Origin: Actinokineospora spheciospongiae
GTDB lineage: Bacteria; Actinomycetota; Actinomycetes; Mycobacteriales; Pseudonocardiaceae
Direction: 5' to 3'
DNA length: 43,960 bases
NCBI RefSeq assembly: GCF_000564855.1
Contig: NZ_AYXG01000097.1
Location: 1 to 43,960, forward strand
The notes under the pieces: model-generated
The model's database searches: none
What the model was told of the DNA's origin: nothing
What the model saw: the letters and a program-made list of their open reading frames with translations, nothing else
In this document: piece after piece, positions 1 to 43,960 of the stretch
Numbering within the stretch: the stretch's first letter is position 1
Layout of the letters: every line of letters starts with the position of its first letter
Made by a program: the position numbers and the translations under genes

Positions 1-462
1 CCCCACCACCCACTCACCGAACCGCTCAGCCAACCCCACCGTCGCCGCCAACCGCCCCACCGACCGCCGCCGCGAATGATCCAAGACCACCCGCACCACC
101 AACCCCGTCCGCGCACACCCACGCCCCAACCCCTCCACCACCGCCGCCAACGGCATCTCCACATCACCCACCCGCTCCCCGTGCGACGCCGCCGTGAACG
201 TCACCTCCACGTACCCCACCCCATCAGCGGCCTGGTCCACGCAGAACTCCTCCGCCACCCGCGCGAAATCCCCAGCCTCCCGCAACAACCCCCGCACCGC
301 CGACCCCCGATCCGCGAACTCCCGGAACCCCGCGAACGGCCCACCCAACACCGGCACCGCCACCCCGTACCGCCGCGCCAACTCCGCCACCGTCGAAGCC
401 CGCACCGCACTCTCCAGGTGCACGTGCAACAACGCCTTCGGCAACACCCGTACATCACGCAC
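1..462 (-). CDS. Adenosine deaminase family protein (5' part, runs off left edge)
   Basis: The minus strand is open from 462 to the window edge (154 codons) with no stop, so the C-terminal half is missing. Residues 8-16 read LPKALLHVH and lead into LES, matching the N-terminal metal-binding HxH of adenosine/AMP deaminases; the usual HxHLEG is HVHLES here. It continues with VPVLGGPFAGF and YVEVTF, typical of actinobacterial adenosine deaminases. These enzymes hydrolyse adenosine to inosine in purine salvage. I chose the GTG at 462 (VRDVRVLPKA), which matches the usual N-terminus of the family; an in-frame GTG at 474 is possible. The remaining zinc and catalytic residues lie outside the window and cannot be checked. 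It is divergent from the STAS gene. Confidence 0.82.
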   Translation of the reverse strand, partial: MRDVRVLPKALLHVHLESAVRASTVAELARRYGVAVPVLGGPFAGFREFADRGSAVRGLLREAGDFARVAEEFCVDQAADGVGYVEVTFTAASHGERVGDVEMPLAAVVEGLGRGCARTGLVVRVVLDHSRRRSVGRLAATVGLAERFGEWVVG

Positions 463-546
463 ACCACAGATCACACCACCACCCGGCAACCTTTCCCACC
501 CCCACCGCCTCCAGAGCAGCGAATCCCCACCCCCGGAGGCACCACC

Positions 547-963
547 ATGGCTCTCAAGTTCCCCCGCAGCCCCCACGAACAAGCCCAACGCACCCTCACC
601 ATCACCACCCACCGCACCGGCCACACCACCACCATCGCCGCCCAGGGCCGCATCGACCTCGCCACCGAACACCCCTGGCACGACGCCCTCATGACCACCG
701 CCACCACCGACCCCACCACCGACCACCTCATCGTCGACCTCACCGCCGTCACCTTCCTGAGCTGGGCCAGCACCGCCGTCCTCCTGCGCGCTCACCGCGC
801 CTGCACCCGCCGGGGCCGCACGCTCACCATCCACGCTCGCGGCCCCGTCCTCACCGGCCTGCAACTCACCTCCCTGCACGACGAACTCCACATCGTCCCC
901 GCCACCACACCCGCCCCCAGCCCCCGCCGCCAAGCCGCCGCCTCCGGCTGGCTCATCGCGTAG
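547..963 (+). CDS. STAS-domain anti-anti-sigma-factor-like protein
   Basis: A 138-aa protein with a single STAS fold. The strand HLIVDLTAVTFLSW is the conserved core of SpoIIAA/RsbV-type antagonists, which bind anti-sigma kinases in the cytoplasm. Start: ATG 547 preceded by GGAGG at 536-540; an upstream in-frame extension to 76 has no coding character and overlaps the adenosine deaminase gene. In the phosphorylation loop the usual D-S-x-G (often S-S-A-G in actinomycetes) is S-W-A-S, so tryptophan occupies the place of the phosphorylated serine. The protein may not be switched by the usual kinase. No partner kinase or sigma gene is adjacent. The gene is strongly C-biased on the plus strand, opposite to the genes from 1596 onward. 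Confidence 0.8.
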   Translation: MALKFPRSPHEQAQRTLTITTHRTGHTTTIAAQGRIDLATEHPWHDALMTTATTDPTTDHLIVDLTAVTFLSWASTAVLLRAHRACTRRGRTLTIHARGPVLTGLQLTSLHDELHIVPATTPAPSPRRQAAASGWLIA

Positions 964-1059
964 CGGGGGAGAGGCACCCACCCCGTACGCCGAGACACCC
1001 GACTCGAAGCGCCTCGACCTCGCACGACCGACTCCCGTCGGGCAACTCCTCCTCGGCCG

Positions 1060-1155
1060 CTCCACAACCCCATCAGCGGCGACCGGCTCCGAACCGACAC
1101 GGTGTGCACGGCGATCGCCCGCGCCGCCGGCGAGCGGGCGCTGCCGGAGGAGCAG
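1060..1155 (+). pseudogene. Possible gene remnant
   Basis: Inside a gap without an intact gene, this stretch has near-complete G/C in third codon positions in one plus-strand frame. It reads like real protein (NPISGDRLRTDTVCTAIARA followed by AGERALPEE) but has no start codon or flanking domain. The same frame stays open to a TGA inside the dif site at 1234-1236, although coding character fades after about 1155. I cannot assign a family. It may be a decayed gene end; chance is also possible. Confidence 0.25.
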
Positions 1156-1230
1156 TCCAACCGGAGGGGCAGTCCAACCGCGCCGCCCACACCACCGGCT
1201 CGCCCATCGGGGAGGCCTTGGACAACAGTT

Positions 1231-1258
1231 ACTTGACATAATGTCGATTATCGAACAT
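1231..1258 (-). other. dif: dif site (chromosome dimer resolution, XerCD target)
   Basis: Read on the minus strand, this 28-mer has the Xer layout: 11-nt half-site ending ATAA, 6-nt centre TCGACA, 11-nt half-site starting TTAT. Against the actinobacterial dif consensus as I know it, the last 14 nt (ACATTATGTCAAGT) match completely, as does CGATAAT in the left arm. Only about three positions near the left outer end differ. XerC/XerD recombine at dif to resolve chromosome dimers at the terminus. Supporting context: a Xer-family recombinase gene lies 340 bp away and the strand composition flips across this gap. Confidence 0.82.
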
Positions 1259-1309
1259 CAGAGAACGCCGAGGTCCGCAGGTCGGAGGGGTCATCGCACC
1301 GGCGACTAA

Positions 1310-1322
1310 CGTCACGGTGACG
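1310..1322. repeat. 13-nt palindrome CGTCACGGTGACG
   Basis: Arms CGTCAC and GTGACG around a single G, lying between the dif site and the second Xer-like palindrome. It could be a regulator or accessory-protein site for the recombinase gene; nothing else supports a function. The rest of 1259-1514 holds no convincing gene: the short open frames there lack ribosome-binding sites and coding composition. Confidence 0.35.
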
Positions 1323-1514
1323 ATTCATGGGTGATGATCCAGAGCGGCCGTCCGGCAGCCGCCTGCTTGCGCCCGGGGTACGCCAATCGCGATCCGACGC
1401 CAAGAAGGGCGCTCGGCGGCTGGGAGGCGAGGCGATCGTGCGACGCGCGCGCGAAAACGGTCGTCACAACACAGGCACTCACCCGCCGTGTCGCGCCCGA
1501 CTCGAACACCTGTT

Positions 1515-1540
1515 TGATGGATAATCGCGGTTATCCATCA
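1515..1540. other. dif-like perfect palindrome (candidate Xer recombination site or operator)
   Basis: Arms TGATGGATAA and TTATCCATCA are exact reverse complements around the 6-nt centre TCGCGG. The geometry (ATAA, 6 nt, TTAT, 11-nt half-sites) is that of a Xer core site, and the inner bases GATAATCG are shared with the dif site 260 bp away. It lies 55 nt upstream of the tyrosine recombinase start. Two readings: a recombination site for that recombinase, or an autoregulatory operator in its promoter. Confidence 0.55.
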
Positions 1541-1595
1541 CTCACACGGGGGGTCCGATGATCGACTTGTCGGTCCGGGAGGGTATGCAGGTCCA

Positions 1596-2564
1596 GTGGA
1601 GTTGAGCGAGGCGCAGGAGGCGTTCTTCGTGGCCAGGCGGTCGCGCAAGGATTCCCCGCACACGACGGCGGCGTACCGGCGGGACCTGGCCGGGGTGACC
1701 GCGCACCTGGCCCAGGCGCTGGGCACGGCCCGGATCGAGCTGGCGGACGTCACCGCGCAGGTGCTGCGGGAGGCTTTCGGGGCGTTCGCGGACACGCACG
1801 CGAAGAGTTCGGTGGCGCGGGCGTGGTCGACGTGGAACCAGTTCTTCCAGTTCTGCCTGCTGGACGGGTTGTCGGCGGGCAATCCGATGGGGGCGATCGG
1901 GCGGCCGAAACCCGGTCCCCTCTCCCCCAAGCCGCTGCGCGGTGAGCGGACGCCGGAGGAGCTGTTGACCGCGATCGCCGGTGGGGCGCGGCGGGCGCGG
2001 GCGCCGTGGCCGGAGCGGGACCTGCTGGTGTTGGCGCTGGGCCTGGTGGCGGGGTTGCGGGCGTCGGAGATGCGGGCGTTGCGGCGGTCGTCGGTGGTGG
2101 GGCGGCCGGGTGAGCGGCGGTTGTACGTGCACGGGAAGGCGAACCGGGAGCGGTCGATCCCGATCGAGGTGCCGTTGGAGCGGGTGATCGAGGCGTACCT
2201 GGTGTCGTGCGAGGTGCGGTTCCCGGGGTTGCGGTTTTCCGATGAGGGGCCGTTGGTGTTGGGGTCCGATGGTGAGGGCATTGGGCGTGGTGGGTTGGAT
2301 TACCTGGTGAAGCAGTGTTTTCGGCAGGCGGGTTTGCACGACCGGGTGCCTGCGGGGGCGAATCTGCACGCGTTGCGGCACACGTTCGCGACGCGGTTGG
2401 CGGAGGACGGGGCGAACGCGGTGGAGATCATGGTGTTGTTGGGGCACGCGAGTCTGAACACGTCGCAGGGGTACATCGATGCGACGGGTCGGGAGCGGCG
2501 GGCGGCGGCGGCGAGCAATCGCACGTATCGGGCGTTGGAGGGGTTGGGTGGGGATGGGCAGTAG
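1596..2564 (+). CDS. Tyrosine recombinase, XerC/XerD-like
   Basis: A 322-aa site-specific recombinase. The N-terminal SAM-like core-binding domain spans about 1-105 and the catalytic domain about 115-300. All active-site residues are visible: R155 (GLRASE), K181, H258 and R261 (HALRH), H284 (LLGH) and nucleophile Y293. Size and domain order are those of Xer proteins rather than large phage integrases. Start: GTG 1596 with GGGAGGG 13 nt upstream; nearby ATGs at 1558 and 1585 are out of frame. It sits beside dif and a dif-like palindrome, but not in the usual actinobacterial contexts of xerC (rpsB/dprA) or xerD (scpAB). It may therefore be an additional, terminus-linked Xer. Third positions are strongly G-biased. 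Confidence 0.85.
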   Translation: MELSEAQEAFFVARRSRKDSPHTTAAYRRDLAGVTAHLAQALGTARIELADVTAQVLREAFGAFADTHAKSSVARAWSTWNQFFQFCLLDGLSAGNPMGAIGRPKPGPLSPKPLRGERTPEELLTAIAGGARRARAPWPERDLLVLALGLVAGLRASEMRALRRSSVVGRPGERRLYVHGKANRERSIPIEVPLERVIEAYLVSCEVRFPGLRFSDEGPLVLGSDGEGIGRGGLDYLVKQCFRQAGLHDRVPAGANLHALRHTFATRLAEDGANAVEIMVLLGHASLNTSQGYIDATGRERRAAAASNRTYRALEGLGGDGQ

Positions 2565-2573
2565 GGTTCGGGG

Positions 2574-3485
2574 ATGGGTCGTCGTCGGTTGAGGTCTCCC
2601 CTGCCGCAGCGGCACGGGTTGGATGCGGCGCGGTTGCGGTTGCCGGATGGGGGTCCGTGGGTGACGGTGCGGGATCACCTGGTGGAGCGTCTCCCCCGGG
2701 TTGAGCCGTCTCGGGTCGATGAGATGTTGGTGGCGGGGCGGGTCGTGGGGTTGGACGGTCCGGTGGCGGTGGACGCGCCGTTCGTGCCGGGGATGTTCGT
2801 GTGGTTCCACCGGGATTTGCCGGTGGAGGTGGAGGTGCCGTTCGAGATTCCGGTGGTGTACCGGGATGGGGACATCGTGGTGGTGGACAAGCCGCATTTC
2901 CTGGCGTCGATCCCCCGGGGGAAGCACGTGGTGCAGACGGCGTTGGTGCGGTTGCGGCGGGAGTTGGGGATTCCGGAGTTGAGTCCGGCGCACCGGTTGG
3001 ATCGGGTGACGGCGGGGTTGTTGTTGTTCGTGGTGCGGCCGGAGTTGCGGGGGCGGTATCAGGGGATGTTCAAGGATCGGGTGGTGCGGAAGGAGTATGC
3101 GGCGGTGGCGCCGGTGCGGGGGGATTTGGAGTTGCCGGTGGTGGTGCGGTCGCGGATCGAGAAGGAGCGTGGGGTGATCCAGGCGCGGGAGGTGGTTGGG
3201 GAGCCGAATGCGGAGACGTTGGTGGAGTTGGTGGGGCAGCGGGGTGGGTTGGGGTTGTACCGCCTGTCCCCCGCCACTGGGCGGACGCATCAGCTCCGGT
3301 TGCACATGGCGGGGTTGGGGGTGCCGATCGTGGGTGATGATTTCTACCCGGTGTTGACGGAGCGGGCGTTGGATGATTTTTCGCGGCCGTTGCAGTTGTT
3401 GGCGCGGGTGTTGGAGTTCGTTGATCCGGTGTCGGGTGGGTTGCGGCGGTTTGAGAGTGGGTTGTCGTTGTCGGCGTGGGGGTGA
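2574..3485 (+). CDS. RluA-family pseudouridine synthase
   Basis: A 303-aa enzyme that isomerises specific uridines in rRNA or tRNA to pseudouridine. The signature HRLDRVTAG begins at residue 140, with catalytic D143. DIVVVDKPHF (about 100-109) and the C-terminal GRTHQLRLHM motif are typical of the family. The N-terminal 80 residues are the short S4-like/linker region. The gene starts at ATG 2574, 9 nt after the recombinase stop, so the two could be cotranscribed. The exact target RNA position cannot be told from sequence. Codons are extremely GTG, TTG and GGG-rich. Confidence 0.88.
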   Translation: MGRRRLRSPLPQRHGLDAARLRLPDGGPWVTVRDHLVERLPRVEPSRVDEMLVAGRVVGLDGPVAVDAPFVPGMFVWFHRDLPVEVEVPFEIPVVYRDGDIVVVDKPHFLASIPRGKHVVQTALVRLRRELGIPELSPAHRLDRVTAGLLLFVVRPELRGRYQGMFKDRVVRKEYAAVAPVRGDLELPVVVRSRIEKERGVIQAREVVGEPNAETLVELVGQRGGLGLYRLSPATGRTHQLRLHMAGLGVPIVGDDFYPVLTERALDDFSRPLQLLARVLEFVDPVSGGLRRFESGLSLSAWG

Positions 3486-3587
3486 GCGGGTGGGGGTGGA
3501 GTTGAGCGGGATGTCGTGGGCGGGGGCGGGTGTCGGTGGTGGTGGGTAGCATCGGGGGTGTTGGAGACGATCCGGGGAGGTCGGTCG

Positions 3588-4052
3588 ATGACGGAGCGCA
3601 AGCCTGCCGGGGTGGGCTTCGAGTCCTGGGTGGAGTCGCAGATCAGCGAGGCCCGGAACCGGGGGGATTTCGACAACCTGCCGGGTGCGGGGAAGCCCCT
3701 GCCCCGTGGTGGTGATTGGTTGAGTGGTTATCTGCGTCGTGAGGGGGTGGAGACGCGGGAGGTGTTGCCGCCGCAGTTGCGGTTGCGGCGGGAGGTGGAG
3801 TTGATCCCGGAGCGGGTGGGGGCGCTGCGGTCGGAGGCGGAGGTGCGGGCGGTGGTGCGGGACGTCAACGGCCGTATTGATGAGTGGATGCGGACGGGGT
3901 CGGGTCCGGTGTTGGTCCGGTTCGTCGACGAGGACGAGGTGGTGGCGGGGTGGGTGGCGTCTCGGCCGGTGGAGCCGCCCGTGGTGGCGCCGGTGGTGGA
4001 GGCGGGTGGGGTGTCGCGGCGGTCGTGGTGGCGGCGGTGGTCGTCGACCTGA
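3588..4052 (+). CDS. DUF1992 protein (DnaJ-homologue subfamily C member 28 conserved domain)
   Basis: A 154-aa cytoplasmic protein. The first 75 residues carry the DUF1992 pattern: ESWVESQISEARNRGDFDNL followed by PGAGKPLP. A helical region and a low-complexity V/P/R tail ending SRRSWWRRW follow. The domain is shared with the C-terminal part of DNAJC28-like proteins, but no J domain is present; its role is not known. ATG 3588 has GGGGAGG at 3574-3580; the frame is open upstream but not coding-like. Confidence 0.82.
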   Translation: MTERKPAGVGFESWVESQISEARNRGDFDNLPGAGKPLPRGGDWLSGYLRREGVETREVLPPQLRLRREVELIPERVGALRSEAEVRAVVRDVNGRIDEWMRTGSGPVLVRFVDEDEVVAGWVASRPVEPPVVAPVVEAGGVSRRSWWRRWSST

Positions 4053-4154
4053 GTGGTGGGTGTGGGTCGCTCGTTCGGGTGGCAGCCGGGTTGGAAGTGG
4101 TTCGGGTGGGCGGTGGGCGGTTACGGTCGCGGTCGGTCACTTCACCTGAGCGGG

Positions 4155-5126
4155 ATGGGCGGTATGGCGGCGGTTGGCGGGCGGTGGGTGGCGGCGGCTG
4201 CTGCTGTGGTGGGGGTGGTGATGGTGGTGACGCCGTCGGCTTCGGCGGTGGCGCCTGCCGGGGAGTTGCTGCCGGATCTGCGTCAGGCGCCGGTGGGGTG
4301 TCCCGGTGGGTACGTGGGTGATCCGGCCCTGTGTGGTGATTGGGACGTGTGCCTGGTTTCGGAGGTCGAGAACCCGAACGCGGCGTGCATGAGCAGGGGG
4401 CGGGCGCGGGCGGTGCGGTTGCGGTTCACCACCGCCGAGGACAACGTCGGGGCCGGTCCGCTGTTGCTCTACGGTTGGCGGCCCGGTGTGGACGTGCCGA
4501 CGATGCGGGTGCGGCAGGCTTTTCAGAGCGGGGTGGACGGGAGGATTCCGGATTCGTTCGCCGCCGCGCAGCAGGCGACGGCCACCTCGGCGTACTACGA
4601 GCCGGCGCAGGCCCACCAGCATTGGCACCTGATGGGGTTCGAGCACTTCGAGTTGCGCACCCCGGGTGGTGGGGTGCTGGTGGCTGACCGCAAGAACGGT
4701 TTCTGCCTCGGTGACCGCTACGCCACCGCGGATGCGGGTGTGCTTCCGGCCGTGGTCCGTGATGACGACACCCCGCAGGGGCGGTTGGGGCGGGTGTTGG
4801 CGGCGAACACGTGCAACATGCACGACCCGGCGGCGTTGACCGTCACCCAGGGGATTTCCGTGGGCCGTGGTGACGACTACCGGTACACCGTCGATTTCCA
4901 GTGGTTGGACATCACCGCGGTTCCGTCGGGTACCTATGACGTGGTCAACACCGTCAACGGTGATCGCACTCTGCGGGAGAGCGATTACGGCAACAACTCC
5001 TCCTCCATCGCGATTTCGGTGCGGTGGCCCGGTGGTGCGCGCTCGGCGCCGGAGGTCATCACCCGGGCGCCGCAGGTGCGGTTGCTGCGGAGTTGTCCGG
5101 GCAGGGATCGCTGCGCGGGTACCTGA
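4155..5126 (+). CDS. Secreted lysyl-oxidase-like protein
   Basis: About 323 aa with a cleavable signal peptide (GGRW, hydrophobic stretch VAAAAAVVGVVMVV, then TPSASA). The mature part contains the copper-site-like motif AHQHWHLMGFEHFEL, the DNVGAGPLLL strand and CNMHDP typical of bacterial lysyl oxidase domains. Eukaryotic homologues oxidise peptidyl lysine to aldehyde with copper and a lysyl-tyrosylquinone cofactor; substrates in actinomycetes are not defined. Start choice between ATG 4155 and ATG 4164 is uncertain; an open frame back to 4053 directly abuts the previous gene. Convergent with the M28 peptidase gene. Cysteines suggest disulphides outside the cell. Confidence 0.78.
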   Translation: MGGMAAVGGRWVAAAAAVVGVVMVVTPSASAVAPAGELLPDLRQAPVGCPGGYVGDPALCGDWDVCLVSEVENPNAACMSRGRARAVRLRFTTAEDNVGAGPLLLYGWRPGVDVPTMRVRQAFQSGVDGRIPDSFAAAQQATATSAYYEPAQAHQHWHLMGFEHFELRTPGGGVLVADRKNGFCLGDRYATADAGVLPAVVRDDDTPQGRLGRVLAANTCNMHDPAALTVTQGISVGRGDDYRYTVDFQWLDITAVPSGTYDVVNTVNGDRTLRESDYGNNSSSIAISVRWPGGARSAPEVITRAPQVRLLRSCPGRDRCAGT

Positions 5127-5196
5127 TCGGCGCTGGGCGTGGTCTGGTGGTGCCACTCCCCCGGTGTTTGTGGTCGAGCTGTCGCGGGTCCGGGGA

Positions 5197-7671
5197 TCAG
5201 ATGGTGGCGGTGGTGGTGATGAGGGCGGAGTCGTGGGGGCGGGTGCCGGAGGGGACGAGGATGGTGTCGTCGGGGCGGGGGCCCACGGCGGTGGCGGCTT
5301 CGGGGGGCAGGCCGATCCACTGGTCGGTCAGGGCCAGGGTCAGGGTGGTGCCTGCGGGGATGCGGCAGGTGAGGGTGGTGCCGGTGGCTTTGCCGTACAG
5401 CTCGACCGGGGTGGTGGGGGCGATGGGGGTGCCGTCGACGGCGCAGTCCTGGGTGGTGGGGGTGATGGTGAGTTGGGTGCGCCAGGCCTGGGTGGCGGGG
5501 GTGATGCGGACAGCGACGGTGCGGGTGGGGCCGGTGGTGGTGTCGGAGAGCGTGTCGGTGGTGGGTGTGGGGAGGTCGAAGGTGGGGGCGGGGGCGCGCA
5601 GGACGGGTCCGGGCAGCAGCGGGTAGGTGGTCGACAGGTCCGCGGTGGTGGGGTTGTCGCCGAGGGCTCTGGCGGTCCACGGGTCGGTGGTGGGGTCGGG
5701 GCTGAGCCAGGTGGCACCGGTGTCCTCGCGCAGGTAGATCAGCGAGTCGGGGCGGGGTTGGGTGGGGGTGAAGCCGGTGCGGGTGGTGCCCAGGACCAGC
5801 AGGACGACCGCGGCCACGGCGAGGGTGGTGCCGAGTCGGCCGGGGGTGGGGAGTTCGGCGAGCAGGGGGGCGGTGTGTAGGGCGCCGAGGAGGGTCAGGA
5901 CCATCGCCGCGGCGGCCAGTGGCAGTCCCAGGGCGGTGTAGAGGGAGGCGGTGATCGCCGGGTAGAGGGCGGCGGCGACCAAGGCGGGCAGCGCGGCCAG
6001 CAGCAGCCCGATCACGTCCCCGCGACCGCCGCGACCGGCGGGGTCGGCGTGATCGGCGGGGTCGGCGGGGTGCGATGCGGCGGTGGCAGGCACCTCGGCC
6101 GCGGACGTGGACCCGGTGGTCTTCGCGGCCTCGGTTCCGGAGGTGTTCAGCGCACCGGCGCTCGACGTGCCGGGGTTGGCGTCGTCGCCGGTGGGCGTGC
6201 TGACAGCGGTGGGGGTGGCGGTGGACGGGGTGGGGTGGCGGGTGGACCACCAGAGGGCGGGGAGACCGGCGAGGAGGGTCCACTGGAACAGGAACGTGCC
6301 GCCGGGCAGGACGACGGTGGTGGTGATCAGCAGCAGGGCGGTGAGGGTCAGGACCCCGGAGAGCAGCTCGGTGCGGGTGCGGCGGCGCAGGGCGCGCACC
6401 CCCAGCAGGAGGGCGGCCGCGGCGAGGGCGGTGAAGCCCGCCAGGAACCAGCCGCGGCCGTACGGTTCGCCCAGGGGCAGGAAGTCCAGGTCGGGGCGGG
6501 CGGTGTTGATGGCCAGCCAGCCGAGGTGGCCCAGCACTCCCCCGCCCAGGGCGGTGCCCAGGGCCGCGGCGGTGGTGGCGGCCAGGGTGCCCGGGCGCAG
6601 GCGGTGGCGGCGGGTGGCGGCCACGAGAAGCCAGGCCAGTGCGGCCGCGGAGGTGGCGGTGAGGGGGATGACCAGGGTGTCGGGGTAGTGCAGCAGGACC
6701 CGGGAGAACAGGTCGAAGTAGATGGCGTCGCCGGTGCCGGTGGCGGTCAGGTCGGTGTCGCCGAGGACGCGGATGAGGCCGGTCATGGTTTCGCCGTGGT
6801 GTTGCAGGCTGGCGCGGTCGAGGTGGGCGAGGTCGTCGTGGGGTGAGTGGTAGTGGTGGACCTGGTTGATGAACGCCGAGTTGAGGCCGTGGGCGCCGTG
6901 GTCGAGGAAGACGGTGAAGTCGCTGCTGTTGGGCAGCAGGGCGTAGACGGCGGCGGCCATGGAGTTGGCGACGGGGCGGGTGGAGGCGTCGGCGAAGGCG
7001 GAGACCAGGTCGGCGTTGTCCCGCCCGGTCTGGAACATCCACACCGGTCCCCCGCTGCCGCGGGCCTCGAAGTTGAACACCGGGCCGAACCCGTCGCCGC
7101 GGTGGCGCTCGACGTGGGCGCGGGCGCCGAGCAGGCCCATTTCCTCGCCGTCGGTGAACAGGAACACCACGTCGTTGCGGGGTGGGTGCGCGGCGGTGGT
7201 GCGCAGGGTCTCCAGCAGGGCGGCCACGGCGGCCCCGTCGTCGGCGGCGCCGGGGCTGGTGGGCACCGAGTCGTGGTGGGCGACCAGCAGCAGGGGCACG
7301 GGGCCGGGGGCGGTGCCGTGGATGCGGGCGACGACGTTGTGGACGGTGGCCAGGCGCTGCACGCCCGCACGGGAGTGGGAGACCTCGCCGGTCTCGGTGG
7401 TGGTGGAGGCGCCGTGGGCGGTGGCGGTGTCGGTGATGTACTGGCGGACGCGGGCGTTGTCGGCGGTGCCGATGGGGTGCGGGCGCTGGGCGATGGCGGC
7501 GAGGTGGGCCTCGGCGCGGGCGGCGGAGAAGGTGTCGGCGGGGGCGTCGGCGCCCAGGGGCTCGGGTGGGGTGAAGCCCAGCAGGGTGAGGGTGGCGACG
7601 GCGGCGGTCGCCAGCAGGGCGGCCAGTGCGGGGACGGGCCTGCGGGTGCGGGGGCGGTCGCCGTCGATCAT
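5197..7671 (-). CDS. M28 family membrane aminopeptidase (ERMP1/Fxna-like architecture)
   Basis: About 824 aa. One N-terminal membrane segment (residues 14-33) is followed by an extracellular M28 zinc peptidase domain and then a long C-terminal half with about eight hydrophobic segments plus a beta-rich tail. Zinc-site motifs are visible: HHDS at 132-135, ADD ending at 145, GEEMG at 176 and HSPHDDL further on. HPIGT near 65 is typical of the ER metallopeptidase-1-like group. It probably trims peptides on the outer face of the membrane. ATG 7671 is preferred because it puts the first membrane helix near the start; GTG 7719 would add 16 residues. Neither has a good ribosome-binding site. A low-complexity T/A/D linker lies between membrane segments. 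Confidence 0.82.
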   Translation of the reverse strand: MIDGDRPRTRRPVPALAALLATAAVATLTLLGFTPPEPLGADAPADTFSAARAEAHLAAIAQRPHPIGTADNARVRQYITDTATAHGASTTTETGEVSHSRAGVQRLATVHNVVARIHGTAPGPVPLLLVAHHDSVPTSPGAADDGAAVAALLETLRTTAAHPPRNDVVFLFTDGEEMGLLGARAHVERHRGDGFGPVFNFEARGSGGPVWMFQTGRDNADLVSAFADASTRPVANSMAAAVYALLPNSSDFTVFLDHGAHGLNSAFINQVHHYHSPHDDLAHLDRASLQHHGETMTGLIRVLGDTDLTATGTGDAIYFDLFSRVLLHYPDTLVIPLTATSAAALAWLLVAATRRHRLRPGTLAATTAAALGTALGGGVLGHLGWLAINTARPDLDFLPLGEPYGRGWFLAGFTALAAAALLLGVRALRRRTRTELLSGVLTLTALLLITTTVVLPGGTFLFQWTLLAGLPALWWSTRHPTPSTATPTAVSTPTGDDANPGTSSAGALNTSGTEAAKTTGSTSAAEVPATAASHPADPADHADPAGRGGRGDVIGLLLAALPALVAAALYPAITASLYTALGLPLAAAAMVLTLLGALHTAPLLAELPTPGRLGTTLAVAAVVLLVLGTTRTGFTPTQPRPDSLIYLREDTGATWLSPDPTTDPWTARALGDNPTTADLSTTYPLLPGPVLRAPAPTFDLPTPTTDTLSDTTTGPTRTVAVRITPATQAWRTQLTITPTTQDCAVDGTPIAPTTPVELYGKATGTTLTCRIPAGTTLTLALTDQWIGLPPEAATAVGPRPDDTILVPSGTRPHDSALITTTATI

Positions 7672-7845
7672 GCTGGTGAGGGTAGGACGTGGGCGGGGTT
7701 CGCGGGTTTTTTTGTCCACAGGGCGCAGCGCCCGCCACGGATGTTGTAGCGGGGTGCCTGCCGTTCGGGGGACTCGGGTTGGGCCGTTGTGCGGGTCGGG
7801 GCGGTGCGGCGATGATCCCCACCACGGGGGTGCGAGGGAGGTCTG

Positions 7846-9093
7846 ATGGTGGAGCCTGCGGTGCGCGGGGCGGGGGTGCGGGGGTCATCGCGGGGCAGGC
7901 TGCGCACGGTCGCGGGGCTGATGGGGCCCGCGTTCGTGGTGGCGGTGGCCTACGTGGACCCGGGGAACTTCGCCACGAACATGGCCGGTGGCGCCGGGTA
8001 CGGGTACCTGCTGCTGTGGGTGATCGTGTCGGCGTCGGTGGCGGCGGTGTTCATCCAGTACCTGTCGGCGAAGCTGGGGGTGGCCACGGGGCGCAACCTG
8101 CCGGAGCTGTGCCGGGAGCGGTACCCGCGGCCGGTGGTGGGGTTGTTGTGGGTGCAGGCGGAGCTGGTGGTGATGGCGACCGACCTGGCGGAGTTCGTGG
8201 GGGCGGCGGTGGCGTTGAACCTGCTGTTCGGGGTTCCGCTGCTGCCCGCGGCGTTGATCACCGCGGTGGTGTCGTTCGCGATCCTGAGCCTGGCGCCGAC
8301 GGGGCGGCGGCGGTTCGAGTCGGTGATCGTGGCGTTGCTGCTGGTGGTGCTGGCCGGGTTCCTGTACCAGACGTTGCGGTTGGGGCCGTTGACCGAGGCC
8401 GGGGCGGGGTTGTTGCGGGGGTTCGACGGGGTGGACAGCGTGCTGCTGGCGACGGGGATGCTGGGGGCGACGGTGATGCCGCACGCGATCTACCTGCACT
8501 CGGCGTTGACCCAGCACCACCACCGCGGGGGTGTCGGTGAGCTGCGGCGGTCGTTGCGGGCGAACGCGGTGGACCTGGGGGTGGCGTTGGGGATCGCCGG
8601 GTTGGTGAACGTGAGCATGCTGCTGGTGGCGGCGGGGGCGCTGCACGGGACGGGGTTGCCCGCGGAGTCGTTGGAGGACATGCACGCCGGGTTGGGGGTC
8701 ACCCTCGGTGGTGGGGCGGCGGTGGCGTTCGCGGTGGCGTTGCTGGCGTCGGGGTTGGCGGCCTCGAGTGTGGGCACCTACGCCGGTCAGGTGGTGATGG
8801 AGGGGTTCCTGCGGCGGCGGGTGCCGTTGCCGGTGCGCCGGTTGGCGACGATGCTGCCCGCCCTGGGGGTGTTGGCGTCGGGGGTGGACCCGACGCGGGC
8901 TTTGGTGCTGAGCCAGGTGGTGCTGTCGTTCGGGATTCCGTTCGCGTTGTTGCCGCTGGTGCTGCTGGGGCGGCGGCGGTCGGTGATGGGGGCGTTGGTG
9001 AACCGGCCGGTGACCACGGTGGTGGGGTTCGTGTTGGCGGTGGTGATCTCGGGGTTGAACCTGTTCCTGCTCTACCGCACCCTGTTCGCCTGA
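7846..9093 (+). CDS. mntH: Nramp-family divalent metal transporter (MntH-like)
   Basis: A 415-aa integral membrane protein of about 11 helices. Diagnostic Nramp motifs are present: DPGNFATN in helix 1 (metal-binding D and N) and MPHAIYLHS in helix 6 (metal-coordinating M with A/P context). Nramp proteins import Mn(II) or Fe(II) using the proton gradient. Start ATG 7846 follows GGGAGG at 7836-7841. It is divergent from the M28 peptidase gene and ends at a strong shared terminator. No MntR-type operator was recognised in the 130-bp upstream gap. Confidence 0.9.
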   Translation: MVEPAVRGAGVRGSSRGRLRTVAGLMGPAFVVAVAYVDPGNFATNMAGGAGYGYLLLWVIVSASVAAVFIQYLSAKLGVATGRNLPELCRERYPRPVVGLLWVQAELVVMATDLAEFVGAAVALNLLFGVPLLPAALITAVVSFAILSLAPTGRRRFESVIVALLLVVLAGFLYQTLRLGPLTEAGAGLLRGFDGVDSVLLATGMLGATVMPHAIYLHSALTQHHHRGGVGELRRSLRANAVDLGVALGIAGLVNVSMLLVAAGALHGTGLPAESLEDMHAGLGVTLGGGAAVAFAVALLASGLAASSVGTYAGQVVMEGFLRRRVPLPVRRLATMLPALGVLASGVDPTRALVLSQVVLSFGIPFALLPLVLLGRRRSVMGALVNRPVTTVVGFVLAVVISGLNLFLLYRTLFA

Positions 9094-9103
9094 GGTGCGC
9101 GAA

Positions 9104-9133
9104 AAGCCCCCCGGCGGGTCGGCCGGGGGGCTT
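9104..9133. terminator. Bidirectional intrinsic-type terminator
   Basis: Perfect 12-bp stem (AAGCCCCCCGGC with its complement) around a 6-nt loop, 11 nt after the mntH stop and before the end of the convergent SCO0854-like gene. A-run and T-run flanks are short, as is common in high-GC actinobacteria. Confidence 0.8.
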
Positions 9134-9213
9134 GGGGTGAGGAGAGGGCGGGGACTGGGCCATTTCGAGTGGGTGAGGAGGAAGCCCCCGCATGGCCTCA
9201 CGGGTGCAGGTTA

Positions 9214-11340
9214 TCAGGCGGGGACGAGCCGGTTGAGGTTGTGCAGGGTGATCACCGTGGACCCCTCGGGCAGGTTCCCCGGGTCCTCCAGGCCCAGGTA
9301 GAGCACCGGGCCGGTCGGGGGTGGGTCGTCGGTGGTGGTGACGGTGCCCGCGGTGGTGGCGATCAGGTGCCCGACGGTGAGGTGGGTGCGGCCCACGACG
9401 GCCCGGGTGAGCAGGGCGGTGCTCGTGCGGTGGCCTTCGACCTGGTTGAAGTTCGGTGTCCCGGACAGGTACAGGTGCGTCCACAGGGCGGTCCAGCCGC
9501 CGGTGTCGTCGCGGGCGAAGACCATCGGCAGCGCGACCCGGCCGGTGCCGCGCAGGTCCGAGCGGGTGCGCACGGTGCGCGGTTCGAACGGGGCGCCGCC
9601 CTGGTCGCGGGTGCGGGTCATCCACCCGAACATCGACTCCGCGACGGTGTTGAACCCCTCCCCGCAGTAGATCGACACCTGCGGGACGAGGTAGGTGGCG
9701 CGGACCTCGGCGAGGGGGACGTCGATGAATTCGGTGGCGCCGTTCGCGGACTCGGTGAGGTCGCCGGAGTAGACGACGCCGTTGTTCTTGAACCTGGTCC
9801 ACGACACGTGCCCGGTGTAGCCGAAGTCGGCGTCGAGCAGCAGCGCGGAGAGGTCGAAGTCGGTGCGTTCGGCGCGTTCGCGCCAGTGGGTGAACAACCG
9901 CAGGACCTCGCCGGTGACCGGGGTGCGCGACCCGCGGGGCAGCACGGCGAACCCGTCTTCGGTGGCGGCCCCCGTCAGCGGTACCGCGACGGTGCGCAGC
10001 GCGGGGTCGATGACGACGTGGTCGGCGGTGGGCAGGCGGCGGGCCAGTTCGGCGTCGAGGACCGCGGCGGTGTCGGCGATGGTGGTGGCGGTCAGGGGTG
10101 GGCGGGTGTCGGGGGTGACCCAGCCGCGGCGGTCGCGGTTGACGAACACGCGGGCCGGTTGCGCCGCGGCCCGGTTCATCAGGTGTTCGCGCACCGAGCA
10201 CAGCACCCGCCCCGACACCTGTCCCACGGCGGCGGTGACCGCGGTGAGCACCGCGTCGGTGTCGGCGGCGGTGGCGGTGCGCAGCAGCCGGTCGAGGGCG
10301 CGCAGCAGCGTCCCGGGGGATTCGGCGAGGACCGAGGTGGCCCCGGGCAGGTCGCCCGCGGCGAAGGCGGCCTCGGCGCGGGCGGCGCGGGAGGGTGCGC
10401 GCAGGTCGCCGCGGGCGACGGCGAACACCCGGGCGGCGTGCGGCAGGTCGGGGTATTCGTGCGGGTGCAGCCGCTCCCCCAGGCGCTTCCAGCGCCCGGC
10501 GAAGCGGGCCACGTCGGCCAGTTTCGCCTCGTCGGCGGCCACGGCGTCCAGGGCGGTGAGCAGGACGCGGCGGTGTGCGCGGCGGAAGGACCGGAACCGG
10601 GTGGGGGTGCGCAGGGTGACGTCCCCGGCGGAGAACCGGCAGGCCACGCGCAGCACGTCGGTGACGGTGTCGACGGCGATCAGCGGTTCGGCGGCGGCCA
10701 GGCGCACGGCGTTGATCACCGCCCGGTTCTCCCGCACGGGGATGAGCCGCGGTTGTGGCCCGGTGCGGCACTGCACGGCCAGTTGCGCCAGCAGCGACAG
10801 GTCGGCCTCGTGCAGGGGGGTGGTGGACCCGGCCAGGTCCCGGTACACCCCCAGGGTTTCCGCTTCGACGGTGTCGCCCAGGTGCAGGGTGGTGACCCGG
10901 TCGGCGGCGGTGGCGGTGAGGGCGTCGTGGGCGGCCAGCAGTTCGGCGTGGGTGTGCTGGTGGCGGCCGTAGGTGGGCAGGTCCAGCAGGTTGACCGGCC
11001 CGCCGGTGGGCACTGCGGCGCCGGAGGTCAGGGCTTGGCGCAGGCACGACACCCAGAACTCGACGGTGTCGGGGACCTCGTGGGGGAAACCGAGGAAGTA
11101 GGGGTTGTGCTCGACGTCGTCGCCGACCAGTTCGCGCACCGCGCCCAGGACCTCCACCGCCAGCGTCGTCGCCGCGTGCGGGGCCAACCCGGACACGTGG
11201 CCCAGCAGCTCACCGGAGCAGGTGAACCCGACCCCGGCCAGGACCGAGTCGAGCTGCCGGGCCACCGCCGCCCCGTCCCCGGCCGGGGCGTGGGCGCGCG
11301 GTACGCGCAGGGTCCTGCGGATGATGGTGTGGATGCGCAT
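9214..11340 (-). CDS. SCO0854/MXAN_6230-like protein with C-terminal TerD-like region
   Basis: A 708-aa cytoplasmic protein. The middle part (VNLLDLPTYGR, then LHLGDTVEAETL and TPLHEADLSLL) resembles the SCO0854/MXAN_6230 family. The last 250 residues resemble a TerD-type beta-sandwich: FDLSALLLDADF, HVSWTRFKNNG, SGDLTE and GATEFIDVPL. Such proteins belong to Ter (tellurite/stress) systems thought to work at the membrane in chemical-stress and phage responses. Relatives are described with a RING finger, but the N-terminus here (MRIHTIIRRTLRV) has no paired cysteines, so that domain appears absent. It is divergent from the RHIM-motif gene. Family assignment is from memory of conserved motifs, not a search. 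Confidence 0.65.
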   Translation of the reverse strand: MRIHTIIRRTLRVPRAHAPAGDGAAVARQLDSVLAGVGFTCSGELLGHVSGLAPHAATTLAVEVLGAVRELVGDDVEHNPYFLGFPHEVPDTVEFWVSCLRQALTSGAAVPTGGPVNLLDLPTYGRHQHTHAELLAAHDALTATAADRVTTLHLGDTVEAETLGVYRDLAGSTTPLHEADLSLLAQLAVQCRTGPQPRLIPVRENRAVINAVRLAAAEPLIAVDTVTDVLRVACRFSAGDVTLRTPTRFRSFRRAHRRVLLTALDAVAADEAKLADVARFAGRWKRLGERLHPHEYPDLPHAARVFAVARGDLRAPSRAARAEAAFAAGDLPGATSVLAESPGTLLRALDRLLRTATAADTDAVLTAVTAAVGQVSGRVLCSVREHLMNRAAAQPARVFVNRDRRGWVTPDTRPPLTATTIADTAAVLDAELARRLPTADHVVIDPALRTVAVPLTGAATEDGFAVLPRGSRTPVTGEVLRLFTHWRERAERTDFDLSALLLDADFGYTGHVSWTRFKNNGVVYSGDLTESANGATEFIDVPLAEVRATYLVPQVSIYCGEGFNTVAESMFGWMTRTRDQGGAPFEPRTVRTRSDLRGTGRVALPMVFARDDTGGWTALWTHLYLSGTPNFNQVEGHRTSTALLTRAVVGRTHLTVGHLIATTAGTVTTTDDPPPTGPVLYLGLEDPGNLPEGSTVITLHNLNRLVPA

Positions 11341-11495
11341 CGGGACGTGTCTTCCCCATCGGTCGGGTGCGGCGGCCAGTGTCGCAGGCCGAGCGGGGCG
11401 CGGGTGCCGGTTTTCGCCCCGGCGCCGGTTTTCCCGGGCCGGGTGTGGTGTGCTTGAGGGCGGATCGGATTGGCAGGACGTGGAGGGAGTGGGCG

Positions 11496-11900
11496 ATGGA
11501 GGTCGTCGTCGGGATGGTGATCGCGTGGGTGGTGGCCAAGGCCCGCCGCGCGGCGAACCGGGGTGACGGGGTGGTCGACTCCGCCATCGACGCCGCGGTC
11601 GACCGGGTCGGGGAACTGGTGCAGGCCAAGCTCGGCGGGGACCCGGCGGTGCGGCGGCTGGAACTGGAGGCCGCGGAGTCCGGGGAGGTCACCGAGCGCT
11701 CCCGCACCCGCGTCGCCCTCGCCCTGGAGGACGCCGCCGAGGACGACGAGGTGTTCGCCCGCAGGTTGGCCGAGGCCGTCGCCGAGGCGCGGCAGGTCTC
11801 CGGGGGGCCGACGAGCACGGTGTGGCAGTCGATCTCCGGCACCGTCACCGGCACCGCCATCCAGATCGGCGGCGACCACACCGGCGACATCCGCCTCTGA
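11496..11900 (+). CDS. Small protein with C-terminal RHIM-like (BASS-type) amyloid motif
   Basis: A 134-aa protein in three parts. A hydrophobic N-terminus (VVVGMVIAWVV) comes first, then a charged helical region (about 20-100), then a glycine-rich C-terminus. Residues 115-119 read GTVTG and 122-125 read IQIG, followed by a GD-rich end. IQIG is the core tetrad of the RHIM amyloid motif of RIPK1, and GxVxG-xx-IQxG matches RHIM-like bacterial amyloid signalling sequences in filamentous actinobacteria. There such motifs link NLR-type receptors to cell-death effectors. The helical part resembles regions preceding such motifs in other actinobacterial proteins. No receptor or effector domain is in the same gene. 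Start ATG 11496; upstream in-frame codons are not coding-like. Confidence 0.68.
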   Translation: MEVVVGMVIAWVVAKARRAANRGDGVVDSAIDAAVDRVGELVQAKLGGDPAVRRLELEAAESGEVTERSRTRVALALEDAAEDDEVFARRLAEAVAEARQVSGGPTSTVWQSISGTVTGTAIQIGGDHTGDIRL

Positions 11901-11926
11901 GCCGGGGTTCCCCCGGGGGAATGCGA

Positions 11927-11966
11927 ACGGCCCCGCTCGAGGTCGGGGGTTCCCGAGCGGGGCCGT
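11927..11966. terminator. Strong hairpin terminator
   Basis: Perfect 13-bp stem (ACGGCCCCGCTCG with its complement at 11954-11966) and a 14-nt loop, 26 nt after the stop of the RHIM-motif gene. Probably its intrinsic terminator. Confidence 0.75.
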
Positions 11967-12000
11967 ACAGCAGGAGTATCGCCCCCAGCGGCCCGGTGTT

Positions 12001-12040
12001 ACGCCGACGACCACCACGATCGGGTGATGGTCGTCGGCGT
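12001..12040. terminator. Second hairpin, likely terminator for the I36-like gene
   Basis: Perfect 13-bp stem ACGCCGACGACCA paired with 12028-12040, loop 14 nt. It lies between two convergent genes, 68 nt beyond the minus-strand stop at 12108. Confidence 0.6.
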
Positions 12041-12107
12041 GGCGGACGCCGTGCCGGGCCACCGGCCCCCGCGACGGCTCGGGGTTCCGGTGCGGGGTGG
12101 CGCCGTG

Positions 12108-12539
12108 TCAGCTCACGAGCTCGAAGAAGTGCGAGGCGTTCTCCTCGGTGAGGCGACCCAGGTTCGCCTCACCACCGGGGTTGAACGTGAAGTTGATGCC
12201 CCCGTAGTTGCTGTTGTAGAAGATCTTCACCACGTGGATGTGGGTGCGGTTCCTCGCCGACCTGGCGTTGTTCTTCACGCATTCGCCCTGGCCGGTGCCG
12301 GGACCCTTGTATTCGTAGCAACCCGGCTGGGAGCTCCCGTAGTTCGGGATGGAACCGTAGCCGAAGTCCGAGACCGACCCGGTGAAGTCGGCCCCGTGGT
12401 ACAGGCAGAACTCGTAGTCCTCGCAGATGCCGTTGCGGGCTGTCGCCGCGGTGGACGCGGGCGCGACCGACGCGAGCAGCGCGATGCTCCCCGTGACCGC
12501 GACCGATGCCTGGACCACGCGTCTGACGATGGTGTTCAC
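12108..12539 (-). CDS. Secreted peptidase inhibitor family I36-like protein
   Basis: 143 aa. A signal peptide (VVQASVAVTGSIALLASVAPAS, in two parts RRVVQASVAV and TGSIALLA, cleaved near ASTAA) precedes a small beta-gamma-crystallin-like, cysteine-bearing domain (CEDYEFCLY, FGYGSIPNY, PGCYEYKG, IFYNSNYGG). This is the pattern of actinomycete I36 (SMPI-type) metalloproteinase inhibitors and related secreted proteins. GTG 12539 is the start, with AGGGAG 6 nt upstream; the upstream open frame has no coding character. Whether it inhibits a protease is unproven; many I36-annotated proteins are untested. The 190 bp upstream to 12730 hold no other gene. Confidence 0.77.
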   Translation of the reverse strand: MNTIVRRVVQASVAVTGSIALLASVAPASTAATARNGICEDYEFCLYHGADFTGSVSDFGYGSIPNYGSSQPGCYEYKGPGTGQGECVKNNARSARNRTHIHVVKIFYNSNYGGINFTFNPGGEANLGRLTEENASHFFELVS

Positions 12540-12729
12540 GGCGGCTCCCTGGTGCTGTGGCCCTGCTGGTCCGGAAAATCGTGCGGCAGGTGTCTCACCT
12601 TCTTTCACCACCGCCGCCCGAGCGGTCCAGCGGCCCTCCCGGATTTCACCTGATCGAGGGCGGGTTGTGTCGTGGTTTCCGTTGATGTGGCACCAGAGCC
12701 GTTCAGGCCGGGGGCTTGCCCGTGACCGT

Positions 12730-13851
12730 TCAGGGGGTGTCGTCCCGGGCGGGCGGGTGAGCGCGCAGGAGCCGGTCGGCGCGGTCACGTTCGGCGGTGG
12801 CGCGCTGCTCGGCGGCGTCGGCCCGTTCCCGTGCGCCGCGGACCTGCTCGCCCAGGCGTGCGACCTCCCGTTCGGCGGCGTCGGCGCGGGCGCGGTGCGC
12901 CTCGGTCTGCTCGTGCGCCTCGCCCACGCGCTCCCGCAGGGCGGGCACCTCCGCCCCCAGGCGGTCGGCCTGCCGGGTCAAGGCCGCCACCTCCTCGGTG
13001 AGGCGGGTCGCGGTCTGTTCGGCGGACTCGGCGCGGGCCACCGCGTGGCGCAGGTCCCCGTCGAGCACCGCGACCCGTTCCACGGCCTCGGCGCGGGCGC
13101 GGTCGGCGGACTCGGTGCGGGCCAGGGCTTGGCGCAGGTCGGCGTCGAGGCCCTCGGCGCGGGTGCGGTCGGCTGACGCGCGGTCGTGCGCCTCGTCCAG
13201 GCGTTCCTGCAAACCGCGCACCTGTTCGGCCAGGCGGTGCGACTCGTGGGTGGCGGCCTCGGCCCGGTCCCGGTCCCGCTGGGCGGCCTCCTCCGAGCGG
13301 GCCGCCCGCTCGGCGTGCAGGTCGCGCTCGGCCGCGGCGGCGGCGGCCTGCTGCCAGGCCGACTGCTCCTGGGCCCGGGCGGTGTCGCGGGCCTCCACGG
13401 CCGTGGTGGCGGTGGTCTGCGCCTCCTGCCGCTCGGCCACCGCCACCGCCACCTGCCGCACCGCGTCGGCCCGGTCGCGGTCGGCGGCCTCGGCGCGGGC
13501 CAGCGCCTCCCGTTCGGCCTCCCGTGCCGCGTCGACCTCGCGGCGGACGTCGGCGACCTCGCCGCGCAGTCGGGCGTCGACCCCGCCGAGGGCTTCGCGC
13601 AGCGCGGCCACCGGTCCCTGCGGGGACAGCACCGCCAGCACCGCGGCCACCTGCTCCCCCAGCAGTTCCACCGCCGCGCCCGGCACGGAGTCGGTGCCGC
13701 GGGCGGCGCGCAGCAGCTTCACCGCGTTCGCCAGGTCCCGGCAGGTGCCCGCGTGCTCGGCCACCCCGGTGCCCGGTGGGCAGAACTTCAGCCGCGGCCC
13801 GGTCCCGGCCTGTTCGGGCAGCTCACGCCTGCAGTACTCACACTGTCGCAT
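12730..13851 (-). CDS. Zinc-ribbon plus long coiled-coil protein of unknown function
   Basis: About 373 aa. The N-terminus has a putative zinc site (C4-x2-C7, then FCPPGT and GTC cysteines within 40 residues). A short helical linker follows, then an almost uninterrupted A/E/R/D-rich coiled coil from about 90 to 360 with heptads such as LAEQVRGLQERL. The layout recalls KfrA-like or cytoskeletal filament proteins, with a small head and a long coil, but no family is certain. I chose ATG 13851 (MRQCEYC); GTG 13854 adds one residue. The promoter lies in the AT-rich spacer 13855-13915 and contains a 16-nt palindrome, perhaps its own operator. Confidence 0.72.
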   Translation of the reverse strand: MRQCEYCRRELPEQAGTGPRLKFCPPGTGVAEHAGTCRDLANAVKLLRAARGTDSVPGAAVELLGEQVAAVLAVLSPQGPVAALREALGGVDARLRGEVADVRREVDAAREAEREALARAEAADRDRADAVRQVAVAVAERQEAQTTATTAVEARDTARAQEQSAWQQAAAAAAERDLHAERAARSEEAAQRDRDRAEAATHESHRLAEQVRGLQERLDEAHDRASADRTRAEGLDADLRQALARTESADRARAEAVERVAVLDGDLRHAVARAESAEQTATRLTEEVAALTRQADRLGAEVPALRERVGEAHEQTEAHRARADAAEREVARLGEQVRGARERADAAEQRATAERDRADRLLRAHPPARDDTP

Positions 13852-13869
13852 CACCCGGCAATGCTAACA

Positions 13870-13885
13870 GTCAACAATTATTGAC
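13870..13885. promoter_or_regulatory. Operator-like near-palindrome in AT-rich promoter region
   Basis: GTCAACAA against TTATTGAC: seven of eight positions are symmetric. It lies about 20 nt upstream of the start of the minus-strand zinc-ribbon coiled-coil gene, in one of the most AT-rich segments of the window (13860-13912). On the minus strand TTGACT at its end could be a -35 element, but spacing to the start is short. Confidence 0.45.
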
Positions 13886-13920
13886 ACTTACTGATACCTA
13901 TCATTATTGGGTTGCCAGCG

Positions 13921-13958
13921 GGGGGAGGGGTGAGAATGACAGTTATCACCCCTCCCCC
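13921..13958. terminator. Hairpin, 13-bp perfect stem
   Basis: GGGGGAGGGGTGA pairs with 13946-13958 around a 12-nt loop. It stands 35 nt beyond the AT-rich promoter and about 290 nt from the TetR stop. It could terminate leftward or rightward transcripts; no gene ends immediately next to it. Confidence 0.5.
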
Positions 13959-14044
13959 TGCTGGTGAGCAGAAGACAGCAGGGCGCCACCGGGTGCGCCG
14001 TCCGGCCCGGGAGCGCGACGTGATCAGGTGCAGCGGGCAGGCCG

Positions 14045-14218
14045 AAGGCGCCTTCGGGGGGATGCGCCGATCAAGGGGCCCAGGAGATCTGGGGGCCCAC
14101 CGTGGTGAACGGGTCGACCCGGTGGCAGGCGCATCGGGAGGGGGCGACCTGGTCGGTCTTCACCCGCGTCGCGATCGGCGTCGTGGACCGGGACGGGGAG
14201 CGGCCGGGTCAGAGCTGA
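14045..14218 (+). pseudogene. Possible gene remnant without a start
   Basis: The gap 13959-14252 contains a plus-strand frame, open from after a TGA near 14024 to a TGA at 14216-14218, with no start codon. It reads QEIWGPTVVNGSTRWQAHRE and then TWSVFTRVAIGVVDRDG, which looks like the C-terminus of a real protein. I do not recognise the family. Nothing else was seen in this gap. Confidence 0.3.
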
Positions 14219-14252
14219 TCTCGTCCCGGTCCGCCCCCGTGCCCGGGGCGGG

Positions 14253-14852
14253 TCAGGTACTCCTGAACAGCCGGTCCAGATGCGCGTCGATCGCGGCGAG
14301 CGCGTCCCGGGGCCCGATCACGTCGAGTTCGATGAGGGGGGCGAAGCCGGTGAGGGCGAGGAGCAGGTGGGTCTCGGTCGCCGGGTCGCGGCCGGAGTCG
14401 ATGTGCCCGTCGGCGATCGCCTGGCGCACCACCTGCTCGACGAGGGCCAGCCCCCGGGCGAGGCCGCGGCGCGCCCGCTCGTGCACGGCCTCGTCGTGCA
14501 GCGCCTCCAGGACGTAGGCGGCGCTCATCCGGCTGGTCGCGCGGGCGTCGGCGTGCAGGGGGAGCATTTCCGCGAGCGTCAGGCGCAGCACGTCACGGGG
14601 GTGCGGGCGGTCGCCGAGCTCGTCGAGACCCTGCTGCACGCGCGCCGAGGTCTGCTCGGCGGCGAAATCCATGGCGAAGGAGAGCATGGCGGTCCGGGAG
14701 GCGAAGTAGTGCTGCAACTGCCCCAGTGACATGCCCGCCTCCCGCGCCACCACGCGCATCGTCAACTGTGTGACGCCGCGCTGCTCCACCACCCGCCACA
14801 GTGCGCGGGCGATCGCTTCGCGGCGCCCGCGGTGATCCACCTCTTTCGGCAT
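14253..14852 (-). CDS. TetR-family transcriptional regulator
   Basis: 199 aa. The N-terminal TetR DNA-binding domain is clear: HRGRREAIARALWRVVEQRG, then MRVVAREAGMSLGQLQHYFA with the helix-turn-helix ending in the typical HYF. A helical ligand-binding domain follows. The form resembles the BetI/RutR-like branch. ATG 14852 has GAGGG about 6 nt upstream; a longer start at 14900 would run into the divergent promoter. It is divergent from the carboxylesterase gene with a 97-bp shared gap, so it probably controls itself and the esterase. Confidence 0.85.
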   Translation of the reverse strand: MPKEVDHRGRREAIARALWRVVEQRGVTQLTMRVVAREAGMSLGQLQHYFASRTAMLSFAMDFAAEQTSARVQQGLDELGDRPHPRDVLRLTLAEMLPLHADARATSRMSAAYVLEALHDEAVHERARRGLARGLALVEQVVRQAIADGHIDSGRDPATETHLLLALTGFAPLIELDVIGPRDALAAIDAHLDRLFRST

Positions 14853-14949
14853 CGCCCACCCTCGCCCCACACCCCGGGTCCGTTCCAATACAGTTGACAT
14901 AATACACCTGACCCATAACCCTGGGGTCCACTCGAAGGAGGGGATCGCC
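14853..14949. promoter_or_regulatory. Divergent TetR/esterase control region
   Basis: An AT-rich core around 14888-14905 reads ACAGTTGACATAATACACC. On the plus strand TTGACA (14893-14898) can be a -35 with a weak TAACCC 16 nt on; on the minus strand TATTAT can serve as -10 for the TetR gene. TGTATT occurs twice on the minus strand and may be part of the operator. GGAGGGG precedes the esterase GTG. Confidence 0.5.
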
Positions 14950-16440
14950 GTGTCCGAACAGCCCGAGGTGCGGACCGCGGAAGGCGTGGTGCGGGGGCGC
15001 CTGCGGCAGGGGCACGCGGTGTTCCGCGGCATCCCCTACGCCCAGCCCCCGGTCGGAGCGCTCCGCTTCGCCGCGCCCGCGCCGCCGCACCGCTGGGAGG
15101 GGACGAGGCAGGCGGTCGAGTTCGGCCCCGTGGTGCCGCTGTCCCTGCCGATCGACGTGCCCCCGCAGGGCACCGACTGGCTGACGCTCAACGTCGGCAC
15201 TCCGGACCCCGGCGCGGCGGGACTGCCGGTGCTGGTGTGGATACCCGTGGGCGGCTACCTCTCGGCGGCCTCGAGCGACCCGATGTTCGACCCGGCAGCG
15301 TTGGCCGAGGCGGGGGTCGTCGTGGTGACCATCAACTGCCGCGTGGGCGTCGAGGGATTCGCGTTCCTCGACGACGCGCCGCCCAACCGCGGGTTCCTCG
15401 ACCAGGTCGCGGCGCTGGAGTGGGTGCAGCGCAACATCGCCGCCTTCGGGGGCGACCCCGGCCGGGTCACCGTGGGCGGGGTGTCGGCCGGGGCGGGCTC
15501 GGTCGCCGCCCTGCTGACGATGGAGTCCGCGCGCGGCCTGTTCCGGCGGGCCATCGCCCATTCGGTGCCGGGGCTGCACAGCACCCCCGCGCTGGCACGG
15601 CAGGTCACCGCCGCGTTCGTGGACCGGCTCGCAGCGGCGGCCCCCACCGCCGAGGCCCTGCGCGACACCGACCCGTGGCACCTGGCCGCCGAGCTCACCT
15701 CCTTCAACGCGGGCCTCCACGCGCACCGGCAGAGCTGGGGGCGGCTCACGGAGACCGGCACCGCGCTGTGCCCCGTCGTCGACGGCGAAGTCCTCCCGGA
15801 AACGCCGTGGCCCGCGCTGACCGGCGGGCGCGCGAGCGGGATCGAACTGCTCGTCGGCCACACCCGGGACGAATTCCGGTACTTCAGCGTCATGGGCGGC
15901 AGGTACGGCACCTTCACCGAGCAGGACGCCCACGCGGCCCTGGAACTGCACGCCCCGCAGCCGGGGGGCGCGCGGGCCTACCGCGCCGCGTTCCCGCAGG
16001 CGGGTCCGGAGGAACTGGTGGAGACGGTGTACTCCGACGCCCTGTTCCGCATGCCGTCGCAGAAGTTGGCCGAGGCGAACGCCGCGGCGGGCGGCACCTC
16101 GTACCTGTTCGAACTGTGCTGGGTCGCCCCGGTCCTCGGCGGCGTCCTGGGCGCCTGCCACAGCCTCGACGTTCCCCTGGCGTTCGGCACGCTGCGCAGC
16201 CCCGTCGGCACCCGGCTCATCGGCGAGGAACCCACCCCCGAGGCCGTCGCGCTCTCCTGCGAAATCCAGGGGGCGTGGGTCCGCTTCATCACCACCGGCG
16301 ACGCGGGCTGGTCCGCTCATCGACCCGGCGGGCACCTCACCCGCGTCCTGGACACCGAGTCCAAGACCGTGCCCTACCCCGAACAGGCATCCCGCCAGAT
16401 CTGGGAAGGCCACTTCCCCGCCCCCTTCGACCTGCCGTGA
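14950..16440 (+). CDS. Carboxylesterase type B family protein with altered oxyanion region
   Basis: A 496-aa alpha/beta hydrolase of the cholinesterase/para-nitrobenzyl esterase family. Family landmarks are FRGIPYAQPPVG near the N-terminus, GLF/ NIAAFGGDPGRVTV before the nucleophile, TRDEF for the acidic residue and GACHSLDVPLAF for the histidine. The nucleophile elbow is GVSAG instead of GESAG, and the usual HGGG of the oxyanion hole is replaced by PVGGY (WIPVGGY). Ser, Glu and His are all present, so it may still hydrolyse esters, perhaps with different specificity. No signal peptide, so cytoplasmic. GTG 14950 follows GGAGGGG. The divergent TetR gene is the likely regulator. Confidence 0.85.
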   Translation: MSEQPEVRTAEGVVRGRLRQGHAVFRGIPYAQPPVGALRFAAPAPPHRWEGTRQAVEFGPVVPLSLPIDVPPQGTDWLTLNVGTPDPGAAGLPVLVWIPVGGYLSAASSDPMFDPAALAEAGVVVVTINCRVGVEGFAFLDDAPPNRGFLDQVAALEWVQRNIAAFGGDPGRVTVGGVSAGAGSVAALLTMESARGLFRRAIAHSVPGLHSTPALARQVTAAFVDRLAAAAPTAEALRDTDPWHLAAELTSFNAGLHAHRQSWGRLTETGTALCPVVDGEVLPETPWPALTGGRASGIELLVGHTRDEFRYFSVMGGRYGTFTEQDAHAALELHAPQPGGARAYRAAFPQAGPEELVETVYSDALFRMPSQKLAEANAAAGGTSYLFELCWVAPVLGGVLGACHSLDVPLAFGTLRSPVGTRLIGEEPTPEAVALSCEIQGAWVRFITTGDAGWSAHRPGGHLTRVLDTESKTVPYPEQASRQIWEGHFPAPFDLP

Positions 16441-16531
16441 TCGGCTCGCACCCGGGGAGGACGCACGCCAGCCGCGGGGCCGTTCCCCGTGCCCCGGGCT
16501 GTCGCGGTGGGGCGGTCGATACGGTGGCCCG

Positions 16532-17659
16532 GTGGACCTCCAGCGCTACCGGGCACCGACCTTCACCGACACCGACGGCAACGGGCTGCTGCGGCTGATC
16601 GGTGAGGCCGTCGACCTGCTGCCCGCGCTGCCCCCGCCCGACCCCGATGACCGCTACCACGCGCGCAGCCTCACCTCGGTGTGGTTGGCCGGGCTCAGCC
16701 AGACCAGCCGCCGCGGCTACTACCAGGCGCTCGGGTCGTGGTTGGCGTGGTGCGCCGAGCGCGGGGTCGACCCGCTGGCCGCGCGCAAGGCCGACACCGA
16801 CGCGTGGAAGGCGGGCATGACCGCCACCCGCCGCGACGAGCAGGGCGGGCAGGTGGCGGTGGCACCGTCGCGGGCCACGACGGCGAAGCGGCTGGCGGTG
16901 GTGTCCTCGTGGTACCGGTACCTGATCGCCAACGAGGTCGACGTGCGCAACCCCGCCGCGGCGACCGAGCGGCCGCGGGTCTCCCGCGAGTCCACCACCA
17001 CCTCGCTGACCGTGCAGGAGATGGTGGGCTTCCTCGACTGGCTCCTCGAGCGCGCCCGCCGCCTGGGCACCGAGACCGCCTGGCGCGACGCGGCCCTGCT
17101 CACCGTGCTGTTCAGCATCGGCCTGCGGGTCACCGCCGGGGCCACCGCCCGCGTGGAGGACCTGCGCCGCACCGCCGGCTACACGGTCCTGCGCTACCGC
17201 CGCAAGTCCCGCGGCGACGCCGACGACTTCGGTCGCAAACCCCTGCCGCCGCACGTGGTGGAGGTGCTCACCGAGTACCTGCGGGTCCGCGCCGAGCGCG
17301 AGGGCGTCGCCGTGGCGGACCTGGGTGGATACCTGTTCGTCTCCACCCCGCACCCGCACCTGCCGCAGTACCGGGGCGGGCAGCCGCTGGGGCAGAACGA
17401 CGTCGACGCCAAGATGCGCGACCTGGCCCGCCAGGCCGGGCTCACCTGCTGGCGCACCCTGAGCCCGCACTCGGCCCGGCACACCGCGGGCACCGCCGCC
17501 CTCGCCGCCGGGGCCACCCTGGAGCAGGTCCGCCGGATGCTCGACCACGCCACGGTGACCACCACCCAGCGCTACCTGCACGAGCACGATGACCTGGCCA
17601 ACAGTGCCGTCTGGCACCTGTCGGAGGCCATCGCGCGCCAGCGCGGGCGTCAGCCCTGA
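16532..17659 (+). CDS. Tyrosine recombinase/integrase
   Basis: 375 aa. A core-binding domain (about 40-150, including SRRGYYQALGSWLAWC) precedes the catalytic domain. Catalytic residues are R199 (GLRVTAG), K225, H313 and R316 (HSARH), H339 (MLDH) and Y348 (TTQRYLH). It is not flanked by a tRNA gene, excisionase gene or phage genes, and no attachment-site repeat was seen in the adjacent 90 bp. It looks like a stand-alone chromosomal Xer-type recombinase, or the survivor of an integrated element. Start is GTG 16532; the gene is convergent with the amidase gene. Confidence 0.85.
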   Translation: MDLQRYRAPTFTDTDGNGLLRLIGEAVDLLPALPPPDPDDRYHARSLTSVWLAGLSQTSRRGYYQALGSWLAWCAERGVDPLAARKADTDAWKAGMTATRRDEQGGQVAVAPSRATTAKRLAVVSSWYRYLIANEVDVRNPAAATERPRVSRESTTTSLTVQEMVGFLDWLLERARRLGTETAWRDAALLTVLFSIGLRVTAGATARVEDLRRTAGYTVLRYRRKSRGDADDFGRKPLPPHVVEVLTEYLRVRAEREGVAVADLGGYLFVSTPHPHLPQYRGGQPLGQNDVDAKMRDLARQAGLTCWRTLSPHSARHTAGTAALAAGATLEQVRRMLDHATVTTTQRYLHEHDDLANSAVWHLSEAIARQRGRQP

Positions 17660-17712
17660 CCACCAGGCGCCCGGTCGGCGAGATCCCCCGGGCGCCCCCG
17701 GGTCCTCGACCC

Positions 17713-19212
17713 TCAGCCGTGACCCGCACCTCGTGCTCGGCGGGCACCCGGGAGCACACCCCGCCCGGGTGCCCGGAAGCCGCCGATCTCGCGTTCGAGC
17801 AGTTCGGCCAGCCGCAGCGGGGTGCGGTCCTCGAACATCGGGCCGATGAGCTGCACCCCCACCGGCAGGCCCTCGGGGGAGCGGCCCGCGGGGATGGCGG
17901 TGGCGGGCAGGCCGGGCATGGTGGCCAGCCCAGCCCAGACGAGCTGGTCGAAGTACGGGTACTCGACGCCGTCGACGTCGACGCGGCGCCGCATCAGGTC
18001 GGGGTCGTGGTCGTGGGGGAACGCGGGGGTGGGGGTGATCGGGCACACCACGGCGTCGAACTCGGCGAAGAGCTGCCGCCAGCCGTGGCGGTGCAGCTCG
18101 CGGCGGGTGTTCGCCTGGAGCCAGTCGTGGTGGCTGAACACCATGGCGCGCAGCCGCGTCGCGTCCAAGCCCCGGTCGTCCACGCCCAGGGCGGCGGCGC
18201 GGGTCCGCAGTTGCTCGTGCGCCTCGACCGGAAAACGCGCGACGGTGCCGGAGAACAACAGTTGCGTGTAGAGCGTCGCGGCTTCGGTCAGGTCGGGCAG
18301 CAGCGGACTGCGCCGTGCGACGCGGGCGCCGCCGTCGGTGAGCGCGTCGGCCACCCGGTCCACGCCCGCGCGCACGGCCGCCCCGGTCGCGATGAGCGGG
18401 TGCTCGTCGAGGACCAGGACCCGGAAGTCGGCGAGCCGTCCGTGGCGCGCGGGCGGCAGCGCCACGTCGTAGGCGATGCCGTGGGTCAGCGGGTCCGGTC
18501 CGGCCATGACCTCGAGCAGGAGTTCCAGGTCGCGGGCGGTGCGCGCCATCGGACCGACCACGGCGAGGTCGAGGTCGACCGGCAGGGCCTGCGCGGGCGG
18601 GGCGACCATGCCGCGGGTGGCCGCCAGTCCGAGTGTCGGCTTGTGCGCGTAGACGCCGCAGAAGTGCGCGGGGGTGCGCAGCGAACCGGCGAGGTCCGAG
18701 CCGATGGACAGCGCGCCGAACCCGGACGCCAGGGCCGCCGCCGACCCGCCGGAGGACCCGCCCGACGTGCGGGTGCGATCCCACGGGTTGTTGGTGGTGC
18801 CGTGGATCTCGTTGAAGCTCTGGATGTCCTGCAGCCCCAGCGGGACGTTGGTCTTGCCCAGCACCACCGCGCCCGCGGCCTTGAGCCGCGACACCTGCAC
18901 CGCGTCCTCGGCGGGCACGTGGTCGCGGTGCTGCGGCATGCTCCAGGTCGTGGGCAGCCCGGCCATGTCGTAGCACTCCTTGACCGTCACCGGAACACCG
19001 AGCAGCGGCCGGTCCTCACCGCGGGCGCGCGCCCGGTCGGCACCGCGCGCGGCGGCCCGGGCGCGGTCGAAGTCCGGCACGCAGATCGCGTTGACCACCT
19101 CGTCGTCGCGCTCGATACCGGCGATCGCCTCGTCGGTCAGTTCCACCGAGGTCACTTCACCGGCGCGCAACGCGGCCAAAAGCTCTTCTGCCGACCGAAA
19201 GTTCCATTCCAT
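17713..19212 (-). CDS. Amidase signature family enzyme
   Basis: 499 aa with the full catalytic triad of the amidase signature family: K78 (VTVKE), cis-Ser S153 in SGGSSGGSAAA, and nucleophile S177 in GSDLAGSLR. The usual GSDxGGSxR is GSDLAGSLR. It hydrolyses a carboxamide to the acid; the substrate cannot be read from sequence. No glutamyl-tRNA amidotransferase partner (GatB/C) is present, so it is probably a free-standing amidase. ATG 19212 gives the normal N-terminus (NFRSAEELLAAL); an in-frame start at 19275 would overlap the promoter palindrome. Confidence 0.87.
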   Translation of the reverse strand: MEWNFRSAEELLAALRAGEVTSVELTDEAIAGIERDDEVVNAICVPDFDRARAAARGADRARARGEDRPLLGVPVTVKECYDMAGLPTTWSMPQHRDHVPAEDAVQVSRLKAAGAVVLGKTNVPLGLQDIQSFNEIHGTTNNPWDRTRTSGGSSGGSAAALASGFGALSIGSDLAGSLRTPAHFCGVYAHKPTLGLAATRGMVAPPAQALPVDLDLAVVGPMARTARDLELLLEVMAGPDPLTHGIAYDVALPPARHGRLADFRVLVLDEHPLIATGAAVRAGVDRVADALTDGGARVARRSPLLPDLTEAATLYTQLLFSGTVARFPVEAHEQLRTRAAALGVDDRGLDATRLRAMVFSHHDWLQANTRRELHRHGWRQLFAEFDAVVCPITPTPAFPHDHDPDLMRRRVDVDGVEYPYFDQLVWAGLATMPGLPATAIPAGRSPEGLPVGVQLIGPMFEDRTPLRLAELLEREIGGFRAPGRGVLPGARRARGAGHG

Positions 19213-19241
19213 GAATTCGACGCTATCCGCCTGCCGGAAAG

Positions 19242-19254
19242 GGCATAAAATGCC
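19242..19254. promoter_or_regulatory. Operator-like palindrome upstream of the amidase gene
   Basis: GGCAT and ATGCC arms around AAA, 30 nt upstream of the amidase ATG, in a short AT-rich stretch. Its placement fits a repressor site in the amidase promoter. Confidence 0.4.
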
Positions 19255-19297
19255 ATTTCGCACAACGAGCCGCACGGTCCGGGCGCGGTGGCGGTCC

Positions 19298-20125
19298 TCA
19301 GTGGTCGGCGCGGGTTCCCACGACGACCGTGGCGTGGCGGTCCTCGTCGTGATGGGTGGTCGCGGTGAGGCCTGCCGCGCGGAACGCGTCGGCGGTCGAG
19401 GTGGCCTGCTCGTGGCTGGTTTCGATCAGCAGGTGGCCGTTCGGGGCCAACCAGTCTCGGGCGTGGGCGGCGACGCGGCGGTGCAGGGCGACGCCGTCGG
19501 GGCCGCCGTCGAGGGCCAGGCGGGGTTCGTGGTCGCGGGCTTCGGGGGGCATCAGGGCGATCGCGTCGGTGGGGACATAGGGGGCGTTGACGGCTAGGAC
19601 GGTGACGCGGCCGCGCAGTGCCGGGGGGAGGGCGTCGTACAGGTCGCCCTCGTGGACGTCGGGGAGGGTGCGGGCGGCGCAGGCCACGGCCGCCGGGTCG
19701 AGGTCGGCGGCGTGGACTTCGACCCCGGGGACCCTGGCCCGCAGGGCGATGCCGACGGCGCCGCAGCCGCAGCACAGGTCGACGGCCAGCGAGCCCGGGG
19801 TGAGCAGGGGGGCGGCGAGTTGCACCAGGAACTCGGTGCGGCGGCGGGGGACGAACACCCCCGGGTCGACCGGGACGCGCAGGCCGTCGAAGGCCACCCA
19901 GCCCAGCAGGTGCTCCAGGGGTTCGCCGTCGACCCGGCGGGCGACCAGGACGTCGAGGACGTCCGCGCCGGGGGCGGCGGCGAGGAGCAGGGTGGCCTCG
20001 TCCTCGGCGAACACGCACCCGGCCGCCCGCAACCGGGTCACCACCGCCTCCGACACCGCCCCACCCGCCCGGTGGGGCGCGGCGGCGGGGCAGGCGAACG
20101 GCTCGGGTGCGGACAGGTCCGGCAC
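19298..20125 (-). CDS. HemK/PrmC-related putative protein N5-glutamine methyltransferase
   Basis: About 275 aa. The SAM-binding Rossmann motif VDLCCGCGAVGIAL and the catalytic-loop tetrad are present; the tetrad is NAPY rather than the NPPY of PrmC. PGVFVPRRRTEFLV matches the family's conserved strand before motif I. PrmC methylates the GGQ glutamine of release factors; NAPY relatives form a separate branch with uncharacterised targets. GTG 20125 has GAGGAG close upstream; GTG 20137 is an alternative. The gene is downstream of and on the same strand as the EAL-domain gene. Confidence 0.82.
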   Translation of the reverse strand: MPDLSAPEPFACPAAAPHRAGGAVSEAVVTRLRAAGCVFAEDEATLLLAAAPGADVLDVLVARRVDGEPLEHLLGWVAFDGLRVPVDPGVFVPRRRTEFLVQLAAPLLTPGSLAVDLCCGCGAVGIALRARVPGVEVHAADLDPAAVACAARTLPDVHEGDLYDALPPALRGRVTVLAVNAPYVPTDAIALMPPEARDHEPRLALDGGPDGVALHRRVAAHARDWLAPNGHLLIETSHEQATSTADAFRAAGLTATTHHDEDRHATVVVGTRADH

Positions 20126-20156
20126 GGCACTCCTCACGGGCGGAAACCCGTGAACC

Positions 20157-21872
20157 CTACTGCGGCTCCCCCGCCGGGGTCGTCGCGGTTTCCGGTGGCA
20201 CGTCCTGCATCAGCGTCGGGCGGCGCATCCACACACCGTGCGGGCGGGCCAGCAGGTCCTCCAGCGGCTCCGGTTTGCCCAGGTGGAAGCCCTGCGCGAC
20301 GCGCACCCCCAACCGCGACAGCGCCTCGACCTGGGTGGCGCGCTCGACCCACTCGGCCACCACCGACAGGCCCAGGCCGCGGGCGATGTCGACCAGGCCC
20401 TGCACCAGCACCGTGTCGCGGGAGCCGTAGTCGATGCCGTGGATGAACTCGCCGTCGATCTTGAGGCCGGTGATCGGGAGCTGCTTGAGGTGCACGAACG
20501 AACCGAACCCGGAACCGAAGTCGTCGAGGGTGATCCGGCAGCCGGAGGCGCGCAACTGCTGGGCCAGCGACCGGGCGGCGTCGAGGTTGGTCACCGCCGC
20601 GGTCTCGGTGATCTCGAAGCCCAGCCTGCCCGGCGCCACCCCGGCGGCGGTCAGCCGATCGAGGACGAAGTCACCGAAGTCCTCGTCCTCCAGGGTGCGG
20701 CCGGAGACGTTGACGTTGAACCGCAGACCCGGGTACGGGTGCTCCACCAGCGCCTGGATCGCCTTGTCGGCCACCCACCGGTCGATCTCGAAGACCAGGT
20801 CCGAGCGCTCCGCGGCGAGCAGGAACTCCCCCGGGCCCAGGCGCGGCTCGCGCCCGTCCTCCAGGCGCAGCAGCAGCTCGTGGCCGATGACCCGGCCGCT
20901 GCCCAGCTTCACCATCGGCATCGCGTGCAGCACGAACCCGCCGTCGCGCAGGGCGGCGCGGACCCGTTCGACCACGGTGACCCGCAGCGCGGTGTCCTGG
21001 TAGTGGCCCTGCTCGTAGACGGTGACCCGGTTGCGGCCCGCCGCCTTCGACGCGTACAGCGCCATGTCGGCGTTGGCCAGCACCTCGTCCCAGCCCACCC
21101 CCGCCTCGAACATGGCGATGCCGATGCTGACGGTGATCCGGCTGGCCCCGGCGACCCCGGACATCGGGATCGCGGCGATGGCGTTGCGCAGCCGGTCGGC
21201 CGCGGCGACCGCGGCCCGCTCGTCGACGTCGGCGAGCACCGCGGCGAACTCGTCGCCGGACAACCGGCCCAGCACCTGCCCGGAGCCGATGCGGTCGCGC
21301 AGCAGCGAGGCCAGGGTGCACATCACCCGGTCACCGGTGGGGTGCCCGTGCAGGTCGTTGATGTCCTTGAAGTGGTCGAGGTCGAGCAGCAGGAACGCCC
21401 CGCGCGCCCCCAGCGCGAGCTGCCGCTCCAGCTCGCGGGTCAGGGCGCGGCGGTTGGGCAGCCCGGTCAGCGGGTCCTCGTCGACCAGGCGCAGCAGCTC
21501 GTCCTGGTGCTTGGCCAGCCCGGCGGTGCCCAGTTCGCGCTTGCGCCACCGGGTCACGTCGGTGACCCGGTAGAGCAACTGCTCGTCCTCGGCCTTGGTG
21601 CAGCGGATCTCCAGCCACCGGTGCCCGGACCCGTCCGGGCGCGGCACCGAGATGACGGTGTCCTCGCTGTCGGAGCCGTCCTCGGGCGGGCCGTCGGGGG
21701 CGCCCGCCAGCAGCGCGGTCAGCGACCGGCCCGCGCACTGCTCGGTGGTCATGCCCAGCAGGTCGCTCATGGCCGGGTTCGCCCACCGCACGTGCGCGCG
21801 CAGGTCGGTCAGCGCGAAGGCGGTGTCGGTGGTGTCCAGCACCGCCGACGGGCTGTTCGCAGGGGGCGTCAC
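20157..21872 (-). CDS. PAS-GGDEF-EAL cyclic-di-GMP turnover protein
   Basis: 571 aa, no membrane segment. An N-terminal PAS-like sensor (about 5-120) is followed by a GGDEF domain (DPLTGLPNRRAL, DLDHFKDIND, RLSGDEF) and an EAL domain. The cyclase signature is SGDEF, a variant often active; no RxxD inhibitory site is visible. The EAL domain keeps catalytic landmarks: HELLLRL (E), NVNVSG (N), EITETA (E), DDFGSG (D-D), GLKID (K), AEWVE (E) and QGFHLGKP. It is therefore probably an active c-di-GMP phosphodiesterase, possibly bifunctional. GTG 21872 follows GAGGGAGG; longer frames run into the neighbouring gene. Confidence 0.9.
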   Translation of the reverse strand: MTPPANSPSAVLDTTDTAFALTDLRAHVRWANPAMSDLLGMTTEQCAGRSLTALLAGAPDGPPEDGSDSEDTVISVPRPDGSGHRWLEIRCTKAEDEQLLYRVTDVTRWRKRELGTAGLAKHQDELLRLVDEDPLTGLPNRRALTRELERQLALGARGAFLLLDLDHFKDINDLHGHPTGDRVMCTLASLLRDRIGSGQVLGRLSGDEFAAVLADVDERAAVAAADRLRNAIAAIPMSGVAGASRITVSIGIAMFEAGVGWDEVLANADMALYASKAAGRNRVTVYEQGHYQDTALRVTVVERVRAALRDGGFVLHAMPMVKLGSGRVIGHELLLRLEDGREPRLGPGEFLLAAERSDLVFEIDRWVADKAIQALVEHPYPGLRFNVNVSGRTLEDEDFGDFVLDRLTAAGVAPGRLGFEITETAAVTNLDAARSLAQQLRASGCRITLDDFGSGFGSFVHLKQLPITGLKIDGEFIHGIDYGSRDTVLVQGLVDIARGLGLSVVAEWVERATQVEALSRLGVRVAQGFHLGKPEPLEDLLARPHGVWMRRPTLMQDVPPETATTPAGEPQ

Positions 21873-21933
21873 CCGACCTCCCTCACCCGTTGTCGTGGGG
21901 ACATGCGCACGAAGCGTAGTGGACCGGTCCTGT

Positions 21934-22287
21934 TCAGCGCAGTCGCTCGAGCCCCTGGGCGTCGGAACCGACACGCTCGGCGAGTATCCGCAGCTCAGCG
22001 GCACTCGCCCCATCATCGGCCGCCGTCACCACGTCCTCGGCGGCGCAGCGCAGCCGGAACAACCGGTCCTGCAGGTCGGACAGCTCCGCCGCCGAGAGCA
22101 CCACCGCGTCCTCGGGCAGGCCCCCGCGCTGGACCTGGGTGCGGCGCTCGTAGGCGCGCTGGCGGCAGGACTGGGCGCAGTAGCGGCGCGGGCGCCCACC
22201 GGTGGCGGCCCCGGCGATCTCGCGCCCGCACCACCCGCAGTGCCGCGGCGCGCCCCGGCGCCCGGACGCGGCTGTCGGACCGGTCAT
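21934..22287 (-). CDS. Small zinc-ribbon protein of unknown function
   Basis: 117 aa. The N-terminal zinc-binding pattern C-x2-C (HCGWCGREI) then C-x3-C (YCAQSCRQRAYERR) is common in small actinobacterial proteins. A helical C-terminus with LSDLQDRLFRLRCAAEDVV follows. Possibly nucleic-acid binding because of the basic RQRAYERR; function unknown. Start ATG 22287. It is upstream of, and on the same strand as, the PAS-GGDEF-EAL gene (61 bp), so cotranscription is plausible. Confidence 0.75.
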   Translation of the reverse strand: MTGPTAASGRRGAPRHCGWCGREIAGAATGGRPRRYCAQSCRQRAYERRTQVQRGGLPEDAVVLSAAELSDLQDRLFRLRCAAEDVVTAADDGASAAELRILAERVGSDAQGLERLR

Positions 22288-22353
22288 GTGCCGGGACGCT
22301 AGCCGACACCCGACCGCCACTCCCGAGCCACGCCGCTGGGGCACACTCGACGG

Positions 22354-23145
22354 GTGTCCACCGACCCACGCACCCACGGTTTCCTCAACGGCCCGCACCC
22401 CCGGGCGTTCGTGCACCGGGGCTGGCACCGCGACGACCTCGCGGGCCTGGAGAACTCCCTGTCGGCGTTCCGCCGGGCGGTCGCCGAGGGCTACCACTAC
22501 CTCGAGACCGACGTGCACGCCACCGGCGACGGGGTGGTGGTGGTCCACCACGACGCGGTCCTCGACCGCACCACCGACGGCCGCGGCCCGATCGCCGCGC
22601 AGACCTGGGAGCGGGTGCGGGCGGCGAACATCGGCGGCCGCGAACCGGTGCCGACCCTGGCGGAGCTGCTGGCGGCGGTGCCGGGGGCGCGGCTGAACAT
22701 CGACCTGAAGTCCGACGCGGTGGTGGAACCGGCCCTGGAGGTCATCGCCGAGGCCGACGCGTGGGACCGGGTGTGCCTGGCGTCGTTCTCCGAGGCGCGG
22801 ATGGCGCGGGTGCGGGCGCTGGCCGGGCCGCGGGTGCTCACGTCGATGGGGGTGCGGGCGATCCTGGGGTTCTGGGCGGGCAAGCGGGTGCCCGCGCGGT
22901 TCACCCGGGCGGCGACCCGGCCGCTGGTGGCGCAGGTGCCGGTGCGGCAGGGCCCGCTGACGGTGGTCGACGCCCGGATGGTGGCGCTGGCGCGGCGCCG
23001 GGGCGCGGAGGTGCACGTGTGGACCATCGACGACGCGCCGAGCATGCGCGCGCTGCTGGACCTGGGGGTCGACGGGCTGATGACCGACGACCCGGCGGTG
23101 CTGCGCGACGTGCTCGTCGAGCGCGGCCTGTGGGCCACCGCCTGA
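22354..23145 (+). CDS. Glycerophosphodiester phosphodiesterase family protein
   Basis: 263 aa, one GDPD TIM-barrel. Catalytic and metal residues are visible: HRG at 21-23, ENS at 33-35, E51-x-D53-x-H55, and HHD at 65-67. The C-terminal EVHVWTIDD and GVDGLMTDDP strands are typical. It cleaves glycerophosphodiesters to glycerol-3-phosphate and an alcohol. No signal peptide, so it is cytoplasmic. GTG 22354 is the start. Divergent from the zinc-ribbon gene. Confidence 0.9.
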   Translation: MSTDPRTHGFLNGPHPRAFVHRGWHRDDLAGLENSLSAFRRAVAEGYHYLETDVHATGDGVVVVHHDAVLDRTTDGRGPIAAQTWERVRAANIGGREPVPTLAELLAAVPGARLNIDLKSDAVVEPALEVIAEADAWDRVCLASFSEARMARVRALAGPRVLTSMGVRAILGFWAGKRVPARFTRAATRPLVAQVPVRQGPLTVVDARMVALARRRGAEVHVWTIDDAPSMRALLDLGVDGLMTDDPAVLRDVLVERGLWATA

Positions 23146-23160
23146 GCGGACCCGGGCGGT

Positions 23161-23817
23161 TCAGGGTCGCGGCGGGGTGCCCTCCCACGCCGCTACCCAG
23201 GTCTTGGGGCCCAGGTGGCCGGAGTCGGGGATGCCGTTGGCGCGTTGCAGGGCCAGGACCGCGGTGCGGGTCTCGGCGTAGTAGCAGCCGGTGCCCTCGA
23301 AGTGGTAGCCGTGGGCGTTCATCCGCAACTGCCAGGGGCGCAGGTCCGGGTCGCAGTCGCCGTGGGTGAAGACCTTGCCCGGCCACGGGGGCGCGCCGGT
23401 CGGCGCCGGGGCGGGGGCACCCCCGCCGCCGATGTAGGCGGATTCGGCGTAGGTGGGGACGCGTTTGCTGCGGGCGTCGCCGTCGGCGCGCAGGCCCAGG
23501 GTGCCCGCGCACGTCCACGGCTGCCAGCCGCGCATCCGGTACAGGTACAGGGCGCGGTGGTCCTGTTCGGCGGGGGACGCCTGGTGCGGGCTGCCGGTGC
23601 CGCCGACGCTGCGCCAGGTGGGCAGGTCGAACTGGTAGGCGCCGTAGTAGCCGTTGCCGGTGTTGGTGGCGTACCGGCCGCTGGACTCGCACTGCCGCAG
23701 CCGCGCCCAGTCCCGGGCCGGGGGATCGGCGGCGGCCTGACCGGCCAGGAGCACCGTCGCGGCGCCCACGGTCGTCAGCACGATCAGCAGTCTCGGCACC
23801 CCGCGCGCTCCAGCCAT
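23161..23817 (-). CDS. Secreted Rpf-like transglycosylase with peptidoglycan-binding tail
   Basis: 218 aa. Signal peptide to about residue 30 (LLAGQAAA), then an Rpf/transglycosylase domain (DWARLRQCESSGRYA, with catalytic E44, then TGNGYYGAYQFDLPTW). After a proline-rich linker comes a C-terminal peptidoglycan_binding_1-like domain (LRPWQLRMNAHGYHF, TRTAVLALQRANGI). Rpf proteins cleave glycan strands in the wall and promote growth resumption. Cysteines in the catalytic and C-terminal parts suggest disulphides. ATG 23817. It is divergent from the MFS gene; the upstream 259 bp do not look like the ydaO riboswitch that precedes some rpf genes. Confidence 0.88.
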   Translation of the reverse strand: MAGARGVPRLLIVLTTVGAATVLLAGQAAADPPARDWARLRQCESSGRYATNTGNGYYGAYQFDLPTWRSVGGTGSPHQASPAEQDHRALYLYRMRGWQPWTCAGTLGLRADGDARSKRVPTYAESAYIGGGGAPAPAPTGAPPWPGKVFTHGDCDPDLRPWQLRMNAHGYHFEGTGCYYAETRTAVLALQRANGIPDSGHLGPKTWVAAWEGTPPRP

Positions 23818-23926
23818 GATCGACGACGGTAAGCGGCGCTCCCACTGTCCACAATCGCCCCACCGGTCACACGTACCTCACGGGTTGTCCGTCTCCCCGC
23901 GGCTTGTCACCCCATCCAGCGATGGG

Positions 23927-23958
23927 CCGTTCGGTGGGTTTGATGTTGGGCCGAACGG
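23927..23958. promoter_or_regulatory. Inverted repeat in the Rpf/MFS divergent gap
   Basis: CCGTTCGG (23927-23934) and CCGAACGG (23951-23958) are exact complements separated by 16 nt, in the 259-bp gap between divergent genes. This suits a dimeric regulator or an mRNA leader hairpin. Nothing else was recognised in the gap. Confidence 0.4.
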
Positions 23959-24076
23959 TCGTACGGGGTGAATGTTCGGCGATGTTTGTCGACGGGTGCC
24001 GCTCCGGCGTGACCGCCGCCACCGGGCAACCCGTACTCTCCGCCTGCACACGAGCACGGCGGAGGCGGTTTTGAGC

Positions 24077-25498
24077 ATGGTCGACGACAGCACCCCCGAC
24101 GCGGGCGAGGCGCGGGCCCGCCGCCGCGAGCAACGCGGGTGGTGCTGGTACGACTGGGCGAACTCGGTGTTCCCCACCTCGGTGACCACCGTGTTCGGCT
24201 CCCTCTACCTCACCGAGGTCGCCGCCACCGCCGCCCAGTCCGACACCGCGCTCAACGGCACCCGGGCCTGCCTGGACGCCGCCGGGGAAAGCGACCGGCT
24301 CAACAACTGCGATATCACCCTGCTCGGCCTGCACTTCCCGGCCGGGTCGCTGTGGGGGTACCTGCTCTCGATCGCCACCGTCATCCAGGTGCTGATCGTG
24401 CCGCTGATGGGCGCCATCGCCGACCGCAGCACCAACAAGAAGCCCATGCTGGCCGCGTTCGCCTTCGGCGGATCGATCGCCACTGCGGCGATGGCCCTGG
24501 TCGGCGGCGGCGCCTGGGGGCTGGGGGTGGTGCTGTTCATCCTCGGCAACATCGGCTACGGCACCTCGGTGGTCATCTACTACTCGTACCTGCCCGAGAT
24601 CGCCACCGCCGACGAGCGCGACCGCCTCTCCACCAACGGCTGGGCGTTCGGCTACCTCGGCGGCGGGGTGGCGCTGGCCATCCAGCTTGTGGTGTACCTG
24701 TTCCGCGACAGCCTCGGCATCACCGCGGGCAACGCCGCGCAGATCGCGTTCCTGACCTCCGGGATCTGGTGGTCGCTGTTCACCCTGATCCCGCTGCGGC
24801 GGCTGCGCGGGCACCACGACCGCGCCGACCTGCCGCCCGCGCGGGGGTCGGTGGTCACCGCCGGGTTCCGCGAGCTGCGCGACACCCTGCGCCACGCCAG
24901 GGCGTTCCCGCTGACCCTGGCGTTCCTGGGCACCTACCTGATCTACACCGACGGCATCGCCACCGTCGCCAACGTCTCGGCCCAGTACGGCAGCGAGGAG
25001 TTGGGCTTCGAGGCGGAGGTGCTGATCACCACGATCCTCATCGTGCAGTTCGTGGCGTTCTTCGGCGGGGTGCTGCACGGGCTGGTGGCCAGGCGCATCG
25101 GCGCCAAGAAGACGATCATGGCCAGCCTGCTGGTGTGGGTGCTGGTCATCGGCGCGGCGTACTTCGTGCAGGCCGGGCAGGCGTTGCAGTTCTACGCCCT
25201 GGCCGGTGGCATCGGTCTGGTGCTCGGCGGCACGAACGCGCTGTCTCGGTCGCTGTTCAGCCAGATGGTGCCCCCGGGCAAGGAGGCGCAGTACTTCTCC
25301 GTCTACGAGATCGGCGAGCGCGCCACCTCGTGGCTGGGCCCGCTGGTGTTCGCGGTGATGGCCTCGACGACGGGGTCCTACCGGTACGCGATCATCTCGC
25401 TGGTGATCTTCTTCTTCGTCGGGCTGGTGCTGATGTACTTCGTGCCGGTGCGCCGCGCGATCGCCGCGGTGGGCAACAAGGCCCCGGAGTTGCTTTGA
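24077..25498 (+). CDS. MFS transporter, UMF1/Atg22-like
   Basis: 473 aa with about 12 membrane segments. The N-terminal CWYDWANSVFPTSVTTVF motif is diagnostic for the UMF1 (Atg22-like) subgroup, and ADRSTNKKPML is the cytoplasmic loop motif after helix 2. An external loop between helices 1 and 2 carries two cysteines (about residues 72 and 85). Yeast Atg22 exports amino acids from the vacuole; bacterial substrates are not defined. ATG 24077 has GGAGG 11 nt upstream; TTG 24071 is an alternative start. Confidence 0.86.
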   Translation: MVDDSTPDAGEARARRREQRGWCWYDWANSVFPTSVTTVFGSLYLTEVAATAAQSDTALNGTRACLDAAGESDRLNNCDITLLGLHFPAGSLWGYLLSIATVIQVLIVPLMGAIADRSTNKKPMLAAFAFGGSIATAAMALVGGGAWGLGVVLFILGNIGYGTSVVIYYSYLPEIATADERDRLSTNGWAFGYLGGGVALAIQLVVYLFRDSLGITAGNAAQIAFLTSGIWWSLFTLIPLRRLRGHHDRADLPPARGSVVTAGFRELRDTLRHARAFPLTLAFLGTYLIYTDGIATVANVSAQYGSEELGFEAEVLITTILIVQFVAFFGGVLHGLVARRIGAKKTIMASLLVWVLVIGAAYFVQAGQALQFYALAGGIGLVLGGTNALSRSLFSQMVPPGKEAQYFSVYEIGERATSWLGPLVFAVMASTTGSYRYAIISLVIFFFVGLVLMYFVPVRRAIAAVGNKAPELL

Positions 25499-25804
25499 GG
25501 GCTTCCGGGTCCGCGGACGGGTCGCGCGCACACGCAAACCACTCGCTCCGCTACCCACAGTGACAGAAATCCGGTCGAACTCGACTTCGCCTCAATTACC
25601 GTGTGTCATCAAGCGCTCCACCGCTGTCACCTCCACCGAGGTGGCCGCCGAGGCGAACTTGTGGCCTGCGGACAACTCTCCATCGCCTGGACGCACGGTT
25701 GAGAGCTATCATCCCCCAAGTGGGTGAGATGTTGGCGTCGATCGTGGAGCAGCGCGTCACGAAACCGAAAAACGGGCATCTCTCAGTAGGACGCTGTCGT
25801 TGAC

Positions 25805-25822
25805 GGGTGAATAATGTCACCC
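25805..25822. repeat. Inverted repeat in long gap upstream of rbpA
   Basis: GGGTGA and TCACCC arms with ATAATG between, 24 nt upstream of the SigR-type promoter. The gap 25499-25930 is less GC-rich than its surroundings and holds no convincing gene; the open frames at 25596-25820 on either strand lack coding bias. It appears to be a regulatory region. Confidence 0.4.
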
Positions 25823-25845
25823 TGAGCGATCGCGGCGGGCGGTCG

Positions 25846-25873
25846 GGGAATGCCTTCCCCGCTCTGTTCGTTG
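25846..25873 (+). promoter_or_regulatory. SigR-type (thiol-stress ECF) promoter of rbpA
   Basis: GGGAAT at 25846-25851, exactly 18 nt, then GTTG at 25870-25873. This fits the GGAAT-N18-GTT consensus of Streptomyces SigR promoters. Streptomyces rbpA is a known SigR target. The rbpA ATG is 58 nt downstream with an AAAGGA ribosome-binding site. Confidence 0.78.
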
Positions 25874-25930
25874 CGCTGGGTGAGCAACACCCCGGGCTCT
25901 GCTGGACGAGCCGAGTGAAAGGACACCGCT

Positions 25931-26272
25931 ATGGCCGACCGTGTTCTCCGTGGTAGCCGGCTAGGTGCGGTCAGCTACGAGACTGACCGCAATCACGACC
26001 TCGCCCCCCGCCGGACGGTCCGGTACGCGTGCCCGAAGGACCACGACTTCGAGGTCCCCTTCTCCGACGATGCCGAGGTCCCCTCGGTGTGGGAGTGCAG
26101 GCTGCACGGGCTCGAGTCGAAGATGATCGACGGGTCCGACCCGGAACCGAAGAAGGTCAAGCCGCCGCGCACGCACTGGGACATGCTGCTGGAACGCCGC
26201 TCCATCCCGGAGCTGGAGGACCTGCTGACCGAGCGCCTGGCCGAGCTGCGCACCCGCCGCCGCCCCGCCTAG
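25931..26272 (+). CDS. rbpA: RNA polymerase-binding protein RbpA
   Basis: 113 aa, full length. The sequence begins MADRVLRGSRLGAVSYETDR, the core has YACPKDHDFEVPF and WECRLHG, and the C-terminal sigma-interaction helices contain THWDMLLERRS and ELEDLLTERL. RbpA binds RNA polymerase and group 1/2 sigma factors and stabilises the open complex in actinobacteria. In this copy C34 and C56 are the only obvious zinc-type cysteines. It is convergent with ppm, the same neighbour as in Mycobacterium tuberculosis (Rv2050/Rv2051c). A SigR-type promoter lies upstream and a hairpin terminator 22 nt downstream. Confidence 0.96.
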   Translation: MADRVLRGSRLGAVSYETDRNHDLAPRRTVRYACPKDHDFEVPFSDDAEVPSVWECRLHGLESKMIDGSDPEPKKVKPPRTHWDMLLERRSIPELEDLLTERLAELRTRRRPA

Positions 26273-26293
26273 CCGCACCACACCGCCAGACCG

Positions 26294-26330
26294 ACGGCCG
26301 CCCGGGACTCCCCCACTCGGGCGGCCGTTT
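26294..26330. terminator. Terminator of rbpA
   Basis: ACGGCCGCCCG pairs perfectly with 26318-26328 around a 13-nt loop and is followed by a short T run, 22 nt after the rbpA stop. Confidence 0.8.
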
Positions 26331-26372
26331 CCCTGCCCGGGGCACGACCACCGAGCCCTGCCCGCGGCACGA

Positions 26373-26413
26373 CCGTCGAGCGCCCACCCGGCTGCCGGGT
26401 GGGCGCTCGACGG
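26373..26413. terminator. Terminator of ppm (19-bp perfect stem)
   Basis: 26373-26391 pairs with 26395-26413 without mismatch around a 3-nt loop (CTG). It begins four nt beyond the minus-strand ppm stop codon, so it should end the lnt-ppm transcript. Confidence 0.82.
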
Positions 26414-26416
26414 CGT

Positions 26417-27184
26417 TCACTTGATGCGCAGCAGCGCCTTGAGCTGGTTGCCCCGGCGGCGCAGACCCCACTTGGTGACCCGCCACAGCGCTTCGCGGAC
26501 GATGTTGCCGCTCATCTTCGACTGGCCGCGCTCGCGCTCGGTGAAGGTGATCGGCACCTCGACCACGGTGAACCCGGCCTCGATGGTGCGCCAGGCCAGG
26601 TCGACCTGGAAGCAGTAGCCCTGGGAGGCGACGTTGCCCAGCTTGAGCTTCTCCAGCACCGCCCGCCGGAACGCCCGGTAGCCGCCGGTGATGTCGCGGA
26701 CCTTCGCCCCCAGCGCGAGCTGGGAGTACAGGTTGCCGCCCCGGGAGAGCACCTCGCGGCTCTTGGGCCAGTTGACGACCCTGCCGCCGGGCACGTACCG
26801 GGAACCGAGCACCAGGTCGGCGTCGCCGAGGGCGTCGAGCATCCTGGGCAGGTCCTCGGGGGCGTGCGAGCCGTCGGCGTCCATCTCCACGACGACGGCG
26901 TAGTCGTGCTCCAGCGCCCAGGTGAACCCGGCCAGGTACGCCGCGCCCAGGCCCGCCTTCTCCGTGCGGTGCAGCACGTGCACCCGCTCGTCGGCGGCGG
27001 CCAGCTCGTCGGCCAGTTCGCCGGTGCCGTCGGGGCTGCCGTCGTCGACCACCAGCGCGTGCGCCCCGGGGAGTGCGGCGTTGAGCCGTTCGATGATGAT
27101 CCCGAGGTTCTCCCGCTCGTTGTAGGTCGGGATCACCACCAGCACCGGGTCGAGCTGTGCGGGATCGTGCGGCTGCTCCGCCAT
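26417..27184 (-). CDS. ppm1: Polyprenol monophosphomannose synthase
   Basis: 255-aa GT2 glycosyltransferase of the dolichol-phosphate mannose synthase type. VVIPTYNERENL starts at about residue 17, DDGS at 47-50, MDADGSH at 101-107 carries the metal-binding DAD, and GSRYVPGG and GGYRAFRR are conserved. It transfers mannose from GDP-mannose to polyprenyl phosphate at the inner membrane face, supplying lipoglycan and protein O-mannosylation. No C-terminal membrane domain. It follows lnt on the same strand; in mycobacteria the two activities are fused in Ppm1, here they are separate genes. Start ATG 27184. Confidence 0.93.
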   Translation of the reverse strand: MAEQPHDPAQLDPVLVVIPTYNERENLGIIIERLNAALPGAHALVVDDGSPDGTGELADELAAADERVHVLHRTEKAGLGAAYLAGFTWALEHDYAVVVEMDADGSHAPEDLPRMLDALGDADLVLGSRYVPGGRVVNWPKSREVLSRGGNLYSQLALGAKVRDITGGYRAFRRAVLEKLKLGNVASQGYCFQVDLAWRTIEAGFTVVEVPITFTERERGQSKMSGNIVREALWRVTKWGLRRRGNQLKALLRIK

Positions 27185-27242
27185 GCGCGGTCTCCTCCTC
27201 GCCGGTGCGCGGGCGCGCCCCGGACCATCGAACCTGTCGCCG

Positions 27243-28853
27243 TCATGCCTGTCGGGGGGCGCCCGGGGTGGTCGCCACACCAGCCCCGGTCGTCCGTGCG
27301 CGCCTGCCCGCCACCAGTGCGGACACCAGTGCGGCGAGGGCGACGGCCACCATGACCGCTTCCGGCCACACGCCCAATCGGTCCGCCATCGTAGTCGCCG
27401 ACCGCAGCGGCAGCGCCGCCACCAGTGCGGCGGGGGTGAAAAGACCGGTTTCGGCGAGGACCGACCCGTCGGGGCGGATCAGCGCGCTGACCCCGCTGGT
27501 GGCCGCGACGACGACGCCGCGGCCGTGCTCGACGGCGCGCACCCGGTCCATGGCGAGCTGCTGGTAGGTCATCTCCGAGCGGCCGAAGGTGGCGTTGTTG
27601 GTGGGGATGGCCAGCAGGTTCGACCCGTTGCGCACCGAGTCGCGCACCACCGAGTCGAACGCCACCTCGTAGCAGGTGGCCAGCGCCACCCTGGCCCGGC
27701 CCATGGTGAACACGGTGGGGTCGGTGCCGGGCTGGAAGTTGCCCGCCCGGTCGACCTCGGCGCTGAAGAGGCGGAACAGCGACCGCATCGGCATGGTCTC
27801 GCCGAAGGGTTGCAACTGCCGCTTGGTGTACCGGTCGACCGGCCCGAGCTGCGGGTCCCACAGCACGACGGTGTTGCGCGGCAGCCCGTCCTCGCCGACG
27901 ACCACCGAGCCCACGGCGATGGGCACCCCGATGTCGCGGGCGGCGCCGTCGATGAGGGCGCGGGCGTCGGCGTTGCGGAACGGGTCGATGTCGGAGGCGT
28001 TCTCCGGCCAGATCACCAGGTCGGGCTGGGGCACCCGGCCCGCGCGGACGTCGGCGGCGAGCTGGTGGGTGCGGGTGACGTGGTTGTCGAGCACGGCGCG
28101 GCGCTGGGCGTTGAAGTCCAGCCCGGCGCGCGGCACGTTGCCCTGCACGGCGGCGACGGTGACCTCGCCGGAGTCGGCGTCGGTGCCCACGGCCCCGGTG
28201 GCCGCGATCCCGGCCAGCAGGGGCGCGACGGTGGCCAGCACCGGGACCAGCAGCAGCTTCGGGGTGCCCCGGCCGGTGGCCAGGCGGTGGGCGAGTTCGC
28301 CGAGGCCGAAGCCGGTGAGGCAGACCGCGAGCGCGATCAGCGGGGTGCCGCCGAGGGAGGCCAGCGGCAGGTACAGGCCCTCGGGCTGGCTGAAGGCGAG
28401 CTTGACCCAGGGGAACCCGCCGAAGGGCACCACCGAGCGCAGGGTCTCCCCCGCCACCCACAGCAGCGCCGTCCACAGCACCGCCCCGGGCAGCCTGCTG
28501 ACCACGGCCATCGCCGCGCAGGCCAGCCCGACGAACAGCGCTTCGAGCAGGCTCAGCGGCAACCAGGCGACCGGGCCGACGAACACCCCGGTCCAGGCCA
28601 GCGCCGGGGTCATCAGCCCCAGGCCGAACAGCACCCCGTAGCCGAACCCGGCGCGCGCCCGCCGCCCGCGCAGCACCCAGCCCAGCACGGCCAACCCGAT
28701 CGGGGCCAGCCACCACAGGGTGCGCGGCGGCCAGGCCAGGTAGGTGAGCCCACCGGCGGCCAGCACGGCGGCGCAGCGCAGCAGCACGGCCAGGCGGGCG
28801 GAGCGGGTGGGGGTGTCCGGACCGGGGTCCGGTGCGACGGCGGGGGCGACCAC
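27243..28853 (-). CDS. lnt: Apolipoprotein N-acyltransferase
   Basis: 536 aa. The N-terminal half has about six membrane segments, then a nitrilase-fold catalytic domain (about 230-490) and a final membrane helix. The triad is visible: E284 (WPEN), K344 (YTKRQ) and C394 (ATCYE). It N-acylates the lipid-modified cysteine of lipoproteins, such as the DUF3558 protein encoded further right. GTG 28853 is the start. It is 58 bp upstream of ppm in the same direction; the pair corresponds to the two domains of mycobacterial Ppm1. Confidence 0.93.
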   Translation of the reverse strand: MVAPAVAPDPGPDTPTRSARLAVLLRCAAVLAAGGLTYLAWPPRTLWWLAPIGLAVLGWVLRGRRARAGFGYGVLFGLGLMTPALAWTGVFVGPVAWLPLSLLEALFVGLACAAMAVVSRLPGAVLWTALLWVAGETLRSVVPFGGFPWVKLAFSQPEGLYLPLASLGGTPLIALAVCLTGFGLGELAHRLATGRGTPKLLLVPVLATVAPLLAGIAATGAVGTDADSGEVTVAAVQGNVPRAGLDFNAQRRAVLDNHVTRTHQLAADVRAGRVPQPDLVIWPENASDIDPFRNADARALIDGAARDIGVPIAVGSVVVGEDGLPRNTVVLWDPQLGPVDRYTKRQLQPFGETMPMRSLFRLFSAEVDRAGNFQPGTDPTVFTMGRARVALATCYEVAFDSVVRDSVRNGSNLLAIPTNNATFGRSEMTYQQLAMDRVRAVEHGRGVVVAATSGVSALIRPDGSVLAETGLFTPAALVAALPLRSATTMADRLGVWPEAVMVAVALAALVSALVAGRRARTTGAGVATTPGAPRQA

Positions 28854-29060
28854 CGCGCCAGCCTACGGCCACCCGGTGGGGGGTCCCCGCGGTGTCGCGG
28901 GTCGCCCCCGGGACGTGTCCTCGAAGCAGGCTCCCCGAGAACCGGCGCCCCGGCGAGCGGGCACACCCACCAAAACCCCGGGCTTTCGAAACACGGCCTA
29001 AGTCGAGGGTGAGTCCGAATGCCCTGCCCGGGGGTGCGGAGCGCTGCTAGCGTCGCCGGG

Positions 29061-29537
29061 GTGAGCTTCTCCGACGGCGGCTCGGACGAGCCGCGGCGCA
29101 GCGACCCGGGCGGTGTCGTCGACAGCCCGCTGGGTTTCGTCGCCGAGCACATCCGCCGCTACGTGGAGTCCGGCGGCACCGAGACCGAGGTGGTCGACGG
29201 GCTGGACATGCTGCTGCTGACCACCCGCGGCCGCCGCTCGGGCAAGCGCAGGCGCACCGCCCTGGTCTACGGTCTCGACGAGGAGGGCCGCTACGTCCTG
29301 GTGGCCTCCAACGGCGGCGCCCCGGCGGACCCGGCGTGGTACCTGAACCTGCTGGCCGACGGCGAGGTCGAACTCCAGGTGGGGCCGGACCGGTTCGTCG
29401 CCAGGGCCCGCCGGGCGACCGCGGAGGAGAAGCCGAGGCTGTGGCACCTGATGACGTCCCTGTGGCCGGACTACGACACCTACCGGGCCAAGGCGCCCCG
29501 GGAGATCCCGCTGGTGGTGGTCGAACCCCTCCGGTGA
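29061..29537 (+). CDS. Deazaflavin-dependent nitroreductase-like protein (Ddn family)
   Basis: 158 aa with the split beta-barrel of F420-binding Ddn-like proteins. LLLTTRGRRSGKRRRTAL is the conserved phosphate-binding strand-turn, YVLVASNGGAPADPAWYLNL is the cofactor-site motif, and the final helix contains LWPDYDTYRAKAPREIP. Members reduce quinones or nitro compounds with F420H2. GTG 29061 is chosen; an upstream ATG at 29019 adds 14 residues of non-conserved sequence. It overlaps the next gene by four nt, so they are translationally coupled. Confidence 0.87.
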   Translation: MSFSDGGSDEPRRSDPGGVVDSPLGFVAEHIRRYVESGGTETEVVDGLDMLLLTTRGRRSGKRRRTALVYGLDEEGRYVLVASNGGAPADPAWYLNLLADGEVELQVGPDRFVARARRATAEEKPRLWHLMTSLWPDYDTYRAKAPREIPLVVVEPLR

Positions 29538-30394
29538 CCGAGGTCGTGCCGTTCGCCGCACCGGGCGAAGGCCCGTACGGCATCGCCCAGACCGCCCCCG
29601 ACGCGCTGTGGGTGACCCTCGTGCACGCCGACGCCGTCGTGCGCCGCGCCCCCGACGGCGCGTGCACCCGGTTCGACCTGGACCCGGGGGCGGCGCCGAC
29701 GACGATCGTGCCCGCCCCGGACGGCTCGGTCTGGTTCAGCCGCCACGGCGACGGCCACCTGGGCCGGATCACCCCGGACGGCTCGGTGACCTCGGTGCCG
29801 GTCCCCGGTGTCCCCTACGGCCTGGCCCTCACCGGCGACGGGTCGCTGTGGTTCACCGACACCGAGGACCACCGGGTCGGGGTGCTCACCCCCAACGGCG
29901 CGGTCGAGGTGGTGGACCTGCCCGCCGACTGCTTCCCCGCCGGTCTCGCCGTGGGCCCGGACCAGGCGCTGTGGTGCACCCTCAATCAGGCGAACGCCCT
30001 GGCCCGGATCGCCCCCGACCGCGCGGTGACCGTGCACCCGCTGCTCACCCCGGACGCCGGACCGGTGGGCATCACCTGCTCCGGCGGACACCTGTGGTTC
30101 GTCGAGATCGGCGCGGGCGCCCTGGGCCGGGTGGGCCTCGGTGGCCGCATCCACGAACACCCCCTGCCCGACCGCGACGCCCGCCCGCACGCCATCGCCC
30201 CGGACGGGGCGGGCGGCTGCTGGTTCACCGAGTGGGGCGCCGCCCGCCTCGGCCACGTCGACCCGCGCGGGCGCATCACCCACGCCCCGCCCCTGCCCCC
30301 GGGCTCGGAACCGCACGGCCTGTCGGTGTGGGGTCAGCGGGTGTGGGTGGCACTGGAGTCCGGCGAACTGGCCCGCGTCACCGCGAACCGCTGA
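29534..30394 (+). CDS. Virginiamycin B lyase-like seven-bladed propeller protein
   Basis: 286 aa made of repeated propeller blades with the recurring motif (L/V)WF(T/S)xxxxxxLGR(I/V): VWFSRHGDGHLGRI, LWFTDTEDHRVGVL, LWFVEIGAGALGRV, CWFTEWGAARLGHV. This matches the Vgb/streptogramin lyase family. True Vgb linearises streptogramin B antibiotics, but most chromosomal homologues are untested; I cannot confirm its catalytic histidines. It starts at GTG 29534, overlapping the Ddn-like stop. No signal peptide. Confidence 0.8.
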   Translation: MTEVVPFAAPGEGPYGIAQTAPDALWVTLVHADAVVRRAPDGACTRFDLDPGAAPTTIVPAPDGSVWFSRHGDGHLGRITPDGSVTSVPVPGVPYGLALTGDGSLWFTDTEDHRVGVLTPNGAVEVVDLPADCFPAGLAVGPDQALWCTLNQANALARIAPDRAVTVHPLLTPDAGPVGITCSGGHLWFVEIGAGALGRVGLGGRIHEHPLPDRDARPHAIAPDGAGGCWFTEWGAARLGHVDPRGRITHAPPLPPGSEPHGLSVWGQRVWVALESGELARVTANR

Positions 30395-30587
30395 ACCCCA
30401 CCACCCCGAACCACCCGCGCCTGCCGTCCCCGCCCCGAGCCCGCAGGCCCAGCCACCAGGCACACCGAACCCCACCGGCGCAGCGGCCGGCCTGCCACTC
30501 ACGAACCGCCCCCTGGCAACCAGCCACCGCGAACCCACCAGGCACAGCAGGCGACCACCCCCGCAACCGCAGGCCCGGCTAAGCAGA

Positions 30588-30735
30588 CGCCTGGGTGGGT
30601 GGTTCTGCTTGGGTGGGGGAGGCGATCACGTGCAAGCCTGTCCGGGCAGTGGGGCACTCTTTTCGCCCCACTCGGTCACGCCGGGCACGTGATCGCCGTA
30701 GGGGCCCCGCCCAAGCAGAACCACCCACCCAGGCG
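30588..30735. repeat. Long imperfect inverted repeat with nested hairpin
   Basis: Outer arms 30588-30613 and 30710-30735 (26 nt) are perfect complements. After a small asymmetric bulge, inner arms 30621-30633 and 30685-30697 (13 nt) are also perfect, and the apex holds AGTGGGGC against GCCCCACT (30648-30655/30665-30672). It lies between the Vgb-like gene and the convergent DUF3558 gene. The rest of the 411-bp gap (30395-30805) has no gene. Possible roles: bidirectional terminator, structured RNA, or a small non-autonomous palindromic element. Confidence 0.85.
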
Positions 30736-30805
30736 CCAAGGACAAAATCCCGGCCCTTGCGAAGACACGAGTGAGCTGTCGAGCAGCGAGCCACACCCCG
30801 GCGAG

Positions 30806-31336
30806 CTAGACCCCGGCGGGCAGGGCCTTGACCATGCTGGTGGCGTAGGAGTCGAGCAGCGCGCACGCCTCCTCCACCGTCCCCGTCGAGGCCAGCACCG
30901 TCATCGAGACCCGCTCGGCCGGGGCGGTGTCGAGGACGTACTGGCAACCCGCGGTGCCCTGGTAGCGCAGCCGCTTGCCCTCCCGCCCGCCCGGCGACAT
31001 CGTGTCCACCGCGAACGCCTTGTTGTCCTGCACGGTGGGGAACTCGGCGCTGGCGATGATGGTGACGTTGACCTGGTGGTCGAACTTCTTCTCCTCCCCG
31101 TGCACCCAGCGGCAGTCGCGGTAGCCGTCGTCGCGGGCCGGGCCGGGGGTGGCGGGGCGCAGCCCGGCTTCGGAGACCGCCGAGGCGGGTAGCAGGGTGC
31201 ACGGGTCGGCGAGCCGCAGCGGCCCGTCCCCGATGGGGGCGGGCGGCGGGGGGCCGGTGGGTTCGTCGGCCGAACACCCGGCGGCGAACAGGGACAACAC
31301 CACAGCCGTCACAGCGGCGAACGATCGCACAGTCAT
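30806..31336 (-). CDS. DUF3558-family lipoprotein
   Basis: 176 aa. Signal sequence with lipobox LFAAGC (cysteine near residue 21), then a proline-rich linker and a DUF3558-type domain (DPCTLLPASAVSEAG, DCRWVHGEEK, CQYVLDTA, ACALLDSYATSMVKAL). Such lipoproteins are common in mycolic and Pseudonocardiales actinobacteria and have no assigned function. ATG 31336 overlaps the stop of the upstream acyl-CoA synthetase gene (ATGA), so the pair is translationally coupled. Lnt, encoded nearby, could acylate it. Confidence 0.85.
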   Translation of the reverse strand: MTVRSFAAVTAVVLSLFAAGCSADEPTGPPPPAPIGDGPLRLADPCTLLPASAVSEAGLRPATPGPARDDGYRDCRWVHGEEKKFDHQVNVTIIASAEFPTVQDNKAFAVDTMSPGGREGKRLRYQGTAGCQYVLDTAPAERVSMTVLASTGTVEEACALLDSYATSMVKALPAGV

Positions 31337-33408
31337 TCCTGCTCCACCAACAGGCGCTTGACGACCTTGCCGGTCGCGTTGCGCGGGACCTTTCGGACGA
31401 AGATTACGTCCCTCGGCACCGAGTAGCGCTCGAGGTGCTCGTGGATGAACTCCTGCACCGCCGTCACGCCGAGCCGGGCACCGGGTTTGAGGGCCAGGTA
31501 GGCCGCGAAGCGCTGCCCGAACTCGTGGTCGGCGACGCCCACCACGGCGACGTCGGCGACCTCGTCGATGGACAGCAGCAGTTCCTCCACCGGGCGGGGG
31601 AACACGTTCTCGCCACCGGAGACGATCATGTCGTCGTCGCGGCCGGAGACGAACAGCCGCCGGTCGGCGTCGAGGTAGCCGCGGTCGCCGGTGACCATCA
31701 GGTCGTCGTGCATCTCGGAGGTGGCGCCGCAGGTGTAGCCCTCGAACAGCATCTCGTTGCCCACGCAGATGCGCCCGACCGCGCCGGGGGGCAGCGGGTT
31801 CCCGTCGGCGTCGAGGATGCCGACCTTGGTGCCGACCGGGCAGCGGCCCGCGGTGGCGGGGGCGGCGCGCAGGTCGGCGGGGGTGGCGATGGATGCCCAG
31901 GACACCTCGGTGGACCCGTAGAGGTTGTAGAGGACCTCGCCGAAGGTGTCCATGAAGGAGGTGACCAGCGACCCGGGCAGCGCCGAGCCGCTGGAGGCCA
32001 CGACCCGCAGCGAGGAGGTGTCGTGGCGCTCGCGCACGTGCGCGGGCAGGTCCATGATCCGTTGCAGCATGACCGGAACGGCGAAGAAGGCGGTGATGCG
32101 CTGTTCGGCGATGACGCGCAGCGCGGCTTCCGGGTCGAACCGCCGCTGCAGGGTCATGGTGGCGTGCAGCGGCATGCACAACTGCATCCCGGCCAGGCCC
32201 CAGGTGTGGAACAGGGGCGCGGAGACCAGCATGCGCTCCCCGGCGCGCAGCGGGATGCGGGAGAGCACCGCGGCGGCGGCGCTGAGACCCGACGGGGTGC
32301 GGCGGCGGGCGCCCTTGGGGGTGCCGGTGGTGCCGGAGGTGAGCACGATGATCCGCCCCGGTTGGGCGGGTGGGTGGATCGGCGCGGGTGAGCCGTCGGC
32401 GACGAGGGCGTCGGTGGTCAGGTCGCCGGGGGCGGCCGACCAGGTGGAGATCCAGGTCAGCGAGCGGGGCAGGTGGTGGAACAGCGGGGCGAACTCGGCG
32501 TCGGCGAGCAGGGCGATCGGCCGGTGCTCGGCGACGAGGTCGGCGACCTGGTCGGCGGACAGGCCGGTGTTGAGCAGCACCACGTCGGCGCCGAGCTTGC
32601 CGCAGGCGATGGTGGACTCCACCAGCCCGGCGTGGTTGCGGCACATCACCGCCACCCGGCGGCCCTGGCGGACCCCGCGTTCGGCGAGGGCGTTGGCCAG
32701 GCGGGTGGTGCGGGCGTCGACCTCGGCGTAGGTGAGGCCGCCGCGTTCGTCGCGCACGGCCAGGGCGTCGGGGACGCGGGCGGCCGCGGCCCGGTAGCCG
32801 CCGACGAGGGTGGCGCCCCACCGGGACAGCTCGCCGAGCTGGCGGACGACCCGGTCCGGGCGGCCGGGGCCCAGGACCCCGGCGCGGGCGAGGGTGCGGG
32901 CCACGGTGAGCGCGGTCTGGCCCCGGGCGGCCTGGTCGATGCGGGTGGGCGAGACGGTCAGCGCGCGCCCGGCCAGGTGGTGGTCCATGAGGGCGAGGGC
33001 CTTGCGGATGCGCTTGCGCGTCCAGGAGGGGGTGAGCACGGTCCCGGCGGTCAGCGAGTCCGGCAGCGACAGCATCACCTGCACGCGGGTGCGTTCGCGG
33101 CCGCCCGCGTCGCCCCGGACGCTCTCGAGGCGGACGCTGAGGTGCCCGTCGTGCCAGCGGGGGCTGATCAGCACCAGGTGTTCGCGGGGGCGGCTGACGA
33201 GGACCTCGACCTCGTCGGGCACAGGTGGCCTGCCGCGCACGCTGAACCGCACCCGGTAGCGGGGGTTGCGCGTGTGCGCGGCCACGCGTTCGGCGGTGGC
33301 GACCTCGCGGACGTAGCGGGAGTAGAGGGCGGGGTCCCCGATCAGTTCCCAGACCTGCTCCGGGGCGTGACCGAGGACCTGCTCCACCTCGACGAGCTCG
33401 GTCGGCAT
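31333..33408 (-). CDS. SRPBCC domain fused to an AMP-binding acyl-CoA synthetase
   Basis: 691 aa. Residues 1-150 resemble a polyketide-cyclase/SRPBCC lipid-binding fold (VEVEQVLGHAPEQVWELIGD then YSRYVREV). The remainder is a FadD-type adenylate-forming enzyme: P-loop LTSGTTGTPKGA at 356-367, NLYGSTEVSW, GDRGYLD, the hinge GRDDDMIVSGGENV and the C-terminal catalytic lysine in PRNATGKVVKR. It should activate a carboxylic acid to an acyl-AMP and then acyl-CoA; the SRPBCC part may bind the hydrophobic substrate. ATG 33408 with GGAGG 5 nt upstream. Coupled to the lipoprotein gene downstream. The 208-bp gap to kal holds no further gene. Confidence 0.88.
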   Translation of the reverse strand: MPTELVEVEQVLGHAPEQVWELIGDPALYSRYVREVATAERVAAHTRNPRYRVRFSVRGRPPVPDEVEVLVSRPREHLVLISPRWHDGHLSVRLESVRGDAGGRERTRVQVMLSLPDSLTAGTVLTPSWTRKRIRKALALMDHHLAGRALTVSPTRIDQAARGQTALTVARTLARAGVLGPGRPDRVVRQLGELSRWGATLVGGYRAAAARVPDALAVRDERGGLTYAEVDARTTRLANALAERGVRQGRRVAVMCRNHAGLVESTIACGKLGADVVLLNTGLSADQVADLVAEHRPIALLADAEFAPLFHHLPRSLTWISTWSAAPGDLTTDALVADGSPAPIHPPAQPGRIIVLTSGTTGTPKGARRRTPSGLSAAAAVLSRIPLRAGERMLVSAPLFHTWGLAGMQLCMPLHATMTLQRRFDPEAALRVIAEQRITAFFAVPVMLQRIMDLPAHVRERHDTSSLRVVASSGSALPGSLVTSFMDTFGEVLYNLYGSTEVSWASIATPADLRAAPATAGRCPVGTKVGILDADGNPLPPGAVGRICVGNEMLFEGYTCGATSEMHDDLMVTGDRGYLDADRRLFVSGRDDDMIVSGGENVFPRPVEELLLSIDEVADVAVVGVADHEFGQRFAAYLALKPGARLGVTAVQEFIHEHLERYSVPRDVIFVRKVPRNATGKVVKRLLVEQE

Positions 33409-33616
33409 GTTCCTCCGTACGACCCGGTGCCCTCAGGGTCACCCCTGGTTCACCGGGTTGTTATCAGCCGCCCACCAACGGGTGCAAGCATGGCGTGGGC
33501 CAAATGGCCCAACACGGAGGAAGATCACTCGCACGGCCCAGCCGAATCCCCTGGTTACCGGGCGGTTGTGACGCTCCGGATTTGCCCGGGGGCAACCAAA
33601 GCGAGGTGACCGGTTG

Positions 33617-34015
33617 TCACTGCTTTGGCGGGATCACCACCGTTCCGGTGGCCCGGGTGATCACGATCGGGGGATCGAGGACGTCGGCGGCGGAGGGGCC
33701 GCGATCGGGGGCGGCGCGGCAGACCACGCGGGCCTCGAACTCCATGCCGCGCGAGCGGGTGCCCACCCGCACCAGGGTCGCGGTGGCCTCGACGACGTCA
33801 CCGGCGTGCAGCGGGGCGAGGAACTGCACCCCGGTGTACCCGGCGAAGAGCCCTTCGTCGCCGTCGGTGCGCACGCACAGCTCGGTGGCCACGTCGCCGA
33901 ACAGGCCCAGCCCGTAGGCGCCGTCGACGAGGTTGCCGCCGTAGTGGGCGTGCGAGTGCGGCACGTAGCGGCGGTGGGTGACCGAGGTCCCCTCGGTGGG
34001 GTGCTGGGGGTTCAT
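33617..34015 (-). CDS. kal: 3-aminobutyryl-CoA ammonia-lyase (hotdog fold)
   Basis: 132 aa. The motif [14 protein letters not shown] (about 20-33) and [12 protein letters not shown] are typical of Kal, a hotdog-fold enzyme that removes ammonia from 3-aminobutyryl-CoA to give crotonyl-CoA, the last dedicated step of the 3,5-diaminohexanoate lysine pathway. ATG 34015 overlaps the kamE stop by four nt. It is the last gene of the leftward kam operon. A generic thioesterase-like assignment would be possible without this context. Confidence 0.85.
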
Positions 34016-34815
34016 GCCGGTACCGCTGTCCTCTCGGTGATGGCGTGCACGAGGTAGCTGGCGACCTCGCCGGGGGTGGTGCCGCGGCCGAAGACCCGGT
34101 CGACGCCGAGTTCGGCGGACATCAGCGGGTCGAACCGGGGGCCACCGGCGATGAGCAGCGGGCAGTGCGCCCCGGTGGCCTCGCGGAACGCCGCGGACAT
34201 CTCCTGGGTGTTGAGGATGTGCGCGTCGCGCTGGGTGACCACCTGCGAGACCAGCACCGCGTCGGCCTTCTCGGCGCGGGCGCGGCGGACCAGGTCGGGC
34301 ACGGTGACCTGGGCGCCGAGGTTGACCACCCGCAGCTCCCGGTAGTACTCCAGCCCCTTCTCCCCGGCGAAGCCCTTGATGTTGAGGATCGCGTCGATGC
34401 CCACGGTGTGCGCGTCGGTGCCGATGCACGCCCCGACCACGACGAGCTTGCGCCGCAGCCGCCGCTTGAGGGCGGCGTTGACCTCCGCGGGCGGCAGCAG
34501 CGGGTAGTCGCGTTCGACGACCCGCACGGCGTCGAGGTCGACGAGGTGGGTGACCGAGCCGTAGACGACGAAGAAGGTGAAGTCGGTGCCGATGGGGTGC
34601 GAGTGCACGACCATGGCCGGGTCTATGCCCATCTTGTTCGCGAGCTGCTGCGCGGCGCCGTCGGCGCGGGGCCCGTGCGGCACGGGCAGGGTGAAGGAGA
34701 GCTGGGCCATGCCGTCGCCGGTGGTGTCGCCGTAGGGGCGGACGTGGCGGGGCCGCGGTGCCCCCGCGGGGTCGTTCTGGGTCACCGCGTCGCCCTTCGT
34801 CGTGTTGTCGTCCAC
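34012..34815 (-). CDS. kamE: Lysine 5,6-aminomutase beta subunit
   Basis: 267 aa. The cobalamin-binding motif D134-A-H136-T-V-G139 in [12 protein letters not shown] supplies the histidine that replaces the lower ligand of adenosylcobalamin. A Rossmann-like B12 domain follows ([21 protein letters not shown]). The N-terminal part contains the PLP-lysine domain of the family. With KamD it moves the terminal amino group of beta-lysine to C5. GTG 34815 lies 4 nt after the kamD stop. Confidence 0.92.
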
Positions 34816-34819
34816 CGGG

Positions 34820-36385
34820 TCACTCCCCGTCGAGCAGGGTGGTGGCGGGGTTGAGGTAGCCCTCGGCCTTCTCCACGACGCCGTCGGCGCCCTTGCCCCG
34901 GTCGGCGGGGCGCTTCATCAGCCCGAAGGTGCCGCGGCCGATGGCGGTCAGCAGCCCGTCGTCGACGACGCGTTCGAGCAGGTCGACGGCTTCGCCGAGG
35001 ACCTGGTGGGCGCGCTTGACGATGAGCCCGTCGGGGGTGGGGCGGAAGTCCTCGGCGAGGGTCCCGGCCGCCTCCAGCACGTAGCGGACGTTGCCCAGGG
35101 CCAGGTCGCGGTCGGACAGGAACGGGGTCACCACCGCCTCGGTCATCATCCCGACCAGCAGGATCGACTGGCCGGTGAGGACCCCGGCGAGGTTGAAGAA
35201 CCCGTCGAGCAGGTGCCCGTCGAACACGTTGCCGGTCATGTGCTTGGTCGGCGGCATCCACTTCAGCGGGGCGTCGGGGAACAGCTCGCGGGCCAGCAGC
35301 GCGTGCGCCAGCTCCAGCCGGAAGGAGTCGGGCACCTTCGGGTTGATCTCGAAGGCGTGCCCGAGGCCCAGCAGCTCGTCGGGCAGCCCGGCCTCGTGGG
35401 CGAAGCGCTCGTTGAGCAGTTGGGAGACGGTGACGGTGTGCGCGGCGTCCACGGCGTCGTCGGTGGTGAGGTAGTTGTCCTCGCCGGTGTTGATGATGAT
35501 CCCGGCGCGGGCGTGGACCTGGCGGGAGAACCGCTGGTCGACGAAGGTGCGGACGGGGTTGATGTCGCGGAAGAGGATGCCGTACATGGAGTCGTTGAGC
35601 ATCATGTCGAGCCGTTCGAGCCCGGCGAGGACGGCGATCTCGGGCATGCACAGCCCGGAGGCGTAGTTGGTGACCCGCACGTAGCGGCCCACCTCGCGCG
35701 ACACCTCGTCCATCGCCGCGCGCATGATGCGGAAGTTCTCCTGGGTGGCGTAGGTGCCCGCGAACCCGTGGTGGGTGGCGCCCTCGGGCACGTAGTCCAG
35801 CAGCGACTGCCCGGTGGAGCGGATGACGGCGATGATGTCGGCGCCTGCGCGGGCGGCGTTGGCGGCCTGCACCACGTCCTCGTCGATGTCGCCGGTGGCC
35901 ACGATCAGGTAGATCCACGGCCGCTGCGGCGGGTCCCCCAGCCTGGTGACGAGCTTGTCGCGGGTGGCCCGGTTGCGGTCGACGGTGCGCAGCCCCCTGG
36001 CCACCGCGGTGCGGGCTGCCTTGCCCGCGCGGGTCGCGGCGGCCCCGGTGGGCAGGGTGAAGCGCACCTGACCGGCTGCGGTGGCCTCGGCGAGGTCGGT
36101 CAGCGAGCCCAGGTCGTGCTCGCGCAGGGCATGGAACACCGGCAGCACCACCCCGTGCTCCAGGCCGCAGTGCTCGCCGACGGTGTCGACGACCCGGTTG
36201 ACCCACGGCACGTCCCCGGCGCGGTGGGCGGTGTCGGCGCCGGTGATCCCGGCCAGGCGCAGCGTGGCCCGCTCCACCGCGACGGTGGTGTGCGCGCGGG
36301 CCAGCGCCACCACCGGTTCGGCGGCGCGGGCGGCCAGGTCCCTGGCGCGGGACACCACGGCCGGGTCGAGGTCAAGAAGCGGCAT
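34820..36385 (-). CDS. kamD: Lysine 5,6-aminomutase alpha subunit
   Basis: 521 aa, TIM-barrel subunit that holds the adenosylcobalamin-dependent active site. Conserved blocks are IAVIRSTGQSLLDYVPEGAT, GFAGTYATQENFRIM, NYASGLCMPEIAVLAG and MMLNDSMYGILFRDIN. Length matches the clostridial alpha subunit. It starts at ATG 36385, overlapping the amidohydrolase gene by 14 nt, and is followed 4 nt later by kamE. Substrate is D- or beta-lysine; given kamA in the locus, beta-lysine is more likely. Confidence 0.93.
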   Translation of the reverse strand: MPLLDLDPAVVSRARDLAARAAEPVVALARAHTTVAVERATLRLAGITGADTAHRAGDVPWVNRVVDTVGEHCGLEHGVVLPVFHALREHDLGSLTDLAEATAAGQVRFTLPTGAAATRAGKAARTAVARGLRTVDRNRATRDKLVTRLGDPPQRPWIYLIVATGDIDEDVVQAANAARAGADIIAVIRSTGQSLLDYVPEGATHHGFAGTYATQENFRIMRAAMDEVSREVGRYVRVTNYASGLCMPEIAVLAGLERLDMMLNDSMYGILFRDINPVRTFVDQRFSRQVHARAGIIINTGEDNYLTTDDAVDAAHTVTVSQLLNERFAHEAGLPDELLGLGHAFEINPKVPDSFRLELAHALLARELFPDAPLKWMPPTKHMTGNVFDGHLLDGFFNLAGVLTGQSILLVGMMTEAVVTPFLSDRDLALGNVRYVLEAAGTLAEDFRPTPDGLIVKRAHQVLGEAVDLLERVVDDGLLTAIGRGTFGLMKRPADRGKGADGVVEKAEGYLNPATTLLDGE

Positions 36386-38012
36386 GGGTCTCCTCCTCGT
36401 CGCGGGAGCGGTCGTAGAGGGTCCGACCGCTGTGCACGGTGCGCAGGCACACGGGCAGCTCGGCGCCGGGGTCCAGCGGCGGCAGCCCGGGGACGCGGGA
36501 GCGCGGGTCGGTCGACCAGCGCCGCACGCGGGAATCGGTGCCCGCGGTGACCAGTTCGTCGGCCCGCCACACCGCGTAGGTGGCCGGGGCGCCGGGCACG
36601 AGCGTGCCGGTGACCCCGTCGTCGACGCCCGCGGCGCGCCACCCGCCGCGGGTGTGGGCGGTGAACGCCGCCCGGGGTGAGAGCCCGGCGCCGTCGGTGC
36701 GGTGGTGCACCGCGGCGCGGACGGAGGCCCACGGGTCCAGCCGGGTCACCGGGGCGTCGGAGCCCAGGGCCAGGACCACCCCGGCGGCGGCGAGGCGGGA
36801 CAGCGGGTTGAGCGCCGTGCCGCGCTCGGGGCCGAGCCGGTCGGCGTACATGCCGTCCGGGCCGCCCCAGGTGGCGTCGAACAGCGGCTGCACCGAGGCC
36901 ACCACACCCCACTGGCCCAACTTCAGCGCCTGCTCGGCGGTGACCATCTCCAGGTGTTCCAGGCGGTGGCGCGACCCGGCCAGCGCCGCGCGGCCCACCC
37001 GCTGCTCGGCCAGGTCGAACCCGGCGACGACCTCGGCGACCGCGCCGTCGCCGATGACGTGGAACCCGGCCTGGATGCCCGCCTCGGTGCACACCACCAG
37101 GTGCTCGGCGACCGCCACCGCGTCGAGGTACAGCGCCCCGGAGGTGTCGGGGGCGTCGGCGTAGGGGGAGCACAGGGCCGCGGTGCGCGAGCCGAGGGCG
37201 CCGTCGACGAACAGGTCACCGGCCAGCCCGCGCACCCCCAGCTCGGCGGCCAGCGACGCCGGTGCCCGCTCACCCCAGTAGCCCACCACCTCGGGCCGCT
37301 GCCCGCCGCTGCGGGCGAGCAGGGCGGCCAGGTCGTCGCGGCCGGAGATGTGCGGACCGGCGCACTCGTGCACCGCGGCCACCCCCATCGCCGCGGCGTG
37401 GCGCAGGAACCCGTCCTGCGCGGCGGCCCGCTGCGCCGGGGTGATCGCCTCCTGCGCGGCCTGGCGCACCCGGTGGTGCGCGTCGCGGGTCAGCGGCCCG
37501 GTGGGGTCGAACCCGTCGTCGCCGCGCACCGCGGGCACCCGGCCCAGCAGCGCGGAGGACACCAGCGCGGAGTGCACGTCGACCCGCGACAGGTACACCG
37601 GGGCCCCGGCGCAGGCCAGGTCGATCTCCGCGCGCGTCGGCGGGCGCTTGTCCGGCCACCCCGTCTCGTCCCACCCGTGTCCCCACACCGGGGCGCCGTC
37701 GGTGGCGCGCACGTGCGCGGCCAGCACGTCGAGGCACTCGGCCACCGACGCGCACCCGGTCAGGTCCAGGCCGGTGCGCAGCAGCCCGGCGGAGGTGGCG
37801 TGCACGTGCGCGTCGACGAACGCCGGGGCCACGAACGCCCCGTCCAGCTCCACCACCTCGGCGTCGGGGTGCAGGGCGCGGCCCACGGAGTCCTGCCCGA
37901 GCCACACCACGACACCGCCCTCCACGGCCATCGCGGTGGCGTGCGGGTCGGCCGGGGAGTGGACCCGCCCGCCGAGCAGCAGGGTGGTCGAGGGCTTCTC
38001 AGCGCTGGTCAT
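36372..38012 (-). CDS. Amidohydrolase (YtcJ-like) inside the lysine operon
   Basis: 546-aa metal-dependent amidohydrolase. VDAHVHATSAGLL is the metal-binding HxH strand; GHGWDETGWPDKRPP, FHVIGDGAVAEV, RHRLEHLEMV and ALGSDAPVTRLDPW are typical of the YtcJ/LAF3-like group. No signal peptide. It overlaps kdd (4 nt) and kamD (14 nt), so it is translationally embedded in the kam operon, but no step of the standard lysine pathway needs such an enzyme. It might salvage an N-acyl or lactam side product of beta-lysine or diaminohexanoate; this is speculation. Confidence 0.88.
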   Translation of the reverse strand: MTSAEKPSTTLLLGGRVHSPADPHATAMAVEGGVVVWLGQDSVGRALHPDAEVVELDGAFVAPAFVDAHVHATSAGLLRTGLDLTGCASVAECLDVLAAHVRATDGAPVWGHGWDETGWPDKRPPTRAEIDLACAGAPVYLSRVDVHSALVSSALLGRVPAVRGDDGFDPTGPLTRDAHHRVRQAAQEAITPAQRAAAQDGFLRHAAAMGVAAVHECAGPHISGRDDLAALLARSGGQRPEVVGYWGERAPASLAAELGVRGLAGDLFVDGALGSRTAALCSPYADAPDTSGALYLDAVAVAEHLVVCTEAGIQAGFHVIGDGAVAEVVAGFDLAEQRVGRAALAGSRHRLEHLEMVTAEQALKLGQWGVVASVQPLFDATWGGPDGMYADRLGPERGTALNPLSRLAAAGVVLALGSDAPVTRLDPWASVRAAVHHRTDGAGLSPRAAFTAHTRGGWRAAGVDDGVTGTLVPGAPATYAVWRADELVTAGTDSRVRRWSTDPRSRVPGLPPLDPGAELPVCLRTVHSGRTLYDRSRDEEETHAAS

Positions 38013-39061
38013 GGGGTGTGAGTCTGCCGCTCCCGGGCGGCGAACAGCGCCCGCACCCCGGGCTCGGCGCGGTAGAGCGACAGCGCGAACTCCGCGTGCC
38101 CGGGCACGTACCCGTTGCCCACCAGCATCCGCACGTCCGCGGCCACCCCCTCCGCGCCCAGCGCCGCGGCGGTGAACGACGTCGCCATGGAGAAGAACAC
38201 CACCGTGCCGCCGTCGGCGGTGGCCAGGACCGCCCCGTGCTCGCAGCCGGGCACGTCCACGCACACCACGGTCACACCCACCGGCTCCCCCACCGCCTCG
38301 GCCACCGCCACCGGGTCCCGGGCATCGGCGAGCACGACCTCGTCGGCCAACCCGGCCGCGCGCACCGCGGCGGCCTCGGCCTCGGTCGGCACCAGCGCCA
38401 CCACCCGACCGGCCCCCGCGGCCCGGGCGGCGGCCAGCGACAGCGACCCGGACTTGCCGCCGCCGCCCAGCACGCACACCGACGCCCCCGCCCCGGCCTC
38501 GCGCACCACCCGGTCGGTCAGCGCGGGCGCCCCGCACACGTCCAGCACCGACAGCGCCACCGCGTCGGGCAGGTCCGGCGGCAGCACCGCGGCGATGGAC
38601 CGGCCGAACAGCACCGCGGTCCCCGCGCACGGCACCTGCTCGGACTCCCCGTCCCACCGCGCCAGCCCGTCGGTGATCCGCAGCGGGGTCAGCGACAACG
38701 ACACCAGCGTGGCGACCCGGTCCCCGACGCGCAGGCCCAGCGGGGACCGCGGACCGACCGCGCGCACCGTGCCCAGCAGCATCCCGCCCGACCCGGTCAC
38801 CGGGTTCTGCATCTTCCCCCGCTCGGCGACGACCGCCGCCACCGCGGCCCGCACCCGCGCCCCGGAGCCGTGCTCCTCGCGCAGTTGCCGGAAGGAGGCG
38901 GCGTCGAGGTTGAGCACCTCCACGTCGAGCACCACCTCGTCCGGCCACGGCGTCGGGTCGGGGTCGAGCCGCCGCGCCCGCTGGGGCAGCACCCCCGGCT
39001 CGTCGAGCACCCGGTGCAGCCCCAGCGGGGAACCGACCGTCCTCGTCGCCGCAGCACCCAC
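38009..39061 (-). CDS. kdd: L-erythro-3,5-diaminohexanoate dehydrogenase
   Basis: About 350 aa, Rossmann-type NAD(P)-dependent dehydrogenase. GLHRVLDEPGVLPQRA near the N-terminus, DAASFRQL, NPVTGSGGMLLG and the nucleotide loop VLGGGGKSGSLSL match Kdd, which oxidatively deaminates 3,5-diaminohexanoate to 3-keto-5-aminohexanoate. GTG 39061 has AAGGAGG 10 nt upstream; GTG 39070 is an alternative but sits almost on the ribosome-binding site. First gene of the leftward operon, divergent from kamA. Confidence 0.9.
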   Translation of the reverse strand: MGAAATRTVGSPLGLHRVLDEPGVLPQRARRLDPDPTPWPDEVVLDVEVLNLDAASFRQLREEHGSGARVRAAVAAVVAERGKMQNPVTGSGGMLLGTVRAVGPRSPLGLRVGDRVATLVSLSLTPLRITDGLARWDGESEQVPCAGTAVLFGRSIAAVLPPDLPDAVALSVLDVCGAPALTDRVVREAGAGASVCVLGGGGKSGSLSLAAARAAGAGRVVALVPTEAEAAAVRAAGLADEVVLADARDPVAVAEAVGEPVGVTVVCVDVPGCEHGAVLATADGGTVVFFSMATSFTAAALGAEGVAADVRMLVGNGYVPGHAEFALSLYRAEPGVRALFAARERQTHTP

Positions 39062-39098
39062 AGCGCCCACCCCTCCTTGCCGAAAAATTTACGTCCAG

Positions 39099-39118
39099 AC
39101 AGCCATATGACAGCATAT
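39099..39118. promoter_or_regulatory. Direct repeats in the kdd/kamA divergent promoter
   Basis: ACAGCCATAT (39099-39108) and ACAGCATAT (39110-39118) form a tandem repeat in the AT-rich 88-bp gap between the divergent kam transcripts. Likely a regulator site or part of the promoters; the regulator is not identified. Confidence 0.45.
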
Positions 39119-39149
39119 CTTCACGCAACCCTATCGGCGAGGAGTAGAG

Positions 39150-40553
39150 ATGACCGCACTGGACGATCACTCCGTGATCACGGACCCCGCGACCCGGGGC
39201 AGTGGCCAGCCCTACGACTACGTCCGCTGCGAACTCGTCGAACCCGACTGGCGGCGCTTCCCCGGCTGGCGCGACGTCACCGAGGCCCAGTGGCGCGACG
39301 CGCAGTGGCAGCGGGCGCACTGCGTCAAGAACCCCACCCAGCTCCGCGGCGTCGTCGGCGACCTGCTCACCGAGGACTTCTACACCGACCTGGCCGCCGA
39401 CCAGGCGAACCTGGCCACGATGTCGATGCTCATCCCCCCGCAGATGCTCAACACCATGGCCCCCGACGCCCCTACCACCCCCGCGGCGTTCACCGCCGCC
39501 TTCCTCGCCGACCCCATCCGCAACTACATGCTCCCCGTCGCCACCGACCGCGACCCCACCTGGCCGAGCCACCCCCACTCCGCCCGCGACTCCCTGCACG
39601 AGGCGGAGATGTGGGTCGTGGAGGGCCTGACCCACCGCTACCCCACCAAGGTCCTCGCCGAACTGCTCTCCACCTGCCCCCAGTACTGCGGGCACTGCAC
39701 CCGCATGGACCTCGTCGGCAACTCCACCCCCCAGGTCGACAAGCACCGGCTCACCCTCAAACCGGTCGACCGGCAGGAACGCATGATCGACTACCTCCGG
39801 GCCACCCCCGGCGTCCGCGACGTCGTCGTCTCCGGCGGCGACGTGGCCAACGTGCCCTGGAAGCAACTCGAGTCGTTCCTCATGCGCCTGCTCGACATCC
39901 CCACCGTGCGCGACATCCGCCTCGCCACCAAGGCCTTCGCCGCCCTGCCGCAGCACTGGCTGCAACCCACCGTCGTCGAAGGACTCGAACGCGTCGCCCG
40001 CACCGCCCGCCGCCGCGGGGTCAACCTCGCCATCCACACCCACGTCAACCACGCCCAAACGCTCACCCCGCTGGTCGCCGAAGCCACCCGCACCGCCCTG
40101 GAGATCGGCGTCCGCGACGTGCGCAACCAAGGGGTGCTCATGCGCGGGGTCAACGCCACCCCCGAAGCCCTGCTCGACCTGTGCTTCGCCCTGCAGGGGG
40201 AGGCGAACATCCTCCCGTACTACTTCTACATGTGCGACATGATCCCCAACGCCGAGCACTGGCGGGTCGCGGTCTGGGAAGCCCAGCAACTCCAGCACGC
40301 CATCATGGGCTACCTGCCCGGCTACGCCACCCCGCGCATCATCTGCGACGTCCCCTACGTCGGCAAGCGCTGGGTGCACCAGCTCGCCGAGTACGACCGC
40401 GACCTGGGCGTGTCCTACTGGACCAAGAACTACCGGGCGGGCACCGAACGCCTCGAGGACGCCGACGTGCTCGACCGCCGCTACCCCTACTACGACCCCA
40501 TCTCCACCCTCCCCGAATCGGGCAGGCGCCGCTGGGCCGACAACCCCCTCTGA
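39150..40553 (+). CDS. kamA: L-lysine 2,3-aminomutase (radical SAM/PLP)
   Basis: 467 aa. The radical-SAM cluster motif is C176-x3-C180-x2-C183 (CPQYCGHC). HEAEMWVVEGLTHRYPTKVL precedes it as in other aminomutases, and VVSGGD and PYYFYMCD follow. The PLP-binding lysine is probably in DVPYVGKRWV, where characterised enzymes have a glycine-rich PGGGGK. It converts L-lysine to L-beta-lysine using SAM, PLP and a 4Fe-4S cluster. ATG 39150 has GAGGAG upstream. It is divergent from kdd. Confidence 0.92.
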   Translation: MTALDDHSVITDPATRGSGQPYDYVRCELVEPDWRRFPGWRDVTEAQWRDAQWQRAHCVKNPTQLRGVVGDLLTEDFYTDLAADQANLATMSMLIPPQMLNTMAPDAPTTPAAFTAAFLADPIRNYMLPVATDRDPTWPSHPHSARDSLHEAEMWVVEGLTHRYPTKVLAELLSTCPQYCGHCTRMDLVGNSTPQVDKHRLTLKPVDRQERMIDYLRATPGVRDVVVSGGDVANVPWKQLESFLMRLLDIPTVRDIRLATKAFAALPQHWLQPTVVEGLERVARTARRRGVNLAIHTHVNHAQTLTPLVAEATRTALEIGVRDVRNQGVLMRGVNATPEALLDLCFALQGEANILPYYFYMCDMIPNAEHWRVAVWEAQQLQHAIMGYLPGYATPRIICDVPYVGKRWVHQLAEYDRDLGVSYWTKNYRAGTERLEDADVLDRRYPYYDPISTLPESGRRRWADNPL

Positions 40554-40681
40554 CCCCCTCTGACCCCCTGCCGGTGCCCGCGCCCCGACGTCCTCGGACG
40601 AACCCGCCCGCGAGCGGTCCGCCCGACGGCGTCGGGACGCGGAGGTCCGGGCGAGACCCCCGGACGCGGCACACTGGAACG

Positions 40682-41554
40682 GTGACCGAGAAGAACCAGG
40701 AACTCGCCGACTTCCTGCGCCGCACACGCGGCCAGTGCGACCCCGCACGCGCCGGACTGCCCGCCGACGCCCGCATCCGGCGGGTGCCGGGACTGCGCCG
40801 CGAGGAGGTGGCGCTGCTGGCAGGCGTCTCGACCGACTACTACGCCCGACTCGAACAGGGGCGGCGGATCGTCCCGTCCCCGTCCGTCCTCGACGCCCTC
40901 GGCCGCGCCCTGGGACTCGACCCGGCGGGCCAGGCCCACCTCGAAGACCTCATCGCCGCAGCGGGCAAACCCCCACGGCCCCGCGCACGCCCCGTCCAGC
41001 GCGTCCGCCCCGGGCTGCGCCAGCTCCTCGACAGCCTCGACGGCGAACCGGCGATGGTCCTCGGGCGCCGCACCGACATCCTCGCCACCAACCGGATGGC
41101 CCGGGCGCTGTTCGCCGACTTCGAAGCCCGCCCGCCCGCCGAGCGCAACTACGCCCGCTGGATGCTGCTCGACGAGGACGCCCGCACCCTGTTCGCCGAC
41201 TGGGAACCCCAAGCCCGGGCCGCCGTGGAGAGCCTGCGCCTGGAACTCGGCGCCGACCCGCACGACCGGGCCACCGCAGACCTCGTGGCCGAACTGCGCA
41301 CCACCAGCGCCGAATTCCCCGGCTGGTGGGACGAACACCGCGTCCACCAGCGCACCCACGGCTCCAAACGACTGCACCACCCCGTCGTCGGGGACCTCAC
41401 CGTCGACTACGAAACCCTCACCCCGCCCGGCGACACCGACAGCACCCTCTACGTCTACACCGCCGAACCCGGGTCACCCTCCCGCCAAGCCCTCGACCTC
41501 CTCGCCAACTGGACGCTGTCCCCACCGTCGGACCCGGCCAGGAACACGCGCTAG
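40682..41554 (+). CDS. XRE-family regulator with MmyB-like ligand-binding domain
   Basis: 290 aa. An N-terminal helix-turn-helix (LADFLRRTRGQ, then RVPGLRREEVALLAGVSTDY and YARLEQGR) is followed from about residue 110 by an MmyB-type PAS-like domain (ILATNRMARALF, NYARWMLLDEDAR, HRVHQRTHGSKRL). Such regulators are abundant in actinomycetes and often control a neighbouring reductase or transporter gene. GTG 40682. The preceding 128 bp contain no other gene. It may regulate the following efflux genes or act elsewhere. Confidence 0.88.
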   Translation: MTEKNQELADFLRRTRGQCDPARAGLPADARIRRVPGLRREEVALLAGVSTDYYARLEQGRRIVPSPSVLDALGRALGLDPAGQAHLEDLIAAAGKPPRPRARPVQRVRPGLRQLLDSLDGEPAMVLGRRTDILATNRMARALFADFEARPPAERNYARWMLLDEDARTLFADWEPQARAAVESLRLELGADPHDRATADLVAELRTTSAEFPGWWDEHRVHQRTHGSKRLHHPVVGDLTVDYETLTPPGDTDSTLYVYTAEPGSPSRQALDLLANWTLSPPSDPARNTR

Positions 41555-41613
41555 CCCACCCCGGCGCACACCACTGCCCACAGGCCACCCGCACGAGACC
41601 CACCTCACCAAGG

Positions 41614-41643
41614 TGCAGACACTGCAAACTTGCAGACACTGCA
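41614..41643. promoter_or_regulatory. Tandem palindromic operator of the TetR-efflux operon
   Basis: TGCAGACACTGCA occurs twice, at 41614-41626 and 41631-41643 (17-bp period). Each copy is itself palindromic (TGCAG, ACA, CTGCA). The pair ends 24 nt before the TetR ATG; a TACCCT -10-like hexamer at 41655-41660 would make the transcript nearly leaderless and put the operator over the -35 region. Confidence 0.75.
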
Positions 41644-41666
41644 CCCAACCGCGCTACCCTGTGCCC

Positions 41667-42290
41667 ATGGCAACACCGGCCACCGCACGCACCGAAGGCC
41701 TGCGCGACCGCAAGAAGCGCGAAACCAGGACCGCCCTGTCCGACGCCGCCCTGGACCTCGCCGCCGAACGCGGCCTCGACCACGTCACCGTCGACGACAT
41801 CGCCGAACGCGCGGGCGTCTCCACCCGCACCTTCTTCAACTACTTCCCCTCCAAGGAAGACGCCGTCCTCATCCCCGACGACGACCTCGGCACCCGCATC
41901 CGCACCATGGTCCTCAACCGACCCCGGCACGAACCACCCCTCACCGCCGTCCGCGAGATGCTCCTCGACGAGATCGGCACCGCCGACGTCGACCACCACC
42001 GCTGGGTGCTGCGCATGCAGGTCGTGCGACAACACCCCGACCTGCTCAACCGCGCCTTCCTCTCCGGCGCCGCCACCGAGCAACAACTCGCCAACGCCCT
42101 CGCCGAACGCCTCGACCTGCCCGCCGACCACACCTACCCGCGACTCGTCGCCGCCGCCGCGGGCGCCGCCTTCCGGGTCGCCATCACCCGCTGGTCCACC
42201 CCGACCGACCCACCCGTCCTCGCCGACGTCCTCAGCGAAGCCTTCCACCTGCTCGAACGCGGCCTGCCCGCACCGACCGAACAACCCTGA
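41667..42290 (+). CDS. TetR-family repressor of the adjacent efflux gene
   Basis: 207 aa. The N-terminal TetR domain is complete (LRDRKKRETRTALSDAALDL, then DDIAERAGVSTRTFFNYFPS) with the helix-turn-helix at about residues 35-60. The C-terminal ligand domain is of the MftR/actinomycete efflux-repressor type. ATG 41667. The MFS exporter starts 10 nt after its stop, so the two form an operon behind the tandem operator at 41614-41643, which this protein probably binds. Confidence 0.9.
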   Translation: MATPATARTEGLRDRKKRETRTALSDAALDLAAERGLDHVTVDDIAERAGVSTRTFFNYFPSKEDAVLIPDDDLGTRIRTMVLNRPRHEPPLTAVREMLLDEIGTADVDHHRWVLRMQVVRQHPDLLNRAFLSGAATEQQLANALAERLDLPADHTYPRLVAAAAGAAFRVAITRWSTPTDPPVLADVLSEAFHLLERGLPAPTEQP

Positions 42291-42299
42291 CGAGGAGCG

Positions 42300-43901
42300 A
42301 TGCCCGACACCACCACCGAGCCCGGCGCCACCGGACCCGACCCCACCGCCACACCCACCACCGGCGCCGACACCCCGGCCCCCCTCGGCCGCCGCGACGT
42401 CCTCCAAGCCATCTCCGGGCTGATGCTCGGCATGTTCATGGCCATCCTGGCCTCCACCATCGTCTCCAACGCACTGCCGCGCATCATCTCCGACCTCAAC
42501 GGCAGCCAGTCCGTCTACACCTGGGTCGTCACCACCGAACTGCTCGCCATGACCGCCACCGTCCCCCTGTGGGGCAAGATGGCCGACCTCTACAGCCGCA
42601 AGCTGCTCATCCAGCTCTCCCTGGCGATGTTCGTCCTCGGCTCCCTCGTCGCGGGCTTCGCCCCCAACATCGAGGTCCTCATCGCCAGCCGCATCGCCCA
42701 GGGCCTCGGCGCGGGCGGCATCTCCGCACTGGCCACCATCGTGATGGCCGCGATGATCCCGCCCCGCGAACTCGGCCGCTACTCCGGCATCTTCGGCGCC
42801 GTGTTCGGCGTCGCCACCGTCGCCGGACCGCTCATCGGCGGCATCCTGGTCGACACCTCCTGGCTGGGCTGGCGCTGGTGCTTCTTCATCGGCGTCCCCT
42901 TCACCCTCGCCTCCATCGCCCTGCTGCAGAAGACCCTGCACCTGCCGGTCGTGCGCAAGGAGGTCACCATCGACTGGCTCGGCGCCGCGCTCATCGTCAC
43001 CGGCGTGTCCACCCTGCTGGTGTGGTCCTCCCTGGCGGGCAACAAGTTCGCCTGGGCCTCCGGCTGGACCGCGCTGCTGGTCGCCGTGGGCGTCGTGCTG
43101 CTCGCCCTCGCCGTCTTCGTCGAGGGCCGCGCCAAGGACCCCGTCGTGCCCCTGTCGATCTTCCGCAACCGCACCGTCACCATGTCCATCATCGCCTCCG
43201 CCCTGGTCGGCGTGGCCATGTTCGGCGGCACCGTGTTCCTGTCGCAGTACTTCCAGATCGGGCACGGCATGTCCCCCACCAAGGCCGGGCTGCTCAGCCT
43301 GCCGCTGATCTTCGGCCTGCTGGTGTCCTCCACCGTCGCCGGGCAGTTGATCAGCAAGTACGGCCGCTGGAAGGCCTACCTCGTCGCGGGCGGCGTGATC
43401 ATGGTCGCGGGCATGCTGCTGCTGTCCACCATCGGCGCGGGCACCGCCATCCCCCTGGTCGCGGTCTACATGGCCGTCCTCGGCGTCGGCGTCGGCCTGC
43501 TCATGCAGAACCTGGTGCTCGCCGCGCAGAACGACGTCCCCGCCAAGGACCTCGGCGCCACCACCTCCACCCTGACCTTCTTCCGCAGCCTCGGCGGCGC
43601 GGTCGGCGTCAGCGCCCTGGGCGCCGTCCTGGCGAACCGGATCAGCTCCGACTTCGCCGAGCGCTTCCCCGGCGCCCCCACCGGCGGCAGCTCCACCGCC
43701 GTCCCGGACCTGACCACCCTGCCCGAACCGGTCCGGCTGATCGTGCAGGACATCTACGGCTCGGCCACCGCCCACCTGTTCCTGGTGGCCACCCCGATCG
43801 CGGTCATCGCCGCCATCGCCGTCCTGCTCATCAAGGAAAAGCCCCTCATGACCCTCAGCGGCGACGAACGCCTGGCCGCCGAGATGGCGAACACCCACTA
43901 G
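42300..43901 (+). CDS. DHA2-family (EmrB/QacA-type) MFS multidrug exporter
   Basis: 533 aa with 14 predicted membrane segments. Family motifs: ASTIVSNALPRIISDL in helix 1, WGKMADLYSRKLL after helix 2, SRIAQGLGAGGISAL, and the exporter motif-C-like FGVATVAGPLIGG in helix 5. Proton-driven drug or metabolite export is expected. ATG 42300 has GAGGAG just upstream. It is coexpressed with the TetR repressor gene. A hydrophilic tail of about 25 residues ends at the TAG 43899-43901. Confidence 0.92.
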   Translation: MPDTTTEPGATGPDPTATPTTGADTPAPLGRRDVLQAISGLMLGMFMAILASTIVSNALPRIISDLNGSQSVYTWVVTTELLAMTATVPLWGKMADLYSRKLLIQLSLAMFVLGSLVAGFAPNIEVLIASRIAQGLGAGGISALATIVMAAMIPPRELGRYSGIFGAVFGVATVAGPLIGGILVDTSWLGWRWCFFIGVPFTLASIALLQKTLHLPVVRKEVTIDWLGAALIVTGVSTLLVWSSLAGNKFAWASGWTALLVAVGVVLLALAVFVEGRAKDPVVPLSIFRNRTVTMSIIASALVGVAMFGGTVFLSQYFQIGHGMSPTKAGLLSLPLIFGLLVSSTVAGQLISKYGRWKAYLVAGGVIMVAGMLLLSTIGAGTAIPLVAVYMAVLGVGVGLLMQNLVLAAQNDVPAKDLGATTSTLTFFRSLGGAVGVSALGAVLANRISSDFAERFPGAPTGGSSTAVPDLTTLPEPVRLIVQDIYGSATAHLFLVATPIAVIAAIAVLLIKEKPLMTLSGDERLAAEMANTH

Positions 43902-43960
43902 CCACACCCGCCACGCCACCCGCGAGGTGCTGGAACTGCGCTTCGCCCCCGGCGCCCAGG
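43902..43960. other. Right edge, possible start of another gene
   Basis: After the exporter stop, one plus frame reads ATREVLELRFAPGAQ up to the edge with coding-like third positions and a GTG at 43926. This may be the beginning or a remnant of a further gene, but 59 bp are too few to decide. Confidence 0.2.

Follow-up and report, generated by a model that had tools for sequence, protein, structure and literature searches.

At the replication terminus of Actinokineospora spheciospongiae, a second palindromic site with recombination-site geometry and the gene of a third Xer-like tyrosine recombinase were found beside an ordinary dif site. The simplest reading, which we hold with moderate confidence, is that the palindrome and the enzyme make up a third Xer system that has a single recombinase, is anchored at the terminus, and is additional to XerCD/dif. 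The DNA analyzed, referred to here as the window, is a stretch of 43,960 nucleotides that makes up one whole contig (C96; NZ_AYXG01000097.1) of a 262-contig draft; its left end is 1.2 kb from dif. The features of the locus are as follows:

1231 to 1258, minus strand: dif (XerCD site), 11-6-11, ATGTTCGATAA-TCGACA-TTATGTCAAGT, single copy, opposite dnaA in relatives.
1502 to 1517, plus strand: putative LexA-like (SOS) box, TCGAACACCTGTTTGA, 11 of 12 fixed positions.
1514 to 1541, plus strand: second recombination-like site, TTGATGGATAA-TCGCGG-TTATCCATCAC, an 11-6-11 palindrome with 10 of 11 arm positions paired.
1567 to 1589, plus strand: putative PafBC-type promoter, TTGTCGGTC-N8-TATGCA, immediately upstream of the gene, 10 of 12 fixed positions.
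1596 to 2564, plus strand: third Xer-like tyrosine recombinase of 322 amino acids, assigned from Pfam, scores, tree, catalytic residues, and fold.

A preliminary description of this DNA had recognized the dif site and placed it at the terminus, and the first point was confirmed and the second supported; the palindrome and the recombinase gene, which lie within 0.4 kb of dif, went unmentioned there, and together they are a more interesting part of the locus than dif itself. As had been described, the dif match retained both ACATTATGTCAAGT and CGATAAT intact and had the 11-6-11 geometry. The dif core, CGATAATNNACATTATGTCAAGT, matched the window once, with 0 mismatches over 21 fixed bases, and none of 100 shuffles of the window contained a match at ≤3 mismatches. 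When the whole 7.53-Mb draft was scanned, a check that the preliminary description had proposed, positions 1231 to 1258 were the sole match at ≤3 mismatches, and exactly one dif (≤2 mismatches) was present in each of 16 Actinokineospora genomes, that of A. spheciospongiae included. By our own count, 21 of 28 bases agree with the dif of Frankia alni as given in PMC3025954; of the 7 differences, 5 fall in the outer XerC arm and 2 in the center. In the part of that paper that deals with the actinobacterial XerCD/dif system, dif was predicted in 66 of 66 single-chromosome genomes, and the site at 1231 to 1258 is a usual member of this system by its sequence, its single copy, and its position opposite oriC in relatives. 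The dif of Kutzneria albida also lies opposite oriC, and the passage of PMC4210621 that reports it contains no second site. The site at 1231 to 1258 was thus confirmed as a real and ordinary dif, at which XerCD binding and recombination are predicted. A further palindrome, ACGTCACNGTGACGWT, was seen at positions 1309 to 1324, ~50 bp from dif, and is visible in an alignment in roughly 12 of 16 congeners.

Since the window is one entire contig of a draft genome, the position of dif on the replicon could be tested in relatives only. A dnaA domain was found in all 19 genomes queried, and in nine complete relatives, three of them congeners, dif and dnaA were separated by 0.449 to 0.498 of the chromosome. 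This position roughly opposite dnaA, the uniqueness of dif, and the polarity of the heptamer GGGGGAG support the placement of the window at the replication terminus. The heptamer was chosen from a 300-kb stretch of the congener G003. Over 61 named loci of relatives (up to 21 kb each), it pointed toward dif 603 times versus 17 times away, with a majority toward dif in every locus, and all 10 copies found between dif and the second site over 95 loci pointed toward dif. Such polarity is what would be expected of FtsK-orienting sequences; polar motifs near termini are described in a passage of PMC5993296. In the window, the heptamer pointed toward dif seven times and away from it not once within 12.6 kb, and farther out it was found six times toward and seven times away; the DNA beyond 12.6 kb might be foreign or rearranged.

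A GC-skew analysis, likewise proposed in the preliminary description, gave no such support. In G003, forty 20-kb stretches ranged from −0.122 to +0.082 with no clear switch, so that genome-wide skew was unusable there as proof of the terminus, and the term rests on the other evidence given above. Locally, the skew of G003 did change sign at dif (negative to the left and positive to the right, over ~12 kb on each side), and other swings of like size occurred 24 to 30 kb from dif. The skew of the window was −0.22 in positions 1 to 2000 and +0.41 in positions 2001 to 4000, fading by 12 kb. Among the named loci, skew was negative over the 3 kb to the left of dif in 45 of 56 and positive over the 3 kb to the right in 53 of 59; the skew of Nocardiopsis loci was positive on both sides.

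The second palindrome lies between dif and the recombinase gene, 0.28 kb from dif. It shares with the XerCD/dif sites of actinobacteria the 11-6-11 geometry and the inner ATAA and TTAT, but whereas dif has distinct XerC and XerD arms, the arms of the second site are near identical. The pattern ATGSATAA-N6-TTATSCAT occurred at one place per genome in all 16 congeners (reversed control, 0), and the distance between palindrome and dif, measured start to start, was 259 to 342 bp in all of them. This distance was unchanged in G001, G015, and G013, where the gene lies 0.9, 0.9, and 5.3 kb from dif, respectively. The conserved arms would suit binding by one enzyme, and the variable 6-bp center fits recombination between identical sister copies. 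A reading of the palindrome as the target of a telomere resolvase was set aside by reasoning, because the 6-bp center is asymmetric (e.g., TCGCGG).

The protein encoded at 1596 to 2564 contains the Pfam domains Phage_integrase and SAM_1; its start codon is uncertain, being either GTG at 1596 or, from comparison with congeners, TTG at 1602. It scored 139 against the NCBIfam equivalog for XerC (cut-off, 335) and 123 against that for XerD (cut-off, 330), and in a tree it stood apart from the XerC and XerD rows. Identity with XerC or XerD was ruled out by the tree and by these scores, which are far below the cut-offs. The same genome encodes, in addition, an XerD (334 bits, over the cut-off) and a gene with XerC as its best match (280 bits, under the cut-off). 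The catalytic residues R155, K181, H258, R261, H284, and Y293 were invariant in all 38 sequences compared. In a fold comparison, an archaeal Xer, the Brujita integrase, XerH, and the Tn1549 and lambda integrases were nearly tied in Z; an Xer identity was not singled out from fold alone, as other tyrosine recombinases scored nearly the Z of XerH. Of 1,085 proteins, the 120 listed bear the names "tyrosine-type recombinase/integrase," XerC, or XerD, and no actinobacterial group was seen in passages of PMC8138268 on the classification of tyrosine recombinases. A different tyrosine recombinase gene (93 bits to XerD, below the cut-off) is located at 16532 to 17659 on the plus strand of the window, and many congeners have another tyrosine recombinase match roughly 4 to 80 kb from dif. 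Positions 34820 to 36385 on the minus strand encode a D-lysine 5,6-aminomutase alpha subunit, apparently unrelated to the dif/recombinase locus.

The arrangement extends well beyond the genus. In a scan of at least 455 relatives, of which the best 80 were kept, one dif (≤4 mismatches) was recognized in 61, a set that takes in Amycolatopsis, Lentzea, Kutzneria, Crossiella, Saccharothrix, Kribbella, Nocardiopsis, Micromonospora, and Actinoplanes; the other 19, e.g., Saccharopolyspora, Actinopolyspora, and Acidimicrobiia MAGs, had no recognized dif in the DNA examined. Here and in the unlinked genomes discussed below, palindromes were sought as ATAA-N6-TTAT, as the stricter pattern missed Lentzea, Kutzneria, and two Kribbella loci. 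The palindrome lay ≤2 kb from dif in 59 of the 61 loci (the exceptions being L124 and L127), and in nine named loci with the gene 4.0 to 7.6 kb from dif it was still 278 to 700 bp away. The side of dif on which it lies varied, being that of the XerC arm in 36 of the 59 loci and that of the XerD arm in 23, and 21 of these 23 belong to what we take to be Micromonosporaceae. Compared with Pseudonocardiaceae, most Micromonosporaceae loci (e.g., L093, L101, and L120) have dif inverted relative to the palindrome and gene.

Among 200 Pseudonocardiaceae genomes, the recombinase was found in 107 (E ≤ 1e-40; 11 candidates scored per genome). At least 92 of these had a dif match, and the linkage counts rest on these 92. 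Dif was within 15 kb of the gene in 67, upstream of it in every case; the two were 143 kb to 1.08 Mb apart on the same contig in 10 and on different contigs in 15. The dif regions of 20 of these 25 unlinked genomes were fetched, and in all 20 the palindrome was located 335 to 617 bp from dif, with 7 to 11 of 11 arm positions paired. Nine of the 20 had been picked with knowledge of a second dif-like match; the other 11 were picked without it, and all 11 were positive. No second ATAA-N6-TTAT site was found in the 2.7 kb fetched from each of 20 genomes (six genera) that have dif and no recombinase match. These counts bear on the possibility that the palindrome is not a recombination site but a regulatory operator, serving autoregulation of the recombinase or a repressor. 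Its location in this genus, with dif on one side, the recombinase promoter on the other, and the LexA-like box overlapping it, would suit an operator, and dimeric repressors likewise bind palindromes with variable centers. Yet the palindrome keeps its place beside dif even where the gene is at least 143 kb off or on a different contig (all 20 genomes examined), and it is absent where the recombinase is absent (0 of 20). Moreover, the DNA beyond it in the 20 unlinked genomes falls into seven unrelated groups, so that there is no constant neighbor gene to regulate. We consider an operator quite improbable.

When presence alone was scored in 296 genomes of the class, irrespective of the position of dif, recombinase and palindrome occurred together in 21 genomes, the recombinase alone in 1, the palindrome alone in 3, and neither in 271 (P about 6e-28, uncorrected for relatedness). 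A recombinase but no exact palindrome was seen in G230, and a palindrome but no recombinase match in G281, G305, and G052; in G186 and G195 the palindrome is downstream of the gene. One Mycobacteriaceae-like genus (G018, G229, G281, and G305) has one to four copies of the palindrome, with two of its genomes lacking a recombinase match. Some of these copies may be on plasmids; the recombinase gene of G018 (contig C2) has the same coordinates as in plasmid NZ_CP092363.2.

Multimer-resolution modules of plasmids provide a system for comparison. Relatives of the recombinase, at ~40% identity, are present on Mycobacterium and Mycolicibacterium plasmids, and three of the four fetched carry the same kind of 11-6-11 palindrome 91 to 718 bp upstream of where the match starts, pairing at 10 of 11 arm positions; in the fourth (L205), no palindrome was found near the gene. 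The three contained no other ATAA-N6-TTAT site, and hence no usual dif, in ~7 kb (~3 kb on either side), which indicates that enzyme and site also travel together without dif nearby. The plasmid modules thus resemble the chromosomal locus in having a recombinase of the same clade and, in three of four, the same kind of palindrome near its gene, but the chromosomal site is tied to dif and not to the gene. The plasmid homologues with their sites also speak for a different origin, namely, a mobile element whose integrase is encoded by the gene and which uses the palindrome near dif for attachment, the conservation then being due to domestication or to repeated insertion. The several palindrome copies in some genomes (G018 and G229) point the same way, and tyrosine recombinases commonly target dif, as stated in a passage of PMC5357621. 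Against this, the palindrome is single copy in all 16 congeners, and there is accordingly no pair of left and right attachment sites; orthologues 79 to 88% identical are found at the same place in all 15 other congeners; and the best phage matches among those listed are ~30% identical to the recombinase, which led us to reject a phage origin. We consider a mobile-element integrase unlikely.

The enzyme and palindrome could instead have another task at the terminus (catenane removal without dimer resolution, control of dif, or anchoring of the terminus), with recombination being secondary. With XerC and XerD genes present, a second route of dimer resolution is not obviously needed, and the anchoring beside dif was strict in the sets examined. 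The plasmid pairs, on the other hand, have no usual dif within ~3 kb, and multimer resolution is their simplest use; we regard another terminus task as improbable.

The sequence just before the recombinase gene resembles the motif tTGTCRgtg-8 nt-TannnT given for the PafBC DNA-damage regulon in the relevant part of PMC5656591, although only 10 of 12 positions match in the window. In all 16 congeners, the PafBC-type motif is found at −29 with 9 to 11 of 12 positions matched; in shuffles, ≥9 of 12 was reached in 16 of 80 and ≥10 of 12 in 2 of 80. The fixed position at −29 is a stronger point than the match score, though relatedness contributes to it. The motif was at −29 to −32 in 23 of 24 further loci (L061 to L084), and a similar motif was at −54 to −79 in Saccharopolyspora-type genes; no consistent motif was seen in Micromonosporaceae, Nocardiopsis, and an Actinopolyspora-like clade. 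PafBC-type (DNA-damage) promoter sequences are thus present in most Pseudonocardiaceae examined. The exact motif occurs 11 times in the A. spheciospongiae genome (reversed control, 0); the recombinase copy, at 10 of 12, is not one of these. Three of the 11 downstream open reading frames, called mechanically, were scanned and encode a proteasome ATPase, UvrA, and a DNA polymerase III beta-clamp protein. In those portions of the literature that were surveyed, the PafBC regulon was not reported to include an Xer-type recombinase. The LexA-like box (consensus tCGAAC-N4-GNNCGa, from a passage of PMC9380542) overlaps the outer left arm of the second palindrome by 4 bases and is at the same offset in 15 of 16 congeners. 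No such box was found at the palindrome in other genera, and LexA control as a general feature was ruled out, the box being confined to this genus. A damage-type promoter would suggest that the recombinase is used when sister crossovers are frequent, and in this genus the gene is probably damage induced.

Observed directly were the two sites, which are linked, the joint occurrence of enzyme and palindrome, and the conservation of both the catalytic residues and the promoter motifs; from these we infer how a third Xer system might work. The recombinase very probably cuts the palindrome. Four copies of this one enzyme would bind the half-sites of two sister palindrome copies, and strands would be exchanged across the 6-bp center. 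The palindrome would be kept beside dif because FtsK brings that DNA to the division septum, and chromosome dimers or sister links would be resolved alongside the work of XerCD/dif, chiefly under DNA damage, when sister crossovers become more numerous. We lean slightly toward terminus resolution as the outcome.

The closest parallels are XerS/difSL and XerH/difH, in which there is likewise one recombinase of similar fold and one terminus site, often adjoined by the gene; a passage of PMC5357621 names linkage of gene and site as a possible hallmark of these single recombinases. As with XerS and XerH, a near-symmetric site at the terminus appears to go with one recombinase, to judge from anatomy and co-occurrence. 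In contrast, XerS and XerH replace XerCD (PMC5357621, in the part dealing with them), whereas this genome keeps XerD- and XerC-type genes and dif, and the new site adjoins dif. The protein and site sequences also form a group distinct from XerS/difSL and XerH/difH. In a survey of literature titles and the openings of abstracts, with subscription journals mostly outside it, nothing was found that describes a second site at the terminus or a third recombinase of Xer type in actinobacteria.

To our knowledge, well-studied bacteria have one chromosome-resolution system, either XerCD/dif or a single-recombinase replacement. On balance, large groups of actinobacteria appear to have XerCD/dif together with a damage-inducible third Xer recombinase, whose own palindrome stays at the terminus near dif even when the gene moves and which shares ancestry with plasmid modules. 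If so, a second crossover site at the terminus would be necessary or advantageous for the large genomes of Pseudonocardiaceae, Micromonosporaceae, Nocardiopsis relatives, and Kribbella, chromosome resolution would be tied to the DNA-damage response, and a new pair of one-protein recombinase and site would be at hand. The role of a third terminus recombinase is thereby opened to direct testing. Many soil actinobacteria keep a second site-and-enzyme pair at the terminus, and this pair may help to separate joined chromosomes after DNA damage.
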